A program made the translations under genes and the position numbers. The notes under the pieces were generated by a model. That model was given only the letters and a program-made list of their open reading frames with translations, was not told where the DNA came from and did no database searches. From Tengunoibacter tsumagoiensis (GTDB taxonomy: Bacteria; Chloroflexota; Ktedonobacteria; Ktedonobacterales; Ktedonobacteraceae), in contig NZ_BIFR01000001.1 of NCBI RefSeq assembly GCF_003967535.1, positions 4,339,001-4,403,000 on the forward strand: DNA of 64,000 nt, given 5' to 3'. Of this stretch, positions 1 to 64,000 are shown in pieces; position 1 is the first letter of the stretch; the number at the start of each line of letters is the position of its first letter.

Positions 1-939
1 CACAGCGCTGAGATCAAGGCTGAAGATCGGGTCGAACAGACATTTAACATTGAACCTCAAGCCATTTCACATATCAGCTGGTGCGCAGAGCCACGACCTC
101 AACATTGGCCTGAAACGTTACAGCAGCCACTGGTAAGCACAACGCCCATAGAACAGCTCACCTACACGCATGATCAAACAGATTATTGCTGGTATACAAC
201 GGACCTCTTTGTCTCTGTCGATCAGACCGGCCCTGGCACGCTCACACTGACCGGGGTTGCGGATGTGGTGCATGTTTTCGTCAACGGTGAGCTCCAGGCA
301 ACGACACAAACACCTCTGACTGAAGATCGGGGAGCTCTGGATGGCCCTCATTTTACACAGACCTTTACCTTTACGTTGGAGCCTGGACACCATAAACTTG
401 AGCTCCTGTGCTGCTCTCTCGGCTTAATTAAAGGAGATTGGATGATCGATGCCAATATGGTCGAGGAACGCAAAGGTCTCTGGGGCAATGCTCGCTGGAA
501 TGGTCGGACGCTAGAAGGACCCTGGAGCATTCAGCCTGGTCTGGCTGGCGAGCAAACAGCTCTCTTTGGAGCTGGCGCAACGTTAGCCACATGGGAAGAT
601 GCTGGCCCGAAAGCTATTGCAAGCCCACTCTACTGGTGGAAGATTGCCTTCACAAGACCTACCACAGAGGGCGCACTGGTAGTGGATCTCACAGGAATGC
701 GCAAAGGTCTCGCCTGGCTGAATGGTCGCTGCATTGGTCGCTACTGGCTGGTTGCTGGTAATGCACCTGCCAACCTGTGGCACAAAAACATCATTCTGAC
801 CGAAAGCTCGGAGGAGCCCAGTCAGCGCTATTATCACCTGCCAGCCGAGTGGCTCCAGGAACAGAATACACTGGTGCTCTTTGAAGAACTTGGAGGAAAT
901 CCTGCATCTGTAACCATTAATTCAATCGAGTACAAATAG
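1..939 (+). CDS. Beta-galactosidase (GH35-type), C-terminal part, 5'-truncated by window edge
   Basis: The reading frame is open from the first base to the TAG at 937-939, so only the last 312 residues of a larger protein are visible. The segment has the look of the C-terminal beta-sandwich (galactose-binding-like) domains that follow the TIM barrel in GH35 beta-galactosidases. It carries a YWWKIAFTRP stretch and a KGLAWLNGRCIGRYW stretch, the latter being the hallmark 'VNG..IGRYW' loop of plant-type GH35 enzymes. The catalytic barrel and its two glutamates lie upstream of the window, so the exact substrate cannot be judged. The role would be removal of terminal galactose or a related sugar from oligosaccharides. 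The gene runs toward the convergent propeller gene at 1064-3598, with a hairpin between them. Confidence 0.8.
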   Translation, partial: HSAEIKAEDRVEQTFNIEPQAISHISWCAEPRPQHWPETLQQPLVSTTPIEQLTYTHDQTDYCWYTTDLFVSVDQTGPGTLTLTGVADVVHVFVNGELQATTQTPLTEDRGALDGPHFTQTFTFTLEPGHHKLELLCCSLGLIKGDWMIDANMVEERKGLWGNARWNGRTLEGPWSIQPGLAGEQTALFGAGATLATWEDAGPKAIASPLYWWKIAFTRPTTEGALVVDLTGMRKGLAWLNGRCIGRYWLVAGNAPANLWHKNIILTESSEEPSQRYYHLPAEWLQEQNTLVLFEELGGNPASVTINSIEYK

Positions 940-978
940 GCTCTACAGCGACCACCACAATTTACCGTAAACGGAGAA

Positions 979-1016
979 TGCGCACTATTCTGAGATCTAT
1001 CTCCAAATAGTGCGCA
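979..1016. terminator. Hairpin between two convergent genes
   Basis: An 11-bp perfect inverted repeat (979-989 with 1006-1016) extends by four more pairs after one mismatch, giving a stem of about 15 bp. It sits between two convergent genes. There is no clear T-run on either strand, so it may act as a transcript-end stabiliser rather than a classical Rho-independent terminator. Confidence 0.5.
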
Positions 1017-1063
1017 CTCTCGTTCAATGCCGCGCTGGCATGCCAGGTACCTGATAAGGGCTT

Positions 1064-3598
1064 CTAAGGCTGAATTTTTCCAACTTTATGTGTATAGTTC
1101 TCAGTAAACCAGATGGCTCCATTCCCATCCACGGTCAGATCCTGAGGACGGCTATTAGCCGTTGGTGCTGTATACTCAGTGATACTTTCTGGTTGGGTTG
1201 GATCAAAGCTTGCAATCTGATTCGTCGCTGGCAGTACAAACCAGAAACGTCCAGATGGTGTAAGGATCAGACTTCCAGGACGGCCTTTAGACGATGGAAT
1301 CGCAGATCCGCTTATAGTTCCGGTCTGAACATCTAAACGCCCAACCTGATTAGGGCCCTGCTCAACAAACCAGACCTGGCTCCCATCAGCACTCACTGCA
1401 ATTCCCGATGGTTGGGCAGTAGTACTTGCCAGAGGATAGGTCGTAAATGTGCCATCGGAGGCAAGACGACCAATGTTCCCCAGCCGATGCTCGCTAAACC
1501 AGACATTATGATGTACATCGACAACGATCTTCTGGGCCCCACTATTCGGCGTGGGAATAGGATACTCTTGAATAACACCCGAAATGGTCACAACTCCAAT
1601 CTGATTCGCATCATGTTCAACAAACCAGACCTGACCATTTGAATCCATCGCAATGCCTTCGGGAGCGCTTCTAGCTGTTGGAATTGAAAGCTCAGTCAAG
1701 GTGGTGGTGGCAATGACAAAATGTCCAATCTGACTGGCCCCCCTCTCAGTAAACCACAGATCCCCATGCAGGCCTGCTACCAGAGAATCGGGCAGACTAC
1801 CACCAGTCGGAATGGCATATGTCTTGATAGAACCGTCATCTGGATTTACACGCCCCAACCTGTTTGAGAGAGGATCCAGGTACCATATTCCACCATCAGA
1901 ACCATACGCGATTCCAGATAAACGCCCGCTCCCCTTAGGAAGCTGATATTCATGCAAGGTGGGTGGTGGCGTCGGGCCAGGGGTTGGACTAGGAGTCGCT
2001 GTCGCCATTGGGCTGGGAGTTGGGCTGGGAGTCGCTGTCGGTGTTGGAGCCGCCGAAACAGAGATCGTAGTAGTAACAATATTATTCACCGGGTTGCGAT
2101 CGCCAATACTGGCTACTGATGCTGTATCAGTCAATATGGGAATAGCATCCACAGTTACGGTTCCAACAATAGTAATCCCTGGCAGAATCGTACCTGCTCT
2201 GATAGGCGTGGTTCCAAGATAGGTAGCAACCACAAACGAAGGGCTGGTAGAAGCATTGACTGTCACGACCCAATCGCTCGTTGTAGAACTGACATTCACA
2301 TCTGTTAAACCAACAGGAATACTATCCGTCACGATAATAGCATTGTTTGCTGGCACCAATCCGCTCACATTGAGGACCGTCAGGGTGTAGCTTATGCTAT
2401 CTCCCACCACAGCACTGGCTCCTCCCGCGTTACTATTACTAATCGCCAGATCAAAGGCAGGTGGTGGCGTCACAGATGGACTGGGAATTGGAGTCGGGAT
2501 CGTCGTAGCTGTTGCCGTTGGACTTGGGGTCTCCGTCGCTGTTGCTGTTGGACTTGGCGTTGCTGTTGCTGTTGGACTGGGAATCTCTGTTGCTGTTGCT
2601 GTTGGGCTGGGAATCTCTGTTGCCGTTGCCGTTGGACTTGGGGTCTCCGTCGCGGTTGCTGTTGGACTGGGAATCTCCGTTGCTGTTGCTGTCGGACTTG
2701 GGATCTCCGTTGCCGTTGCTGTTGGACTTGGGGTCTCTGTTGCCGTTGCTGTCGGACTTGGGATCTCCGTTGCCGTTGCCGTTGGACTTGGCGTTGCCGT
2801 AGCTGTTGCCGTTGCCGTTGCCGTTGCCGTTGGAAACGCATTAAGCGTCACATGATACGTACCTGGTATACATGGAGTCGAAGCTTGTACATAATTTGAG
2901 CCCCCACCCCAGATAAAAGCCGCATTTCCCACACCATCAGTTGTAAGAGTTACTTGACTTTCGCTCCTATTAATACTTGTCTGGCAAGTAAAATCATCCT
3001 TAAGAACATAGCTGCTATAAGCAGATAGCCCTTGCAGGGTAATAGTGCTCACAAAACTCCCGGTTGCACTGTTAGTCACGACAGCAGGCCTGATCTGCAA
3101 TTTTGGCTCCTTACTGCGTGCAGGTTTCAGTACTGTAAAGTTTGTCTGGTAAGATGTATGTCCAGCACTTGCCGTCACAACAATAGTACCCGGTAGACAA
3201 GGGGTTACGCCATCTCCACCAGTAATGCTATACGCAAAATTCCCCAGGATATCCGTACGGACACGCGTTCGTGCACTATTGATGGAGTCTTTACACGTAT
3301 GATTCGTGTCTTTTAGTTGATACAAAGTATAAGGCAGAAGGCCCTGTCCATAAAGAGTGGTCACAAATTGCCCGCTGGTACTCTCGATAGTCTGACCAGG
3401 ATTGACTATAATGAGAGGAACTTTCGCAGTTGCAGCAGCTTTGAGCACAAATTTTTGGCTCAGTGGTAAGCTAGCTGACGCTACATCGTCTCGAGAAGGG
3501 CTGGCCTGAAGCGCTTGAAGGCTCCCAAAGAGAGACAAAAAAACGCTTAATAACATGGCAAACACTAAACTTACACGCCAGATAACCCTATATTTCAT
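1064..3598 (-). CDS. Secreted multidomain protein: Ig-like domains, Thr/Pro linker, DUF11-like domain, Vgb-like beta-propeller
   Basis: This is an exported protein of 844 residues. A signal peptide (basic start, hydrophobic run to about residue 33) is followed by two related Ig-like segments of about 100 residues, each with a Cys pair and a C(L/I)PGT motif. A Thr/Ala/Pro linker of about 120 residues repeats the unit TATATxTPSP. Next comes a DUF11-type domain (about 385-510), a second short Pro/Thr linker, and a C-terminal propeller of about 300 residues. Its blades end in 'G.IWF.E...N.IGR', as in virginiamycin B lyase (Vgb) and related streptogramin-lyase-like propellers. Catalytic activity is unproven, since most family members are uncharacterised. 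The GTG at 3604 lies inside the likely ribosome-binding site AGAGGTG, so I prefer the ATG at 3598, six bases downstream. Likely located at the cell surface or released. Confidence 0.85.
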   Translation of the reverse strand: MKYRVIWRVSLVFAMLLSVFLSLFGSLQALQASPSRDDVASASLPLSQKFVLKAAATAKVPLIIVNPGQTIESTSGQFVTTLYGQGLLPYTLYQLKDTNHTCKDSINSARTRVRTDILGNFAYSITGGDGVTPCLPGTIVVTASAGHTSYQTNFTVLKPARSKEPKLQIRPAVVTNSATGSFVSTITLQGLSAYSSYVLKDDFTCQTSINRSESQVTLTTDGVGNAAFIWGGGSNYVQASTPCIPGTYHVTLNAFPTATATATATATATPSPTATATEIPSPTATATETPSPTATATEIPSPTATATEIPSPTATATETPSPTATATEIPSPTATATEIPSPTATATPSPTATATETPSPTATATTIPTPIPSPSVTPPPAFDLAISNSNAGGASAVVGDSISYTLTVLNVSGLVPANNAIIVTDSIPVGLTDVNVSSTTSDWVVTVNASTSPSFVVATYLGTTPIRAGTILPGITIVGTVTVDAIPILTDTASVASIGDRNPVNNIVTTTISVSAAPTPTATPSPTPSPMATATPSPTPGPTPPPTLHEYQLPKGSGRLSGIAYGSDGGIWYLDPLSNRLGRVNPDDGSIKTYAIPTGGSLPDSLVAGLHGDLWFTERGASQIGHFVIATTTLTELSIPTARSAPEGIAMDSNGQVWFVEHDANQIGVVTISGVIQEYPIPTPNSGAQKIVVDVHHNVWFSEHRLGNIGRLASDGTFTTYPLASTTAQPSGIAVSADGSQVWFVEQGPNQVGRLDVQTGTISGSAIPSSKGRPGSLILTPSGRFWFVLPATNQIASFDPTQPESITEYTAPTANSRPQDLTVDGNGAIWFTENYTHKVGKIQP
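2470..2841 (-). repeat. In-gene tandem repeat coding the Thr/Ala/Pro linker
   Basis: Imperfect 30-bp and 6-bp units built from GTTGCxGTTGCxGTTGGxCT (plus-strand view) encode TATATE(I/T)PSP about ten times and then short TA repeats. The repeat explains the long meaningless open frames on both strands here. Such tracts vary in copy number between strains by slippage. Confidence 0.9.
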
Positions 3599-4080
3599 AC
3601 GCACCTCTACACTTCATGCTACTTCACACGGCAAAACAATAAAGAGTTTGCATTTTGCTCCGCTCTTTCTTTATGAATAAAGAAGGCTTCAAGTGATAGA
3701 TGGCCACTGCTAGCCATGCCAACAGATAGTATTGTGAAGAATCTGGTTCTTCTGAAGATGATCGGTCACAACATCTTCGCAATCCCTACCTTCTTTACCA
3801 AAGTAAGTATATGTAACCCATTGTTATGACATATATCTATATTTTTATAAATATTTGTGCTTTAAAACATTGAAATCACGTAAAAACGATGAATAATATG
3901 CTTTTATTTATGACATATTCTGCTAAGAAATTTCTACTTCTTTCTACGAATGGTTTTTTATATGTAAATTGCTACAATATAGAACAGGATATCTCCCATA
4001 CAGAAAAAACATCTGCCAGACATCTAAAAAGTGTTTTTGGATAAATTTTCATAGCAAATCAACCACAAAGGGACAAAAGG
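3599..4080. other. AT-rich divergent intergenic region
   Basis: About 480 bases between two divergent exported-protein genes. It is markedly AT-rich and holds short dyads, for example an 8-bp inverted repeat with a 2-base loop at 3667-3684. It must contain the promoters of both neighbours, but I cannot pick a convincing -35/-10 pair. Confidence 0.5.
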
Positions 4081-5094
4081 ATGACCGTTAATCGCAGACT
4101 TTTCTTAAAGATTGCTGGGGCTGCAAGCATGGCGGAGGCCTTGCTTGCGACAGAACCGCTAACTGCTACTCTGGCCCATCGCCAGACGAATGCTGTACCG
4201 TTATCAATTGAACAGTATCACACGCTTGTGCTCTATCAACGGCAATATGGAGAGGCGACCGTCTACACTATTGCCTCTAGCGCCAGGCTCGCTCATGGCC
4301 CGTTTGTGCGCACTGCCTCCTACCATGGCTGGAGTACCAGTTGGGATCAAGCCGTTCGCCTCCAACTTAATCAGAAGACAGGAGAAGAGGGGGTGCTGTT
4401 CTATGATCGTACTCATGGGGTGATTGCGCTCTATCAACTTACTGCCGAGGGAAAGCTCAATGCGATCAGAAATGATGCGGGTTGGGCAAAAACCTGGGAT
4501 ATCTTTCTCCCTGTCTTTCCAGGCCATAATAATAAGCAGTGTATCCTGAGTTACGATCGCAGTTATGGCTATGCTGAACTCCATCAGATTACGAGCGATC
4601 TTCAGGTAAAGCTTCAAAAAGGCTATCAGCTAGGAACGGGATGGGATCAGATTCTAGCAATGGAGACTGATTCAGCGGGACTTCTCTTTTATAGCCGCGC
4701 TCAAAGTCTGGCTCGCTTCTACAGTATGGATGAGAGCGGCTATCTCTCATTGAAGCACGACTACCCCTTCGATACACAATGGGATCTCCTGCTCAGCGGT
4801 GCATTTGGGGCAAGTACAAAACAGAGCCTGCTCTGTTATAGTCAGAAGGCTGGCGAGCTCAGGCATTATGCAGTTGAACATAATGGCAGGCTCACTCTAC
4901 TTGCAAATGTGACCGGCTTACATCACGATTGGCGAACGATTCTGGCCGGAGGCTTTACCAGTAATCAGGGTGATCAGATCCTCTGCTATGATCAACAGCG
5001 TTCAGAATTGCAACTCTATCCTTTGCCTCCAGCAGATAATATTCAATTAAATCCTCTGGCCCGGCTGGGCATTCATGCGGATCTTCTTCTCTAA
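4081..5094 (+). CDS. Tat-exported repeat protein, probable beta-propeller
   Basis: A protein of 337 residues with a twin-arginine signal (NRRLFLK, then an Ala/Gly-rich hydrophobic stretch) and an apparent cleavage region near residue 35. The rest consists of about six repeats of 45-50 residues. Each has a 'LLFYDR..G...LY.L' strand pair and ends in a Trp-Asp motif (SWDQ, TWDI, GWDQ, QWDL, DWRT). The pattern suggests a five- or six-bladed propeller of tachylectin or Vgb style, but I do not recognise a named family. AAAGGGA lies seven bases before the ATG. It is divergent from the other propeller protein and is followed by a hairpin and a T-rich stretch, so it is probably monocistronic. The function is unknown; an extracellular ligand-binding role would fit. 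Confidence 0.8.
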   Translation: MTVNRRLFLKIAGAASMAEALLATEPLTATLAHRQTNAVPLSIEQYHTLVLYQRQYGEATVYTIASSARLAHGPFVRTASYHGWSTSWDQAVRLQLNQKTGEEGVLFYDRTHGVIALYQLTAEGKLNAIRNDAGWAKTWDIFLPVFPGHNNKQCILSYDRSYGYAELHQITSDLQVKLQKGYQLGTGWDQILAMETDSAGLLFYSRAQSLARFYSMDESGYLSLKHDYPFDTQWDLLLSGAFGASTKQSLLCYSQKAGELRHYAVEHNGRLTLLANVTGLHHDWRTILAGGFTSNQGDQILCYDQQRSELQLYPLPPADNIQLNPLARLGIHADLLL

Positions 5095-5169
5095 CCAGAC
5101 AGAAGAAGAAGCTGTCCTGTCTCCGCGAAGACAATCCTACAAACAGTTGAGACCGTCAGACCAAATGAT

Positions 5170-5210
5170 GATGGCCGAGAGCATGACGGCCATCCTCTAT
5201 TTGTCTTTTT
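5170..5210 (+). terminator. Probable terminator after the Tat-exported repeat protein
   Basis: An 8-bp GC-rich stem (GATGGCCG / CGGCCATC, 5170-5194) is followed about a dozen bases later by a T-rich tract. The T-run is not immediately adjacent, so efficiency is uncertain. Confidence 0.5.
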
Positions 5211-5274
5211 TCTCGGCTTATGGTAAGCTGCATGTACGCCATCAATTATTGCCCGAGAAGAAGGAACAAAGCTC

Positions 5275-5985
5275 ATGCAAGGTTCTCTCCAGCTTGATTA
5301 TCTCGCCTTCCTGCGCCTTGCTCAGTTGGCGGATAGCGCCCTTCCCATTGGCTCAACGGCGCACTCCTTTGGCCTGGAATCGCTGGTGGCTGAAGGCTAT
5401 CTCACTGTAGAGACGCTCGAGGCATTTCTACAAGAATCGCTCTTAGAGGCTGGCCTGCTTGAAAGCTGCTTCTGTCGCCAGTCCCATCATTTGAGCGACC
5501 ACGAGCAGTCAGCAAACTTTAGCACACAGTGGGTTGTCCTGAATGATCGCATGAGTGCCCTCAAGACAGCTCGCGAGAGCCGAACCGCCAGCGCAACGCT
5601 GGGCCGGCGCTTCCTTCAACTGGTGCGCACGCTGGAAGATGATCCACTTTTAGCGATGGCACAGCAGGCCGCAAAAGAACAAAGAGCTGAGCTCCATTAT
5701 AGTATCGTTTTTGGGCTTGTTGGTGGTATACTGGGAGTAGATGCCGCAACAACTGTGCTCGCTTTCCTCCATCAATCTCTACTCGCTCAGGTATCAGCCT
5801 GCCAACGGCTGCTTCCTCTGGGACAAAGCCAGGCCAGTGCCATACTCTGGCGTCTCAAACCCGTTCTTCTTGAGGTAAGCGAAAGAAGTGAGCAGTATGC
5901 TGAAAAGAGCGTTGTATTCACTCCGCTCATTGATACAGCCAGTATGCGCCATCCCCAACTGACCACGCGACTCTTTATCAGTTAG
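5275..5985 (+). CDS. ureF: Urease accessory protein UreF
   Basis: A protein of 236 residues, the usual UreF size. The N-terminal part carries the family signature LAQLADSALPIGSTAHSFGL, and the whole protein is predicted helical. UreF joins UreD and UreG on the urease apoprotein and gates GTP-dependent delivery of Ni(II) into the active site in the cytoplasm. The ATG has an AGAAGAAGGA ribosome-binding site about nine bases upstream. It is the first gene of the cluster, which is an unusual position because ureF normally follows the structural genes. It is followed after 70 bases by ureD. Confidence 0.93.
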   Translation: MQGSLQLDYLAFLRLAQLADSALPIGSTAHSFGLESLVAEGYLTVETLEAFLQESLLEAGLLESCFCRQSHHLSDHEQSANFSTQWVVLNDRMSALKTARESRTASATLGRRFLQLVRTLEDDPLLAMAQQAAKEQRAELHYSIVFGLVGGILGVDAATTVLAFLHQSLLAQVSACQRLLPLGQSQASAILWRLKPVLLEVSERSEQYAEKSVVFTPLIDTASMRHPQLTTRLFIS

Positions 5986-6018
5986 ACTCTGCCCTTACCG
6001 CAGGCAGGAAATCCACAA

Positions 6019-6042
6019 CGATAACCCGTACGATAACCCGTA
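6019..6042 (+). repeat. Tandem 12-bp duplication upstream of ureD
   Basis: Two perfect adjacent copies of CGATAACCCGTA lie 13 bases before the ureD start and end at its ribosome-binding site (AAAGG at 6042-6046). It may be a binding site or a chance duplication. Confidence 0.6.
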
Positions 6043-6055
6043 AAGGTAGCGAGTA

Positions 6056-6955
6056 TTGAAGCAGACCATCACGACAATTCCGGCTCTCGCAGAGGCGTCT
6101 CAACCACAGGTGCTCGGGCGCTTAGTTCTTAGCTTCCGCCAGGAGCCTGATACACAACGAACACAGCTCATACGCACCGAACAGCAGCCACCACTCAAAG
6201 TCGTACGTGCCTTTCCCCTCCCGTTGGGAGGTGTGCTCCTCCATCTCCATAATCTTTCAGGTGGAGTCTTAGGAGGTGATCTCCTGGAGCTCTCGCTTGA
6301 AGTACAGCCTCGAGCTGACGTTCAAGTGACGACGACGAGCGCGACACGCATCTATCGCAGCCGGCCCGCCATGCCTCCGGCTATTCAACGCACTCAGATA
6401 GTGGTTCGGGAGGGTGGCCGGCTAGAGTATCTGCCCGATATGCTGATTCCTTTTGCGGGATCGCGCTATCAGCAATATACAACGATTCAGTTAGAGCAGA
6501 ATGCTGGCCTCTTCTGGTGGGAGATTATTGCTCCTGGTCGGACCGCTCATGGCGAGCTCTTCGCCTATGAGGAGCTGACCAATCACTTTACCATCTCTGC
6601 CCTCAATCGACCCATCGCCAGCGAACATTTTCAGCTACAACCAGCCAGACAACGTATGGGCTCTTCCGCCAGACTTGGCCCCTATACCTACAGTTGTAGC
6701 TTCTACCTCTGCCGCGTTGGACTTGAGCCTCAGCGCTGGCTTGCCTTAGAGCGCTCACTGGGGAGGCTTGCTCAAGAACTGAGCCAACCAGCAGAAAGTC
6801 TCTGGGGTGTCAGCACGCTTGTGTCTCACGGGCTGGTTGTGCGAGGCCTGAGCAATAAAGGCCGTGATCTGGCTCCTGGCCTTTTACGTTTCTGGCAAGA
6901 AGCAAAATTAGAGCTCTATGGAGAGGAGGCGATTCTGCCCCGCAAGGTTTATTAG
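6056..6955 (+). CDS. ureD: Urease accessory protein UreD (UreH)
   Basis: A protein of 299 residues with UreD features: a [12 protein letters not shown] segment near residue 65, then [25 protein letters not shown] and 'GELFAYE'. UreD is the scaffold that binds the urease apoprotein and helps form the nickel transfer tunnel with UreF and UreG. The frame opens with a TTG codon at 6056, nine bases after AAAGG. No ATG or GTG in frame suits the conserved N-terminus better, so I accept TTG. It is 70 bases downstream of ureF and 34 bases upstream of ureA, in one transcription unit. Confidence 0.9.
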
Positions 6956-6989
6956 TACACTATTTAGCTACGATGCAGGAGGTTTCCCT

Positions 6990-7292
6990 ATGTATTTGAC
7001 AGCACGCGAACAAGAAAAATTGCTGATCTTTGTCGCTGCCGAACTGGCTCGTAAGCGACAGGCTCGTGGACTTCAGCTCAATTACCCCGAAGCCATCGCT
7101 ATTTTAACCGCCGAGATCATGGAGGCGGCTCGCGATGGCAAAAGTGTCGCCGATATCATGAGCTTCGGCACGACGATTCTGACACGAGCTGATGTAATGG
7201 AAGGGATTGCGGAGATGATTCACGAGGTGCAAGTCGAAGCGACTTTTCCCGATGGAACAAAACTGGTTACCGTTCATGATCCCATTCAATAA
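6990..7292 (+). CDS. ureA: Urease gamma subunit UreA
   Basis: Exactly 100 residues, the standard size for a separate gamma subunit. It carries typical family segments: [14 protein letters not shown] at the start, [27 protein letters not shown] and '[14 protein letters not shown]' at the end. Together with UreB and UreC it forms the (alpha-beta-gamma)3 enzyme that hydrolyses urea to ammonia and carbamate. A longer in-frame reading from 6918 exists, but the ATG at 6990 has a GCAGGAGG site seven bases upstream and matches the conserved N-terminus. It is followed 17 bases later by ureB. Confidence 0.96.
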
Positions 7293-7309
7293 GAAGGAGG
7301 GCACTGCTT

Positions 7310-7624
7310 ATGAAACCAGGCGAATATCTCCTTGATGCTGCGGCTGGCCCAATTATCGCTAATGCTGGACGCCCAACAACGACGCTCTTAGTAAAACATA
7401 CCGGCGACCGCCCGGTTCAGGTCGGGAGCCACTATCACTTCTTTGAGGTCAATACTGCCTTGAGCTTCGAACGGCAGCAAGCATATGGAAAACGTCTAAA
7501 TATTGCTGCGGGTACAGCAGTCCGCTTTGAGCCAGGTGAAGAAAAAGAAGTGACGCTGGTTCCCTTTGCTGGCGCGCGCATCATCTATGGACATCAGGGA
7601 AAGGTCAATGGAGAGCTCAAATAG
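7310..7624 (+). CDS. ureB: Urease beta subunit UreB
   Basis: 104 residues, the normal size of a free beta subunit. The family core is present: MKPGEYLL at the start, '[21 protein letters not shown]' style central segment, the [15 protein letters not shown] stretch, and [14 protein letters not shown] near the end. It starts with an AGAAGGAGGG site six bases upstream of ATG. The usual next gene, ureC, lies 1 kb downstream, separated by a repeat cluster, an acetyltransferase gene and a strong hairpin. Confidence 0.96.
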
Positions 7625-7684
7625 CTGGTCTCAACCCTTTGACAGGCTGAGGTTTAAGACACCTCTCCTGGAGAAGCCTATATT

Positions 7685-7723
7685 GAATGATTCCATAGAA
7701 TGATTCCATAGAATGATTCCATA
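7685..7723 (+). promoter_or_regulatory. Three tandem 13-bp repeats, each with a GAATGATTC dyad
   Basis: Three perfect head-to-tail copies of GAATGATTCCATA. Each contains the near-palindrome GAAT-N-ATTC, so the block looks like an array of evenly spaced operator half-sites. It lies 60 bases after ureB and about 70 bases before the GNAT start. It could bind a regulator controlling the ureB-to-ureC part of the cluster. No known operator matches by eye. Confidence 0.7.
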
Positions 7724-7791
7724 CATCATGTTCAATCGCTGGATCATACAGCGCTTGCCTTAGCCAGCTCATGCTAAAAGGAGGCTCTCGC

Positions 7792-8337
7792 TTGCATCTA
7801 CAAACCAGGCGTCTTATCGTACGCGAGTTTACGATGGCCGATCTATCCGCTATCTATCACTATGAATCGCAGCCGGAGTTTGCCCGTTACCTCAGCTATG
7901 GGCCCTGGACGCTGGAGGAATGCCATGAAGATCTCGCTTTTCATGTGACCCATCAACACGAGCCGGGACGGATATTTTATCATCTGGCCATTGTCTTATC
8001 GGAGCGGCTCATTGGTTGGTGTGGGCTAAAAATTATGCAGCAAGATGCTCGAGAGGCTGAGCTCGGCTATGGTATCCATCCTTCTTTCTGGCAACATGGG
8101 TATGCAACCGAGGCTGCACAGGCGATGATCGCTGAGGGGTTTACAACGCTCAACATGCATCGCATCTTTGCTACCTGCGATCCGCGCAACCAGGGATCAG
8201 AGCATGTCTTACAAAAGCTGGGAATGCAGAAGGAGGGACACTTTCGCGAGCATAAATGGAACAAAGGAGCATGGAAAGATAGCCTCTACTATTCCATCCT
8301 GGAACAGGAATGGAGGCTCAGAATTGAAACACTCTGA
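7792..8337 (+). CDS. GNAT acetyltransferase (RimJ/RimL-like), inside the urease cluster
   Basis: The protein has the acetyl-CoA binding fold of the RimJ/RimL branch: LQTRRLIVREF at the start, 'ELGYGIHPSFWQHGYATEA' in the motif A/B region, and HRIFATCDPRNQGSEHVLQKLGM near the end (the usual N..S..VL.K.GM). It transfers an acetyl group to an amine such as a protein N-terminus or a small molecule; the substrate is unknown. An ATG at 7771 is in frame, but AAAGGAGG (7777-7784) lies downstream of it and seven bases before a TTG at 7792. The TTG also begins the conserved region, so I chose it (181 residues). It separates ureB from ureC and is not a known urease factor. Confidence 0.85.
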   Translation: MHLQTRRLIVREFTMADLSAIYHYESQPEFARYLSYGPWTLEECHEDLAFHVTHQHEPGRIFYHLAIVLSERLIGWCGLKIMQQDAREAELGYGIHPSFWQHGYATEAAQAMIAEGFTTLNMHRIFATCDPRNQGSEHVLQKLGMQKEGHFREHKWNKGAWKDSLYYSILEQEWRLRIETL

Positions 8338-8354
8338 CCCTCGATGAGAAACAG

Positions 8355-8399
8355 CCCCCCGGAGATACTACCAGCTGAACTGATAGTATCTCCGGGGGG
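8355..8399. terminator. Perfect 16-bp hairpin between the GNAT gene and ureC
   Basis: Arms 8355-8370 and 8384-8399 pair perfectly, starting with six consecutive G-C pairs, around a 13-base loop. No T-run follows on either strand. It could be a partial terminator or mRNA-end stabiliser that sets different levels for the ureFDAB and ureCG segments. Confidence 0.7.
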
Positions 8400-8631
8400 G
8401 CAATGTGTCAGCCCTTTCCTTGGTCTGGCCAGATATCTGTTTTCATAGTCAAAACAACCATGTGATCTCGCCGACTCCTACAGGGCAGGCTCGTTTCACA
8501 GTATACTAGAGAGAGATTCCCACCACAAAACGAAATAGCGGTGAGATTGGACATCCTCTGTCTGACAATGCGTTTCTGATGATCGCAAGGCTCTGTCAAT
8601 CCTACCATTATCACTAAAGAGGGCAACACGT

Positions 8632-10341
8632 ATGAGTTTATCTATCCCCCGCCAGACGTATGCCGATCTCTATGGACCGACAACAGGTGATCGCGTCCGT
8701 CTGGCCGATACCGAATTAATTATTGAGGTTGAGAAGGACTTTACTATTTACGGCGATGAGATTACTTTTGGTGGCGGCAAGGTGATCCGTGATGGTATGG
8801 GACAGAGTAGCCGCTCTACTTCTGCGCTCGATCTGGTGATTACCAACGCTCTGATCCTGGATCATTGGGGGATTGTCAAAGGCGATATTGGGATCAAACA
8901 TGGTCGCATTGTCAAGGTTGGCAAAGCTGGCAATCCCGATACGATGGAAGGGGTCGATCCCGCTCTGATTGTGGGGGCAAGCACTGAGGTTATTGCTGGC
9001 GAAAATCTCATTGTGACCGCTGGCGGCATTGATAGCCATATTCACTTTATTGCACCACAACAGATCTATGAGGCGATGTCAAATGGAATCACGACGATGA
9101 TCGGAGGTGGGACGGGGCCAGCGACGGGCACCAATGCGACGACCTGTACGCCAGGAGTCTGGAATATGGCGCGCATGCTACAATCCGCCGAGGCATGGCC
9201 AGTGAACTTTGGCTTCCTGGGCAAAGGAAATGCCTCTACTCGTGAGCCGCTGGCCGAGCAGATTCGCGCTGGTGCCTGTGGCCTCAAATTACACGAGGAC
9301 TGGGGAACCACACCCGCCGCAATCGATATCTGCCTCAAGGCCGCAGATGAGTATGATGTGCAGGTTGCCATCCATACCGATACAATCAATGAAGCAGGCT
9401 TTGTGGAAGATACGATCGCGGCGATCGCTGGTCGCACCATCCATACCTATCATACCGAAGGGGCTGGTGGTGGCCATGCGCCCGATATCATCAGGATCGC
9501 CTCGTTCCCCAATATTCTTCCGTCTTCGACAAATCCAACACGCCCCTATACCGTGAATACCATTGCGGAGCACCTGGATATGTTGATGGTCTGCCACCAT
9601 CTGAATTCCCAGGTACCTGAAGATGTCGCTTTTGCAGAGAGCCGAATCCGACCAGAGACGATTGCAGCCGAGGATATTTTGCACGATCTTGGCGTCTTTA
9701 GCATGATCTCTAGTGATTCCCAGGCGATGGGACGCGTTGGCGAGGTCGTCACGCGAACGTGGCAGACGGCCCATAAGATGAAGGTCCAGCGCGGTCCTCT
9801 CGCCGAGGATTCAACCCGCAATGATAATCTTCGTGCCAGACGCTATATAGCCAAATATACGATCAATCCTGCCATTACCCATGGGATCGCAGAACATGTC
9901 GGCTCCATCGAGCCCGGCAAACTGGCGGATCTCGTGCTCTGGCGGCCCGCTTTCTTTGGCACCAAACCAGAGATGATTGTCAAGGGAGGCTTGATCTCCT
10001 GGAGCGCGATGGGCGATGCCAATGCCTCCATTCCAACTCCTCAACCAATCCTTTATCGTCCGATGTTTGGCTCCTTTGGTCGTGCAACCGCTGCTACCAG
10101 CGTGACCTTTGTCTCTCAGGCCTCGCTCGAGGCTGAGGTGCCTGCTCAGTTGGGACTCCAGAAGCAGGCGGTCGCTGTACAGGCCTGTCGTTCGATTGGC
10201 AAGGCTCAGATGATCCACAATTCTGCTACCCCCAACATTGAGGTCGATCCCGAGACCTATGAGGTGCGTGCAGATGGTGAGCTCTTGACCTGCGAACCTG
10301 CAACGGTCCTCCCCATGGCTCAGAAATATTTTCTCTTTTAA
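8632..10341 (+). CDS. ureC: Urease alpha subunit UreC
   Basis: 569 residues, the family's usual length. All landmarks of the di-nickel site are readable: the HIH pair in [12 protein letters not shown], the lysine to be carbamylated in [21 protein letters not shown], the [12 protein letters not shown] segment, the mobile-flap MVCHHLN, and the Asp in [13 protein letters not shown]. The C-terminus [10 protein letters not shown] is typical. The enzyme hydrolyses urea in the cytoplasm and needs UreD, UreF and UreG for nickel loading. The ATG is preceded by AGAGGG. The 290 bases upstream hold the GC-rich hairpin and probably a separate promoter. Nothing looks degenerate, so the enzyme should be active. 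Confidence 0.97.
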
Positions 10342-10547
10342 AGAGATGCACAGGAAAACCTGGGAGGACAAGAGCTACGCTTCTGTTCTCCCTCTGGAGA
10401 CATGAAAAACGTCAGATCCTATCGAAAAGATCCTGCCCTTTCGCAGTGAAGAAAGATATACTATAACCATGTGTCTGATGTTCGATGGATTGAAGCGTGC
10501 TCAAGGATTGTATCTACGTTCAACACTTTATTGGAAGGGATTGATGT

Positions 10548-11270
10548 ATGGTTGAAAATACGGTGAATACGGTAACGCGGGCTTTCCGCGTTGGGATCGC
10601 TGGCCCCGTAGGGAGTGGCAAGACGGCTCTGGTTGATCGTCTCAGCAAACGGCTTTATCCCCGCTATAATCTGGCGGTGGTGACCAATGATATCTATACC
10701 ACTGAAGATGCTGAGTTTCTTTTGCGGCAGGGAACGCTTCCCCAGGAACGTGTACGGGGAGTGGAGACTGGTGGCTGTCCACATGCCGCGATTCGTGAAG
10801 ATGCCTCTATGAATCTTGAAGCAATTGCAGATCTAGAGGACAGTCTGCCCGATCTGCAGTTAATCTTTGTGGAGAGTGGTGGGGATAATTTAGCGGCGGC
10901 CTTTAGCCCTGAACTGGTGGATGTCTCGATCTATGTAATTGATGTCTCAGGGGGAGATAAGATTCCTCGCAAAGGCGGGCCTGGCATTATTCGCTCCGAT
11001 CTGCTTCTGATTAATAAAATCGATCTGGCCCCTTATGTGGGAGCCTCGTTAGAGGTAATGGAGCGCGATGCCCGCTCACAGCGTGGTGAACGGCCCTTTC
11101 TCTTTACGAATCTGAAAAATGAGTCCGGCCTCGATCAGGTTATTAGCTGGTTAGAGGGCTATCTCCAGGCCCCCGAAACGAAACGCCGCACGCTGATCGA
11201 TGCACATGCTCCCTATGTAGGACACCCTCATAGCCACGAACATAGCCAGACAGGGCATCATCACCATTAG
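10548..11270 (+). CDS. ureG: Urease accessory GTPase UreG with C-terminal His-rich tail
   Basis: 240 residues. The P-loop [20 protein letters not shown], the Ni/Zn-binding [15 protein letters not shown] motif, [11 protein letters not shown], and the [11 protein letters not shown] guanine-specificity motif are all present. UreG is the GTPase that passes nickel to the UreD-UreF-urease complex. The protein ends in a tail of about 25 residues containing 9 His ([16 protein letters not shown]). Most bacterial UreG proteins lack such a tail. Because no ureE is visible, the tail may take over nickel storage or delivery. GGAAGGGA lies seven bases before the ATG. It is the last gene of the cluster. Confidence 0.95.
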
Positions 11271-11330
11271 ATCACTCGAAATCTCCCCGTCACAACATAC
11301 TGCCCTGCTGGTCGATGTCGCCAAAAAAGC

Positions 11331-11364
11331 AAAAAAAAGGCAAGACAGATATGCTGTCTTGCCT
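11331..11364 (-). terminator. Rho-independent terminator of the ankyrin-repeat gene
   Basis: An 11-bp perfect stem (11338/39-11348 with 11354-11364) and 5-base loop, followed on the minus strand by eight T residues and a second T-run. It ends transcription from the gene at 11428-11829 and lies opposite the end of the urease cluster. Confidence 0.88.
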
Positions 11365-11427
11365 CAGCCCTTTGGACGGCTCACCAGGGTGAGGATCTTG
11401 CTTGAGCTCTTCGAGGGATGCAAACGA

Positions 11428-11829
11428 TTAAAGCTGGCTCTGCCCCTGCAACCATTCAACCACATGAATGGCTTCATCGCCTCCGGCCTGGGCATGGCTC
11501 AAGAGAGAGATTCCATGTGGACCACGCCAAGCGCGAGCTTCTGGAAATGTCTGGATAATGGATTGGACAATCGCTAATTTTCCCAGCATTGCAGCCGCAA
11601 AAATATCCAGGCGAGCCCCTCTTATGAGCAGTTCATGCGCAATATCTTTCCGACCCATATGTGAAGCAGCTCCAAGGGCCGTCTCCCAATCACCTCCGCC
11701 CCAATCCCAGGCTGCGTTAATGAGGGCTGGCTCTTGATCGAGTAGCTCGAGGACACGCTCAAGGCCACCATGGGCATTACCAACAAATTCATGCACTAAT
11801 TCTGGAGAGAGGGCAATTTTATTCTCCAT
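11428..11829 (-). CDS. Small ankyrin-repeat protein
   Basis: 133 residues. The middle shows ankyrin-like helix pairs: 'GWETALGAASHMGRKDIAHELLIRGAR'-type spacing followed by 'FAAAMLGKLAIVQSII', that is, two to three repeats of about 33 residues. Ankyrin repeats mediate protein-protein contacts; no partner can be inferred. AAGGAG lies seven bases before the ATG. It has no signal peptide, so it is cytoplasmic. It is followed by a strong terminator and is probably transcribed alone. Confidence 0.8.
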   Translation of the reverse strand: MENKIALSPELVHEFVGNAHGGLERVLELLDQEPALINAAWDWGGGDWETALGAASHMGRKDIAHELLIRGARLDIFAAAMLGKLAIVQSIIQTFPEARAWRGPHGISLLSHAQAGGDEAIHVVEWLQGQSQL

Positions 11830-11928
11830 TCACTGGCTCCTTCACATTCTTGATCTTCTTACCAAAACGGCCATTATCTGCCATTGGCACCAGTATAGCG
11901 AGAAACCAGAGCACAGACTTCTCAAAAA

Positions 11929-12831
11929 TCACTTTTTTTGTGTTCGATACATCCTGGGAGAAGCGCCCGTCTTCTGTTGAAAATACCAGCTAAATGAGCT
12001 CAGGCTCTCGAACCCCAGGCTAAAGCAGATCTCAGTCACGGATTGCTCTGTGTCTCGCAAGAGCTGCTGCGCACACTCCAGTCGCTTGCGCAAGATATAT
12101 TGATGGGGAGTCACATGAAAGAGCTGTTTAAACATCCGCAAAAAATGGTTGGGAGAGAGCTCGGCAACGGCTGCTATTTCATCAAGGGTAATGGACGTTG
12201 TATACAGAGCTTCAATAAAATCATGCGCTCGATAGAGCCGACGGTAGAGCTCTTCTCGCGTGGCAATTCGGATAGCTGGAAGCTGCTCAAGCTCCCGATA
12301 GAGGGATAAATGAACGTGTAGAAGCCCCTGCATCAGGCGATGAAGCTGCTCAGAGAGCCACAATGAAGTGAAAGTTTCGCTCTGAACAGCCGCCCGTAAT
12401 TGAAAAAGAACCGGTGAGACAAGATGATCGTGAGGATAGGTCCGTTCAAAGAAGTGCAGCAGAGAACTCGCGTCAGCACCGGGCCGATCCAGCAACGAAG
12501 CAGCTGACAGTATATGGCTCCGATAGATCTCTTCGGCAAAGCCCGGCTCAAAAAAGATACAGAAGGATTCAATTGGCTCAAGTGCCTCGATGGCAATGGT
12601 ATAGGGCTGCTGATGATTGAGAATAAGATAAGAACAATCATCGACCGCATAATATCCTTTGCCCAGAGTATACAGTGCCCGACCCGAAAAAAAGGTCTTG
12701 ATCGAGAGGGATGACTGCCCCTCCCAATAATAAAAAGGGGCTTTCTCATGCAAAATATAGGTAGAATGAGAGCTCTGTTTAGATAACACACTCATCTGTG
12801 GTAAGGATTGTGGACGAGGCCGAATAATCAT
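11929..12831 (-). CDS. AraC-family transcriptional regulator
   Basis: 300 residues. The N-terminal 170 or so residues resemble an AraC-type cupin sensor, with a 'YAVDDCSYLILNHQQPYTI' style strand pattern. The C-terminal 100 residues carry two helix-turn-helix units: ITLDEIAAVAELSPNHFLRMFK and 'SVTEICFSLGFESLSSFSWYF', ending 'GASPRMYR'. It lies 59 bases downstream of the acyl-CoA dehydrogenase-like gene on the same strand, so it may be cotranscribed with it and may control it. The ligand is unknown. Confidence 0.9.
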   Translation of the reverse strand: MIIRPRPQSLPQMSVLSKQSSHSTYILHEKAPFYYWEGQSSLSIKTFFSGRALYTLGKGYYAVDDCSYLILNHQQPYTIAIEALEPIESFCIFFEPGFAEEIYRSHILSAASLLDRPGADASSLLHFFERTYPHDHLVSPVLFQLRAAVQSETFTSLWLSEQLHRLMQGLLHVHLSLYRELEQLPAIRIATREELYRRLYRAHDFIEALYTTSITLDEIAAVAELSPNHFLRMFKQLFHVTPHQYILRKRLECAQQLLRDTEQSVTEICFSLGFESLSSFSWYFQQKTGASPRMYRTQKK

Positions 12832-12890
12832 TTTAAAAAAAATCTTTCCCCCAGGGTTCCGCTCAAGAGGAAAAAGCCATCCCTCTCTCC

Positions 12891-14102
12891 TTATGACCTG
12901 GTCTGAGGAGCCTCCAGCGCTAATTTAGCCAGTTGAGACAACGCAGCATCATCCATCGGCGGGTTATGCAGGCCTGCTCGTACATCGCGATAATACCGCT
13001 GAAGTGGAGATTTAAGGGCCAGGCTCGCTGCACCCACAACACGCATGGCAAGATCAACAATCTCAACTGCATGATTGGTTACAAGATATTTGGCAGCACC
13101 ATACAGTGCTGGTTGGACGCTATCGGGATCAGCCTGAAATTGTTCTGCCAGGCTGAAAAGAAAGGCTTTGCTCTGTAAGAGGGCCAGATCCATCCTGGCT
13201 ACTTTCTCTTGAATATGAGGCACACTGGAGATTGGTGCTTTCAGTGAGTTCGGTCTGCGCTGTGTCGCAAAGCGGATCGCCTCATCGCGGGCAGCCTGGG
13301 CAATCCCAAGATAGACGACCGATATCAGAAGGGTCCAGGCAGGCAACCGTCCCTGAGCATCAGCCATGGGTGGAATCTGCTCATCAACATATGCATCGGC
13401 CTCCAGGCAGACATTATCTAGAATCAGGTCATTGCTGCCTGTACCGCGCATCCCCAGCGTGTCCCACGTATCTTCAATGCTCACCCCTGGCGCATCATGG
13501 GCAATCAAGAAATTGCCTTTGTCGGCTTTGAGCGGCTCCAGGCCTGAGGCACCATCTGCTTGATCCTCAATGCTACATCCAACGATAAAATATTGGAGAG
13601 CATGGCTCCCGGTTGTAAAGGATTTACGTCCCTGGACACGCCAGGAACCATCCGGCTGCCGATATGCCGTCGTCTGGGGCTTCCCTCCACGGCTTGGACT
13701 CCCCGTTGCAGGCTCACTCACCGCGCTGTTGATCAGAGCACCATTCTCTACAACATCCTGAGCAATCTTCCTCAATAAGGGGGGATATTCGGTCCGAGCT
13801 TCAAAAAGACGCGCCACATGAATAAGATGCATACATGTCACCAGACCAGTTGAACCATCGCCTTGTGACAGCCGAAAATGAGCCAGAAGGACATCCAATA
13901 GTGAGGCCCCCTGACCACCCAGGCTCTGAGGAACGGTCAGGGTCGTATACCCTGAACGGCGCAGGTCCTCAAAATTCTCCAGCGGGAACCGTCCTTCCCA
14001 ATCATATTTAGCGGCGCGCTCAGCAAATAGATCGGCCAGCTCACCTGCAATCGCAATCCATTTTTTTTGCTGCTCAGTTTCAGGATACGAGAGAAAACTC
14101 AT
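12891..14102 (-). CDS. Acyl-CoA dehydrogenase-like flavoprotein
   Basis: 403 residues with the layout of the acyl-CoA dehydrogenase superfamily: an N-terminal helical domain (GYTTLTVPQSLGGQGASL), a middle beta domain (INSAVSEPATGSPSRGG, 'RVQGRKSFTTGS', DTLGMRGTGSNDL) and a C-terminal helical bundle. The middle motifs resemble the branch that includes DszC-like flavin monooxygenases and unusual dehydrogenases, so it may not be a beta-oxidation enzyme. The catalytic glutamate cannot be assigned by eye. AAGGAG lies five bases before the ATG. The AraC gene follows closely. Confidence 0.87.
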   Translation of the reverse strand: MSFLSYPETEQQKKWIAIAGELADLFAERAAKYDWEGRFPLENFEDLRRSGYTTLTVPQSLGGQGASLLDVLLAHFRLSQGDGSTGLVTCMHLIHVARLFEARTEYPPLLRKIAQDVVENGALINSAVSEPATGSPSRGGKPQTTAYRQPDGSWRVQGRKSFTTGSHALQYFIVGCSIEDQADGASGLEPLKADKGNFLIAHDAPGVSIEDTWDTLGMRGTGSNDLILDNVCLEADAYVDEQIPPMADAQGRLPAWTLLISVVYLGIAQAARDEAIRFATQRRPNSLKAPISSVPHIQEKVARMDLALLQSKAFLFSLAEQFQADPDSVQPALYGAAKYLVTNHAVEIVDLAMRVVGAASLALKSPLQRYYRDVRAGLHNPPMDDAALSQLAKLALEAPQTRS

Positions 14103-14207
14103 GCCAACTCCTTCGATTATTGTTTACCTTTCCCTCTATCATATCACCATTTTTGAGAACAAGGCAGGCAAAAAAAATCCACCCGGTCATACCAATCAAC
14201 TCCTCAC

Positions 14208-14249
14208 AAAAATGCCTCCCTATACCAACCCTGTCGATATGGGGAGGCA
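14208..14249 (-). terminator. Rho-independent terminator of the Gln-rich protein gene
   Basis: A 12-bp stem including one G-T pair (14213-14224 with 14238-14249) is followed on the minus strand by five T residues. It begins eight bases after the stop codon of the gene at 14258-14629. Confidence 0.8.
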
Positions 14250-14257
14250 GAGAAGCG

Positions 14258-14629
14258 TTAAAGCTCTAATCCACCTTCATTATATGGATCGGTTGGGCCC
14301 ACATCATCATAAGGGTCCCAATTCTGTTGCGGTTGACGCTTTCCTTGCTGCTGCGTTTGACCTTGTCTACTCTGTTGCTGCTTCGGGTCTACAGAGGTCT
14401 CATATTGCTCACTCTCGCTCTGATTAGGTGGCACAGGATTCTGCTTCACTGGCCCCTGCTGCTGACCTTGATACTGCTCCGGACTCATAACATTACCATC
14501 TTGATCAACATGGAAGCCTGTATCCCACTGCTCGTCATCCTCAACTTCATCTCCAAAGCCGGCAGATTGGTTATATTGATCCCGCTGATCACGCTCTGGC
14601 TCGTTGAAGCTATCAAATTGTTCTGACAT
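14258..14629 (-). CDS. Small acidic, Gln/Pro-rich, probably disordered protein
   Basis: 123 residues dominated by Q, E, D, P, N and S, with no hydrophobic core, so probably intrinsically disordered. The first half is acidic (EVEDDEQWDTGF) and includes 'HVDQDGNVMSPEQY'; the second half is Gln-rich. An upstream in-frame ATG at 14683 would add 18 residues, but AGAGGAG sits eight bases before the ATG at 14629, which I prefer. I do not recognise a family. The gene is followed by a convincing terminator, which supports it being real. Confidence 0.65.
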   Translation of the reverse strand: MSEQFDSFNEPERDQRDQYNQSAGFGDEVEDDEQWDTGFHVDQDGNVMSPEQYQGQQQGPVKQNPVPPNQSESEQYETSVDPKQQQSRQGQTQQQGKRQPQQNWDPYDDVGPTDPYNEGGLEL

Positions 14630-15077
14630 CTGCATCGCTCCTCTCATCAATGAAACTGCCTCTGTCTGTAGAGATGACAGCATTCTCCACTTCTAACCGG
14701 TACGTCCGACGATCAGCAATAGATACTCATCCACTCCCAATTCTCCAGCATTTCTATTTAGCGTGCAAGTCAAATCGCATTCGTAAATCAATAAAAAAAT
14801 GATGATATTTTTTATACAACTCAACCGTTATACAAACAGAGGATCATTCCTGTAACGCATTACCCTCTCTCGCCATACCCGATTCTTTCTTTAGAAGCAC
14901 CTATAACCCCTCTTACCAGTGCAGGGTTGCACGTATTTTTCTCGTTAGAGAACGGTTTTTATCTACTATGACGTATTTTAGCAGGCATTTGCAGCGTTGA
15001 TTGATCTATCATCGCGGCCAATGCCCAGACCAATCATTTAGTTGGAGATCGCATAATTCAACGGAGAATCTACCATA
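14630..15077. other. Divergent intergenic region
   Basis: About 450 bases between the Gln-rich protein gene and the ATPase gene, AT-rich in its centre. It should hold both promoters. I see no strong repeat or RNA-like structure. Confidence 0.4.
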
Positions 15078-16196
15078 ATGAGTGAATTAGAAGTGCTCAA
15101 CTTAGTCAAACAGAGCCAGGAACAGTTGATCATCGATCATGTCAGTTTCCATATTGCCGATGGTGAATTTTTTGTTCTCCTGGGGCCCTCGGGGAGCGGT
15201 AAATCTACGCTTATTCGCTTGCTCTGTGGTTTTGAGACTCCCGATGCGGGGCAGATCATTCTTAATGGACAGGAGATTACAAATCAGCTTAATCATCACC
15301 GCAATCTGGCTGTCGTCTTTCAAGACTACGGGCTCTTTGAATCAATGAACGTCTTTGATAATATTGCCTATAGTTTACAGAATCAGCATATGCCGCGCAA
15401 AGAGATTGAAATGCGCATTCTGATGGCCTCTGAGGTATTAGAGCTTAAATCTCTGCTAAAACGGGCCCTTACTGATCTATCTGGAGGCGAGGTCCAACGC
15501 GTTGCGCTGGCAAAGGTGCTGGTGAAAGATGCCGATCTCTATCTCTTTGATGAACCACTCTCCCAATTGGATCAGAAGGCACGTTACCGCATTCGGCAAG
15601 AGATTATGATGATCCATCATTTAAAACGAAAACCGACGCTCTATATTACTCATGACCAGAATGAAGCCTTTGCGATGGCGGATCGCATAGCCGTCATCTC
15701 TGATGGAAAAATCCAACAGATTGGGACACCTGAAGAGGTACGCAATCGACCAAAAACTCTCTTTGTCGCCAAATTTCTCTCCGATCCTCCAATTAATCTT
15801 CTTGAAAGCTATCTTCAATATCATGATGTCCGTTATCACATGACGACTGATGGCCTTCAATTGATCCTGCCCACACGCTGGACGAATGGCCTGGCACGTT
15901 TAGGACCACAGTCTAAAATATCGCTTGGGCTCCGCCCAACCGGCCTGATTCCACAATGGGACCTTCCAACGCTTGAAGGGGTCCCTCATGTACGTGCGCA
16001 GACTCAGGTCATGGCGGTTGAACCGATGATTGGTCGTGTTCTGGTTCAGCTTAAACTAGGGTTCCATACACTCCTGACTGCTGAGTTTGACGACGATCAT
16101 CCACAGGCACTTTACATTGGAGCCATGCTTATCATTGGGATCAAAATGGAAGAGTTTTTGCTCTTTCACCCCACATCTGGGGAGCTCTTAAATTAA
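15078..16196 (+). CDS. Sugar ABC transporter ATP-binding protein, UgpC/MsmK type, orphan
   Basis: 372 residues. An ABC nucleotide-binding domain (Walker A GPSGSGKST, Q-loop VFQDYGLFESM, signature LSGGEVQRVALAKVL, Walker B LYLFDEP, H-loop ITHD) is followed by a C-terminal TOBE-like region of about 130 residues, the build of the multi-sugar ATPases UgpC, MsmK and MalK. It has no permease or binding protein beside it. It could energise the sugar importer at 22.9-26.3 kb, which lacks its own ATPase, as MsmK does for several importers in Gram-positives. The ATG has a GGAGA site about ten bases upstream. The D-loop reads LSQLD, a small departure from SALD/SNLD. Confidence 0.92.
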   Translation: MSELEVLNLVKQSQEQLIIDHVSFHIADGEFFVLLGPSGSGKSTLIRLLCGFETPDAGQIILNGQEITNQLNHHRNLAVVFQDYGLFESMNVFDNIAYSLQNQHMPRKEIEMRILMASEVLELKSLLKRALTDLSGGEVQRVALAKVLVKDADLYLFDEPLSQLDQKARYRIRQEIMMIHHLKRKPTLYITHDQNEAFAMADRIAVISDGKIQQIGTPEEVRNRPKTLFVAKFLSDPPINLLESYLQYHDVRYHMTTDGLQLILPTRWTNGLARLGPQSKISLGLRPTGLIPQWDLPTLEGVPHVRAQTQVMAVEPMIGRVLVQLKLGFHTLLTAEFDDDHPQALYIGAMLIIGIKMEEFLLFHPTSGELLN

Positions 16197-16290
16197 TCGG
16201 TGCCAGATTGTCTATCTGAACAGGAGAAGATCACGTAGGTTGGAAAGGTCGTCATTCTAGTACGTACTGTATTCATGGGAGGTTCGCATC

Positions 16291-17436
16291 CTACTGGCTC
16301 ACGAAAGCGCTGGATTCAATGCTAAGCCGAAGTAGTTGAGCCAGTCCTTTGCCAATCGGCGCAATATGGATAAACTCATCGATGGTGTGTGCTTTCTCAC
16401 CTCTGGTAATACCAATGCAGACGGTGGGAAGGTTCAGGCTCATAGGGATGTTTGCATCAGTACTGGAGGCGCTATATCCTGGCTCCAGATCAATCCAATG
16501 AAGCGTCTGGGCTGCAAGTTGCACAAGAGCATCTTGTCGGCTCCTCTGGCCTGCTGGCCTCTCACCAAGCAGCTCAATCTCAACTTTCAGACCCGGGCCA
16601 GCGCTGTTAAGGATATGTTCACGTGCCTGCTCAGCTAGCCTCTGAAGGGATTGGGCGTTGGTTGAACGCAGATCCAGTAAGGCACTGGCCTGAGCAGCAA
16701 TAGTGTTGACTGAAGTGCCCCCTTCGATTACTCCCACATTAAAGGTTGTTTTGGGCATGATGGGCACGCTCATGGTAGATAATGCTGCAATAATGCGACC
16801 CAGCCCATGGATAGCGCTGGGAGTCCCAAAAGAGCCAAAGGAATGTCCGCCATCTCCCCTGACAATAATACGCCAGCGTTGCGAACCAACTGCTTCGTTC
16901 ACGATACTCCCCAGATCTCCATCGACAACCAGGACTGCCCCCAATTGATCATGATACCGTTCAACGGCGGCTCTTGCGCCTCGGAGATTTCCCAGTCCTT
17001 CTTCACCCACATCTGCTACAGCTAACAGGTCGGTCTCTGTCTCCACGTGCAACTCGTCGAGCATATCAAACAAGATAAGTAATGAGGCCACACTTAAGCT
17101 GTTATCTCCAATGCCAGGGCCGCTAAGTATATCGCCCACACGCTTGATCTGGAGCGGTGTGGTAGCGGGGAAAACGGTGTCGATATGAGCCAATAACATT
17201 ACCGTTTTCCCTTTCTTCGCCTGATCGCGCCGTTTACGTCGTACATACACATTATGGATGGCATCAATCTCAGGAGTATAGCCTCGTTCTCGCCATAACG
17301 ATGCGACAAATTCTGCGCGTGCAGCCTCATCTCCTGTTGGAGCTGGTACCAGACAGATTCTTTGGGCCAGTTCAACCGCATCCTCAATCCGTTCCTTCGC
17401 CAGGGTCTTTAATCGCTCTAAATCTACTGCTGACAT
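16291..17436 (-). CDS. M20-family metallopeptidase (tripeptidase/carboxypeptidase-like)
   Basis: 381 residues with the M20 two-domain fold. Metal ligands and catalytic residues are readable: HIDTVF (first His and catalytic Asp), GIGDNS (bridging Asp), EEGLGNLRG (catalytic Glu and next ligand), VDGD, and the late His in EKAHTIDE. The GDGGHSFGSFG stretch in the dimerisation domain is typical of the PepT-like and YgeY-like branch. It probably cleaves small peptides or N-acyl amino acids in the cytoplasm; the substrate is unknown. Convergent with the ATPase gene at 15.1 kb and not obviously in an operon. Confidence 0.92.
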   Translation of the reverse strand: MSAVDLERLKTLAKERIEDAVELAQRICLVPAPTGDEAARAEFVASLWRERGYTPEIDAIHNVYVRRKRRDQAKKGKTVMLLAHIDTVFPATTPLQIKRVGDILSGPGIGDNSLSVASLLILFDMLDELHVETETDLLAVADVGEEGLGNLRGARAAVERYHDQLGAVLVVDGDLGSIVNEAVGSQRWRIIVRGDGGHSFGSFGTPSAIHGLGRIIAALSTMSVPIMPKTTFNVGVIEGGTSVNTIAAQASALLDLRSTNAQSLQRLAEQAREHILNSAGPGLKVEIELLGERPAGQRSRQDALVQLAAQTLHWIDLEPGYSASSTDANIPMSLNLPTVCIGITRGEKAHTIDEFIHIAPIGKGLAQLLRLSIESSAFVSQ

Positions 17437-17600
17437 ATGACCTCATATCCTCGCCTGTGCTATCTCTGCTTGACAATGGTTGATCTCAGGTTACAGATTT
17501 TCTTCACTCATTGCTCTTGATAGTTCTTTATCGTTTCCCATATCGGACTGACTGAAGCCTCTCTGCTCTCACAATGTAACACATTGAGGCCACATAACAA

Positions 17601-17652
17601 AAATAATTCCTGCGACCGTCGTAATTCTTGACGGTCGCAGGAATTATTTTTT
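17601..17652. terminator. Strong hairpin terminator, 20-bp perfect stem
   Basis: Arms 17601-17620 and 17630-17649 pair perfectly around a 9-base loop. Six T residues close the plus-strand side, and a short T-run lies on the minus-strand side. It probably terminates the small gene at 17721-17972 on the minus strand and shields the M20 gene. Confidence 0.85.
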
Positions 17653-17720
17653 GTTACCCCAGACGTTCTTGTCTACGCGCATCCTCTACGCTCAAGTAAA
17701 ACTAGTGAAGCGAAGGAGGA

Positions 17721-17972
17721 TTAGGCGCGACCAATACGCTGGTAATTGGCCTTTTCTTTCTCATCAGTATAGAGCGCCTGGTTGATATCATCACTATGGT
17801 TGCTGAGCATCTCTAACAGGCCCTTTGCCTCTTGTGCGTTCATGGTGCAATAGATGCCATTGGGGTTGCCAAACTCATGGTAGTAGAGCTTCAATTTACC
17901 ATCTTCCATCCAGGACTGGTAACGGCCAATCTTCATATGATCTTGCTTGTGTGTGTTTTGTGGTGTGTTCAT
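17721..17972 (-). CDS. Small hypothetical protein (83 aa)
   Basis: 83 residues, charged, without signal or membrane segments. A central beta-like part (KIGRYQSWMEDGKLKLYYHEFG) is followed by an amphipathic helix (NAQEAKGLLEMLSNHSDDINQAL). I do not recognise a family. AAAGGGGAG five bases before the ATG and a strong terminator downstream argue that it is expressed. Confidence 0.7.
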   Translation of the reverse strand: MNTPQNTHKQDHMKIGRYQSWMEDGKLKLYYHEFGNPNGIYCTMNAQEAKGLLEMLSNHSDDINQALYTDEKEKANYQRIGRA

Positions 17973-18244
17973 GTTTACTCCCCTTTGAGGTAACTATTAA
18001 TACCTATCTTGACATTCTATTCTATACTACTGGTAGCGTACCGTCAGCGTAGACTAAATATGCTACGCAGTTTTTTTACTCGTGTTCGCTATTCCTTACA
18101 ATTGATATACTACACTAGTTTTTTAGAGAATGATACCCTTTTCAGCCCCACCTTACCTCTTCTCATAAATCTTTAGGCACCCTGCATTTTCTCTCCATTT
18201 AATGGATCAGTTATCTCTAGCGATGTTTGCCGGGACGTCGTTTT

Positions 18245-18283
18245 TAGAGATTTCTTTGTGCATATTGCACAAAGAAATCTCTA
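18245..18283. repeat. Perfect 18-bp inverted repeat with 3-base loop
   Basis: TAGAGATTTCTTTGTGCA and its exact complement flank the loop TAT. No T-run follows the stem on either strand, so it is not a standard terminator. It could be a small structured RNA, an operator or a remnant insertion. Confidence 0.8.
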
Positions 18284-18512
18284 CATAATTTTGTACATTT
18301 TGTCAGAATGTTCTTTTTGACAAAGTGTGCTTACCAAAGTGTGCTCTTTTATTGAGAAGGCAAACGGGCCCATGACTGATCTTTGATCCATGGTTTAGCT
18401 GCTTCTTTCCAAAATTGCCTTTCTAGCATGGCACCGGGCAATAACAGAAAGATCCTTCAGACTGCGACAGTTTTGCGACAGCTTTATAACATATCTTAGA
18501 CATCAAACAGGT

Positions 18513-18611
18513 ATGCTTATGCTTGAAAACATGAACGACCCTGTTACTGACGGGGACAAGAAAGACAATGGTCCTTTTTCACTACTCTCTGTAACAATTC
18601 CGGCCATTTAA
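18513..18611 (+). CDS. Possible 32-codon leader or small peptide upstream of the exporter
   Basis: An ATG at 18513 opens a 32-codon frame ending in TAA at 18609. It contains an Asp/Lys-rich middle (NDPVTDGDKKDNG) and a hydrophobic end (PFSLLSVTIPAI). Further in-frame ATGs lie at 18519 and 18531. No good ribosome-binding site precedes any of them. It ends 64 bases before the exporter operon, so a regulatory leader peptide or an exported peptide is possible. A frame of this size can easily arise by chance. Confidence 0.25.
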   Translation: MLMLENMNDPVTDGDKKDNGPFSLLSVTIPAI

Positions 18612-18675
18612 TGGAAGATTACTCTAGCATGCAACAAAAGATGAATGCTAAACAGGACTATCAAAGGGGGTAACA

Positions 18676-19587
18676 TTGGAGAATACTATCGCAAGGGCTG
18701 TTACACCAGCCAGCTCTATCGCAGTCAGTTCGCCCAGTTTTCTGGGAATTATACGTGGCGAGATCTTTAAGGTCAGCCGCATGTGGGTCTTCTGGATCGC
18801 ATTGGTCCTCTTAATCGGCATAGCCTGTTTTCCATATATTATTATTATGTCGCTCTCTTCGCAGGCGACTGCACTAAAAAATACTCCGCTTCACTTCTTC
18901 TACAACTCAGCTGAGACCAATCTGTTTGTCTTGCGCGTCTTCATCGGCTTCTTTTTGATTATGCTTACAGCCAATGTCTTTGGACGTGAGTATCAAGCGG
19001 GAACGATCCGTATTCTGCTTGGACGTGGCATTGGCCGCTTGCAGCTCTTCTTTGCCAAACTGCTGGCTGTGGTTATCTTAGCGCTACTGGTCTTTGTAGG
19101 GATGCTCATCCTCAACGTTCTGCTTCAGTTTATTCAGATGCTGGTCTTAGCTGGCAATACAGATGGGCTCAGTAAGCTGGATGGTACCTTCTGGAATAAC
19201 ATCTGGATGTATCTGGGAACAGTTCTTATCAGTATGGCCATCACTGTTCTGCTGACGGTGGCAACCAGCGCAATTGGCCGCTCTTTGAGCTTTGGCTTAA
19301 GCGCTGCTCTGGCATTCTTCCCGGCTGATAACATCGGGATCGTCTTTATGCGGCTGGGCTTTCGTCTGACGCATAATGATTTCTGGAATAATGCGACTGC
19401 CTACTTCCTGGGGCCCAATCTCAATGCCATGGCCGCCTCAATCGCGCCCCAGTACTTTTCAAATCCCGCTTCAGGCCCCCTTGTAACGGTAGATGGCACT
19501 CATACGCTCCTCGTGGCACTGGGGTATGCCGTGGTTTTTGCAGTGGTGTCCATTATTCTCACCTGGAAACGCGATGTCAAAGAATAG
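18676..19587 (+). CDS. ABC-2 type transporter permease, copy 1
   Basis: 303 residues with six predicted membrane helices and a NVFGREYQAGTIRIL loop of the kind found in BcrB/NatB-like ABC-2 permeases. It starts at TTG (18676), with AAAGGGGG five bases upstream. It is clearly homologous along its whole length to the second permease at 20645-21541, especially in FFPADNIG, FRLTHNDFWNNATAYFLGP and the terminal TWKRDVKE. With the ATPase between them, the two permeases probably form a heterodimeric exporter, perhaps for an antimicrobial peptide or lipid; the substrate is unknown. Confidence 0.88.
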   Translation: MENTIARAVTPASSIAVSSPSFLGIIRGEIFKVSRMWVFWIALVLLIGIACFPYIIIMSLSSQATALKNTPLHFFYNSAETNLFVLRVFIGFFLIMLTANVFGREYQAGTIRILLGRGIGRLQLFFAKLLAVVILALLVFVGMLILNVLLQFIQMLVLAGNTDGLSKLDGTFWNNIWMYLGTVLISMAITVLLTVATSAIGRSLSFGLSAALAFFPADNIGIVFMRLGFRLTHNDFWNNATAYFLGPNLNAMAASIAPQYFSNPASGPLVTVDGTHTLLVALGYAVVFAVVSIILTWKRDVKE

Positions 19588-19673
19588 ATCTTATGTCCAT
19601 TCAATCTAGAAGCAGCACCTACAAACATATACGACGTATAAAACATTTTCTCACATGAAAGGATACCTATTCC

Positions 19674-20645
19674 ATGGCTGATACACTTACGACGCTCCAA
19701 TCTCCTGGTCAGAAGATCCGCTCTGACGAGGTGGTCTTAAGCATCCAACATCTCACAAAGCAATATGGCCAGCGTCTGGCCGTCAATGATCTGAGCTTAG
19801 ATGTTCATCGCGGCGATATCTTTGGTTTTTTAGGACCCAATGGAGCAGGCAAAACGACGACGATCCGTATGATCTTTGGCCTGATTACGCCAACCTCTGG
19901 CAAGATTGAGATGTTGGGACAGGATCTGGCTCATCATCGTTCGCATGTTCTGCCTCGTGTTGGTGCGCTGATTGAGACACCTGCCCTCTACCTCTATATG
20001 TCTGGCATTGACAATCTCCGCGCTGTAGCTGCCACGCTCGGTGGCGTTCCCAAAGAGCGCTATCAGACAGTTCTGGAACTGGTGGGCCTGACTGGTCGCG
20101 AAAAGGATCGCGTGCGCACCTATTCGCTGGGCATGAAGCAGCGCCTGGGTCTGGCCATTGCTCTGCTGCAAGACCCGGAAGTCTTAATTCTGGACGAACC
20201 TGCCAATGGTCTGGACCCGGCTGGTATCGTGGAGATGCGCGATCTGATGCATCGTCTCTCAGAGGCTGGCAAGACTGTTCTGATCTCCAGCCACTTACTG
20301 AGCGAAGTTCAACAGATCTGCTCTCGTGTTGCGATTATCAATCGTGGTAAGCTCGTCACTGAGACAACGGTCAGTGATCTTACCAGAGGTCAGGGAGAAT
20401 TTGAGATCCGGCTCGAACAGCCTGAACAGGCACTGGCTCTTCTGCGCCAACAGCCCTGGGGACAGCAGGCGAAGATCAGCGAGAAGGGGACGATCTTAAC
20501 GCAGGCCCCTCTGCAACGTGGCCGGGATCTCAATCTGTTCCTTGTGAACGCTGGCTTTGTGCCAGAGAGCCTTGCACCTGCCACCCTTGATCTTGAGCAG
20601 GTCTTCCTCCAGCTCACCGGTTCGCAAGCAGGAGATGTCAGATAA
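19674..20645 (+). CDS. ABC transporter ATP-binding protein (BcrA/CcmA type)
   Basis: 323 residues. Walker A GPNGAGKTT, signature YSLGMKQRLGLA, Walker B LILDEPANGLDP and the H-loop ISSHLLSE are present, followed by about 90 C-terminal residues as in bacitracin-resistance-type ATPases. AAAGGA lies ten bases before the ATG. The stop codon overlaps the start of the second permease by one base (TAATG), indicating translational coupling. It powers the exporter formed by the two flanking permeases. Confidence 0.94.
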   Translation: MADTLTTLQSPGQKIRSDEVVLSIQHLTKQYGQRLAVNDLSLDVHRGDIFGFLGPNGAGKTTTIRMIFGLITPTSGKIEMLGQDLAHHRSHVLPRVGALIETPALYLYMSGIDNLRAVAATLGGVPKERYQTVLELVGLTGREKDRVRTYSLGMKQRLGLAIALLQDPEVLILDEPANGLDPAGIVEMRDLMHRLSEAGKTVLISSHLLSEVQQICSRVAIINRGKLVTETTVSDLTRGQGEFEIRLEQPEQALALLRQQPWGQQAKISEKGTILTQAPLQRGRDLNLFLVNAGFVPESLAPATLDLEQVFLQLTGSQAGDVR

Positions 20646-21541
20646 TGAGTAGTGTTACCGTTGCTCATGCAACTATTCCAGCCGACAGACCAAGCTTTGG
20701 TGGCATGATCCGCAGTGAACTCTTTCGCGTCAGCCGCATGTGGTCAACCTGGTTGACACTCGTGATGCTGATCGGCGTGATCTGTCTGCCCTACTTAATT
20801 ACGGCCTCCACACCCAGTCGTGGGACCGAGCTAAAACATGCGCCGCTCATTTTCTTTAATGACTCAATCCCATTAAATCTGTTTGTCTTGCGTGTGTTCA
20901 TTGGCTTTTTTCTGATTGTCCTGACCGCGAATGTGTTTGGTCGTGAGTATCAATTAGGAACGATTCGTATTCTGCTCGCAAGAGGGATTGGTCGTGTCCA
21001 GCTCTTATTCGCAAAATTGCTTACAGTTGTGCTGATTGCCCTGGCAGTCTTCGTTCTGGGGCTACTCCTCGATGCGGTTCTGCAATATATCCAGGTCCTG
21101 GCGCTGGCAGGCAATGCCGATAGCTTTCAGAAGCTGGATGGCACATTCTGGCACACGACTCAGATCTATCTCTTAACTATTCTGATCAGCATGGGGGTCA
21201 CTATTCTGCTGACGGTGGCCATGACCTCTCTCGGTCGTTCGCTGGCCTTTGGTCTAAGTGCATCGCTGGCGTTCTTCCCGGCTGATAACATCGGAACGAT
21301 CTTTATGTCGCTCGGCTTTCGTCTGACGCACAATGATTTCTGGAATAATGCGACTGCCTACTTCCTGGGGCCAAATCTTAATGTCATGCCACATGCGATA
21401 GTGAACAGCCTTGAGTCAAATGGCTTTAATCCAGCTGTACCTGTCGATGGCACGCATACGCTTCTCGTGGCTCTCGTCTATGCTCTGATCTTTGCCACTC
21501 TGGCAATTCTCTTAACCTGGAAACGCGACGTCAAAGAGTAG
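20645..21541 (+). CDS. ABC-2 type transporter permease, copy 2
   Basis: 298 residues, six predicted membrane helices, well over half identical by eye to permease copy 1. Identity is highest in the first extracytoplasmic-loop-to-TM2 region (LFVLRVFIGFFLI) and the C-terminal third. CAGGAG lies ten bases before the ATG. The start overlaps the ATPase stop. The pair arose by tandem duplication around the ATPase gene and has since diverged at the N-termini. Confidence 0.9.
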   Translation: MSSVTVAHATIPADRPSFGGMIRSELFRVSRMWSTWLTLVMLIGVICLPYLITASTPSRGTELKHAPLIFFNDSIPLNLFVLRVFIGFFLIVLTANVFGREYQLGTIRILLARGIGRVQLLFAKLLTVVLIALAVFVLGLLLDAVLQYIQVLALAGNADSFQKLDGTFWHTTQIYLLTILISMGVTILLTVAMTSLGRSLAFGLSASLAFFPADNIGTIFMSLGFRLTHNDFWNNATAYFLGPNLNVMPHAIVNSLESNGFNPAVPVDGTHTLLVALVYALIFATLAILLTWKRDVKE

Positions 21542-21552
21542 CTGATCTTACA

Positions 21553-21590
21553 ACTGAGTTCAGGGAGAGGATCATCGCCCTGAACTCAGT
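21553..21590. terminator. Hairpin between convergent exporter and Gfo/Idh genes
   Basis: A 13-bp perfect stem (21553-21565 with 21578-21590) fills most of the 53-base gap between convergent genes. There is no T-run, but the position suits a shared transcript end. Confidence 0.65.
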
Positions 21591-21594
21591 GCTC

Positions 21595-22860
21595 CTACCG
21601 TTGCAACTGTTCGACAAATGAAGAGAGCTCCACAACTCGTCGGCTGATACGTGCCTCTTCGGCTGCAAAGGCCATGAGATGGCTCTGGACCGACAGGCTG
21701 GCAGAAGTGCGGCTCTCGTGCCGATCCTCGCGGATCAGGCTGAGAAAATCACGCATCAGGCCGTCATCTCCTCCCCCATGTCCCTGTGCACCATCCTCAC
21801 TCTGCACATGGATGATCTTCCGTGTTCCAGTGGCAAACTCGCTGAGCTCAATGCGCTTCTGTTCGTGATCAACGGTCCCCCAGAGCTCGCCTTTTGTCCC
21901 CATCAATTTAATGGTTCGGCTGATATCATTGGTAAATGCACACATGGTAAAGACAGCCGTAACCTCATTCGCAAACTCGAGATTAACGACCTGATGATCC
22001 ACCACATCATTGTCACAATGATAGACGCAGCGCCCATAGGGCCCCTCTTCCAGGGCTTTCAGCACTGCCTCCTGGCCAGTCTCAACACTAATGACAGAGG
22101 TAGGCCAGCCGTCGCCTCGATTGACATAAAAACGGGGTGCGTAATAGGGGCAGCTCTGCGCTACAGGACAGCCATCCAGACAGCGCTGTGGTGCTCCCGC
22201 AGGGGCATTTTCAGCCTTAAAATAAGATAGTGAGCCAAAGGATGAGACAGCCGTACAATCCGCCCCTGCCAACCAGAGTAAAATATCCATATCATGGCAT
22301 GATTTAGCCAGAATCATCGGGCTCGATTCACGTGCATTGCGCCAGTTCCCACGCACAAAGCTATGCGCATAGTGCCAATAGGCGACGTTCTCATTATGTT
22401 GGATGGAGATGAGACGGCCAATGGCCCCATCGTCAAGCATTGTTTTGAGTTCGGAGAAGAAGGGCGTATATCTAAGCACATGACAGATAGTAAACATACG
22501 TCCTACCTGGCTGGCTCGCTGGCCCATCTGGAGGCACTCGAGGGGATCGGGCGACATTGGTTTCTCCAAAAGGACGTGATAACCCGCATCCAGGGCCGCC
22601 ATCGCGGGTGCAAAATGCTGCCGATCCTGCGTACAGATCAATACTGCATCGGCCAGATGCGGCTGCTGTAAGAGCTCTTGCCAATCTGGATAACAAACGT
22701 CATCGGGTAAGGCGTGCTGAGCCTGGAATTTAGCACGCCGCCGCGGATCTGGCTCCGCGACGGCGACTATCTGTGCTTCATAAGGATGCTTTAAGGCATA
22801 ATTGGCATACCCCTGACCACGCTGACCTGCTCCAATCAAAGCTAACTTGACTTTCTGCAT
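21595..22860 (-). CDS. Gfo/Idh/MocA-family NAD(P)-dependent oxidoreductase
   Basis: 421 residues. The N-terminal Rossmann fold begins VKLALIGAGQRGQGYANYA, followed by 'LLEKPMS', the EKP motif of the Gfo/Idh/MocA family, where the Lys is catalytic. A Cys-rich insert (RCLDGCPVAQSCPYYAP) sits near residue 220 and could bind a metal. The C-terminal alpha/beta domain ends with a helical stretch. Members oxidise or reduce sugars or cyclitols with NAD(P). It is 46 bases downstream of the sugar permeases in the same operon, so its substrate is probably the imported sugar or a derivative. Confidence 0.9.
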   Translation of the reverse strand: MQKVKLALIGAGQRGQGYANYALKHPYEAQIVAVAEPDPRRRAKFQAQHALPDDVCYPDWQELLQQPHLADAVLICTQDRQHFAPAMAALDAGYHVLLEKPMSPDPLECLQMGQRASQVGRMFTICHVLRYTPFFSELKTMLDDGAIGRLISIQHNENVAYWHYAHSFVRGNWRNARESSPMILAKSCHDMDILLWLAGADCTAVSSFGSLSYFKAENAPAGAPQRCLDGCPVAQSCPYYAPRFYVNRGDGWPTSVISVETGQEAVLKALEEGPYGRCVYHCDNDVVDHQVVNLEFANEVTAVFTMCAFTNDISRTIKLMGTKGELWGTVDHEQKRIELSEFATGTRKIIHVQSEDGAQGHGGGDDGLMRDFLSLIREDRHESRTSASLSVQSHLMAFAAEEARISRRVVELSSFVEQLQR

Positions 22861-22906
22861 TGTGAGCCTTTCTCCATGGTGCAGGCTACCGTGAGGGTAT
22901 GACCTG

Positions 22907-23833
22907 TTAGCCCTTCACGGAACCTGCTAGAATACCGCGTACAAAGTACCGTTGAAGCGAGAAAAAAACGACCAGAGGCAGGGCCATCGAGATGAAGGCC
23001 GCTGCCGTCAGGACCTGATAATTTGAACCGTAGGTGTTGACGAGATTGGCAATAGTGAGCGTCAAAGGCGCACTCTGTGGATTCCCCCCCAGAAAGATGA
23101 GGGCAATCAAGAGATCATTCCAGACCCACATAAATTGAAAGATGCCCAGTGAAGCCAGGGCTGGCACCGACAGTGGGAGAATGATACTCCAGAAGATTCG
23201 CACGTGCGAGGCACCATCGATATGTGCCGATTCCATCAGGTCGCTGGGCAATGACGCAAAGAAGTTACGCAACAGGTAGATGGAGAAGGGCAGTCCAAAG
23301 GCAGTATGCGCCAGCCAGACAGCAGCATACTGCCCTGTCAGACCAATCGCGGTAAACAGGCTCAGAATGGGCACCATCGCGATCTGTAAAGGGATGATCA
23401 TGAGAGCTACGATCCCTAGAAAGAACAGGTCACGCCCCGGAAATTTCATCCAGGCAAAGGCATAGGCTGCCAGTGCCCCCACGATCATCGGGAAAAACGT
23501 TCCAGGGACAGAGATGATAATGCTATTGATAAAAACCTGTCCAAACCCCTGCGCTTGAAGCACCTGCTGATAGTTCTCCAACGTAAAGTTCCAGGGTGGC
23601 ACCAGGCCTGTCCACCAGCCAGTACTGGAGATCAACGAGGCCGGTCGGAATGAACTGATAAACAACCCCAGCGTGGGCACAGACCAGAGCAGTCCAATAA
23701 ACAGGGCGAGTCCGGTCACCACACTATTGCTCAATGTCCGGATAATAAAACGGCCCTTCCGCATTGTCTGAGGCTTTCGCACCGCACTCTGTTCAGATTG
23801 CTGCTCCTGAGATGCTTGATCTGTTATAGTCAT
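22907..23833 (-). CDS. Sugar ABC transporter permease (MalG/AraQ type)
   Basis: 308 residues, six predicted membrane helices after a cytoplasmic N-terminus of about 35 residues. The EAA loop that docks the ATPase reads ESAHIDGASHVRIFWSIILP. The C-terminus ends in 'YFVRGILAGSVKG', characteristic of MalG-like permeases. GAGGAGG lies seven bases before the ATG. The gene overlaps the end of the upstream permease by four bases. It forms the membrane channel with the MalF-type partner. Confidence 0.95.
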   Translation of the reverse strand: MTITDQASQEQQSEQSAVRKPQTMRKGRFIIRTLSNSVVTGLALFIGLLWSVPTLGLFISSFRPASLISSTGWWTGLVPPWNFTLENYQQVLQAQGFGQVFINSIIISVPGTFFPMIVGALAAYAFAWMKFPGRDLFFLGIVALMIIPLQIAMVPILSLFTAIGLTGQYAAVWLAHTAFGLPFSIYLLRNFFASLPSDLMESAHIDGASHVRIFWSIILPLSVPALASLGIFQFMWVWNDLLIALIFLGGNPQSAPLTLTIANLVNTYGSNYQVLTAAAFISMALPLVVFFSLQRYFVRGILAGSVKG

Positions 23834-24750
23834 TGCAATGCCTCCTCTGCACGAGCCCGCCGAACATTAATGTACATCACTGGAATAATGGTGACTAAGA
23901 GAACGACTGCCAGTGCACTGGCCAGGCCATAATTATTATTGTTAAACAGCTCTTGATAGAAATCAAGGGCAATGACATTGGTGTGGTAATCCCCACCTGT
24001 CATCACATAGACTACGTCAAAGATCTTAAGAATGCTGATAACCATGGTCGTAAGGACGACGGCGATGGTAGGCTGAATCATCGGGACCATAATACGCCAG
24101 AACAGGCTAAAACGGCCCGCACCATCGATCCGAGCAGCCTCGAGAATATCATCTGGAATGCCTTTTAAGGCCGCTGAGAGAATCACCACACAGAAGCCTG
24201 TCCACATCCAGGTATACACGGCGATCAAGGCAAAATTGTTAATAGTGGTATTGATCAGCCAGACCTGAGGCGGAATATGAAACACCGCCAGAATCCCATT
24301 CAAGAGGCCAATCTGAGTTCGATTCGGGGGCGCATAGGCATAGACAAAACGCCAGATGACACCTGCCGCCACAAACGAGATGGCCATCGGCACAAATAAG
24401 GCCGACTTCACAATACTCTCAACTTTAATGCGATCCACTAACACGGCCAGGACCAGTCCCAATCCAACGGTCAGCAGGGTCGCCAGGACTAACCAGAGCA
24501 CGTTGTTGCGCAAAATCTCCAGAAGTTCTGGATTGGTGAAGATGCGCTGATAATTGCGTAGCCCAACAAAGGTTGTCGAGTCTTTATTATAAAAGCTGAT
24601 CCAGATGGTGTTCAACAATGGATAGATGAAAAATGTTAAGACCAGGATCAGGGCTGGCATGAGCCAGATCCAGGCTTGCCAGGCATAGGTATGCGGCTTT
24701 CTCCTGATAGGAGCCGGAAGCGTTGGGGGTTCTTTCGCCGTTTCAATCAT
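23830..24750 (-). CDS. Sugar ABC transporter permease (MalF/UgpA type)
   Basis: About 306 residues, six predicted membrane helices. The EAA loop reads EAARIDGAGRFSLFWRIMVP. A GTG at 24753 and an ATG at 24750 both lie just after GGGAGG; the ATG has the better spacing. It is cotranscribed with the MalG-type gene (four-base overlap). It is separated by 180 bases from the binding-protein gene, which lies upstream on the same strand. No ATPase gene is in the operon. Confidence 0.95.
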   Translation of the reverse strand: MIETAKEPPTLPAPIRRKPHTYAWQAWIWLMPALILVLTFFIYPLLNTIWISFYNKDSTTFVGLRNYQRIFTNPELLEILRNNVLWLVLATLLTVGLGLVLAVLVDRIKVESIVKSALFVPMAISFVAAGVIWRFVYAYAPPNRTQIGLLNGILAVFHIPPQVWLINTTINNFALIAVYTWMWTGFCVVILSAALKGIPDDILEAARIDGAGRFSLFWRIMVPMIQPTIAVVLTTMVISILKIFDVVYVMTGGDYHTNVIALDFYQELFNNNNYGLASALAVVLLVTIIPVMYINVRRARAEEALQ

Positions 24751-24818
24751 CACTGCCTCCCTGTTTCACATCACAATCGCTGCTAGATGCCATCGACCTA
24801 CCAGGCTGGTTTGAAGGA

Positions 24819-24867
24819 AGCGGGCTCCATTGGAAGGAACGTCAGGCCCTTTCCAATGGAGCCCGCT
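24819..24867 (-). terminator. Intercistronic hairpin between binding-protein and permease genes
   Basis: A 17-bp perfect stem (24819-24835 with 24851-24867) with a 15-base loop and no following T-run. Hairpins here are well known in binding-protein operons (malE-malF type). They stabilise or partly terminate the upstream message, so that more binding protein than permease is made. Confidence 0.75.
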
Positions 24868-24931
24868 CATCTGCTCCGAAATGCTCAAACGCACAAGCAC
24901 CTCAGCGCCCTCTCAGTCGACGACACTGGTA

Positions 24932-26302
24932 CTAGGACTCGTAAGCCTGCCCAGCTGTGGTCTCCAGGGAGGCCAGGATGCTATCCAGTTGCTTCGTGTC
25001 GCCGATATAGGCGAGCATGGCTTTCCAATAAGCCGTCTGCAAAGAGGCTGGCACAAGGTCTCCTGCACCTACACGAACCGAAGAGGCATTCACCATCTGC
25101 TGAGCCGACTGGCGCAGGACATCGTTAGGATAATCGTCTAGCTTCACCTCTTTGTTGACTGAGGTCGCACCACCGCGCTTTACCCAGATGGTCTGGGCCT
25201 CAGCCGAGGACAGGTATTCCATAAATTTACGCGTGGCATCGTTGTCTTTAAAGGCGGCCATAATGTCTGCCCCACCCGTAACTGCACCTTTATAGGCTGG
25301 ATTGATCGATGGGAAAGGGAAGAAGTTAAAGTCGCTGCCTGGCTTGAGGTCTTTGTACTGACTGGTGATAAAGCCCGCTGTAAAGTCACCTAGATAGTAC
25401 ATATACGACTGCGCCGGGTTGGTAAAGGGCTGATACGAAGCATCCTGGAAGTTGGTCGCCAGGATTGATTGTGGCGCACCGTTGATATAGTGATTTCCAG
25501 TGACGATCTGTCCAAACAACTTGAACGACTCTTTGATGCTACTATCGGTCCAGGGTATCTTATGGGCCACCCATTTGTCATACATATCGGGTCCGTTTTT
25601 ATTGATATAGATCTCAGCAATCCAGTCGGTCGCAGGCCAGCCACTGGAGGCTGAGCTCTCAACACCCATTGACCAGGGGTATTTTCCCTGTCCTGCAATC
25701 TTATCAGAGACGGCAATCAGCTCATCCCAGGTCTGCGGCACCGTTCCACCAACTGCCTGGAATTGTGTCGGATTGTACCAGATTGTTGCTTTTGTATTCG
25801 ATTTTGGGAGAACTCCATAGAGATTGCCATTATGCGAGGCCAGTTTGATCCAGTCAGCCGTATAGTTCTGCTTGATCTTGTTCATATCAAAGAATTTGTC
25901 CAGCTGGACCAGTTTTCCCTTCGCGGCAAAATCCTGGAAGGCCGGGATGCCAGGCATACCGCTGATATCAGGCGCGTTATTGCCTTTGACACGGGTAGAA
26001 AGAACAGCATTCACGTCTCGCGTCGACTCAATATCAATGCTAATATTGTTCTTGGCTTTGAAGGCATCACAGATGGCTCGAAACGATGCAAGCTCCTCTC
26101 CACTCCACTGCGTTAAAACGCCAACCTTATCTACATTGGCACTCCCACCACAGGCAGCCAATAGAGCTGAGGCTGCACTCAGGCTCAGACCAGTCGCAGC
26201 AGCACGCTGTAAAAATTCACGGCGCGGCATACTTGGACTGGCCGCATACTCATCAACGAGTTGATCTAACTTCTGGCGTTTGCGGCGGTCAAAAATCTGC
26301 AT
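24932..26302 (-). CDS. ABC transporter sugar-binding lipoprotein (Tat signal plus lipobox)
   Basis: About 456 residues. A charged N-terminus of about 30 residues precedes PRREFLQRAAATG (twin-arginine motif) and a hydrophobic stretch ending LLAACGG, a lipobox with Cys at about residue 52. This marks it as a folded, Tat-exported lipoprotein anchored outside the membrane. The mature part has the family-1 extracellular solute-binding protein pattern (NAPDISGMPG, 'IWYNPTQF', PQTWDEL, 'GGADIMAAFKDN'). The ORF extends to 26317, but GAGGAGG six bases before the ATG at 26302 fixes the start there. It is the first gene of the importer operon, followed by a hairpin and the two permeases. Confidence 0.93.
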   Translation of the reverse strand: MQIFDRRKRQKLDQLVDEYAASPSMPRREFLQRAAATGLSLSAASALLAACGGSANVDKVGVLTQWSGEELASFRAICDAFKAKNNISIDIESTRDVNAVLSTRVKGNNAPDISGMPGIPAFQDFAAKGKLVQLDKFFDMNKIKQNYTADWIKLASHNGNLYGVLPKSNTKATIWYNPTQFQAVGGTVPQTWDELIAVSDKIAGQGKYPWSMGVESSASSGWPATDWIAEIYINKNGPDMYDKWVAHKIPWTDSSIKESFKLFGQIVTGNHYINGAPQSILATNFQDASYQPFTNPAQSYMYYLGDFTAGFITSQYKDLKPGSDFNFFPFPSINPAYKGAVTGGADIMAAFKDNDATRKFMEYLSSAEAQTIWVKRGGATSVNKEVKLDDYPNDVLRQSAQQMVNASSVRVGAGDLVPASLQTAYWKAMLAYIGDTKQLDSILASLETTAGQAYES

Positions 26303-26360
26303 TGAATTCCTCCTCATGCATTCTACACATGTATAATCAGATCAAACAGATCAAAAAATG

Positions 26361-26395
26361 ATTGACAAAGAGAAAACGTTTTGAAAGCCGTCAAT
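26361..26395. promoter_or_regulatory. Nested palindrome, candidate LacI-type operator
   Basis: A central perfect palindrome AAAACGTTTT (26373-26382) is flanked almost symmetrically by ATTGAC (26361-26366) and GTCAAT (26390-26395). The CG-centred palindrome is the usual form of LacI/CcpA-family operators. It lies about 70 bases before the sugar-binding-protein start. No LacI-family gene is in the window. Confidence 0.6.
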
Positions 26396-26710
26396 CTTTA
26401 CGCTCAAACCATCTTCTTTGTTGAAAACTCGTAATCACATCATTGGGCCCACTTCCCTATTCGCAATAAGATAACCTTCTCACTATCCTCTCTACAAAGA
26501 CTGCAAATAGGTGCACTATCTGACAAGCAATGTTTGCCTTCGCTCTCAGAGGCACAAGCTACTCTTATCTATACTCAAGTTTAAGGGGAATAGATTCATA
26601 AGCGCTTGCCATTGGCAGTTCTATCATTAGAATATCTTTTATACTTATTTTTAAGCATTCAATCTTTCCTCACTATTTCTCAACTTTTCTTCATTCCTTC
26701 ATAGTGAGAA

Positions 26711-26760
26711 AAAAGGCAGGCTCTCCTTCTTGTCTTTAGAAAGAAAGAAGGAGAGCCTGC
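26711..26760 (-). terminator. Rho-independent terminator of htpG
   Basis: A 16-bp perfect stem (26716-26731 with 26745-26760), followed on the minus strand by a six-T run. It begins 26 bases after the htpG stop. Confidence 0.92.
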
Positions 26761-26785
26761 TCTGGATGTGGCTCGGATATAAATC

Positions 26786-28663
26786 TTACAGCAAGGTTAA
26801 CAGGCTGTTGAGACGATTGACAAAGGTCACGGGATTCTCTAACTGCTCGCCGCTGCTCAAGACAGACTGGTCGAAGAGCACGTTTGCCCAATCGCTAAAA
26901 CGCCCTTCATTGTGCTCCTGTTTGATCTTTAGCACAATTGGATGCTGCGGATTAATCTCTAGAATGGGTTTATCCTCAGGGACGTTCTGGCCGGCAGATT
27001 GTAAAAGCCGCTTCAGGCTTGGATCAAGTCCATACTCATCAACCACCAGACAGGCCGGAGAGGAGATCAGGCGCGTGGTCGTGCGAACATCTTTGACTTT
27101 GTCGCCCAGCACCACTTTGAGTCGATCCAGCAGGTCTTTGGCCTCATCGGCGCTCTTCTGCTGCTCCTCTTTCTCCTGTTCGTCCTCAAATTTCGAGAGG
27201 TCAACCTCGCCTTTGGAGACGGATTGGAGCTGCGTGCCCTGGAATTCGCGGAGCTCAGGAATCGCAATATGATCAACAGGATCGGAGAGCAAGAGAACTT
27301 CGAGCCCTTTCTTCTTGAAGATCTCCAGCAAGGGACTATCATTGGCAGCCGCATGGCTATCTGCAACAATATAGTAGATCTTGTCCTGGCCCTCTTTCAT
27401 GCGTCCTACATACTCTTCCAGGGAGACATCCTGTGTCTCTCCAGATGAGGCAGTTGTGGAGAAGCGCAGCAGTTTGCCCAGGGTCTCACGATTGGCGAAA
27501 TCTTCCAGAAGACCTTCTTTAAGGACGCGACCAAACTCACGCCAGAAAGTGGCATACTTCTCTTTATCGTTGTTAGCAATATCAGAGAAGAGTCCCAGAA
27601 CTTTCTTGACCGAGTTCGAGCGAATGGCGTCGATCATCTTATTCTGCTGTAAGAGCTCACGTGAGACGTTCAATGGCAGGTCATTCGAGTCGATGACACC
27701 ACGAATGAAACGGAGATAGCGGGGCATAAGCTTCTCAGCATCGTCCATGATGAAGACACGGCGCACATACAGCTTGACGCCATGGTGATATTCGCGTGAG
27801 AAGAGGTCAAATGGAGCCTGACCAGGGACATACAGCAGGATCGTGTATTCCTGTACACCTTCCATCCGGCTATGAACATACGCCAGAGGGGTATTGAAGT
27901 CATGCGCCACATGCTTGTAGAATTCGTTGTATTCCTCTTCAGTGATCTCGCTCTTCGATCGAGTCCAGAGGGCGGAGGCACTATTGACGACCTCGTATTC
28001 GTCCTTATCCTCAGCCTCGACCTTCATCTCGATTGGCAGCATAATATGGTCAGAGTATTTGCGGACGATGGTGCGGAGTTGATAGCCGCTAAGGAACTCG
28101 TCCTCATCCTCGCGCAGATGGAGGATGACATCGGTTCCTCGACCCTCTTTCTCGATGGTCTCCAGCGTATATTCACCCTGGCCATTGGATTCCCACTGCA
28201 CGCCCTCTTCGACAGCAGCGCCAGCGCGACGGGTCAGCACAGTGACTTTATCGGCCACAACAAAAGATGAGTAGAAACCAACACCAAACTGACCAATGAT
28301 ATTGGCATCCTTCTGTTGATCACCCGTCAAAGATTGGAAGAACTCACGCGTTCCAGATTTGGCAATGGTGCCAAGATGCTGGATCACGTCCTCTCGCGTC
28401 ATACCAATACCATTATCAGATACAGTAATTGTTCGAGCATCCTTATCATAGGTGACGCGAATCTTAAAATTTGAATCATGTTCATATAGGGCCGAGTTGG
28501 ACAGTGCATCAAACCGCAAACGGTCGATCGCATCAGAAGCATTGGAGATAAGCTCGCGTAAAAAGATCTCCTTATTGCTGTACAGCGAGTGAATCATCAG
28601 ATCCAAAAGCTGTTTTACTTCAGCCTGAAAACCTAATGTCTCCTTATGAGTATCTGTCGCCAT
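26786..28663 (-). CDS. htpG: Molecular chaperone HtpG (Hsp90)
   Basis: 625 residues, full length for bacterial Hsp90. The N-terminal ATPase domain shows the GHKL motifs: [38 protein letters not shown] and '[10 protein letters not shown]'. The middle domain carries the conserved 'LYVRRVFI' and '[11 protein letters not shown]' segments, with the arginine that contacts ATP. The C-terminal dimerisation domain follows and ends without an MEEVD tail, as expected in bacteria. It folds and remodels client proteins in the cytoplasm with DnaK. AGAGAGG lies eight bases before the ATG. I saw no CIRCE element upstream, so HrcA control is not evident. Confidence 0.97.
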
Positions 28664-28862
28664 AACTTATACCTCTCTTACAACACTTTATCGATAGAAG
28701 TATCGACAGTAAATATTTTGGACCATGTACGTGGCACCACCCTGTACTGTACCAAAAATAACACTTTTTTTCAACTCTTGCTCTGTGCAATGCTAGAGCT
28801 TTCTAGGTCTACAGCCATCTCACCTATTATAGTCACCTGCCCCCTTCCTTTGCCTACTCTTT

Positions 28863-29596
28863 CACCATACCAGCCAGCCCCTCTATAACATCGTTTCCGT
28901 TTCCAATGAAGCCATGGTGGGGCTCACACAGCGGAATGGGACCAGTGGAAAGAGACAAGCTACTTTCCCTACTTTACATTGTATGATATTATTTATCATG
29001 TACGAGACAAGAAAAAAAGTAGGAAAGGTCGCTTGTCTCCTTCCACAACGTGAAGCTCCACCATGGTCGCCCCTCCATAGCATCATTTCCCGTTTCCAAT
29101 GAAGCCATGGTGGGGCTCACACAGCGGAATGGGAACCGCGGAAAGAGACAAGCAACTTTCCCTACTTTACAGTGCATGATACGTTTTTGCTGTGAAATAT
29201 CACAATACAAGTAGGGAAGGTCGCTTGTCTCCTTCCACAACGTGAAGCTCCACCATGGTCGCCCCACCATAGCATCATTTCCCGTTTCCAATGAAGCCAT
29301 GGTGGGGCTCACACAGCGGAATGGGAACCGTGGAAAGAGACAAGCAACTTTCCCTACTTTACAGTGCATGATACGTTTTTGCTGTGGAAGATCACAATAC
29401 AAGTAGGGAAGGTCGCTTGTCTCCTTCCGCAACGTGAAGCTCCACCATGCCAGCCCCTCCATAACCTCATTTCCCACTCCCCACGTAAGCCATAGTGGGG
29501 CTCACACAGCGGAATGGGAACCGTGGAAAGAGACAAGCTACTTTCCCTACTATATATGCAGAATGTGTTTTTGTTGCGGAAGATCATAATACAAGT
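28863..29596. repeat. Tandem array of 193-bp fold-back (hairpin) units
   Basis: Three nearly complete units start at 28898, 29091 and 29283 (periods of 193, 192 and 193 bases). A truncated fourth runs from about 29476 to 29596, and the tail of a preceding unit lies at 28863-28897. Units are almost identical. Each is itself a long imperfect palindrome: the left arm (GCCATGGTGGGGCTC, then GAGACAAGC and TTTCCCTACTT) is complemented by the right arm (AAGTAGGGAA, GCTTGTCTC, GAAGCTCCACCATGG). Each could form a hairpin of roughly 160 bases in DNA or RNA. It lies between htpG and the sensor-like membrane protein. Open frames across it follow the repeats and are not genes. Confidence 0.92.
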
Positions 29597-29742
29597 TATG
29601 CAGCTCAACTTAATGTCTCTGATACAGTCCCCTGGATGCATGATAACTATCTGCAACATTGGAATGCTGAAGCATTGAACAGGTCATGACCCCCCACAAT
29701 TCAAATCGAGGGCTTTCATTCAAGCCGAAAGTAAATGGCCGT

Positions 29743-31425
29743 TTAAAAATCCTTCAGTCGCTGTAACACGCCCCAGACCGTCAACAGACCGGTCAAAGGA
29801 AAGAGCAGGACAGTTAACCACAGGTAGAGGTTGATCGCGCTACGGGTATCAGCGAGCGTCTGATTATAATGATCATAATTGGCCTTACTTAAGGCCGAGA
29901 CTGCGTCTGAGAAGCCAGAAAAATCGGTATTTGACTCACCTGTACTTAAGGTTTCTGCACCATTCAAATCTCCACCACCAGCGACCGCACGTATCCTGAC
30001 ATCAATGCTTTTATACGCCTGCCACTGCTGATCCATCGCGCTTAAAGGCTGATCCTCCTCGTTCCAGGTTCGATTATTGTGTGCAGCTTGCTTCAATGTC
30101 TCTATCTGCTTGACGTTTGCCTGCCAATCAGCATCCCACTTATTGATCTGCTCCTGATCCTTAAATGCCAGAGCAATAAGCCAGCGAGACTCATCGGCAT
30201 TGGCCTGGGTGCCGATTCGCTTCAGGCGAGTAGCAGCATACACGCTGGCATAATCATCCTGAACAAGCTGCTGATAGGCCCCATGTTGCAGTGCATCGGC
30301 TGAAGCTGGCTGGCCCATCAAATTTCCCATGGTGGCCAGGAGCAGGAGACTGATCACTACACAGATAAGCAGGGCAGGCGTTAGCCCGGGATTCAGCACC
30401 CGATGATTCATAAACATCAGACGCAGAACCACGAACAAGAGCAATGTCCCAAAGGTCAGACAGAAGAGGAGGCTTACCCAGAAGGTCATCGTTAAAAAAT
30501 TCTGGCTATCCCCATAGGCCTGCTGAAGATGCTCATTATTGATCGAGCTTAAACATTCAACATTACTTTCAATACCCCCAAAAGCCCATTCTTTGGGATC
30601 AGCCAGATGCTGATCGGCACCGATTGAGCAGGACGGAAGGCTCGCAAAGTCTTCGACAAACTGTGGCGTATGATGAATCTTTGTCTGGAGAATAGCATTG
30701 GCATGCAGATAGGTCGCGTATGCCTTGCTCAGATGTGGATCGTTTGGATCATTCTTACTCGCCGCCGCCGCATACTCCTGCTGTATAACCGTCCAATCGC
30801 CTACATATTCTTCCAGGCCGACGGTAATTCTTTCTGTCGCAGTACGCTCGCCCGGATACGAGGCATTATGGATCGCATTAAATAGTTGCTGATTGGTCAT
30901 AACAATCTCTGCATCGATATTGTGTTGATCACAATCATGGACCGTCAGTTGCCCAATCACAGTACTTCCATGCGCCGTAACAAGCGAGCATGGCTCCTGC
31001 GTGGTTAAAGAACCGGTTGCCAGGAAATCAGCAACTTTCGCATCAATATCATTGATATACTGGCCCATAGTCTGAGCGGCATCAACGCTGGGCACACTAC
31101 CACTGGCAATGGTCTCCAGATCGTTAGAGGCGCGGGTAAGCGACTGCCAGCTATAGAGAGCCAACAAGAGCGACAGAAGAAGGGTCAACGCGGCCAGGCT
31201 GATAAATTGCCCCCTGAGCGTCTTACGAGCTGCCAGCCAGACACGAGAGGCAGCAGCCTTTAGCGCCCCATTCTGCGTGGCAGACGGGCTCTGCTGCTTC
31301 TGTACGCCACTCCCGGATGGAGCTGCACTGGAAGGAGTATAGTATGACGTGGTATGGATCGTAGGAGTACTATTCGGCGCTTGCTTTGGAGTTGGGGTTG
31401 CCACTGACCCCTGTCGTCCAGCCAT
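29743..31425 (-). CDS. Four-TM sensor-like membrane protein in a PknG-like kinase cluster
   Basis: 560 residues. A disordered Pro/Ser/Thr/Gln-rich cytoplasmic N-terminus of about 65 residues is followed by TM1 (about 75-95), an extracellular helical region of about 220 residues with Cys pairs, TM2 and TM3 (about 320-385), a second extracellular helical region of about 150 residues, and TM4 near the C-terminus, which ends in a short cytoplasmic tail. The layout resembles chemoreceptor-like four-helix-bundle sensors without a signalling domain. It resembles in outline the membrane protein GlnX that works with PknG in mycobacteria, but I cannot show homology by eye. It is downstream of the VWA and kinase genes on the same strand (73-base gap) and could be the sensor for that kinase. 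Confidence 0.8.
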   Translation of the reverse strand: MAGRQGSVATPTPKQAPNSTPTIHTTSYYTPSSAAPSGSGVQKQQSPSATQNGALKAAASRVWLAARKTLRGQFISLAALTLLLSLLLALYSWQSLTRASNDLETIASGSVPSVDAAQTMGQYINDIDAKVADFLATGSLTTQEPCSLVTAHGSTVIGQLTVHDCDQHNIDAEIVMTNQQLFNAIHNASYPGERTATERITVGLEEYVGDWTVIQQEYAAAASKNDPNDPHLSKAYATYLHANAILQTKIHHTPQFVEDFASLPSCSIGADQHLADPKEWAFGGIESNVECLSSINNEHLQQAYGDSQNFLTMTFWVSLLFCLTFGTLLLFVVLRLMFMNHRVLNPGLTPALLICVVISLLLLATMGNLMGQPASADALQHGAYQQLVQDDYASVYAATRLKRIGTQANADESRWLIALAFKDQEQINKWDADWQANVKQIETLKQAAHNNRTWNEEDQPLSAMDQQWQAYKSIDVRIRAVAGGGDLNGAETLSTGESNTDFSGFSDAVSALSKANYDHYNQTLADTRSAINLYLWLTVLLFPLTGLLTVWGVLQRLKDF

Positions 31426-31498
31426 AGCTTTTATCTTCTTTCATCATAGCAGCGGCTGCTATCGCTGTCATGTTGTATAAAAAACGTTCTGATATACC

Positions 31499-32761
31499 TT
31501 ATTTTAATTTTGATGTTTTGCTCATATTGATCGCCAGGGTTTTACGAGCGACGGCATCAGCCTGAGTATTCAGGCGAATAGTTCCTTTGGCGTCCCGCGA
31601 GACGATATCGGTCAGGAGCTTTGTGACACGAGCATTGCCGGTCCGCTCACTTATCTCCAGGGCACGTCCTAACAAACGTGTGGCCTTCTCTTTATCGCCT
31701 GCTGCCAGAGCATCCTGACCCTCTTTGATATGACGAGAGAGCTCTTCTTGATTGGTATAGTGAGCAATATGCTCTTCAATCTGAGCTGCCAGCGCCATAT
31801 CTTCTGTCCATTGAACAAAGACCCAGCCAGTGCGATCGCTCTTCTCTTCTAATTCCTTGTTTCCACTAACCGTGTATTTGAAGCTCGGTCGCACCACCAT
31901 AAACTGCTGCCCCGGAGCATTGGCCGTCAGATCCAGATCCAGCAGATAATCACGCTGGTCTCCGGGTGCAAACGAGCCAAGGGCCAGGACCTGCTGGCGA
32001 GGACTGGCAGGGTCAGGCTCTATCCCCAATGGCACGATGCTTGGATAGACCTGCTGAATAGCTGCTATACGCACACCAACAGGCGTCCAGAGTGAGAGCC
32101 GTGTATTGGCGATGGCGGTCTTACGCATCTCGCTAAATGAGGTACTAAAGGCAGACTCAATCTGATTTGGTGTGGGAATTATATCAGCGGACCCACGCGT
32201 CGCACCGGCCATATGCAGCAGTTCGGCTGCATCCCAGTCGGTTCCAACTCCCCAGGCGTTGATACTCATATTGGCTGTACTACAGCGAGCGACAGCCCGA
32301 TCCAGCGCCTGTCTCTGCTCTCCTTCGTTCTTACCATCCGTCAGAAAGAGGATCTTCACGGCCCGCGAGCTATCCGCACTCAGTTTATCGACAATCGTAT
32401 TCAAGGCGGTACTCATTCGTGTTCCACTAGAGGCAGATACACTCTGAAGCGCCGCAATGGCCCGCTTCTTATTCTCTGCATTCCCTACAGCTGGTCCGAA
32501 GAGCACGCGAGCATTGTCGTTAAAGGTAACGACGAGAAAGATCATACTATCATCAAGCGCCTGGACAACCTTGATGGCTCCATCGCGAGCCGCACGCATC
32601 TTCGTTCCATCCATCGAACCGGATCGATCGAGCGCAATGGCTAAAGAGAGAGGTGCGGGGGCAACAGCCACGGTCTCATCTACTTTCATCGAGAGGACCG
32701 CCTGCATAGTCGTCTGCCCCAGGCGCAGGTATGGATTATGGTACGCTTTTACGGTAAACAT
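31499..32761 (-). CDS. VWA-domain protein in a PknG-like kinase cluster
   Basis: 420 residues. The von Willebrand factor A domain spans about 40-210. Its MIDAS metal site is complete: DRSGS, a Thr in SGTRMSTAL, and the Asp of FLTDGKNEG. A beta-rich middle region follows, then a helical C-terminus (about 310-400) with a TPR-like helix pair (EGQDALAAGDKEKATRLLGRALEI). There is no signal peptide, so it is probably cytoplasmic. VWA domains bind protein partners through the metal. It lies 35 bases after the kinase gene and 73 before the membrane protein gene, suggesting one three-gene operon. Confidence 0.88.
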   Translation of the reverse strand: MFTVKAYHNPYLRLGQTTMQAVLSMKVDETVAVAPAPLSLAIALDRSGSMDGTKMRAARDGAIKVVQALDDSMIFLVVTFNDNARVLFGPAVGNAENKKRAIAALQSVSASSGTRMSTALNTIVDKLSADSSRAVKILFLTDGKNEGEQRQALDRAVARCSTANMSINAWGVGTDWDAAELLHMAGATRGSADIIPTPNQIESAFSTSFSEMRKTAIANTRLSLWTPVGVRIAAIQQVYPSIVPLGIEPDPASPRQQVLALGSFAPGDQRDYLLDLDLTANAPGQQFMVVRPSFKYTVSGNKELEEKSDRTGWVFVQWTEDMALAAQIEEHIAHYTNQEELSRHIKEGQDALAAGDKEKATRLLGRALEISERTGNARVTKLLTDIVSRDAKGTIRLNTQADAVARKTLAINMSKTSKLK

Positions 32762-32796
32762 CGCTTCTTCTTCTTTCTCTATTGCTGAACGGATTC

Positions 32797-35001
32797 TTAC
32801 AGCCAGCGCCAGGGAGCAACCCGATTCTTCCGCCGCACGACGCTCTCACGATCTTTTGGTTGTTTCGCGCGTCGCAGATATTCTTGATAGCTCTCCTCGG
32901 CTGCTATTCCTAATGTGCGCACCTGATTATTCGCAACCCCTGCAATCTGTACAGCCGCTGGTAGTTGCTGGCGTCGAGCCAGCTTCCAGGCAGCTTGATA
33001 GACATCGGCTCGCGCCAGATAATAGCGTGGATCTTCTGTCCGTCCCTCCAACCCATGCACTGCCTGCGCTGCACTCTCTACATTCTGGGGCGTCAATGGG
33101 GTCATGCGGCTGAGATAGAGCTCACAGAGGAGCAGACGAGCATCAATATACTTGGCTGCCGCCTCGTTCACACTGCTCAGCACACGGGCCGCCTCATCCC
33201 AGCGCTGGAGATTGAGCAGAGACATGGTGACGCCCAGAATCGCTTCTGTGTTGCCAGGATCAGCCTTCAAAACTTTGACATAGAGTTCTACCGCAGTTCC
33301 ATCATCACCCAGACGCGCGCTCACACGGGCCAGGGCCTGCTGCGGCGGCAGTTCGCCCGGCAGATCGGCCATCAGCTCACGATACTGGTCAGCTGCCGCA
33401 GCGGCCTTTCCCTGCGCCTCAAGCAGACGACCCGTGTACCAGGCGATCTTCCAGTTGCCCGGTGCCATTCGCTGCACCGTTGTCACCTCGGCCAGAGCCT
33501 GCGTATACTCGCCCTGATCAATATAGACCTCTGCCAGTCGTAAGTGAGCATCCAGGCTCCTGGGGTTTATCTTCAGAGCTTGTTTGTAGAAATTTTCGGC
33601 ATTCACATAATTGCCACCACGGAGCGCCTGATCACCAAAGCGCAGGGTGTCAATGGCCTTGTCTTTTTCATCAAGAACGGCCTCTCCGCGCAGTCCAAGC
33701 TTGCCAGTAGTGGTCAAAATACCCGGCACAAACAGGCGTGAGGCGATGGGCACACTGAGCGAACCACCAACGATCTGACGAAGCACGCCCGCTAGCTGAT
33801 CACTGAGCTCTTCAGCACTGTGAAATCGCTGCGATGGTCGGCTGCTCGTCCCTTTGGTCAACAAACGGTATAGCGCTGGATAATCGCGAAATGCCTTGTA
33901 ATATTCCGAGGAGGGCATGCCAAAGATCGGGCTGGCCAGATCCATCTGCGTGACCAGATAGGCCAGCGTACGACAGATGGTATATAGATCGGTCTCGGGC
34001 GAAGGGTTTTTGACTGCTTCAGGAGCATAGAAGCCATGTGTTCCATAGACGGCCCCTGGATGCGGTGTGTACTTAATGACGGTTCCCAGATCAATAAGCT
34101 TGACAACCTGAGTGCCATCCTTCAGAGTTTCAACCATGACGTTCTGGGGCTTAAAATCGCAGTAGACAAGCTCTAATTTGGCAAGATAGGTAAACGCTGG
34201 AAGAATACCCAGGATATAGTTAATGGCTTCGACAACCTCAAACGGTCGACCGCGCTCTTCCAGCAACTGATCAAGTGTTTTGCCATGGACATATTCCATC
34301 ACAATATAGCCCTGCACGCCTATCGTCACAAAATCATAGATTGAGACAATATTCGCATGCTTGATCGCGGCTAGAAACTCGCGCTCTTTGACGCTCTGCT
34401 CGACCATATCAGGATCGTCGTCGCTTAAGAGCGCTTTAATGACTACCTGGCGCTTTAAGACCTGATCCTCGGCCAGATAGACTGCTCCCATCCCACCAGC
34501 CCCAATCTCTTTCAAGACGCGATACTTATTATGAAGGATATTTCCTGGCTTAAGTTTGATAGCAGGTGGATCGGATGCAGCTGCTCCAGCGGACCCGCCG
34601 GAGGTGGGTCCAGTTATGCCAACATAGCTAAAGCCACACCGTCCACAGAACTTGACGCCAGCTACGCGCGGTCCCTTACATTGAGGACATTGGTCCAGAC
34701 CTGCCTGAGTAACATTGGCAGAAGCTACCAATGGAACCGATGAGGCAGCAGAGACGGCATCAACGACCATTCCACATTGCTCACAGATATCTTCATCTGG
34801 TGTCAGCGGATGTTGGCAGTTGGGACAATGGCCCGGTCGAGAACCTGAAGAGGCCGTTGGTAGCGTCAGAGGCGGGAAAGATAACGAGGATGAGGCCGCC
34901 ACAAAGGTTGGCGTGCTCACAGTTGACAGAACAGCACCGCAATTTTCACAGATATCGTCAGCGGGCCCAACCGGCTGCTGACAATTTGGGCACTTAGACA
35001 T
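32797..35001 (-). CDS. PknG-like Ser/Thr protein kinase with three zinc ribbons and TPR domain
   Basis: 734 residues. Three N-terminal zinc ribbons (CPNC..CENC, CPNC..CEQC, CPQC..CGRC) lie within residues 4-120. The kinase domain (about 155-400) has a glycine loop IGAGGMGAVYLA, VVIKAL lysine, VYCDFKPQNVM in place of HRDLKPxN, and LIDLG in place of DFG. These substitutions, the 'YGTHGFYAPE' segment and the TPR region (WKIAWYTGRLLEAQGK, ADLPGELPPQQALA) closely follow mycobacterial PknG, which has a rubredoxin-kinase-TPR build. PknG controls glutamate metabolism through an FHA protein in mycobacteria; the target here is unknown. The ORF extends to 35079, but GGAG seven bases before the ATG at 35001, which begins MSKCPNC, supports that start. 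Confidence 0.9.
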   Translation of the reverse strand: MSKCPNCQQPVGPADDICENCGAVLSTVSTPTFVAASSSLSFPPLTLPTASSGSRPGHCPNCQHPLTPDEDICEQCGMVVDAVSAASSVPLVASANVTQAGLDQCPQCKGPRVAGVKFCGRCGFSYVGITGPTSGGSAGAAASDPPAIKLKPGNILHNKYRVLKEIGAGGMGAVYLAEDQVLKRQVVIKALLSDDDPDMVEQSVKEREFLAAIKHANIVSIYDFVTIGVQGYIVMEYVHGKTLDQLLEERGRPFEVVEAINYILGILPAFTYLAKLELVYCDFKPQNVMVETLKDGTQVVKLIDLGTVIKYTPHPGAVYGTHGFYAPEAVKNPSPETDLYTICRTLAYLVTQMDLASPIFGMPSSEYYKAFRDYPALYRLLTKGTSSRPSQRFHSAEELSDQLAGVLRQIVGGSLSVPIASRLFVPGILTTTGKLGLRGEAVLDEKDKAIDTLRFGDQALRGGNYVNAENFYKQALKINPRSLDAHLRLAEVYIDQGEYTQALAEVTTVQRMAPGNWKIAWYTGRLLEAQGKAAAAADQYRELMADLPGELPPQQALARVSARLGDDGTAVELYVKVLKADPGNTEAILGVTMSLLNLQRWDEAARVLSSVNEAAAKYIDARLLLCELYLSRMTPLTPQNVESAAQAVHGLEGRTEDPRYYLARADVYQAAWKLARRQQLPAAVQIAGVANNQVRTLGIAAEESYQEYLRRAKQPKDRESVVRRKNRVAPWRWL

Positions 35002-35209
35002 GTGTTTTCTCCATCCAGGACACATGAAACAATTTGTTTCGATCAACCTAACACTACTGTTAAGCTGATAAAGATGCAATAGGTTTTGCTCAATATTTTC
35101 TCAATGAATGATGAGAAGCCCGTTTTTGTTTGCGGGCAATGGACGAAACACTCTCATTAAACGCAAAAGTTGAACTACTATCAAATCCGGCGACATTCTC
35201 ACCTATCCA

Positions 35210-36817
35210 TTGATTAATCATCCTCAATCCAGAGCCTCTCCAGTCCCTACCTCGAACCTTCTTACCTCCTTATTTATACTTAGAATAGACGCCCTACTAA
35301 CGATATGCCCTTTTATAGATCCAGGCATGTATGTAATGTGCCGCTTCTCTATGTATCTAAAAGAAAGTATTTACACCATGCCCTGGCTTCTATTGAAGAA
35401 CTTTTCAGGATCATTGAGCGATGGATGGAACAGAAAAGAGAAACACGCGCCTATCTTGCTGACAGCGCACCGCCGGGTTCTTATCATCCTTATCATCCTT
35501 CCCTGCCTCTTCATCACAGGGGGCATCTGGCTTCTGCACCCATTAGCATGGGCCAATCACCCTAACAAACCAGCGAATACAGTTCAGGCCATAGGCTGGG
35601 TTCAGAGCGATATCTATAACCTTGCCTTTGAAAACGTGACGGGGAATATTCAGGAGATTGATGTTACACAGGGTGAAACAGTCCACAAAGGGCAGGTGCT
35701 GGCACGTATCGACCCTGTCTCGCTCGAGCAGGCCGTCGCTATCGCACAGACAACTGCTGACGCAGCACAGGCGACTCTCTCAGCCAATCTGCTTCATCAG
35801 AGCGATACGATAGCGGCCATCCAGGCTCGTGTAGCAGCAGCTCAGGCGCTCGTTCGAGCTACCCAGAAACATGTCAACGCCACCTTTACATCTTCGGAGG
35901 CCAACATTCTCACCGCCAGAGTAATTCTTGATAGCGACCAGATGATTCTTCAGGCAGTCAAAAAAAGTACAGAGACAGAGATAGCACGTGCCACAGCTCA
36001 ACTTCAACGCGACATTCAGGTCTGTCAGACAACGTCAGCAGCAAGCATTCATGTGACCGTCCAACCCACCTCAACAGCAACCGCTTCATCCCCGCCATCG
36101 CCTGGACTGGCCACATGTCTACAACTGGCCAGAGCAACCTATCAACATGCAATCGCGGTCACTCGGGCCACCTTAACGACAGCACAGGCTCAGGTACAAA
36201 AAGATCAGCAATTTCTCAATGCAACTATTGCGAACGGGAATGCGAATAATACAGGAGTTGAAGAACAGCTTAAAAATGCCGAGTATATCCAGGTCGTTGC
36301 TGCCACCAATACCGATCGTAGCGGCGTGTTTGCTCAGGTAGTGGCTGCTCAGGGGCAGGTAGAGATCGCTTTAACTGAACTTGAGATCGCCAGAGAAAAT
36401 CTTGCACATGCGACGCTCATTGCGCCCCATAACGGCACTGTGACGGCCATCAATGGAACAGTTGGCGGTCCTCCAGGCGTCCAGACGAACCTTATTACTG
36501 GCAGTACCGCCACTCTGGGGGTCTTTATTCAGCTTGTTGATCTCACCACGATCCACCAGCTCCAGCTCCATGTGAATGAGACGGATATCACGAAAGTGAA
36601 GATTGGACAGGCAGTTCAGTTTACCCTGAAAACCTATGGAGCACATCTATTTCATGGAACAGTTGCCGCTATCTCTCCTAAAGCCCTATATGACAATGAG
36701 ACCAATCCTCCTGCAATTACCTATCCAGTAATCATCAGTATTGATCCACATAGTACACAAAGGATAACTTTGTTACCAGATATGAGCGTCACGGCAACAA
36801 TCATTGTTGAACCATAA
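35210..36817 (+). CDS. HlyD-family membrane fusion (adaptor) protein, orphan
   Basis: Up to 535 residues. A single membrane helix (VLIILIILPCLFITGGIWLL) follows an uncertain N-terminus. A biotinyl-lipoyl-like half motif (VTGNIQEIDVTQGETVHKGQVLARIDP), a long coiled-coil Ala/Gln-rich hairpin (about 180-400), the second lipoyl half (ATLIAPHNGTVTAINGTVGG) and a beta-barrel region (LHVNETDITKVKIGQAVQFT) follow. Such proteins connect ABC or RND exporters to the outside. In-frame Met codons at 35210, 35327, 35351 and 35378 compete, and none has a clear ribosome-binding site; 35378 would place the helix at a usual distance. There is no transporter gene next to it. Confidence 0.85.
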   Translation: MINHPQSRASPVPTSNLLTSLFILRIDALLTICPFIDPGMYVMCRFSMYLKESIYTMPWLLLKNFSGSLSDGWNRKEKHAPILLTAHRRVLIILIILPCLFITGGIWLLHPLAWANHPNKPANTVQAIGWVQSDIYNLAFENVTGNIQEIDVTQGETVHKGQVLARIDPVSLEQAVAIAQTTADAAQATLSANLLHQSDTIAAIQARVAAAQALVRATQKHVNATFTSSEANILTARVILDSDQMILQAVKKSTETEIARATAQLQRDIQVCQTTSAASIHVTVQPTSTATASSPPSPGLATCLQLARATYQHAIAVTRATLTTAQAQVQKDQQFLNATIANGNANNTGVEEQLKNAEYIQVVAATNTDRSGVFAQVVAAQGQVEIALTELEIARENLAHATLIAPHNGTVTAINGTVGGPPGVQTNLITGSTATLGVFIQLVDLTTIHQLQLHVNETDITKVKIGQAVQFTLKTYGAHLFHGTVAAISPKALYDNETNPPAITYPVIISIDPHSTQRITLLPDMSVTATIIVEP

Positions 36818-37230
36818 CAAGAAAGCTCATATTTCCTTGCCCGTTTTACAACTTTTCTCAGCATACAATATTCTTCAGCTTGTATTTACAAAACTTTCCA
36901 CTTTTTTTGCATTTTCAAGTTTGAAGCTAGCTAAACAGAATTATTCAATTCACAACTCCCTCTATGTGCCTTGCTTCTTTGTGTACTGCTAGGAAATGTC
37001 AGAAAGCTTTCATCTGCGTAATATAAGTGTTGCATTCTGCATACTCTGACAGAGTTAACGTAGTAAAAAATAACTACTACTTTACTCGCATTAGACATTG
37101 TAGTACAATGCTACCACAATGTTTTCTTACACTTTTTCTGTAAGAGGGGCGGGCATAGCTTCTATCATACATACGCGGTTCGATCGAAGCTGTTCGCCAG
37201 TAAAAGACATAAAAAAAAAGGAGTCTAGTC
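36818..37230. other. AT-rich intergenic region upstream of the BldC-like gene
   Basis: About 410 bases, strongly AT-rich, with short dyads near 37055-37080 (GTAGT / ACTAC) and 37095-37125. It should hold the promoter of the small HTH gene. I see no gene. Confidence 0.4.
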
Positions 37231-37425
37231 GTGAGTGAACTTTTAACCGTGGCAGAAGTTGCCGAAATTTTGCGTGTCGATGATACCACTGTTCGTCGTT
37301 GGGTCAAACAGGGAGCATTAGATGCGGTCATCCTCCCCCATGTCAATGAGCGACAAGCGTATCGCATCAAACGCGAGACCCTTAATCGTGTCCTTAGCGA
37401 TTCTATCAACCCGACCAAAGCTTAA
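37231..37425 (+). CDS. Small MerR-type/excisionase-like HTH protein (BldC-like)
   Basis: 64 residues consisting of a single winged helix-turn-helix: LLTVAEVAEILRVDDTTVRRWVKQG followed by the wing 'YRIKRETLNRVL'. It belongs to the HTH_17/excisionase-like family that includes BldC of Streptomyces, a developmental regulator that binds DNA as head-to-tail oligomers. It starts at GTG with AAAGGAG seven bases upstream. It is followed by two hairpins, the second a strong terminator, so it is monocistronic. Ktedonobacteria form mycelia and spores, so a developmental role is plausible but inferred. Confidence 0.88.
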   Translation: MSELLTVAEVAEILRVDDTTVRRWVKQGALDAVILPHVNERQAYRIKRETLNRVLSDSINPTKA

Positions 37426-37430
37426 TCATT

Positions 37431-37464
37431 CGCCACTATATCGAAAAATTTCAATATAGTGGCG
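37431..37464 (+). repeat. 11-bp inverted repeat after the BldC-like gene
   Basis: CGCCACTATAT pairs perfectly with 37454-37464 around a 12-base loop that can itself fold (GAAA/TTTC). There is no T-run. It begins five bases after the stop codon. Confidence 0.6.
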
Positions 37465-37493
37465 AGAAACATGAAGCGAAACACCCGGGATTG

Positions 37494-37570
37494 AAGGAGC
37501 TCCCCACTGGCATGCGTTCAGTTGAAAGCGGTATTCAACTGGATAATAGCCAGTGGGGAGCTCCTTTTTT
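37494..37570 (+). terminator. Two-tier hairpin terminator
   Basis: An 18-bp perfect outer stem (37494-37511 with 37549-37566) encloses an inner 8-bp hairpin (37519-37526 with 37534-37541). A six-T run closes it on the plus strand. It terminates the BldC-like gene and borders the convergent aminotransferase gene. Confidence 0.92.
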
Positions 37571-37574
37571 AGTG

Positions 37575-38741
37575 CTAGCGTTGTAACTGGCTCAGGCGTT
37601 CTTTGACCTGCAACAGTGTCTCATCGTGTTTACAGAACGAGAAACGCACATATTTCGCTCCAATATGGGCGTGCTGTGCACTATAAAAGGTCTCAGGAGG
37701 GATACAAGCCACTCCAATCTTACTGATGAGATGGCGTGTAAATTCCATCGGCGTTTGATTGGAGAGCGCCGAAAAATCAGCCATAATAAAATATGTTCCC
37801 TCTGGCCGCTGATACTGTAACCCCGTCCCCTCCAGGGCAGCGCTTAAAAGATCCAATTTGCGCTCATACATGGCCTTAAATTCCTGATAAAAGCTATCTG
37901 GCTGATTCAGCGCATACGCAACAGCCTCTTGTGTTGGGTGGTGCACTGCAAAGGTAATAAACTGATGTGCCCGTCCAGCTGCATCAACGAGATCAGGCGG
38001 ACCATACACCCAACCGATCTTCCAGCCCGTAGCGCTAAAGACCTTCCCTGCACTGCTAACCGTAATCGTTCGCTCAAACATCCCTGGCAAGGTGGCAATC
38101 GGTGTATATCGGGTCTGACCAAACGTCAGGTGCTCATAGACTTCATCGGCGAGGACGATCACATCGTGTTCTTGACAGAGATCGGCAATCAGGCTCAACT
38201 CCTGCGGCGAAAAGACGCGACCAGTTGGATTGTGGGGAGTATTGAGGATCAAGAGCCTGGTCCTGGAGCTAAAAGCCGCTCGCAGTTCAGCAGGATCGAA
38301 GGTCCAGGTGGGAGGATGGAGTGGCACAAAGACAGGAGTGGCATTGGCCATCAAAATATTGGGAACATAGGAATCGTAGAATGGCTCAATGACAATAACT
38401 TCATCGCCCGGATCAACAAGGCCCAGAATCGCAGCAAAAATCCCTTCGGTAGCTCCTGAGGTCACAATCACGCCTCGGGCAGGGTCGATTGAAAGCTGAT
38501 AAAAACGGGCGGCATGGTCTGCCACTGCCTGGCGAAGTGAGACGGTTCCAGGCCCCGGGGCATATTGATTGAGGTTACCAGCCTGTAATGCCTGTGCAAA
38601 GACGGCCAGGATCGCTGGTGGAGTATCAAAATCAGGCTTCCCCTGACCCAGATTGAGCGCCTGATGCTCCTGAGCCAGAGCATTAATCTCGGTAAAAATA
38701 GTCGTCCCAAACGTCTCGACACGGTGAGCAGATCGTGACAT
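37575..38741 (-). CDS. PLP-dependent aminotransferase, class I (kynurenine/methionine aminotransferase-like)
   Basis: 388 residues with class I/II aminotransferase landmarks: NLGQGKPDF near the N-terminus, VTSGATEGIFAA, LNTPHNPTGRV, LADEVYEHL, and the PLP lysine in SSAGKVFSATGWKIGW. The C-terminal Arg that binds the substrate carboxylate lies in 'KYVRFSFCK'. The pattern is closest to the kynurenine/cysteine-conjugate/methionine aminotransferase group (YbdL-like). It transfers amino groups between amino and keto acids in the cytoplasm. It has no obvious operon partner. Confidence 0.93.
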   Translation of the reverse strand: MSRSAHRVETFGTTIFTEINALAQEHQALNLGQGKPDFDTPPAILAVFAQALQAGNLNQYAPGPGTVSLRQAVADHAARFYQLSIDPARGVIVTSGATEGIFAAILGLVDPGDEVIVIEPFYDSYVPNILMANATPVFVPLHPPTWTFDPAELRAAFSSRTRLLILNTPHNPTGRVFSPQELSLIADLCQEHDVIVLADEVYEHLTFGQTRYTPIATLPGMFERTITVSSAGKVFSATGWKIGWVYGPPDLVDAAGRAHQFITFAVHHPTQEAVAYALNQPDSFYQEFKAMYERKLDLLSAALEGTGLQYQRPEGTYFIMADFSALSNQTPMEFTRHLISKIGVACIPPETFYSAQHAHIGAKYVRFSFCKHDETLLQVKERLSQLQR

Positions 38742-39002
38742 CGCGCAACTTCTCCATTCCGTTGGTCATCGCCACTCGCAGGCGATCTTCTTTTCTGGGC
38801 TGCGAACAGGGCGAACGCCCCATGTGCTATGCTAATAATCATAGCATACCATTCGCGCTGGAAAAGAACGTTTCTGTACAGTAAGCAGCTTTATTCGTAG
38901 CTGAAGAGCTATTGTCATAGCGCCATTTGCTAGATTATAGCTGGTGTAAACAAGTGATTCGACCAATGCTAGTAGGGATTCTCCTGGCAGAAGGGTAGAG
39001 AT

Positions 39003-40004
39003 ATGAAGAAGCTTATCAATCAACCAGATGATGTCGTTCTCGACTCCTTACGCGGGGTACAGGCGCTCCACTCCGATCTCCTTAAAGTAGATCTCGAAAA
39101 TCAGATTATTGTACGCGCTGATGCGCCCATTCAGGGAAAAGTAGGAATCCTCTCAGGTGGAGGAAGTGGACACGAACCAATGCATGGCAGCTTTGTTGGA
39201 CGCGGAATGCTGGATGCGGCCTGTGCGGGGGCAATTTTTGCTTCCCCTGCACCTTATCAGATGTTAACAGCAACCCATGCCATCAATGGAGGCACAGGGG
39301 TCCTCTATATCATTAAAAATTATACTGGCGATATACTGAACTTTGAGATGGCCGCAGAGCTAGCAGCAACCGAAGGTATACAGGTTGAAAGCGTCACCAC
39401 CAACGATGATGTCGCAGTCCAGGATAGCCTCTATACCGCTGGACGACGTGGCGTTGGTGTCACCGTTCTGCTTGAAAAGATCGTTGGCGGCCTGGCTGAC
39501 AGCAAAGCCCCGCTCTCAGCTGTAGCTGCACTCGCTCGCAAGGTCAATGCCCAGGGACGCAGCATGGGGATGGCTTTAACCTCCTGTACGGTCCCTACAG
39601 CCGGAAAACCGACCTTTGTGTTAGGGGATGATGAGATGGAGATCGGTATCGGCATCCATGGCGAGCCCGGTCGCAAACGCATGAAACTTGCTCCGGCTGC
39701 TCAGATTACTGAGCTCCTCGCCAATCCGATTATTGAGGATCTCCACCTTAAGGCTGGAGAACAGGTGCTGGCCTTTGTCAATGGTATGGGTGGAACGCCA
39801 CTGATCGAGCTCTATATCGTCGCCAACGAGCTTAACAGAATCCTCACTGGCAAACAGATCAAGATTGTACGCTCTCTGGTGGGAAACTATATCACATCGC
39901 TTGAAATGGCCGGCTGCTCAATTACACTTCTTCGCATGGATGATGAGATGCTGCGCTATTGGGATGCGCCAGTTCTGACCCCGGGGCTACGCTGGGGCAT
40001 CTAA
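39003..40004 (+). CDS. dhaK: Dihydroxyacetone kinase subunit DhaK
   Basis: 333 residues, the size of a stand-alone DhaK. It shows the substrate-binding [16 protein letters not shown] segment, [11 protein letters not shown], '[11 protein letters not shown]', and the catalytic His in GIGIHGEPG that forms a hemiaminal with dihydroxyacetone. DhaK needs an ATP-bearing (DhaL) or PTS-linked (DhaL-DhaM) partner to phosphorylate its substrate. Neither is beside this gene, and a terminator follows directly. AAGGG lies seven bases before the ATG. The partner must be elsewhere, or the protein binds the substrate for another purpose. Confidence 0.94.
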
Positions 40005-40011
40005 TCCACCC

Positions 40012-40063
40012 GTACGGGCAGTTCATTCACAGAACCTGTTGAGTTGATTGAACTTGCCCGTAC
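40012..40063 (+). repeat. 14-bp inverted repeat after dhaK
   Basis: GTACGGGCA plus GTTCA pairs with its complement at 40049-40063, with one bulged T. It begins eight bases after the dhaK stop and precedes the true terminator; it may protect the message end. Confidence 0.6.
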
Positions 40064-40092
40064 TCCTCTTAAAGAGATTTATCGGTTAACAC

Positions 40093-40123
40093 AAGAAATA
40101 GACAATACCGTCTATTTCTTTTT
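40093..40123 (+). terminator. Rho-independent terminator of dhaK
   Basis: An 11-bp perfect stem (40093-40103 with 40110-40120), a 6-base loop and a T-run to 40123. Confidence 0.88.
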
Positions 40124-40342
40124 GCTGTATAACAAATCTATAGTAGCTACACTTCAAGAAAGATTATTCTCAATAATCCCACATACTACGTAAAAAAATC
40201 CATCATAATATTTAATACTATTTTAATTGACTAGCATATTTGATCTATGTTGTAGTAGTCTCTAGCAACAGAAACAGAAAAGAAGAGGTAGGCCTGGAGG
40301 ATACTACTGGTTCTTTTACATTGGGGTGGAGATTTGAGCAGC

Positions 40343-42835
40343 ATGAGAATATGTCTACGTTGTGGTGAGGAGACAAGCGATACTGTCTTTTGTGATATGT
40401 GCCAGGTTGAATTATATCAATCTTCTTTACAACAAAAAAATACATATGATACCCTGCCCGCTGTCACCAACTCTTCTGGAACAGCACTATCGGCCTTACA
40501 GGAGCGCCTGGAAGAGCTATCAGAGGGTATAGAGGCTCCTTCATCAGTGATGCAGCCTCGCCACAGATCCGCGAAGCAGGATGGTGTTGAAGCAACAACA
40601 CAGTCAGCATACCAGAGAGGTTGGCGCTTTAAACTATCAAAACGGCGCTGGCGCTGGTATTTTGGCGCTCTGGTACTGCTGGCTATTCTGGGTCTTGGCA
40701 TAGATGGTCTCTTGATACTCCTGGGGTTTACTCATCATCAGAGCACAAGGGTTCTACCAGCCGATCAACCAGTACTTAGCCTTCAGCCAGCACAGGCAGT
40801 GGCAGGGCAATTAGCACTCATCCACTTCAGTCATTTTCAGCCTTCCTCGCATGTCTTCGTCAATCGCGATATTGAGCAGCAGGTACGGCTCGATCAGGTA
40901 ACGCCAGTGGTGAGCGTTGGGAAGGATGGAGCAGCCGATGTTCATGTCTTAATCGGAGATGATTGGGGAGCTGGTATGCACTTTCTCCAGGCAGAAGATC
41001 TCCAGACACATTATACTGCCAGCGCGGCGGTGCAGATTATCGGATCGGGGCCCGCACTTCCACCGCAGCTTCAGGTCAGCAAAAATAGCATCAATATGGG
41101 CTCTGATGAAGTGGATAGCAACTCTTTTCAAGCGCTCACCTTACAAAATAGCGGTGGTGGAACCATCAGTTGGAGCTCCGTAAGCGATCAGAGCTGGCTT
41201 CAATGTACGCCTCAACAGGGGCTATTTAGCCAACAGCAGGAGATAACTATTGCTACCAGTCGAACTGGTCTTGTCGCTGGCAGCTACCATGGTCAAATTA
41301 CGCTTATTGCGAGTACCGGGGTGAAGCTAGGTATACAGGTGATCATGCAGGTACAGCCGCATAGCCAGCCTCTCAATGGCTTTCTCGCCGTAACTCCTCC
41401 GGTCAGGGCTTTTACGGCCAACGATGGCGAGGCCGATCCCCTATCTCAGACGGTGACTATAAAAAATCCTGGTTTGCAATCCTTACACTGGTCCGCCAGC
41501 AGCAGTGCTCCTACTGTGACGACGGATCTTCAATTCAATATTTTTGCTTCAACTCATTGGCTCGATCTCCAGCCAGACTCAGGCACGCTTGCACCAGGAG
41601 CCAGTGTGGCTATTCATATACAGGTACACAGCCACCTTCTCCTCCCGGCTCTCTACAGTGGAACTATCATCTTCAGCGGAGACCAGAAGCTAACGCTGAA
41701 GCCAGAGGCCGTTGCAATCTCGCTCAATCTTCAGCCACGCTGTGGGCTTACCCCTGAGACAGGTACGCTCTCATTTGTGATGAATGCAGGACAAAAGCAA
41801 CCCGCCAGCAAGTCAATAACCCTTCAACCAGGTCTGGCCTGTCAGAGCGCCAGTGCATGGCAGGCCTTTGTCCCGGTAGACTGGCTCTCTCTGGCACCAG
41901 CAGATGGCATCCTCACCCCTACTCAAAACGTGCAGACCTTTGTCAATATCAATAGTGGAACGCTAGCAACCGGGGTATATCATGCCTCCATCGTCTTCTT
42001 AACCAATCATCGCTCACAGACGCTCGAGGTGCAACTCACTATCACTCCACCTTTGACAGGTTCTGGAACACCAGACACATCTGCTCGTCAGCCTACACCA
42101 GTCGCTAGAGAGCAGCCAGATGGAGGAGGACCGCCTGACGGTACAGCTCAGCCAACAGTCAACAATACGGCGACGACTAACCAGGCAGTCTTCGAGATAG
42201 CACCAACCGCTCTGTCGTTTCATATGGATCAGGGCCAATCCAATCCTGAGCCTCAATTGCTTCTCCTGAACAATGATGGTGGTGGGAGCATCCATTGGCA
42301 GGCGTCCACTCGTGCCTCCTGGATAACCCTGGCTACGAATACGGGGGATCTTCAAACATCACAGACACTCTCGGTTGGAATTACGGCGTCCGGGCTGGAG
42401 ACTGGAAGCTATACAGGACAGATTACATTTGCTGCCCTGGACGAAACTGGTGCCACTATCACCAACCAGACAATTACAGTGACGCTTCAGCTTCTTACTC
42501 CCTGTAGTCTGCAGGTAACGCCAACAAGTCTCGCCTTTAATGCCTCTCTCTTGCAACCCAATCCAGCAGACAAGAAGCTAACGCTGACAGAGACGGGTGA
42601 TTGTGGACGGCCAATTACATGGAGTCTTAGTCAGGATAGTGCCAGTCAGGCCTGGCTGGTTCCTTCTGCCACTACTGGTAGCGATACAGGGATGGGGGCC
42701 AGTCTGACAGTCCATGTCAAGACCTCTGGCATGGTATTGGGTACTTATAAGGGGCAGATGACTCTCACAGCGACAGATAGGAATGGCCAAGCAAGTAGTC
42801 AGATCGTTACCGTAACCTTAACCGTTATTGGCTAG
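40343..42835 (+). CDS. Zinc-ribbon, single-TM protein with BACON-like extracellular repeats
   Basis: About 830 residues. The N-terminus has a zinc ribbon (CLRCGEETSDTVFCDMC). After a charged, disordered region comes one membrane helix (about 110-135: YFGALVLLAILGLGIDGLLI). The rest, about 690 residues outside the cell, consists of five or six Ig-like repeats of about 100 residues with the BACON signature (SWLQCTPQQG, 'SGLETGSYTGQITF', 'GTYKGQMTLTA'). A Pro/Gly/Thr-rich linker splits them near residue 575. BACON domains bind carbohydrate, mucin or other partners. TTG at 40334 and ATG at 40343 are both possible starts; GGAG spacing favours the ATG. The helical-protein gene follows after 18 bases. 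Confidence 0.82.
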   Translation: MRICLRCGEETSDTVFCDMCQVELYQSSLQQKNTYDTLPAVTNSSGTALSALQERLEELSEGIEAPSSVMQPRHRSAKQDGVEATTQSAYQRGWRFKLSKRRWRWYFGALVLLAILGLGIDGLLILLGFTHHQSTRVLPADQPVLSLQPAQAVAGQLALIHFSHFQPSSHVFVNRDIEQQVRLDQVTPVVSVGKDGAADVHVLIGDDWGAGMHFLQAEDLQTHYTASAAVQIIGSGPALPPQLQVSKNSINMGSDEVDSNSFQALTLQNSGGGTISWSSVSDQSWLQCTPQQGLFSQQQEITIATSRTGLVAGSYHGQITLIASTGVKLGIQVIMQVQPHSQPLNGFLAVTPPVRAFTANDGEADPLSQTVTIKNPGLQSLHWSASSSAPTVTTDLQFNIFASTHWLDLQPDSGTLAPGASVAIHIQVHSHLLLPALYSGTIIFSGDQKLTLKPEAVAISLNLQPRCGLTPETGTLSFVMNAGQKQPASKSITLQPGLACQSASAWQAFVPVDWLSLAPADGILTPTQNVQTFVNINSGTLATGVYHASIVFLTNHRSQTLEVQLTITPPLTGSGTPDTSARQPTPVAREQPDGGGPPDGTAQPTVNNTATTNQAVFEIAPTALSFHMDQGQSNPEPQLLLLNNDGGGSIHWQASTRASWITLATNTGDLQTSQTLSVGITASGLETGSYTGQITFAALDETGATITNQTITVTLQLLTPCSLQVTPTSLAFNASLLQPNPADKKLTLTETGDCGRPITWSLSQDSASQAWLVPSATTGSDTGMGASLTVHVKTSGMVLGTYKGQMTLTATDRNGQASSQIVTVTLTVIG

Positions 42836-42853
42836 AAAGAAAGGGAAGGCCCG

Positions 42854-43747
42854 ATGCCCAAAGATACTGAGCAGCAGCACGCTATGCAGCAATACGAACA
42901 GATTGTCAGCACCGTTTTCACTTGCCGCAGCGTGGTCAAATATAATTTGAGCTTGAGCGAAGACCAGAAAAAAGAACTTTTGGATGAGATCGATATTTCT
43001 CTCGATATCCTGCGCACACATATCATTCCCGAGGCAGGTAGCAAACCTGCCACCAGCAAAAAAACGGCTCATGCCGCAACATCAGTCAATGCGGCTATGA
43101 GAGTTCCTGACGACCAGATAGACGAATCGATGCAAGCACATCACACACTACAGTCGCTCTATCGTATGTATTACATTTTTCTCGATACGAACCAGTCGAC
43201 AAATATCAATACCTTTATAGAGCGCTTTAATGGTATTATGTCAACTATTACCAACGTTCAATATACCATGGAACAACACTACCGTGGCTATTCAGCCCAT
43301 TCCGCACATGAACCAATCGATGAGCAGTTAAAGATGGTGAGCGTCTTTGTGGCTGACCTCTACTATATCTTTATGGAGTTTCTTCGTGGTCTCTCCGATG
43401 TCCTCCAACACCATCATGTTCAGCTTGAAACAGAAAAACTCGCGTTCTTTTCTGATGAAACACAAAAGCAGCAAGCGCCATCCCCTAAACAAGAGAAAAA
43501 AGAGCTCATGCCACTCTTCGGAGCCTATCGTGCACATCAATTAATCAATGAACAGCGCGGCCACATGGCCGCACGTATCAGCGATGCAACCGTCTTTATA
43601 GAATTTCTTAAAGAACAGCTAGAGAAGAAAACATCAACCAGGGAGGAAGTTATCCACCGCCTTCATACCATGAAACGTCTTCTCTACGATCTCTCAATTA
43701 TCCTGGCAGACTATGAAAAGGCCTCATCCACTCTGTTCTATACCTAG
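42854..43747 (+). CDS. Helical cytoplasmic protein of unknown function
   Basis: 297 residues, almost entirely predicted alpha-helical, with no signal or membrane segment. A Pro/Gln/Lys-rich hinge near 205-220 (KQQAPSPKQEKK) splits it into two helical bundles. I do not recognise a family. AAGGGAAGG lies four bases before the ATG, and the gap to the upstream BACON-repeat gene is 18 bases, so the two are cotranscribed. The partner has a cytoplasmic zinc ribbon that could contact this protein. Confidence 0.78.
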   Translation: MPKDTEQQHAMQQYEQIVSTVFTCRSVVKYNLSLSEDQKKELLDEIDISLDILRTHIIPEAGSKPATSKKTAHAATSVNAAMRVPDDQIDESMQAHHTLQSLYRMYYIFLDTNQSTNINTFIERFNGIMSTITNVQYTMEQHYRGYSAHSAHEPIDEQLKMVSVFVADLYYIFMEFLRGLSDVLQHHHVQLETEKLAFFSDETQKQQAPSPKQEKKELMPLFGAYRAHQLINEQRGHMAARISDATVFIEFLKEQLEKKTSTREEVIHRLHTMKRLLYDLSIILADYEKASSTLFYT

Positions 43748-43885
43748 TCTTTTTTCTATCCATACGACCAATTTATCACACAAAGAAGTGCTATATGAAA
43801 CTGCGAAGGTGAAACCAGATCGAGGGCTGAAGCTTATTATACAGAGAGGAGCAAACGCATCCACTGCTAAAAAGAGAGGGAAATT

Positions 43886-44185
43886 ATGAATACACTGTCT
43901 ATTGGCCATGCTGAGCTCTATATTTATCCAGAGAAAGTCTCATCCCACGATACCATTGTTTCGCCACAAAGGATCGATGTCGCGAACCAACAAGAGTTGA
44001 TTGAGGTCCTGAATATGATGCCTGCTGAGACCAGTTTTAGTGTGCTACTGGTCATGAATGAATGTGTGGTGGGGAACGGAAAATATTTCATGACACATGA
44101 GACGGTCACGATCCTCCATGAATATGGAGCCTGTGTTGGTTTCCTGATCAAACCTCTGGCACTCTTGAGAGAAGCCAGACAGTAA
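43886..44185 (+). CDS. Small hypothetical protein (99 aa)
   Basis: 99 residues, mixed alpha/beta, without signal or membrane segments. The C-terminal half (TSFSVLLVMNECVVG, 'ETVTILHEYGACVGFLIKPL') looks like a strand-loop-helix unit. I do not recognise a family. AGAGAGGG precedes the ATG and a good terminator follows 15 bases after the stop, which supports a real gene. Confidence 0.7.
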   Translation: MNTLSIGHAELYIYPEKVSSHDTIVSPQRIDVANQQELIEVLNMMPAETSFSVLLVMNECVVGNGKYFMTHETVTILHEYGACVGFLIKPLALLREARQ

Positions 44186-44200
44186 TGTAGGACTACAGAG

Positions 44201-44239
44201 AAAAGTGCCCCTGCCTCTGAGAGACAGGAGCACTTTTTT
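44201..44239 (+). terminator. Rho-independent terminator
   Basis: AAAAGTGC (44201-44208) pairs with GCACTTTT (44230-44237), extended inward by CCTG/CAGG, with a six-T run to 44239. It ends the 99-residue protein gene and faces the convergent oxidoreductase gene. Confidence 0.88.
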
Positions 44240-44266
44240 GCGCTCGGGCTGATGAGCGATGGTGGC

Positions 44267-45472
<1,206 letters not shown>

Positions 45473-45638
45473 CTACCATCTACACAAACATTCTCCTGAA
45501 AAGATTTATTCCAACCACCTTAAGACACCTGCACATTTGCACCTATCGCGTATAGTGGAGAGTGATAAAAAGAAAAAGCCTGGAAAAGCGGGCCGCTATC
45601 GCAATCGCAAAACACAGAGTTGGTGAGAGGAGTACGCC

Positions 45639-46391
45639 ATGCCCAAAAAAAAGGAGATTGAGGACTATTATACCTTGCTTGGTATTCCGACAGATGCCTC
45701 TACAGAAGTCATTAAAAAGGCCTTTAAACGCCTGGCCTTACGATATCATCCCGATGTTTATAAAGGGAGTGATGCTGAAGAGAAGACCCGTCTGCTCCTG
45801 CTTGCATACCAGACGTTGAGCGATCCTGAGAGACGACGCAGCTATGATCGCAGTCTGGGTCAGACTACGACCAGTCATGGATCAACGGCAACAGACCAGG
45901 GCTCCCACGCGCCCGAACGCCCATATGCCTTCCCGCCCCTACCAGACCATCAGCCCGCGCAGCTCGATCTAGGTTCGCTTACGTATCTTCTATCTGCCCA
46001 TGAAGCTCGTCGTCTCAAAGAGGATGGCATGCTACGTGGCGCTAAAGTTCCATCGGCAACCGATCTCTATTACTGCCATCGCTGTCATCACCAGTGGCAA
46101 AGCGCCACAAAGCCTGCTCTCTGCCCCCATTGTCAGGCCCGCGACTGGAATGAGTATCTTCTTCTGCGTTGCCAGCACTGCCATGCCGTCTTTGAAAGTG
46201 AGCAGATTCGCTATGAGATCGGCTCTCTCCAATACGGAGATGGCGCACTCTGTCCACCTTATGAGCTCTTTCCACTCTGTCCCCAGTGCGGCAAATCCCA
46301 GTGGTGTCCAGCTGAAGAGACACGCCTCTGGCATATTCGTGATCGAGCAGAACGTATCGCTAAATGGCGACGGCGTTTTGGGCTCGTATGA
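45639..46391 (+). CDS. J-domain protein with C-terminal zinc fingers
   Basis: 250 residues. The first 70 form a complete J domain (YYTLLGIPTDASTEVIKKAFKRLA, then the YHPD motif with the HPD tripeptide). A Pro/His-rich linker (about 75-115) follows. The C-terminal part holds zinc-binding Cys/His clusters (YCHRCHHQW..LCPHC, RCQHCHAVF, LCPQCGKSQWC). It is not DnaJ itself, because the G/F region, the CXXCXGXG repeats and the client domain are missing. It should stimulate a DnaK ATPase and bring a specific partner. GAGAGGAG lies six bases before the ATG. The gene at 46510 follows on the same strand. Confidence 0.9.
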   Translation: MPKKKEIEDYYTLLGIPTDASTEVIKKAFKRLALRYHPDVYKGSDAEEKTRLLLLAYQTLSDPERRRSYDRSLGQTTTSHGSTATDQGSHAPERPYAFPPLPDHQPAQLDLGSLTYLLSAHEARRLKEDGMLRGAKVPSATDLYYCHRCHHQWQSATKPALCPHCQARDWNEYLLLRCQHCHAVFESEQIRYEIGSLQYGDGALCPPYELFPLCPQCGKSQWCPAEETRLWHIRDRAERIAKWRRRFGLV

Positions 46392-46509
46392 TCTCTTTGC
46401 TCTAGCTGGCCTGCCCCCTGCAACTATTTGGTTCTATGGAGAGTGACACAAGAAGATGTGTTACAGCAGGGAGCGAGCGTGTGAACAGCGAAGGCGAAAG
46501 GAGCCTATC

Positions 46510-47079
46510 ATGTCAGAAAAGAGAGTGGTTGTGGGCGTTTTTGCAGATAACAGCCAGGTTGAGAAAGTCATCCAGGAACTGCGTATACTCGGACTACAAG
46601 AAGATCAGATTGGGGTACTTGTCCATAATGAAGAGGATCTCAAACAGGTTCAGGGGGATGCACAGAAGACAGTGCTAAAGGACGATAAGTCAAAAACAGG
46701 CGCTGTAGCAGGCGGGCTCGTTGGTGGCGTCCTCGGCGCAACCTTTTCATTGCTTATCCCTGGTGGCAGTAGTACCGCTATGGCGGTTGGCAAAGCCTTA
46801 ACCAGTGCCGCCGGTGGGGCTGCATTAGGCGCAACCGCAGGTGGCCTGCTTGGTAAATTGCTCAAAGCTGGAGTACCTGAAGAGGATGCTCCATATTATG
46901 AACATGAACTGAAAGCCGGTCATATCGTCGTTATCGCACAGGCAGAGAAGCAGCCTCTGGAGATCTATCACATTTTTGAACAAAATCAAGCAAGCTCTGT
47001 TAGACCGTTGGCAGAAGAGGAAGATCCGGAGTCAACCATTAAACTGAAGGCTCAGAATACCACCGATACTCAGAAATAA
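46510..47079 (+). CDS. General-stress-17M-like protein with Gly/Ala-rich hydrophobic centre
   Basis: 189 residues. The N-terminus (VVVGVFADNSQVEKVIQELRILGLQEDQIGVLV) resembles the general stress protein 17M/YflT fold, with an alpha/beta layout. A Gly/Ala-rich segment (about 70-120: 'GAVAGGLVGGVLGATFSLL') may insert into or lie along a membrane. A short alpha/beta unit (GHIVVIAQAEKQPLEIYHIF) follows, and the tail is acidic. An in-frame start at 46456 is possible, but AAAGGAG before the ATG at 46510 fits better. The role in stress is inferred only from family resemblance. Confidence 0.8.
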   Translation: MSEKRVVVGVFADNSQVEKVIQELRILGLQEDQIGVLVHNEEDLKQVQGDAQKTVLKDDKSKTGAVAGGLVGGVLGATFSLLIPGGSSTAMAVGKALTSAAGGAALGATAGGLLGKLLKAGVPEEDAPYYEHELKAGHIVVIAQAEKQPLEIYHIFEQNQASSVRPLAEEEDPESTIKLKAQNTTDTQK

Positions 47080-47527
47080 TATCGCACTACGGTCGTGGTC
47101 GTCATAGTGGCTATGGAAATAGAACATCAAGCGGGCCGATGCTTTCTACGCTCGTTTACGGTGGCCACGGCGACCTCTCCGCCCTCTTGCACCTCAACTC
47201 ATTTCCTCTTCTACGAGAGCAGGAACGCCCCAACCATACAGGCTCAGGCATCAGGCATACAGGGAAATGTGCTATACTTTTGGAAAAGATGGCTGTTAAC
47301 ATGTGGTAGTTGTGTTCTCCTGAAGCCGTAGAGAAGAAGAATCTCCCCCTTTCCTCCACTCCGGTTCAAGTAAGATATGGAGTGCGTTTAGGGCACCTGG
47401 AGCTTTTGAGTAATGCTGTGATACAATACATTTCAACTTATCGCCGTAAAGATCAGGTGCTACGGCCATGCGCAATCAGTACTGAACTGCGTACACTTCC
47501 TTCTAGTACGCTGGTGAAGGAGTAACT
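47080..47527. other. Intergenic region upstream of the tricorn gene
   Basis: About 450 bases with no convincing gene. Open frames at 47095-47331 (+) and 47156-47359 (-) lack ribosome-binding sites and family features. The promoter of the tricorn gene should lie here. Confidence 0.4.
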
Positions 47528-50500
47528 ATGGCATCGCAAGGGTATGTGCGTTTTCCCACTCTCTCGCAAGATCGTATCGTCTTTGTCTCCGAAGACGATC
47601 TCTGGTTAGTCTCCAGTCAAGGGGGTCGTGCAGAGCGTCTGACGGCAGGCGTTGGCGAGGTCTCATCTCCACGATTCTCACCCGATGGATCACAAGTTGC
47701 ATTTGTGAGCTCTGAAGAGGGCCCGCGAGAGGTCTATTGTATGCCCTCTCAAGGAGGCCCTGCCAGACGGCTCACCTTTCAGGCTGGTGGGCATTGTCAA
47801 GTTCTGGGCTGGTCGCTGAATGGAGAGGAGATTCTTTATGCAAGTAATGCAGGACAATTCTTTTCCCGCCTTGAGGTCATTTATGCCATTAACGCCCAGG
47901 GAGGCTTGCCTCAACAACTGCCCTTTGGCATGGCCAATGCCATCTCATACAGCCAGCAAGGGAAAGTAGTTATTGGGCGCAATACAAGCGATATCTCCTA
48001 CTGGAAACGATATCGTGGCGGGACAGCCGGCCATCTCTGGTGCGATACACAGGGAAATGGGGAATTTAAACGCCTCTTACAACTCAGCGGGAATATCGCT
48101 GATCCCTGCTGGATTGATGAACGTATCTACTTTATCTCAGATCACGATGGCATCGGCAATCTGTATTCCTGTACGGCAGAGGGAGAAGACCTGCGCCAGC
48201 ACAGCTCGCAAACAGAATTCTATGCCCGCCACCTCTCTACCGATGGCAAACGGCTGGTCTATGCCTCTGGTGCGGATCTCTACCTCTATGACCCACAGAG
48301 TGCTGATCCTCCTCGCCAGCTCCCACTGCAATTGCCAAGTCTGCGAACTCAGCGTAGCCGCAAGTTTGTGCATGCAGCAAGCTATCTAGATACCTATGCT
48401 CTTCATCCACAGGGCTATGCATTGGCCCTTACGACGCGAGGCAAAGCCTTTACCATGGGCAATTGGGAAGGGCCAGTCCTGCAACATGGCGAGGCTGATG
48501 GGGTACGTTATCGCTTCCTGGAATGGCTCAATGATGGGAAGAGACTTCTGGCCGTCCATGATGCGCCTGGGCAGGAAGAACTTATTGTGTTCCACCCTCA
48601 GACTGCGGAGGGGGCAAAAACATATCCAGAGCTGGCCTTTGGTCGAGCCGTCAGCCTGGTCATCTCACCATTGGAAGACAAGGTCGCGATTACCAATCAT
48701 CGCAACGAGCTCCTGGTCGTGGATCTTGAGAAACGAACCCTGACCATTATCGATCGGAGCCGGGCCTCACTCATCGATGGCGTAGCCTGGTCACCTGATG
48801 GACGCTGGCTGGCCTATGGCTTTGCCATTAGCCCACAGAAGACTGCCATCAAACTTGCACACCTGGACAGTGGCCAGACCCATCAAATCACGAATCCTGT
48901 CCTACAAGACACCAGCCCGTCCTTTGATCCTGAAGGAAAATACCTCTACTTCTTAGGCAAACGCGTCTATAATCCTGTACGCGATCATCTTCACTTCGAT
49001 ATGAGCTTCCCACGTGGTGAAAAACCCTACCTCATTCTGCTTCAAGATGATCTCCGCTCGCCATTTATTCCAGAGATGAAGGTCCCCGGAGACAAAGAGG
49101 AGCGCCGCTCAGGGAGCAAAGCAGAGGCAACCGAGAACGCTCAAACAGACGCAGAAACGCCACCTGAAGAGAATGATCCACGAGGCCCTGCCATGAGAAT
49201 TGATCTGGAAGGGATTACAGAGCGTATTCTCCCCTTCCCTGTCCCTGAAGGGCGGTATTATGGAATCCTGGGTATCAAAGGGAAGGTCCTCTTCCTGGGC
49301 TTCCCTGTGAGTGGCCTGCTTCCTGAATATTCTTCAAATACTCGTGGTTATCTTGATCTCTACGATTTTGAAAATTATAAGGTTGAACACATTCTAGAGA
49401 ATGTCTCAACCATCGAGCTCTCTCGTGATACCAAAACATTGCTCTATCGTGCTCATTCGCGGTTAAGGGTTCTAAAAGCAGGTGAGAAGCCGCCCCGTTC
49501 CGATCATGGCGATCGCCCTGGCCGCGAGAGTGGCTGGATCGATCTCCAACGCGTCAAAGTTGCCGTTCATCCAGCTCTCGAATGGAAACAGATGTTCGCC
49601 GAGGCCTGGCGCTTACAACGCGAACATTTCTGGGATGAGGATATGCTCGGGATTGACTGGGATGGGATCTATGCACAGTATGCACCATTAGTTGAACGCG
49701 TCTCCTCTCGCTCAGAGCTATCAGATCTCCTGGGTGAGCTCCAGGGCGAACTTGGCACATCCCATGCCTACGAAAATGGTGGCGATCTACGCCGGGGTCC
49801 ATACTACTATCAAGGCTCGCTTGGCGTAGATTGGAGCTATGATGCCGAGCATAATCGCTATCGTATTGCACGAATTATCAAAGGAGACCCATCCGATCGC
49901 CGCGCAACATCGCCCTTTACGATGCCAGGTCTTCATGTCAAAGTCGGAGATGCAGTGCTCGCCATCAATGGACAACGCCTGGTAGCTGGCCGGACCCCTC
50001 AGGAGCTGCTGGTGAATCAGGCCGGACAGGAGGTTCAGCTCACTATTGAAGATGGACAGACCGGAGAGAAACGCGTGATTGTCGTCGAAGCCCTGCGCAA
50101 TGATATGACTGCACGCTATCGCGAATGGGTCGAGAGTAATCGGCGCAGGGTTCATGAGATCTCCGGGCATCAGGTGGGGTATATTCATATCCCCGATATG
50201 GGGAGCCGGGGCTACGCTGAGTTCCATCGCGGTTTTCTCTCTGAATATGATTATCCAGCGCTTCTGATTGATGTGCGCTGGAATGGTGGTGGCAATGTCT
50301 CCAGCCTGCTCCTGGAAAAACTCGCACGCAAGCGGATTGGCTATGATTTTCCACGCTGGTACGATCCAAAACCCTACCCTGTCCAATCACCACGAGGTCC
50401 AATGGTTGCTCTTACAAATGAGCATGCAGGTTCCGATGGGGACATCTTCTGTCATAGCTTTAAGCTTATGGGTCTGGGGCCATTGATTGGTATGCGCACA

Positions 50501-50797
50501 TGGGGCGGCGTGATTGGCTATACCTATCGTCATCAGCTTGTCGATGGTACTGTGACAACTCAGCCCGAATATTCTTCCTGGTTTAAAGATGTCGGCTGGA
50601 ATATCGAAAACTATGGAACTGATCCAGATATCGAGGTAGATATTGCTCCACAAGACTATGCTCATCTGGCCGATCCTCAATTGGATCGAGCCATTGCTGA
50701 AGCCCTGCATCAGATCGAGATCCTGCCAGCCCTCGAGCCTAATCCAGGCGAACGCCCCTACCTGGGACGCAAACGAACGATAGCAGACAAAGAGTGA
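47528..50797 (+). CDS. tri: Tricorn protease homologue
   Basis: 1089 residues, close to archaeal tricorn. The N-terminal two-thirds forms two beta-propellers of WD40/TolB-like blades (FSPDGSQVAFVS, 'WSPDGRWLAYGF'). Residues about 690-1060 contain the C1, PDZ and C2 catalytic parts. The catalytic set of Thermoplasma tricorn (Ser745, His746, Ser965, Glu1023) is matched: Ser745-His746 in GTSHAYE, Ser969 in EHAGSDGD and Glu1027 in WNIENYG. It trims peptides released by the proteasome or other proteases in the cytoplasm. GAAGGAG lies five bases before the ATG. There is an acidic, disordered insert near 515-550. Confidence 0.94.
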   Translation: MASQGYVRFPTLSQDRIVFVSEDDLWLVSSQGGRAERLTAGVGEVSSPRFSPDGSQVAFVSSEEGPREVYCMPSQGGPARRLTFQAGGHCQVLGWSLNGEEILYASNAGQFFSRLEVIYAINAQGGLPQQLPFGMANAISYSQQGKVVIGRNTSDISYWKRYRGGTAGHLWCDTQGNGEFKRLLQLSGNIADPCWIDERIYFISDHDGIGNLYSCTAEGEDLRQHSSQTEFYARHLSTDGKRLVYASGADLYLYDPQSADPPRQLPLQLPSLRTQRSRKFVHAASYLDTYALHPQGYALALTTRGKAFTMGNWEGPVLQHGEADGVRYRFLEWLNDGKRLLAVHDAPGQEELIVFHPQTAEGAKTYPELAFGRAVSLVISPLEDKVAITNHRNELLVVDLEKRTLTIIDRSRASLIDGVAWSPDGRWLAYGFAISPQKTAIKLAHLDSGQTHQITNPVLQDTSPSFDPEGKYLYFLGKRVYNPVRDHLHFDMSFPRGEKPYLILLQDDLRSPFIPEMKVPGDKEERRSGSKAEATENAQTDAETPPEENDPRGPAMRIDLEGITERILPFPVPEGRYYGILGIKGKVLFLGFPVSGLLPEYSSNTRGYLDLYDFENYKVEHILENVSTIELSRDTKTLLYRAHSRLRVLKAGEKPPRSDHGDRPGRESGWIDLQRVKVAVHPALEWKQMFAEAWRLQREHFWDEDMLGIDWDGIYAQYAPLVERVSSRSELSDLLGELQGELGTSHAYENGGDLRRGPYYYQGSLGVDWSYDAEHNRYRIARIIKGDPSDRRATSPFTMPGLHVKVGDAVLAINGQRLVAGRTPQELLVNQAGQEVQLTIEDGQTGEKRVIVVEALRNDMTARYREWVESNRRRVHEISGHQVGYIHIPDMGSRGYAEFHRGFLSEYDYPALLIDVRWNGGGNVSSLLLEKLARKRIGYDFPRWYDPKPYPVQSPRGPMVALTNEHAGSDGDIFCHSFKLMGLGPLIGMRTWGGVIGYTYRHQLVDGTVTTQPEYSSWFKDVGWNIENYGTDPDIEVDIAPQDYAHLADPQLDRAIAEALHQIEILPALEPNPGERPYLGRKRTIADKE

Positions 50798-50886
50798 AAA
50801 GACCTTGTTGTCGCCCTCTGTATAGCAGATACAGAATGAAGTCCGCGACACTTTTGTGACACTTTCATGATATGTTTGCAACATCC

Positions 50887-50932
50887 TCCTTTTATACTCT
50901 CTCTTAGAGAAACTCTACAGTGTATAAAAGGA
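50887..50932 (+). promoter_or_regulatory. 5'-leader hairpin that pairs with the ribosome-binding site of the next gene
   Basis: TCCTTTTATAC (50887-50897) is exactly complementary to GTATAAAAGGA (50922-50932), and an inner short stem (CTCT/GAGA) lies in the loop. The right arm contains all but the last base of the AAAGGAG ribosome-binding site (50927-50933) of the gene at 50942. In RNA this would hide the site, as in thermometers and other translational switches. Confidence 0.7.
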
Positions 50933-50941
50933 GCAACCACC

Positions 50942-51490
50942 ATGCAATCTTTTCAGAGCAATGATCATAGCCAGCACCAGACACGGGAACACCATCAAGC
51001 TTACGAGCAACAGTGGTATGCACAGCAGCAAGGCTACGGGCCCGTTGGGGCAGCCTCACAGCAGGGTCCAGCCCCGCAACAACCATACTACGTTGCAATC
51101 CCTTATCCTTACGCATCCCCCAATAGCGGTCCTGGTGCTGAAAGCAAATTATTGGCCGGGGTCAGTTATCTAGGCTTCTGGTTAACCGGTCTCGTGCTGC
51201 TACTGTTTGTTCGTGAGAACACATTTGTACGTTTCCATGCGCTTCAATCCACCCTCTTTTTTGGGGCGATCAATATCTACTATATTGTGTTTGCTTTTCT
51301 GCTCCATAATCACGTACCGTTTTTGATTGGCTTCCCTGCAGGACTGGTGTTTGTTCTGATCAATATTGTTGGCGTCATTGGCTGGTTTGTCGGCTTTATT
51401 GGTGCACTTGCAGGGAAACAGAGTAAGTTGCCCTTTGTTGGCGATCGGGCTCAACGTATGGCGCAGAACCCCATGGCGACTGTTAAATAG
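50942..51490 (+). CDS. DUF4870-like small membrane protein
   Basis: 182 residues. A Gln/His/Tyr/Pro-rich, disordered N-terminus of about 75 residues precedes three membrane helices (LAGVSYLGFWLTGLVLLLFV, 'LQSTLFFGAINIYYIVFAFLL' and 'LVFVLINIVGVIGWFVGFIGAL'). The RFHALQS motif between helices is typical of the DUF4870/Tic20-like family. The function is unknown. A longer in-frame reading from 50867 exists, but the ATG at 50942 has AAAGGAG eight bases upstream and suits the family. That ribosome-binding site lies in a perfect hairpin. Confidence 0.85.
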   Translation: MQSFQSNDHSQHQTREHHQAYEQQWYAQQQGYGPVGAASQQGPAPQQPYYVAIPYPYASPNSGPGAESKLLAGVSYLGFWLTGLVLLLFVRENTFVRFHALQSTLFFGAINIYYIVFAFLLHNHVPFLIGFPAGLVFVLINIVGVIGWFVGFIGALAGKQSKLPFVGDRAQRMAQNPMATVK

Positions 51491-51739
51491 CTCATGCCTC
51501 TACAAAAAGTAAGCCCGAATAGGTTTTCAATACCCAAAACAGCGCATGGGACCAGTTTCGTGAGCATAGCGAGAAAAGAACGATCCCCAGACCTCTTCCT
51601 GAGGACAGGTACAATGATTAAAGACACAAGAAAAAAGCACAACCTGTTGCAATGGGTCTCTTCTCAGCTAGTTTTTGTCTGGCCTGATTATTCTCCAGAA
51701 AACAGAGTTGGGATTGTGTGGTAGAAAGGGAAGTCATTC

Positions 51740-53113
51740 ATGCGCTATGCTCTCCGTCTCTTAGTACGTCACTATCTATTGTTCTGCCTGTGCTGCTGGG
51801 GATTTGTCTGGAGTAGTACTTCAGTAGTTGCCAGCTCTGTACAGATGACGAGTAGACCTTATGGAGCGATGTCTATAATTGCTCATGGTCAGAAAGGGCT
51901 GCGCTGGAGGCAGACGCAGGCCCCAACAGGAGCAGATTGTCAACAAACATTAGGAACAAATTGTTATACACCTCAACAGTTGCAGCAGGCCTATGCCTTA
52001 ACGCCGCTTCTCCATGCCGGAAACAATGGGAGTGGACAGACCATTGTCATTGTCAATTCGTTTGGCAGTCCAACAATTAAACAGGATCTACAACAATTTG
52101 ATGCTGACTATGGCCTGCCGGATCCTCCTTCTTTTCAGATTCTGGCACCTCTGGGGTCTGTACCTTTTGATGCCAATAATGCGGATCAAGTAAGTTGGGC
52201 AGAAGAGACCTCTCTGGATGTAGAATGGGCTCATGCAATGGCTCCTGGAGCTAGTATTGCACTTCTGACCAGTCCAGTCTCAGAGACCCAGGGTGTTCAG
52301 GGGATGCCTCAGTTCCTTTCCCTGGAGAACTACGCAATCCAACATCATCTGGGACAGATCATCTCACAAAGCTGGGGAACAACCGAAAATACGTTGCTTA
52401 CCTCTACTGGATATGGTGTGCTCACTGCATTCAATGGTCTATACAAAATGGCCGCACAGCAGCAGATCACGGTGCTGGCAGCCTCCGGCGATTCAGGGGC
52501 TGCAAATGTCGATGTAAACGGAAATCTTTATAGCACCCCAACCGTCAATTTTCCTGCCTCATCCCCCTGGGTGACTGCAGTTGGTGGTACTACGCTAGAG
52601 GCGGCCAATGACGGGACCTATCAAAGCGAAACGACCTGGAATAGCGGGGGAGGCAGTACTGGCGGTGGCATAAGCCAACATTTCTTATTACCTGACTATC
52701 AGAAGCATTATCTGACCCCTTCAGCATTGAATCTCCTTCATGGTTTTCGCGGTGTCCCTGATGTGGCAAGTGTTGCCGATCCTGCAACGGGAGTACCAGT
52801 CTACTTCAGTTTCCTCTCTGAAGCTTATGCAGGCTATTGGATCTTTGGTGGTACCAGCCTCAGTACGCCACTATGGGCGGGATTAGTCGCCGATGCAAAT
52901 CAAGCGCTGGGACATCCACTCGGTTTTCTTAATACCCGGCTCTATCAAATCGAGTCTCATCCAGGAAAGGCTGGACTGGCCTTTCACGATATCATTCACG
53001 GCAATAACAGCCAGAGCGATATCCCTGGCTATAATGCGGAGATAGGTTGGGACCCCGTCACTGGTCTGGGATCACCCATTGCCTCTGCCCTGCTGAAGGC
53101 CTGGCGTTCATAA
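51740..53113 (+). CDS. Sedolisin-type (S53) serine-carboxyl peptidase without the usual propeptide
   Basis: 457 residues. A signal peptide of about 32 residues is followed by a short linker and directly by the catalytic domain, which begins near TPQQLQQAYAL (residue 77). The S53 residues are present: Glu156 and Asp160 in AEETSLDVEW, the oxyanion Asp in AASGDSGA, and the Ser in FGGTSLSTPLWAGL. The C-terminal calcium site (DIIHG, 'GYNAEIGWDPVTGLGSP') is intact. Sedolisins are acid-active secreted endopeptidases, normally made with a propeptide of about 190 residues. Here only about 45 residues separate the signal and the catalytic domain. Its context gives no substrate. Confidence 0.9.
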   Translation: MRYALRLLVRHYLLFCLCCWGFVWSSTSVVASSVQMTSRPYGAMSIIAHGQKGLRWRQTQAPTGADCQQTLGTNCYTPQQLQQAYALTPLLHAGNNGSGQTIVIVNSFGSPTIKQDLQQFDADYGLPDPPSFQILAPLGSVPFDANNADQVSWAEETSLDVEWAHAMAPGASIALLTSPVSETQGVQGMPQFLSLENYAIQHHLGQIISQSWGTTENTLLTSTGYGVLTAFNGLYKMAAQQQITVLAASGDSGAANVDVNGNLYSTPTVNFPASSPWVTAVGGTTLEAANDGTYQSETTWNSGGGSTGGGISQHFLLPDYQKHYLTPSALNLLHGFRGVPDVASVADPATGVPVYFSFLSEAYAGYWIFGGTSLSTPLWAGLVADANQALGHPLGFLNTRLYQIESHPGKAGLAFHDIIHGNNSQSDIPGYNAEIGWDPVTGLGSPIASALLKAWRS

Positions 53114-53160
53114 TCCCTTTTTTGGCGATAAAATTGTCTGAGAAAGTAGAAACCATCTAT

Positions 53161-53330
53161 GGGGTCCGAGGCCATCATGAATGATGGGCCCTACCTTCTC
53201 AGGCGATAAATCGCTCTTTTGCTCGATGTGTATTTTAATTCGCTCGGGGTCCGAGGCCATCATAAATAACGGTCCCTACCTTCTCAGGCGATAAATCGCT
53301 CTTTTTCTTGATATATATCGTAATTTGTTC
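53161..53330. repeat. Two tandem copies of an 85-bp intergenic repeat
   Basis: Copies start at 53161 and 53246. Each begins GGGGTCCGAGGCCATCAT, contains CCCTACCTTCTCAGGCGAT and ends in AT-rich sequence. Each holds two small dyads (GGCCATCA/TGATGGGCC, intact only in copy 1, and GCGAT-AA-ATCGC). It occupies the gap between the S53 peptidase gene and the glycosidase-like gene, which is otherwise empty. Confidence 0.85.
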
Positions 53331-53589
53331 GTAAACTGTTATCTGTGATAACCGTGGTGACTCACTCCGCTCTCTTGTCTCCTTATGATCTCTACGGAGC
53401 TCTCAATGCCTCTGGTCCTGGCTGGTTCTTCTTCTTTTACGCACACGCCAGTACTGATATATCCACTAAGTCTAAGACTCTACCAAAAACCTGAATGTAT
53501 TTACTACAAAAAAGAGCTTTCCAGTGTTTTAGCTAATGAGGACATTTCCAAACTCAATCAGCAATCTTCTATGAAAAGGAAAACATTCT

Positions 53590-55437
53590 ATGAGTGAAAT
53601 TATCTGGCACGCTGAGAATGAATACATCGACGTAACCTTCTATCAAGATGCCTCAGCCGATATCCTGGATAAAGGCACCCAGACGCGCTGGCACATGGGC
53701 CATGTGGTCTTACAAGAGGATAATCCAATCGATGTGGGGCATGTCTGGCTTCGTACCGAGCGTTCAATGTGCGAGGAATATCCAGGACGATTTCAGGGCG
53801 AACGTAGCGGTGATGAGATCCGCTTCACCTTACTTGGGCGGGAGAGGCGCGAAGTTGGACAGTTTAGCTGTCAGTTCCAATTACAGGGCCCAAAATTTAT
53901 CGTAAGCATTGTGGAGATTGCAGAAAGCATTCCCAGCCTGATGTTCCCTCCGGCCATTGAATCAGAGAGCCTTGTGCTGCCAATGGGCGTTGGCAAATGG
54001 CTACGCAATCCTCTAGCTGAACGCCGCTTCTGGCTCTATCCCAGCCATCTCAATATGCGCTGGTTTGGTGGACTCAGAGGGCAGGCTGGCTGGATTGCGA
54101 TTGTTGAGGATGGCTATGTCAATGGAGGAGTCCATGCCCATACATTACGCGCCACACCAGGGTGGCTTAAATCACTGGGCCAATGGCGTGGAAAACGAAC
54201 GATCTCTTATCAGTTTGTGAGTGGAGACTACGTCACACTGGCTAAAACCTATCGAGCTTATGCGCTTGCACATGGACTGCATCGCTCTCTGACAGAGAAG
54301 ATCCAGCAGACCCCTGCCTTGAACAACTTCCTCGGCGGTCGTCTCCTTTCCTTTATGCAGGCTAATTCCGTTACGGCAGAGCGCGAAGAGGATAGTTTAC
54401 AGCCATCAGAAGAGGCAGCCAGACTGGAGAAACAGAACCCCCAGGTAGGCATCACCCATAAACAGGCGACACAATTAATAACAGCGGCAGTTGAGCAAGG
54501 CCTGAAGAAGGGCCTGGTCGTGCTTCGTGGTTGGATTAAAGGGGGGTACGATGAGACGCATCCCGACATCTGGCCACCAGATCCAGCCGTAGGCACACAG
54601 GAAGAGCTTCAAGAGACGCTCGAACTGCACGATTCCTTTACAGTCGCACTACATGATAATTATCAGGATATCTATCAACAATCGGCAAGCTGGCCTCAGG
54701 GCGTTATTCGCACGAGATCTGGTGACCCTATGCCCGGAGGATTATGGAGTGGAGGGCAGGCATATATTCTCAATGCCCGTGATGGACTGGCTTATGCACA
54801 ACGCAACTGGGAACAGATCAAGACACTCCGTCCACGAGCGATGTTTATTGATACAACCATCGCCGTCCAATTCTATGAGTCCTATGAACAGGGCAATGAA
54901 CTAACACGGGCTCAGGATGAAGCACTCAAACAAGAACTATTGCAATTCTATAAAGATCAAGGACAGGTTCTGGGGAGTGAAGAGGGAGCAGACTTTGGAG
55001 TCCCATTTGTCGACTGGATTGAGAATCGCCATGGACGTATTGCAGGCGTCTCGATTCCACTCTGGCCACTGGTCTTTCACGATGCCGCTTTCAGTACACG
55101 CTATGGTCCGCCCCCACAGCATTCAGAATCGGCACAAAGCTCCGCTCCACGCTGGTTGACCGATATGCTCTGGGGTTATCCCCTGATCTGGGGTTTCTCC
55201 AAGGCCCAACAGGGCAATGAGCGTCTGTCAGAGATTGCGGATATGAGCCACGTTGATCAATGGCTCGAACGCATAGGGACCCAGGAAATGCTCTCGCACC
55301 GCTATGTAAGCGCTGATGGAGAAGTTGAAGAGACAACCTTTGCTTCGGGAGACTCAATCATCGTTAATTTCTCAGACTACGATCGAGAGATTGAAGGCGA
55401 GTATCTCCCAGCGCATAGCTATCGGCTACGTCACTAG
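53590..55437 (+). CDS. Large cytoplasmic glycosidase-like protein (DUF5696/GH101-like)
   Basis: 615 residues with no signal peptide. The first 200 residues are beta-rich (SHLNMRWFGGLRGQAGWIAIVEDG). The rest looks like a TIM barrel with 'LVVLRGWIKGGYDETHPDIWPP', 'ALHDNYQDIYQQS' (HDNY), MFIDTTIAVQF and 'GSEEGADFGVPFVDW'. This strand-end pattern of Asp/Glu residues resembles endo-alpha-N-acetylgalactosaminidase-like and DUF5696 proteins, which suggests glycan cleavage, but I cannot place it in a family with confidence. AAGGA lies 11 bases before the ATG. It ends nine bases from the convergent kinase gene. Confidence 0.65.
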   Translation: MSEIIWHAENEYIDVTFYQDASADILDKGTQTRWHMGHVVLQEDNPIDVGHVWLRTERSMCEEYPGRFQGERSGDEIRFTLLGRERREVGQFSCQFQLQGPKFIVSIVEIAESIPSLMFPPAIESESLVLPMGVGKWLRNPLAERRFWLYPSHLNMRWFGGLRGQAGWIAIVEDGYVNGGVHAHTLRATPGWLKSLGQWRGKRTISYQFVSGDYVTLAKTYRAYALAHGLHRSLTEKIQQTPALNNFLGGRLLSFMQANSVTAEREEDSLQPSEEAARLEKQNPQVGITHKQATQLITAAVEQGLKKGLVVLRGWIKGGYDETHPDIWPPDPAVGTQEELQETLELHDSFTVALHDNYQDIYQQSASWPQGVIRTRSGDPMPGGLWSGGQAYILNARDGLAYAQRNWEQIKTLRPRAMFIDTTIAVQFYESYEQGNELTRAQDEALKQELLQFYKDQGQVLGSEEGADFGVPFVDWIENRHGRIAGVSIPLWPLVFHDAAFSTRYGPPPQHSESAQSSAPRWLTDMLWGYPLIWGFSKAQQGNERLSEIADMSHVDQWLERIGTQEMLSHRYVSADGEVEETTFASGDSIIVNFSDYDREIEGEYLPAHSYRLRH

Positions 55438-55446
55438 GAACCTCTA

Positions 55447-57234
55447 CTAATCCACCTGCCAGACCTGAACCATGCCGTTACCATTGGCAGAAACGATATG
55501 CTTATTATCGGAAAGCCAGGTAATGGCATAGGTTGAGGCAGTATGAACCTGATATGATCTACTGACACCTGCTGGATGAGAGAGCAAGGTCGAAGGTGAT
55601 CCCTCGACTCTCCAGGCATGCACAATATGGTCTTTACTTCCAGACGCCAACCAGTTCCCATCTGGCGACCAGGCCAGAGCCATGATCCAATCAGTATGGC
55701 CACGATGTACCATCACCTGATGCCCTTTATTACCTGGCTCCCACACATGAATAGTATGATCTTCACCAGCAGTAGCTAACTTCGAACCGTCGGGCGACCA
55801 GGCTAAAGCACGTACCCAGCTATTGTGCTGGCGATGGGTAAAGAGCTTCCGACCTGTCAGCGCCTCCCAGACCTGAACCTCATTTTTCGAGCCTGAGGCG
55901 ATATATTTCCCCTGAGGAGACCACGCAAGAGCGCGGACCCAGGAGGTGTGTCCACGATAAACAAACTCTTCCCGACCACTGGTAGCATCCCAGAGATGAA
56001 TCGTGTTATTTGTGCCACTACTGGTCGACGCCAGCAATTTTCCATCCGGTGACCATGCAACTGCCGAGACCATCCCTGTATGCAGATCATAGCTGGCAAG
56101 TCGCTCTCCAGTCAGTGAATTCCAGATCTGAAGTGTTCGATCGAGGCTTGCCGATGCAATCTGTTGACCAGATGGCGACCAGGCCAGCATAGTCACACCG
56201 CCTGAATGACCTCGATATATAAGCGTGCTAGCCCCTGTAGTGGCCCCGCGCACCTGTACCGTCTTATCATGACCTCCATAAGCAATCCGGCGTCGATCAG
56301 GAGACCACGCGACCGCATAGATCATCTCTGCACTCTGCCGTTCGGCCACAAAGCTCTGTTCAGGAGCTGAAGGTGAAAGGAGGGCAATTGTTGTCGAAGA
56401 TGGAGCCTCGGATTGTCTCTGATCCGCCAGATATGCCTGTTCGAACAGACGCGCAAAGTCTTGAATCTGCGCAAAACGCTGCTGAGGATCTTTCTGCAAT
56501 GCTCGCAAGACAATCGCTTCCAGAGCGGGCGAAATGGTTGGAATCTGATCGTGCAGCGGTGGTGGCTCGGTCAGAGCATGTTGGACAGCCACCTCCTCAA
56601 AGGTCCCCTGGAAAGGTCGTTTGCCACACAGCCACTCATACACAATCACACCTAGAGCATATTGATCGCTGGCGGGCAGAGGTCGCCCCCTGGCCTGTTC
56701 AGGGGCCATATACATAATAGTGCCAGACACATCGTGAGCCCCACTGGGTGCCGAACTTTGCGCGATAACGGCCAGCCCAAAATCGCTCAGCAGAATCTCC
56801 TCATGGGTTCCCAACAACATATTCTCTGGCTTAATATCACGATGAATATAGTGCTCATCGTGGGCATACTGAAGCGCAGATGCGATCTGTTTTACATACG
56901 AGACAATCATGGGAAGATGCAGGCGCGTTCCTCGAGGATAGCGTTGACGTAAAGAGCCATGTAAAGCGTAGCTCATCACCAAAAATGGAACATGATCACT
57001 TACCCCAAAATCCAGAACACGGACGATATGGGGATGCTCTAAACGTGCAATCGTGCGGGCCTCATTACGAAACTGTTCGACCTCTTCGGGTGCAAGGCGT
57101 GTGTCAAGAACCTTGATGGCCGCCAATGTTCCCAGGTGAATATGCTCGCCTAGATAAACATCAGCAAAGCCACCGCGTCCCAGGACACGGGTAAGATGAT
57201 AATGACCTAGTTGTTGGCCAACGCGGTCGGGCAT
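55447..57234 (-). CDS. Ser/Thr protein kinase with C-terminal WD40 propeller
   Basis: About 595 residues. A Hanks-type kinase domain (about 1-270) has GRGGFADVYLGEH, the AIKVL lysine, HRDIKPEN, SDFGLAV and 'GTIMYMAPEQARG', so it should be active. About 45 linker residues lead to seven WD40 repeats (repeated VAWSPDGRRIAYGG and LAWSPDG units with 'VRALAWSP'), forming a complete propeller. There is no membrane helix, so it is cytoplasmic. This kinase-WD40 fusion is common in Ktedonobacteria and Planctomycetes. The ORF extends to 57279, but MPDRVGQQLGHY at 57234 is the typical start for this group. Confidence 0.92.
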   Translation of the reverse strand: MPDRVGQQLGHYHLTRVLGRGGFADVYLGEHIHLGTLAAIKVLDTRLAPEEVEQFRNEARTIARLEHPHIVRVLDFGVSDHVPFLVMSYALHGSLRQRYPRGTRLHLPMIVSYVKQIASALQYAHDEHYIHRDIKPENMLLGTHEEILLSDFGLAVIAQSSAPSGAHDVSGTIMYMAPEQARGRPLPASDQYALGVIVYEWLCGKRPFQGTFEEVAVQHALTEPPPLHDQIPTISPALEAIVLRALQKDPQQRFAQIQDFARLFEQAYLADQRQSEAPSSTTIALLSPSAPEQSFVAERQSAEMIYAVAWSPDRRRIAYGGHDKTVQVRGATTGASTLIYRGHSGGVTMLAWSPSGQQIASASLDRTLQIWNSLTGERLASYDLHTGMVSAVAWSPDGKLLASTSSGTNNTIHLWDATSGREEFVYRGHTSWVRALAWSPQGKYIASGSKNEVQVWEALTGRKLFTHRQHNSWVRALAWSPDGSKLATAGEDHTIHVWEPGNKGHQVMVHRGHTDWIMALAWSPDGNWLASGSKDHIVHAWRVEGSPSTLLSHPAGVSRSYQVHTASTYAITWLSDNKHIVSANGNGMVQVWQVD

Positions 57235-57540
57235 AGTGTATCTTTCTAGCGTCTTCTTAACGGCTCTTTTCCTGGGCATTCATTTATAAAAGATTGTAGG
57301 TGAGTAGCAATAAAACTGTCAATAGGATAAGCGCCTTTTCGTCGCAAGATAAGAAAGCTTAAGGGAGCTTTAAAGAATGCTTAGTCTATTTTTAGATCCT
57401 CCAAAAAGTGTATCCTTTATTTAAAAGGCATCCGTATAGTAAATATAACGGAGACGAAGTACAGTTCTCCATTCATAAATCACATTTTCGGAATTAACGT
57501 TTCTTGCTTACATAGAACTGAAAAAAGAAGGAGCAAAGAC
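57235..57540. other. Divergent promoter region
   Basis: About 300 AT-rich bases between the kinase gene and the GlsB-like gene. It should hold both promoters. No repeat or RNA-like structure is evident. Confidence 0.35.
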
Positions 57541-57837
57541 ATGGCTGTTGCAAATTTTATTCTTGCTGACATTAATCTGACTGGTGTCATCTGGTGGCTG
57601 CTCGTAGGCCTGATCGCTGGCGCACTGGCAAGCCTGGTTATGCGTGGTGGTGGTTATGGTATCCTTGGGGACATTGTGGTTGGCCTGATTGGTGCACTGA
57701 TTGGTGGTTTCCTGGTTAGCCTGATTGGCCTCGGCGCAACTGGTTTCTGGACTGAGATTGTGGTTGCATTCATTGGTGCCTGTGTCTTGATTGCTATCCT
57801 GCGCATGGTCTCTGGTAGTGCTCGCCGCCGCATCTAA
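57541..57837 (+). CDS. GlsB/YeaQ/YmgE-family stress membrane protein
   Basis: 98 residues, three predicted membrane helices rich in Gly: GVIWWLLVGLIAGALASLV, then GDIVVGLIGALIGGFLVSLIG, then 'EIVVAFIGACVLIAILRM', ending in RRR. This is the GlsB/YeaQ/YmgE (transglycosylase-associated) family, found in many bacteria and often induced by envelope or osmotic stress; the biochemical role is not known. AAGGAG lies seven bases before the ATG and a strong terminator follows. Confidence 0.92.
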   Translation: MAVANFILADINLTGVIWWLLVGLIAGALASLVMRGGGYGILGDIVVGLIGALIGGFLVSLIGLGATGFWTEIVVAFIGACVLIAILRMVSGSARRRI

Positions 57838-57867
57838 GCCGTCTGCGCATCCATAAAAAATAAACAA

Positions 57868-57909
57868 AAAGCACCAGGGACATCCCATGTGAGATGTCCC
57901 TGGTGCTTT
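57868..57909. terminator. Bidirectional terminator between the GlsB-like and His-rich peptide genes
   Basis: A 17-bp perfect stem (57868-57884 with 57893-57909) and 8-base loop. The minus-strand side continues in T-runs, and the plus-strand side ends in TTT. It serves the convergent genes at 57541 and 57983. Confidence 0.88.
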
Positions 57910-57982
57910 GTTGGTCTACTCCCGATGGACGGATGAGAATCTCCGACTGTCATAAGAGATTCAATCGTGCATCAGCGATAAT

Positions 57983-58315
57983 TTAATGGTGATGTCCGCC
58001 GTGTCCACCGTGGTGGTGCCCACCATGTCCGCCGTGGTGATGTCCACCATGTCCACCGTGATGATGTCCACCATGGTGATGGCCGCCATGTCCACCGTGG
58101 TGATGTCCACCATGATGATGGTAATTGCTATAACTATTATAATAATCGCTGTAATTATTACCATAGCCACAGCCGCCATTGGCTCCCGTCACCTTGTCCA
58201 GATCCTCCTCCGCAATCTCCATCAGACCCAATTCGTCTTTCAGGGTCTCTGATGCGACACTGGGAGTATTATGAGCGAGCGCTTTTTTGATGATGTTGGC
58301 AAAAAGAATGCTCAT
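57983..58315 (-). CDS. His/Gly-rich secreted peptide 1 with double-glycine leader
   Basis: 110 residues. The first 45 form a leader ending EEDLDKVTGA, which fits the double-glycine leader rule exactly (Leu -7, Val -4, Gly -2, Ala -1). Such leaders are cut by C39 peptidases during export. The predicted core of 65 residues starts NGGCGYGNN with its only Cys, runs through an Asn/Tyr/Ser segment, and ends in tandem HHHGGHHHGGHGG units with about 30 His. A longer frame from 58360 is possible. A C39 transporter lies just upstream on the same strand, and a second peptide of the same build lies beyond it. The core should bind Ni, Zn or Cu. Gly/His-rich antimicrobial peptides such as plant shepherins are another analogy. 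No modification enzyme is nearby. Confidence 0.85.
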   Translation of the reverse strand: MSILFANIIKKALAHNTPSVASETLKDELGLMEIAEEDLDKVTGANGGCGYGNNYSDYYNSYSNYHHHGGHHHGGHGGHHHGGHHHGGHGGHHHGGHGGHHHGGHGGHHH

Positions 58316-58336
58316 AAGTTGATCTCGGTCCTTTCT

Positions 58337-58377
58337 TTGTGTACGAAACACAACACGCATCGATAGAGAACTCTATC
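58337..58377 (-). promoter_or_regulatory. Two small dyads upstream of His-rich peptide 1
   Basis: TTGTGT-acgaa-ACACAA (58337-58353) and GATAGAG-aa-CTCTATC (58362-58377) lie 22-62 bases before the peptide start. They could be operators or leader hairpins. A similar pair precedes peptide 2. Confidence 0.45.
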
Positions 58378-58518
58378 TGATAGGCATGATTATATTCGCA
58401 TATCAATTTATGGTCAAACTCCTCTTTTTGAAAGATGTTACATATTTACAATAAATTGTGCTAAAATAATCGCCATATAAGACCTTTCAAAATATAAATA
58501 CTTTCTATACAACTTCTA

Positions 58519-58687
58519 CATGGAGAAATGAGTACCTTGCAGGAAGAGAAACGGCAGAGGAAGGTCTTGGAAAGTGTTTAAGCGTAGTGAAGAGCTTGCG
58601 GAGGGCTCCGGACAGACGGGAAGCCACTTGAAACAGGCTGCTACTGCAAAGCTCTAGCCTCTGGAGTGGAGGAATCACCACTTTCCA
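58519..58687. other. Bounded, fold-rich non-coding element, long form
   Basis: It is delimited by CATGGAGAAA and TCACCACTTTCCA, the same two blocks that bound a 44-bp element upstream of peptide 2. The interior can fold: TGGAAAGTG (58568-58576) pairs with CACTTTCCA (58679-58687), and GAGCTTGC pairs with GCAAAGCTC with one bulge. No open frame is convincing. It may be a structured RNA or a small mobile-element remnant. Confidence 0.5.
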
Positions 58688-58703
58688 GCAAACTTTCGCA
58701 GAC

Positions 58704-58736
58704 AAAAAATTACCCGCTCAATTGAGCGGGTAATTT
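58704..58736 (-). terminator. Rho-independent terminator of the C39 transporter operon
   Basis: A perfect 30-base palindrome (58707-58736, ACCCGCTC/GAGCGGGT core), followed on the minus strand by a six-T run. It begins 37 bases after the transporter stop. Confidence 0.9.
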
Positions 58737-58772
58737 CTGGCCTTCAGGGCTACTGTCCAGGATGGACCAGCA

Positions 58773-61085
58773 TTACACCCGTCGAGCTTCACCTTCTTCT
58801 AACTGGCTGTAAATCAATTGAGCATAATACCCATTCATCGCCAGCAGTTCTTCATGGCTCCCTTGCTCTATGATAGAACCTTGATCCAACACAATGATAT
58901 GATCTGCATAGCGAACCGTACTCAGACGATGGGCGATGAGAATCTGGGTGCAGGGGAGCTGTTTAAGGTTCTGCTCCACTGTCTTTTCAGTTAAGACATC
59001 CAGGGCGCTGGTTGCTTCATCCAACAAGAGGATACGGGGTTTATGGGCAATGGCTCGTGCAATTGCCAGCCGTTGACGCTGCCCACCTGAGAGGGCATTC
59101 CCATTCTCGGAGACATAGGTCTCATAGCCCATCGGCATCTGAAGAATATCTTCATGAAGCTCGGCCAATTGGGCTGCGTGCATAACCTCCTCCATAGGGA
59201 GATCGGGATTGCTGAAGGCGATATTATGGCGCACTGAGCCACTAAAAATGTGCGCATTCTGGGTCACCGTCCCAAATTGGTTGCGTACTGCTTGATAATC
59301 CATCCCCGCAAGAGGGATACCATCATACAAAATCGTACCTGCTGTCGGTAAATTAATGCCCAAGAGTAAACTCCCAAGAGTTGTCTTGCCAGAGCCAGTA
59401 CGCCCCACCAGGGCGATCCTCTGACCAGGCTGAATAGTCAATGTAATCTTAGAGAGGACATTAGGAAGCTGTGAATCATAGGTAAAATCGACATCTTGCA
59501 ATTGAATCTGACCACTCAATTGAGGTGGTGCGGCCACCTCATGAAGATCTTGTTCTGTCTCAGTCTCCATCACATCAGCAAGACGGATCAGGTGGGAACG
59601 CACCGTCTGAAGCTGTTGCCCACTACTCACAAGTGAACTGAGAGGCGCCAGAAAAGAGCCCGCGAGAGCATTTAAGGCGAGCATTGTGCCAAGCTCGATA
59701 CTCCCATTCAAAACCTGTATCGTTCCAATCCACAAAAAGACCAGCGGCGCAAGAGCCTGAAGGGTTGAGATAATAATTCCAATCGAAGAAGAGAAAAAAC
59801 TCAAACGCACAGAGACATTCAACTGCTCGACATAGAGATTCGACCATTGCTGAAAAGCTCGCTGCTCAGCCCCCGCCGCTTTCAGCGTCTCTATCCCTGC
59901 CAGCATCTCTGCTACATTCCCCTGCGTCTTCCCCCCTGCCTCCAGTTCCCGGCTAATCAGATGGCGAATAGGAGCATTTGTCACAACCAGAAGGATAACC
60001 TGCAAACAACCAATAATCACTACCGCTGTACCAAACATCCAGGACTGCGAGAGCAGGATAAACAGGTACAAAACAACAAGGCTCCCATCCAGAATGGTTG
60101 AGACTAACTGATTACTGACAACATTTCTGATCACTGTATTGCTCGACACACGCGCAAGAATATCTCCACTGGAACGCTGTTGAAAATACCGCTGAGGCAA
60201 CATTAACAGATGATCAAAAAAATTTGCGCTCATTGAGAGGTCAATCCGCGTCTGTAAGGAGATTAAGAGTGTTGAGCGTAGAAAGAGAATAACGGTCTCC
60301 CCAGCCAGGACGATCAGCATACCAAGCCCCAACAATGTGAGAACCGAATACATCTGATGAGGGATAATCTGATCAACAATAATCTTAGTAAAGAGTGGAA
60401 ACGTCAACCCAAGCACTTGTAGGAGTAACGAGGCGAGGAGAATCTGGACTAACATCCAGGGAGCTTGCTTGACGTACTGTATGATATACGATCGAAGTGT
60501 CAGAACACGCGGTCGCCCTTTCTGGGAAAAGTGCTCACCTGGTTCTAACAGCAGCATCACGCCAGTAAAGCCCTGGTTAAACTCTTCTGGACTTAACCGT
60601 CTCCGACCAAGAGCTGGATCAACGACATCCACATACTGCGGAGTCCAATGCTCAATAACAAGAAAGTGATTAAACTCCCAATGCGCAATCGCAGGAAGAG
60701 GCGCAAAACGAAGGTCAGTATTTTGCACCGAGAGTGCTCGCACACGCAGTCCGTAATGACGCGCCGTTTGCACAATCGCACGAGCTGTCAGACCATCACG
60801 CCCAATTGTATGATGATTACGAATCTCAGTAATATCCGTTTTTCGACCATAATAGCACAAAATCATTGCCAGACAGGCAGCACCACATTCAACGGCCGTC
60901 ATCTGCAAAACCTGGGGCACACGACGATGAAATCCTCCGGGCCAATGAGAAAATCGAGACCAGAGCTTTGAACGATGACCGCTTGATGGCGGAGTGACTG
61001 ACGACGCACCCCCCGGTGGAGATTCACAGGAATCTGAGCAGGAATCTGAAGGAGTAGGCCTGGATTGTTTTTGTAAATCTTCCAT
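58773..61085 (-). CDS. Peptidase-containing ABC transporter (C39 PCAT) for double-glycine peptides
   Basis: 770 residues. After about 50 disordered residues comes a C39 peptidase domain (about 55-185). It has the catalytic Cys67 in TAVECGAACLAM, the His in NHFLVIEHW and the Asp in VVDPALGRR. The membrane domain (about 200-490) has six helices. The ATPase domain (about 525-770) has Walker A GRTGSGKTT, signature LSGGQRQRLAIARAI, Walker B ILLLDEATSALD and the HRLST H-loop. Such proteins cut the leader after Gly-Gly/Ala and export the peptide. The likely cargo is the two His/Gly-rich peptides on either side. The start is three bases after the accessory gene's stop. All catalytic residues appear intact. 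Confidence 0.94.
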   Translation of the reverse strand: MEDLQKQSRPTPSDSCSDSCESPPGGASSVTPPSSGHRSKLWSRFSHWPGGFHRRVPQVLQMTAVECGAACLAMILCYYGRKTDITEIRNHHTIGRDGLTARAIVQTARHYGLRVRALSVQNTDLRFAPLPAIAHWEFNHFLVIEHWTPQYVDVVDPALGRRRLSPEEFNQGFTGVMLLLEPGEHFSQKGRPRVLTLRSYIIQYVKQAPWMLVQILLASLLLQVLGLTFPLFTKIIVDQIIPHQMYSVLTLLGLGMLIVLAGETVILFLRSTLLISLQTRIDLSMSANFFDHLLMLPQRYFQQRSSGDILARVSSNTVIRNVVSNQLVSTILDGSLVVLYLFILLSQSWMFGTAVVIIGCLQVILLVVTNAPIRHLISRELEAGGKTQGNVAEMLAGIETLKAAGAEQRAFQQWSNLYVEQLNVSVRLSFFSSSIGIIISTLQALAPLVFLWIGTIQVLNGSIELGTMLALNALAGSFLAPLSSLVSSGQQLQTVRSHLIRLADVMETETEQDLHEVAAPPQLSGQIQLQDVDFTYDSQLPNVLSKITLTIQPGQRIALVGRTGSGKTTLGSLLLGINLPTAGTILYDGIPLAGMDYQAVRNQFGTVTQNAHIFSGSVRHNIAFSNPDLPMEEVMHAAQLAELHEDILQMPMGYETYVSENGNALSGGQRQRLAIARAIAHKPRILLLDEATSALDVLTEKTVEQNLKQLPCTQILIAHRLSTVRYADHIIVLDQGSIIEQGSHEELLAMNGYYAQLIYSQLEEGEARRV

Positions 61086-61088
61086 TGT

Positions 61089-61682
61089 CTATCTTCCAAT
61101 CAACTGATTGATTTCAGGGAGTAACGAAAGGACGTTCTGTTCACCAACCTGGACCTGCGCCTTGACCTGGCTCCCCACATACGCATGAGTTGAAAGAGGC
61201 TTCTGCGGCTGCACTAGAAGCGTGACAACAGGTTGTTGGAGGCTCTGAGCCTCATTGGAGGAGAGATGATAGCGTTTCTGGGCTTCGACCGGACCCAGGA
61301 CCTCAGATGTCACCTCTCTCACTGTTGCCAACATATGAGTGTTGTCTGCTCCAATCTGAATCTCTACACGCTCGCCAGGATGCAAACGCGAAGCATAGGC
61401 CGATGGCACAAAAAGCCGGAATTTTGCTGTTTCGGATGCCCTGGATGTTTCAGATGCCCCTGTCACTGACGTTGTTGATTGTTCAATCAGACCTGTTGCA
61501 GCCACATACTGAGGAACCTTACTTTCCCATGCAATCACAAGGGCCAGTACGCACAGTCCAAATAAGATCCATGTGCAGATGAAAAAGGGTGGGGTAATCA
61601 GACGCGGTAATACATCCCTCTCTTTCTTCTGCATGTAGTATTTCAAGGCTTGTTCACGAAAAAGCTGACGTTGTGCTGGCAT
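61089..61682 (-). CDS. Short HlyD-like accessory protein of the C39 transporter
   Basis: 197 residues. A cytoplasmic N-terminus of about 35 residues, one membrane helix (FFICTWILFGLCVLALVIAW) and a beta-rich extracellular part (KFRLFVPSAYASRLHPGERVEIQIG, then 'VVTLLVQPQKPL') match the barrel domain of HlyD-type adaptors. The long coiled-coil hairpin is missing, as expected in a cell with no outer membrane partner. It should assist the downstream ABC transporter. GTG at 61691 is in frame but lies in the AGAGAGGTG site; the ATG at 61682 is eight bases after GAGAGG. The transporter gene begins three bases after its stop. Confidence 0.87.
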   Translation of the reverse strand: MPAQRQLFREQALKYYMQKKERDVLPRLITPPFFICTWILFGLCVLALVIAWESKVPQYVAATGLIEQSTTSVTGASETSRASETAKFRLFVPSAYASRLHPGERVEIQIGADNTHMLATVREVTSEVLGPVEAQKRYHLSSNEAQSLQQPVVTLLVQPQKPLSTHAYVGSQVKAQVQVGEQNVLSLLPEINQLIGR

Positions 61683-61927
61683 CTTTGACACCTCTCTCTA
61701 ACGGAGGCTGGCTTTCTCTTGTCATCCTCACCCCTTCAAAGGAAGGAGAGACATAGAGAAAAAGCTTCCCTGCTTTCATCTGAGAATGAAGGTAGTAAAC
61801 AACTACGTTCTTTCCCGTGGTAAGTGCCCTCAAGATCTGGATAATGGTTTTCTCGATAAGAGACTTGATTCTGTGCCTGCTCCACCCTTCTCTCTTTTAG
61901 GAGCACAACAGGTGAAGCAAGCACAGT

Positions 61928-61958
61928 TACTGTTAGAGCACAAGAGGCTCTAACAGTA
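61928..61958 (-). terminator. Intercistronic hairpin between peptide 2 and transporter genes
   Basis: A 12-bp perfect stem (61928-61939 with 61947-61958), 7-base loop and no T-run. It starts seven bases after the peptide stop. This arrangement commonly lets most transcripts stop or be protected after the peptide gene while some read on into the export genes. Confidence 0.7.
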
Positions 61959-61964
61959 CACTCA

Positions 61965-62288
61965 CTAGTGACCGTGTCCGTGGCCACCATGACCGCCATG
62001 ACCGCCATGATGATGTCCACCATGACCACCGTGGTGATGTCCACCATGACCACCATGATGATGTCCACCATGACCACCATGATGATGTCCATTACCACCA
62101 TTATTATTATTGTCGTTGCCGTTACCACCGTTATTGAAGTAATCGTAATATCCGGAATTATCGTAGTTATTGAAGTTATCGTAGTTATTTCCGTTGTTAC
62201 AATTACCACCAACAACGATCATCAGTTCGTCATCGGTTAACTCAATGACACTGGCCAGCTCTGCGAGCTCGAAAGTATGTAAACTCAT
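61965..62288 (-). CDS. His/Gly-rich secreted peptide 2 with double-glycine leader
   Basis: 107 residues. A leader of 28 residues (MSLHTFELAELASVIELTDD then ELMIVVGG) matches the double-glycine rule: Glu -8, Leu -7, Val -4, Gly -2, Gly -1. The core of 79 residues begins NCNNGNNYDNFNNYDN with its only Cys at position 2. An Asn/Gly/Tyr segment follows, then HHHGGHGG repeats ending GHGHGH. AAAGGA lies about eleven bases before the ATG at 62288; an alternative start at 62315 has no better support. It is the first gene before the accessory and C39 transporter genes on the same strand, and the probable main cargo. The shared layout with peptide 1 (leader, single early Cys, Asn/Tyr region, His/Gly tail) indicates a family. 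Confidence 0.88.
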   Translation of the reverse strand: MSLHTFELAELASVIELTDDELMIVVGGNCNNGNNYDNFNNYDNSGYYDYFNNGGNGNDNNNNGGNGHHHGGHGGHHHGGHGGHHHGGHGGHHHGGHGGHGGHGHGH

Positions 62289-62335
62289 GGGATAAGTGTC
62301 CTTTCTTGATAACACACGGTTCTTTTTTCATCTGA

Positions 62336-62385
62336 TGTTTCGGTTGTTCCGAAACAGCGAGCTACGAGATCGAGAATCGTTCTCG
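62336..62385 (-). promoter_or_regulatory. Two dyads upstream of His-rich peptide 2
   Basis: TGTTTCGG-ttgtt-CCGAAACA (62336-62356) and CGAGAA-tcg-TTCTCG (62371-62385) lie 48-97 bases before the peptide start. They are candidate operators or leader hairpins. Confidence 0.5.
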
Positions 62386-62525
62386 CTAGTGATAATTTAC
62401 TGAATAACCTTACGCCGGTCAAGCACAACATTTATAAATAATGGAATATTTTCACTATTTTTGTAGGTGATAATATCTGCTTTTTTTCTTTCTTGGACTC
62501 CTGGCGCTTCTGTAAACGGCTAATG

Positions 62526-62569
62526 CATGGAGAAAAGAACACCATTGGAGGTTTTCTCACCACTTTCCA
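62526..62569. other. Bounded non-coding element, short form
   Basis: Same end blocks (CATGGAGAAA and TCACCACTTTCCA) as the element at 58519-58687, but only 44 bp long. Internal GAGAAAA and TTTTCTC can pair. It lies in the 440-base gap between peptide 2 and the release-factor-like gene, which otherwise shows only AT-rich sequence and the dyads near the peptide. Confidence 0.5.
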
Positions 62570-62730
62570 TTGATCGCTAAAATGGTTGGTATGGTTCTGC
62601 TCTGGCCTATCAGTTGCCTCTCTTGCATCTTTTTCTAGAGACTTGTTTCGTCAGCGTTTTCCAGGTATGATGAGGATGAGGAAGGTTGGCTTCCTTCTGT
62701 CCACTATCCCTCAAGCTGGAGATATACTGT

Positions 62731-63078
62731 ATGACGGATCTCTATGCAGTCGATCGAGAGTCTTTAGAGCGTGACTGCACACTTGAATTTTTTATTGCGG
62801 GCGGCCCGGGCGGTCAGCATCGCAATAAAGTAGAGACAGGCGTTCGTCTGACCCACCGCCCCAGTGGTCAGGTGATTACAGCAACCGAACGTCGCTCACA
62901 ACATGCCAATCGCGAAGCCGCTTATGAGCGTATGGCTACGCGTCTGATCGCTCGTCAATATGTACCAACGCCACGCACAAACACGCGACCGACTCTGGCA
63001 AGTCGCGAACGTCATCGCGTAGCTAAACAGCGCACTGCAAACGTAAAAAAGATGCGCCAATCGCCTGTTCATGAGTAA
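62731..63078 (+). CDS. Stand-alone GGQ-domain release-factor-like protein (possible ribosome rescue)
   Basis: 115 residues comprising only the catalytic domain of class I release factors: 'FIAGGPGGQHRNKVETGVRL' with the GGQ tripeptide that triggers peptidyl-tRNA hydrolysis, followed by 'HRPSGQVITATERRSQHANREAA' and a basic tail (RERHRVAKQRTANVKKMR). Codon-recognition domains are absent. Such short proteins (ArfB/YaeJ, C12orf65 and RF-H relatives) free stalled ribosomes, with the basic tail entering the mRNA channel. An in-frame start at 62686 exists, but GGAG nine bases before the ATG at 62731 fits better. It is probably monocistronic, as a terminator-like hairpin follows. Confidence 0.9.
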   Translation: MTDLYAVDRESLERDCTLEFFIAGGPGGQHRNKVETGVRLTHRPSGQVITATERRSQHANREAAYERMATRLIARQYVPTPRTNTRPTLASRERHRVAKQRTANVKKMRQSPVHE

Positions 63079-63136
63079 GGAGGAACAAATGAGTAGCTAT
63101 CGTCCCTGCTTTTACCATCTGCCTTTACCCTTATCA

Positions 63137-63192
63137 GGAGCGTTGATCGCCCTCTTCCGAGCGACAACGCTCCCACCTTTTTCTCTCTCGTA
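63137..63192 (+). terminator. Probable terminator after the release-factor-like gene
   Basis: GGAGCGTTG (63137-63145) pairs with CAACGCTCC (63175-63183), continued inward by TCGC/GCGA after one bulge. A T-run follows at about 63188-63192. Confidence 0.7.
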
Positions 63193-63373
63193 GCTGCTTC
63201 TCGCCTATTCCTCTGACTCCCTTTTTGCTCCAGCTCCAGCTATCCTTCGCCGAACCAAACACAATAGTGCCTTGTATATTTTTTACCAAAAACCAGACAA
63301 GAACTTTTCTCGTATTTCAAGTAATCTAGTGGTAGATAAAAACGCCATATTTTTAACTCACTTAGGAGAATAT

Positions 63374-64000
63374 ATGAAAAATTTACGCCGTGTTGGAAGA
63401 GATATGCAGGGCACGCGCTCTTCTCTGTTTGGAACACATACCCATATTCAATGGCTCCTCTTCTGGGGTCTGGCGCTTCTGATAAGTAGTTGTAGCGGAC
63501 GAGCAGGAGAGCCATCTGCACAGAAAACGCCGGTACCAACGCTTCTCCCCATGAGAACGGTGATGGCAACGGATATTCATTCTGACTGGCCTACGTACCA
63601 TCAAAATCCAACCCGAACTGGCTACGTCACTGGTGTATCAGCTCCTCAACGGCTCACAAAGGATTGGATGGCCACATTAGATGGAGCCGTTTATGCTGAA
63701 CCGTTAGCAGTGAGTGGGAAACTCCTCGTCGCAACAGAATCTAATAGCCTTTATGCTCTTGATTCGACGACAGGTACTGTGCTCTGGAAAACTACTGTGG
63801 GGGCGCCCGTTGCTCAATCCACACTCCCCTGTGGGGATATTGATCCGCTCGGCATCACAGGGACGCCAGTCTATGATGATGCAACCGGGCTGCTTTTCGC
63901 TGTCGCTGAGGTCAACGGGCCTAAACATATTCTTGTGGCAGTAGATATACAGACAGGACAGATCCGTTTTCAGCGTTCGGTTGATACGCCGGGAATGAAC
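63374..64000 (+). CDS. PQQ-like beta-propeller lipoprotein, 3'-truncated by window edge
   Basis: An ATG at 63374, with TAGGAG five bases upstream, opens a frame with no stop to the end of the window (209 codons seen). The start has a positively charged segment, a hydrophobic stretch and the lipobox-like LISSCSG at about residues 40-46, so it is a probable lipoprotein. A Pro/Thr-rich linker leads to the propeller. It opens with DWPTYHQNPTRTGY and continues with blades of the PQQ-like/BamB-like type (GKLLVATESNSLYALDSTTG, 'TVLWKTTVG', then 'HILVAVDIQTG'). Such extracellular propellers bind ligands or cofactors. Without the C-terminal part the function stays open. Confidence 0.85.
   Translation, partial: MKNLRRVGRDMQGTRSSLFGTHTHIQWLLFWGLALLISSCSGRAGEPSAQKTPVPTLLPMRTVMATDIHSDWPTYHQNPTRTGYVTGVSAPQRLTKDWMATLDGAVYAEPLAVSGKLLVATESNSLYALDSTTGTVLWKTTVGAPVAQSTLPCGDIDPLGITGTPVYDDATGLLFAVAEVNGPKHILVAVDIQTGQIRFQRSVDTPGMN

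What the first reader, a model, noticed from the sequence alone, without database searches (positions are those of the whole stretch)
28863..29596. Tandem array of 193-bp fold-back units next to htpG
Three nearly identical units plus truncated ends repeat with a period of 192-193 bases. Each unit is a long imperfect palindrome able to form a hairpin of about 160 bases. The array is non-coding, has no transposase and does not look like CRISPR. It could be a tandemly amplified MITE-like element, a source of structured RNA, or a chromosomal protein-binding array.
Basis: seen in the sequence. Interest (0 to 1): 0.68.

Follow-up and report, generated by a model that had tools for sequence, protein, structure and literature searches.

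The report
REP/BIME array targeted by insertion sequences
The array is one of at least 60 dispersed clusters of short GTAG-tagged palindromes (REP elements, paired as in BIMEs) in a Ktedonobacterales-type genome; the kind is known, but this family is seen in no other genome searched, and three unrelated insertion sequences jump into it, two of them apparently with guide RNAs that spell out its sequence.

Summary
In detail: 28877-29596 holds 3.8 units of 192 bp. The reading as one long hairpin, MITE or structured RNA is not the best one. Each arm of the supposed ~160-nt hairpin is a 26-nt REP of its own: a GTAG tag, a 6-bp stem and a 10-nt loop. The unit is two REPs with tags facing inward, tandemly repeated, as in BIMEs. 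Positions that mismatch in the long hairpin (A·C, T·G) pair perfectly in the local stems; the 3' REP stem covaries (GGAAGG/CCTTCC versus GGCAGG/CCTGCC: 44 and 15 arrays, two exceptions), while the 28-bp long stem shows no covariation. I read 244 units at 63 intergenic loci of this 7.7-Mb genome, a median of 60 bp from gene 3' ends and 230 bp from 5' ends. No relative was found in 46 other genomes of the class or, by exact pattern, in 84,980 species. All copies of two IS110 elements (3/3, 1/1) and all three full copies of an IS4-like element lie inside arrays; both IS110 leaders carry four bridge-RNA-like guides matching target and donor. No RAYT was found; the three Y1 transposases belong to IscB-type IS605 elements. 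New member of a known kind.

The parts
28877..29596 (+). BIME-like array: 3 full units of about 192 bp plus one unit truncated in its 3' half
   Evidence: TRF, nhmmer with the family profile
28877..28923 (+). stem A of unit 1 (13-bp hairpin in the longer inter-REP segment)
   Evidence: pairs counted
28947..28972 (-). REP 1 (GTAG tag on the - strand; GGAAAG/CTTTCC stem)
   Evidence: pattern
29019..29044 (+). REP 2 (GTAG tag, stem GAAAGG/CCTTCC with one mismatch)
   Evidence: pattern
29069..29116 (+). stem A of unit 2
29140..29165 (-). REP 3
   Evidence: pattern
29211..29236 (+). REP 4 (GTAG-GGAAGG-TCGCTTGTCT-CCTTCC)
   Evidence: pattern
29261..29308 (+). stem A of unit 3
29332..29357 (-). REP 5
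   Evidence: pattern
29403..29428 (+). REP 6
   Evidence: pattern
29453..29501 (+). stem A of the truncated unit 4
29525..29550 (-). REP 7; its inverted partner is missing
   Evidence: pattern; the profile match ends at 29597
26786..28663 (-). flanking gene htpG (HSP90, PF00183); the array lies 214 bp upstream of its start
   Evidence: Pfam 3.5e-135; distance
29743..31425 (-). flanking gene, 560-aa protein with a 4HB_MCP_1 sensory domain; the array lies 146 bp past its stop
   Evidence: Pfam 1.5e-7; ORF; distance

Best explanation
The array is a cluster of GTAG-tagged REP elements arranged as a BIME. Each ~192-bp unit holds two 26-nt REPs (GTAG + 6-bp stem + 10-nt loop) in inverted orientation with tags facing inward across a variable AT-rich spacer, and a longer inter-REP segment that carries a 13-bp hairpin. 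Shown: the anatomy, the covariation of the local stem, the dispersal over at least 60 intergenic loci close to 3' ends, the greater similarity within arrays, and the insertion of one IS4-like and two IS110 elements at defined points of the REP. Inferred: REPs were spread as non-autonomous elements by a Y1 (RAYT-type) enzyme now lost or unrecognised; arrays then grew in place by slippage or unequal recombination; they persist because 3' intergenic DNA tolerates them. Insertion sequences use them as harmless, many-copy landing sites, the IS110 elements by bridge RNAs that match the REP. Any host role (3'-end mRNA hairpins, gyrase or IHF binding) is inference from E. coli BIMEs.
For: REP anatomy: GTAG precedes the 3' stem in at least 148 of 160 units and the 5' stem (reverse complement) in at least 149 of 160. 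Local stems: 98.2% of cells paired, 11 cells changed on both sides against 3.0 +/- 1.3 in shuffles (0 of 500), covariation score 0.041 against 0.013. The long stem shows none: 0.022 against 0.023. Copy number: REP pattern 176 + 170 hits against 0 for the control; 5'-arm pattern 138 + 140 against 1; 63 loci and 244 units read. Location: 0 of 75 arrays or fragments overlap a gene call; median 3' distance 60, 5' distance 230 bp. In-place growth: nearest neighbour in the same array for 97 of 150 units, shuffles at most 8. IS insertions; bridge-RNA guides, read by the rules of PMC11208160. IS110 and IS4 members targeting REPs have precedent (PMC1525189).
Against: No RAYT: the three Y1_Tnp genes sit beside IscB-type ORFs with no REP nearby. 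The 6-bp stem and 10-nt loop are at the short-stem, long-loop end of the published ranges (stem 5-13, loop 2-20; PMC3733652). The covariation rests mainly on one pair and may be few events inherited by many arrays. Nearly all REPs found lie inside arrays (one weak match outside), whereas most REP families also have singletons; the fetched loci were, however, chosen for arrays.
Confidence: 0.87

Rival explanations
1. A MITE-like non-autonomous DNA transposon of ~190 bp that inserted as a unit and was then tandemly amplified.
For: Dispersed, palindromic, no coding capacity.
Against: No target-site duplication at array edges above chance; array ends fall at many positions of the unit; no IS with matching ends was found; the unit resolves into two tagged REPs.
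Confidence: 0.06
2. A family of structured non-coding RNAs or cis-regulatory hairpins selected for the long fold-back.
For: Strong fold, z = -8.7; arrays lie close to 3' ends.
Against: No compensatory change in the long stem; orientation relative to flanking co-directional genes 25 same to 17 opposite; no Rfam match over the array; loci carry different numbers of units.
Confidence: 0.04
3. A host-serving chromosomal binding array (gyrase, nucleoid protein) of REP type that is maintained by selection.
For: Exact-match loci on C1 lie nearer to dnaA than expected (KS p = 0.008); E. coli BIME-2 binds gyrase (PMC2817692).
Against: Absent from all other genomes of the class searched; unit number and sequence vary widely; no binding data.
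Confidence: 0.15

Closest known systems
GTAG-tagged REPs and BIMEs (Di Nocera et al. 2013, PMC3733652; Nunvar et al. 2010, PMC2817692)
   Same: GTAG tag directly before a short palindrome, high copy number, intergenic and near 3' ends, inverted pairs, tandem clusters; tags inward = their 'TT dimer', with the variable spacer between tags as they describe.
   Different: Own sequence family in a Chloroflexota genome (GTAG repeats had been noted in that phylum); long units with an additional 13-bp stem; almost only in tandem arrays; no RAYT found.
IS621 / IS110 bridge-RNA elements in E. coli REPs (PMC11208160)
   Same: CT core; the IS621 target ATCAGGC-CT-AC and the IS110-1 target GACTTTCC-CT-AC both put the core on the CTAC (GTAG) tag of the REP; four guides in the order LTG, RTG, LDG, RDG.
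   Different: Different recombinases and guide sequences; a second IS110 here targets the distal stem of the same REP (GTCTC-CT-TCC).
ISRm22 (IS4) and ISPpu9/ISPpu10 (IS110) in REPs (Tobes and Pareja 2006, PMC1525189)
   Same: All copies of one IS inside REPs, including the IS4 and IS110 families.
   Different: Here the IS4-like element duplicates 12 bp that span the REP loop, in 3 of 3 full copies.

Membership tests
REP (GTAG superfamily) | GT(A/G)G tag adjacent to the palindrome | tested here: met
   At least 148/160 3' REPs and 149/160 5' REPs carry GTAG
REP (GTAG superfamily) | 20-40 bp imperfect palindrome, stem 5-13 bp, loop 2-20 nt | tested here: met
   26 nt, stem 6, loop 10; 144 of 154 5' stems and 113 of 133 3' stems perfect
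REP (GTAG superfamily) | High copy number, extragenic, mostly downstream of genes | tested here: met
   346 hits at up to 3 mismatches; no overlap with gene calls; 60 against 230 bp
REP (GTAG superfamily) | Cognate RAYT gene flanked by the same REPs (usual, not obligatory) | tested here: not met
   Only IscB-linked IS605-type TnpA genes, no REP in their flanks. [quoted passage not shown]
BIME | Regularly spaced REPs in alternating orientation, tandemly reiterated | tested here: met
   REPs at 28947 -, 29019 +, 29140 -, 29211 +, 29332 -, 29403 +, 29525 -
BIME | Gyrase / IHF / Pol I binding | not testable with these tools
   needs ChIP or in vitro binding
MITE | Target-site duplication | tested here: not met
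   Common words of 8 or more at the two array edges: 3 observed, 1.5 expected
MITE | Terminal inverted repeats shared with an autonomous IS | tested here: inconclusive
   IS elements found in arrays have unrelated ends; not every IS of the genome was checked
IS110 (for the inserted elements) | DEDD_Tnp_IS110 and Transposase_20 domains; guides for target and donor in the leader | tested here: met
   Element 1: both Pfam domains. Element 2: only Transposase_20 was searched. Guides of both; expression not testable here

The most novel reading that the evidence does not exclude
REP/BIME proliferation in this lineage does not depend on a RAYT: arrays are copied by another activity (for example the IS605/IscB TnpA or recombination), and the REP family has become the shared, guide-RNA-addressed landing pad of two IS110 elements that evolved to two different points of the same 26-nt element.
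Probability: 0.12. Interest if true: 0.6.

Novelty: new member of a known kind. Interest (0 to 1): 0.36.

Why it matters
It extends well-formed REP/BIME arrays to a Ktedonobacterales-type genome and shows a parallel to E. coli: an IS110 element with its CT core on the GTAG tag, as IS621 does. Two natural bridge RNAs that address two sites in one repeat give ready-made target and donor pairs for testing IS110 rules outside Proteobacteria. It also shows how a covariation count tells a long apparent hairpin from the short palindromes that are really conserved.

Tried and rejected
Long-stem RNA: rejected by the pair counts. Coding repeat: periods are not multiples of three. Apparent arm-length coupling (short/short stems): a count showed 15 units with a long 5' arm and a short 3' arm against 2 short/short, so there is no coupling (the '(3,11)' class there is a regex artefact). 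Target duplication at array edges: none. Homologues elsewhere: only one chance match in 84,980 species, Phocaeicola, none in viral contigs, none in 60 relatives or the other 46 class members. Analogous arrays in samples of four relatives: no ~190-bp fold-back arrays seen. RAYT: not found. A supposed remnant of IS110-2 at L080: no IS sequence there, only a similar native stretch. Interrupted arrays in L048, L052 and L058 contain ordinary genes, not transposases.

Full report
Observation. The array is real: 28877-29596, period 192, 3.8 copies, in the gap between htpG and a 4HB_MCP_1 protein gene, both on the - strand. One unit folds with z = -8.7 on either strand.

Distribution. The genome (7.70 Mb, two contigs; window = C1:4339001-4403000) holds many more copies: 229 matches in the DNA search, with 93-95 candidate places. 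I fetched about 57 regions and read 244 units at 63 loci, most with 2-6 units. The count is a lower bound. No relative was found in 60 related genomes, in the other 46 genomes of the class, or by exact pattern in 84,980 species apart from one chance match. That the genome is of the Ktedonobacterales type is my reading of its size, gene content and kin; the tools gave no name.

What is conserved. An alignment of 55 units, one per array, shows that each arm of the apparent hairpin is itself a small palindrome next to GTAG: GTAG-GGAAGG-TNGCTTGTCT-CCTTCC on one strand, and GTAG-GGAAAG-TNGCTTGTCT-CTTTCC on the other. The positions that never pair in the long hairpin (A·C in 58 of 59 and T·G in 47 of 48) pair perfectly in these local stems. 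Pair counts with shuffles favour the local stems (11 cells changed on both sides, shuffles 3.0 +/- 1.3, 0 of 500) and not the long stem. The main covarying pair is A-T in 44 arrays and C-G in 15, with one array each of A-G and C-T. These counts are of sequences, not independent events.

Interpretation. This is the anatomy of GTAG REPs in inverted pairs, that is, BIMEs (PMC2817692, PMC3733652). Tags face inward, the 'TT dimer' of PMC3733652, where such spacers are said to be variable; here the spacer between the tags is the least conserved part of the unit. Arrays avoid genes and 5' ends and lie near 3' ends, as reported for REPs. My gene calls are a home-made hexamer score, so distances are approximate. 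Units resemble their array mates (0.84 against 0.75 identity), which suggests amplification in place; five arrays next to what look like rRNA operons share flanks and are better explained by duplication of that region.

Insertion sequences. IS110-1 (391 aa) has three copies, all inside arrays, at GACTTTCC-CT-ACTT. Its leader holds ACTTTCCCT, AGTAG, ACGGTATC and ATACAAG in the order expected for LTG, RTG, LDG and RDG (rules in PMC11208160). IS110-2 has one copy, inside an array, at GTCTC-CT-TCC, with TTGTCTCC, CGGAAG, GAGGGTC and ATAGAAG; its right end resembles a native stretch of some units, so its exact boundary is less certain. The IS4-like element (DDE_Tnp_1, 467 aa) has three full copies, each with a 12-bp duplication that spans the REP loop. 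Three other IS110 copies in the genome show no array within the fetched flank. IS110 and IS4 elements confined to REPs are known (PMC1525189). The bridge RNAs are predicted from sequence; none was shown to be expressed.

What is missing. No RAYT was found: the three Y1_Tnp genes lie beside IscB-type ORFs and have no REP in their flanks. Loss is known in other species, so this does not exclude the family, but the mobilising enzyme is open. Host function was not tested.

Verdict. A new REP/BIME family of a known kind, with a clear example of insertion sequences addressing it.

Noticed in passing
window 53161-53325 (GTAGGGCCCATCATTCATGATGGCC at 53170, - strand); also L047 13479-13786, L048 10292-10486, L090 4335-4581, L092 8194-8461: A second dispersed repeat with a GTAG tag and a palindrome, apparently another REP family of the same genome.
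   Followed up: partly
L099, L100, L101: IS605-type elements with a Y1 transposase next to a 421-436 aa IscB-like ORF; the IscB naming is from sequence features, no profile was run.
   Followed up: partly
C1 of G000: 38 exact-match array loci lie closer to dnaA (C1:119) than a uniform spread (KS p = 0.008); a second full DnaA match is at C1:4770158.
   Followed up: partly
window 8787-9073 (-): Rfam 5_ureB_sRNA match (89 bits); probably only the antisense of a ureB gene, not checked.
   Followed up: no
L080, L045, L046, L069, L083: Arrays next to what look like rRNA operons, with shared flanks of about 5.5 kb at 97% identity; identified as rRNA from size and promoter-like sequence, not by an Rfam search.
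   Followed up: no
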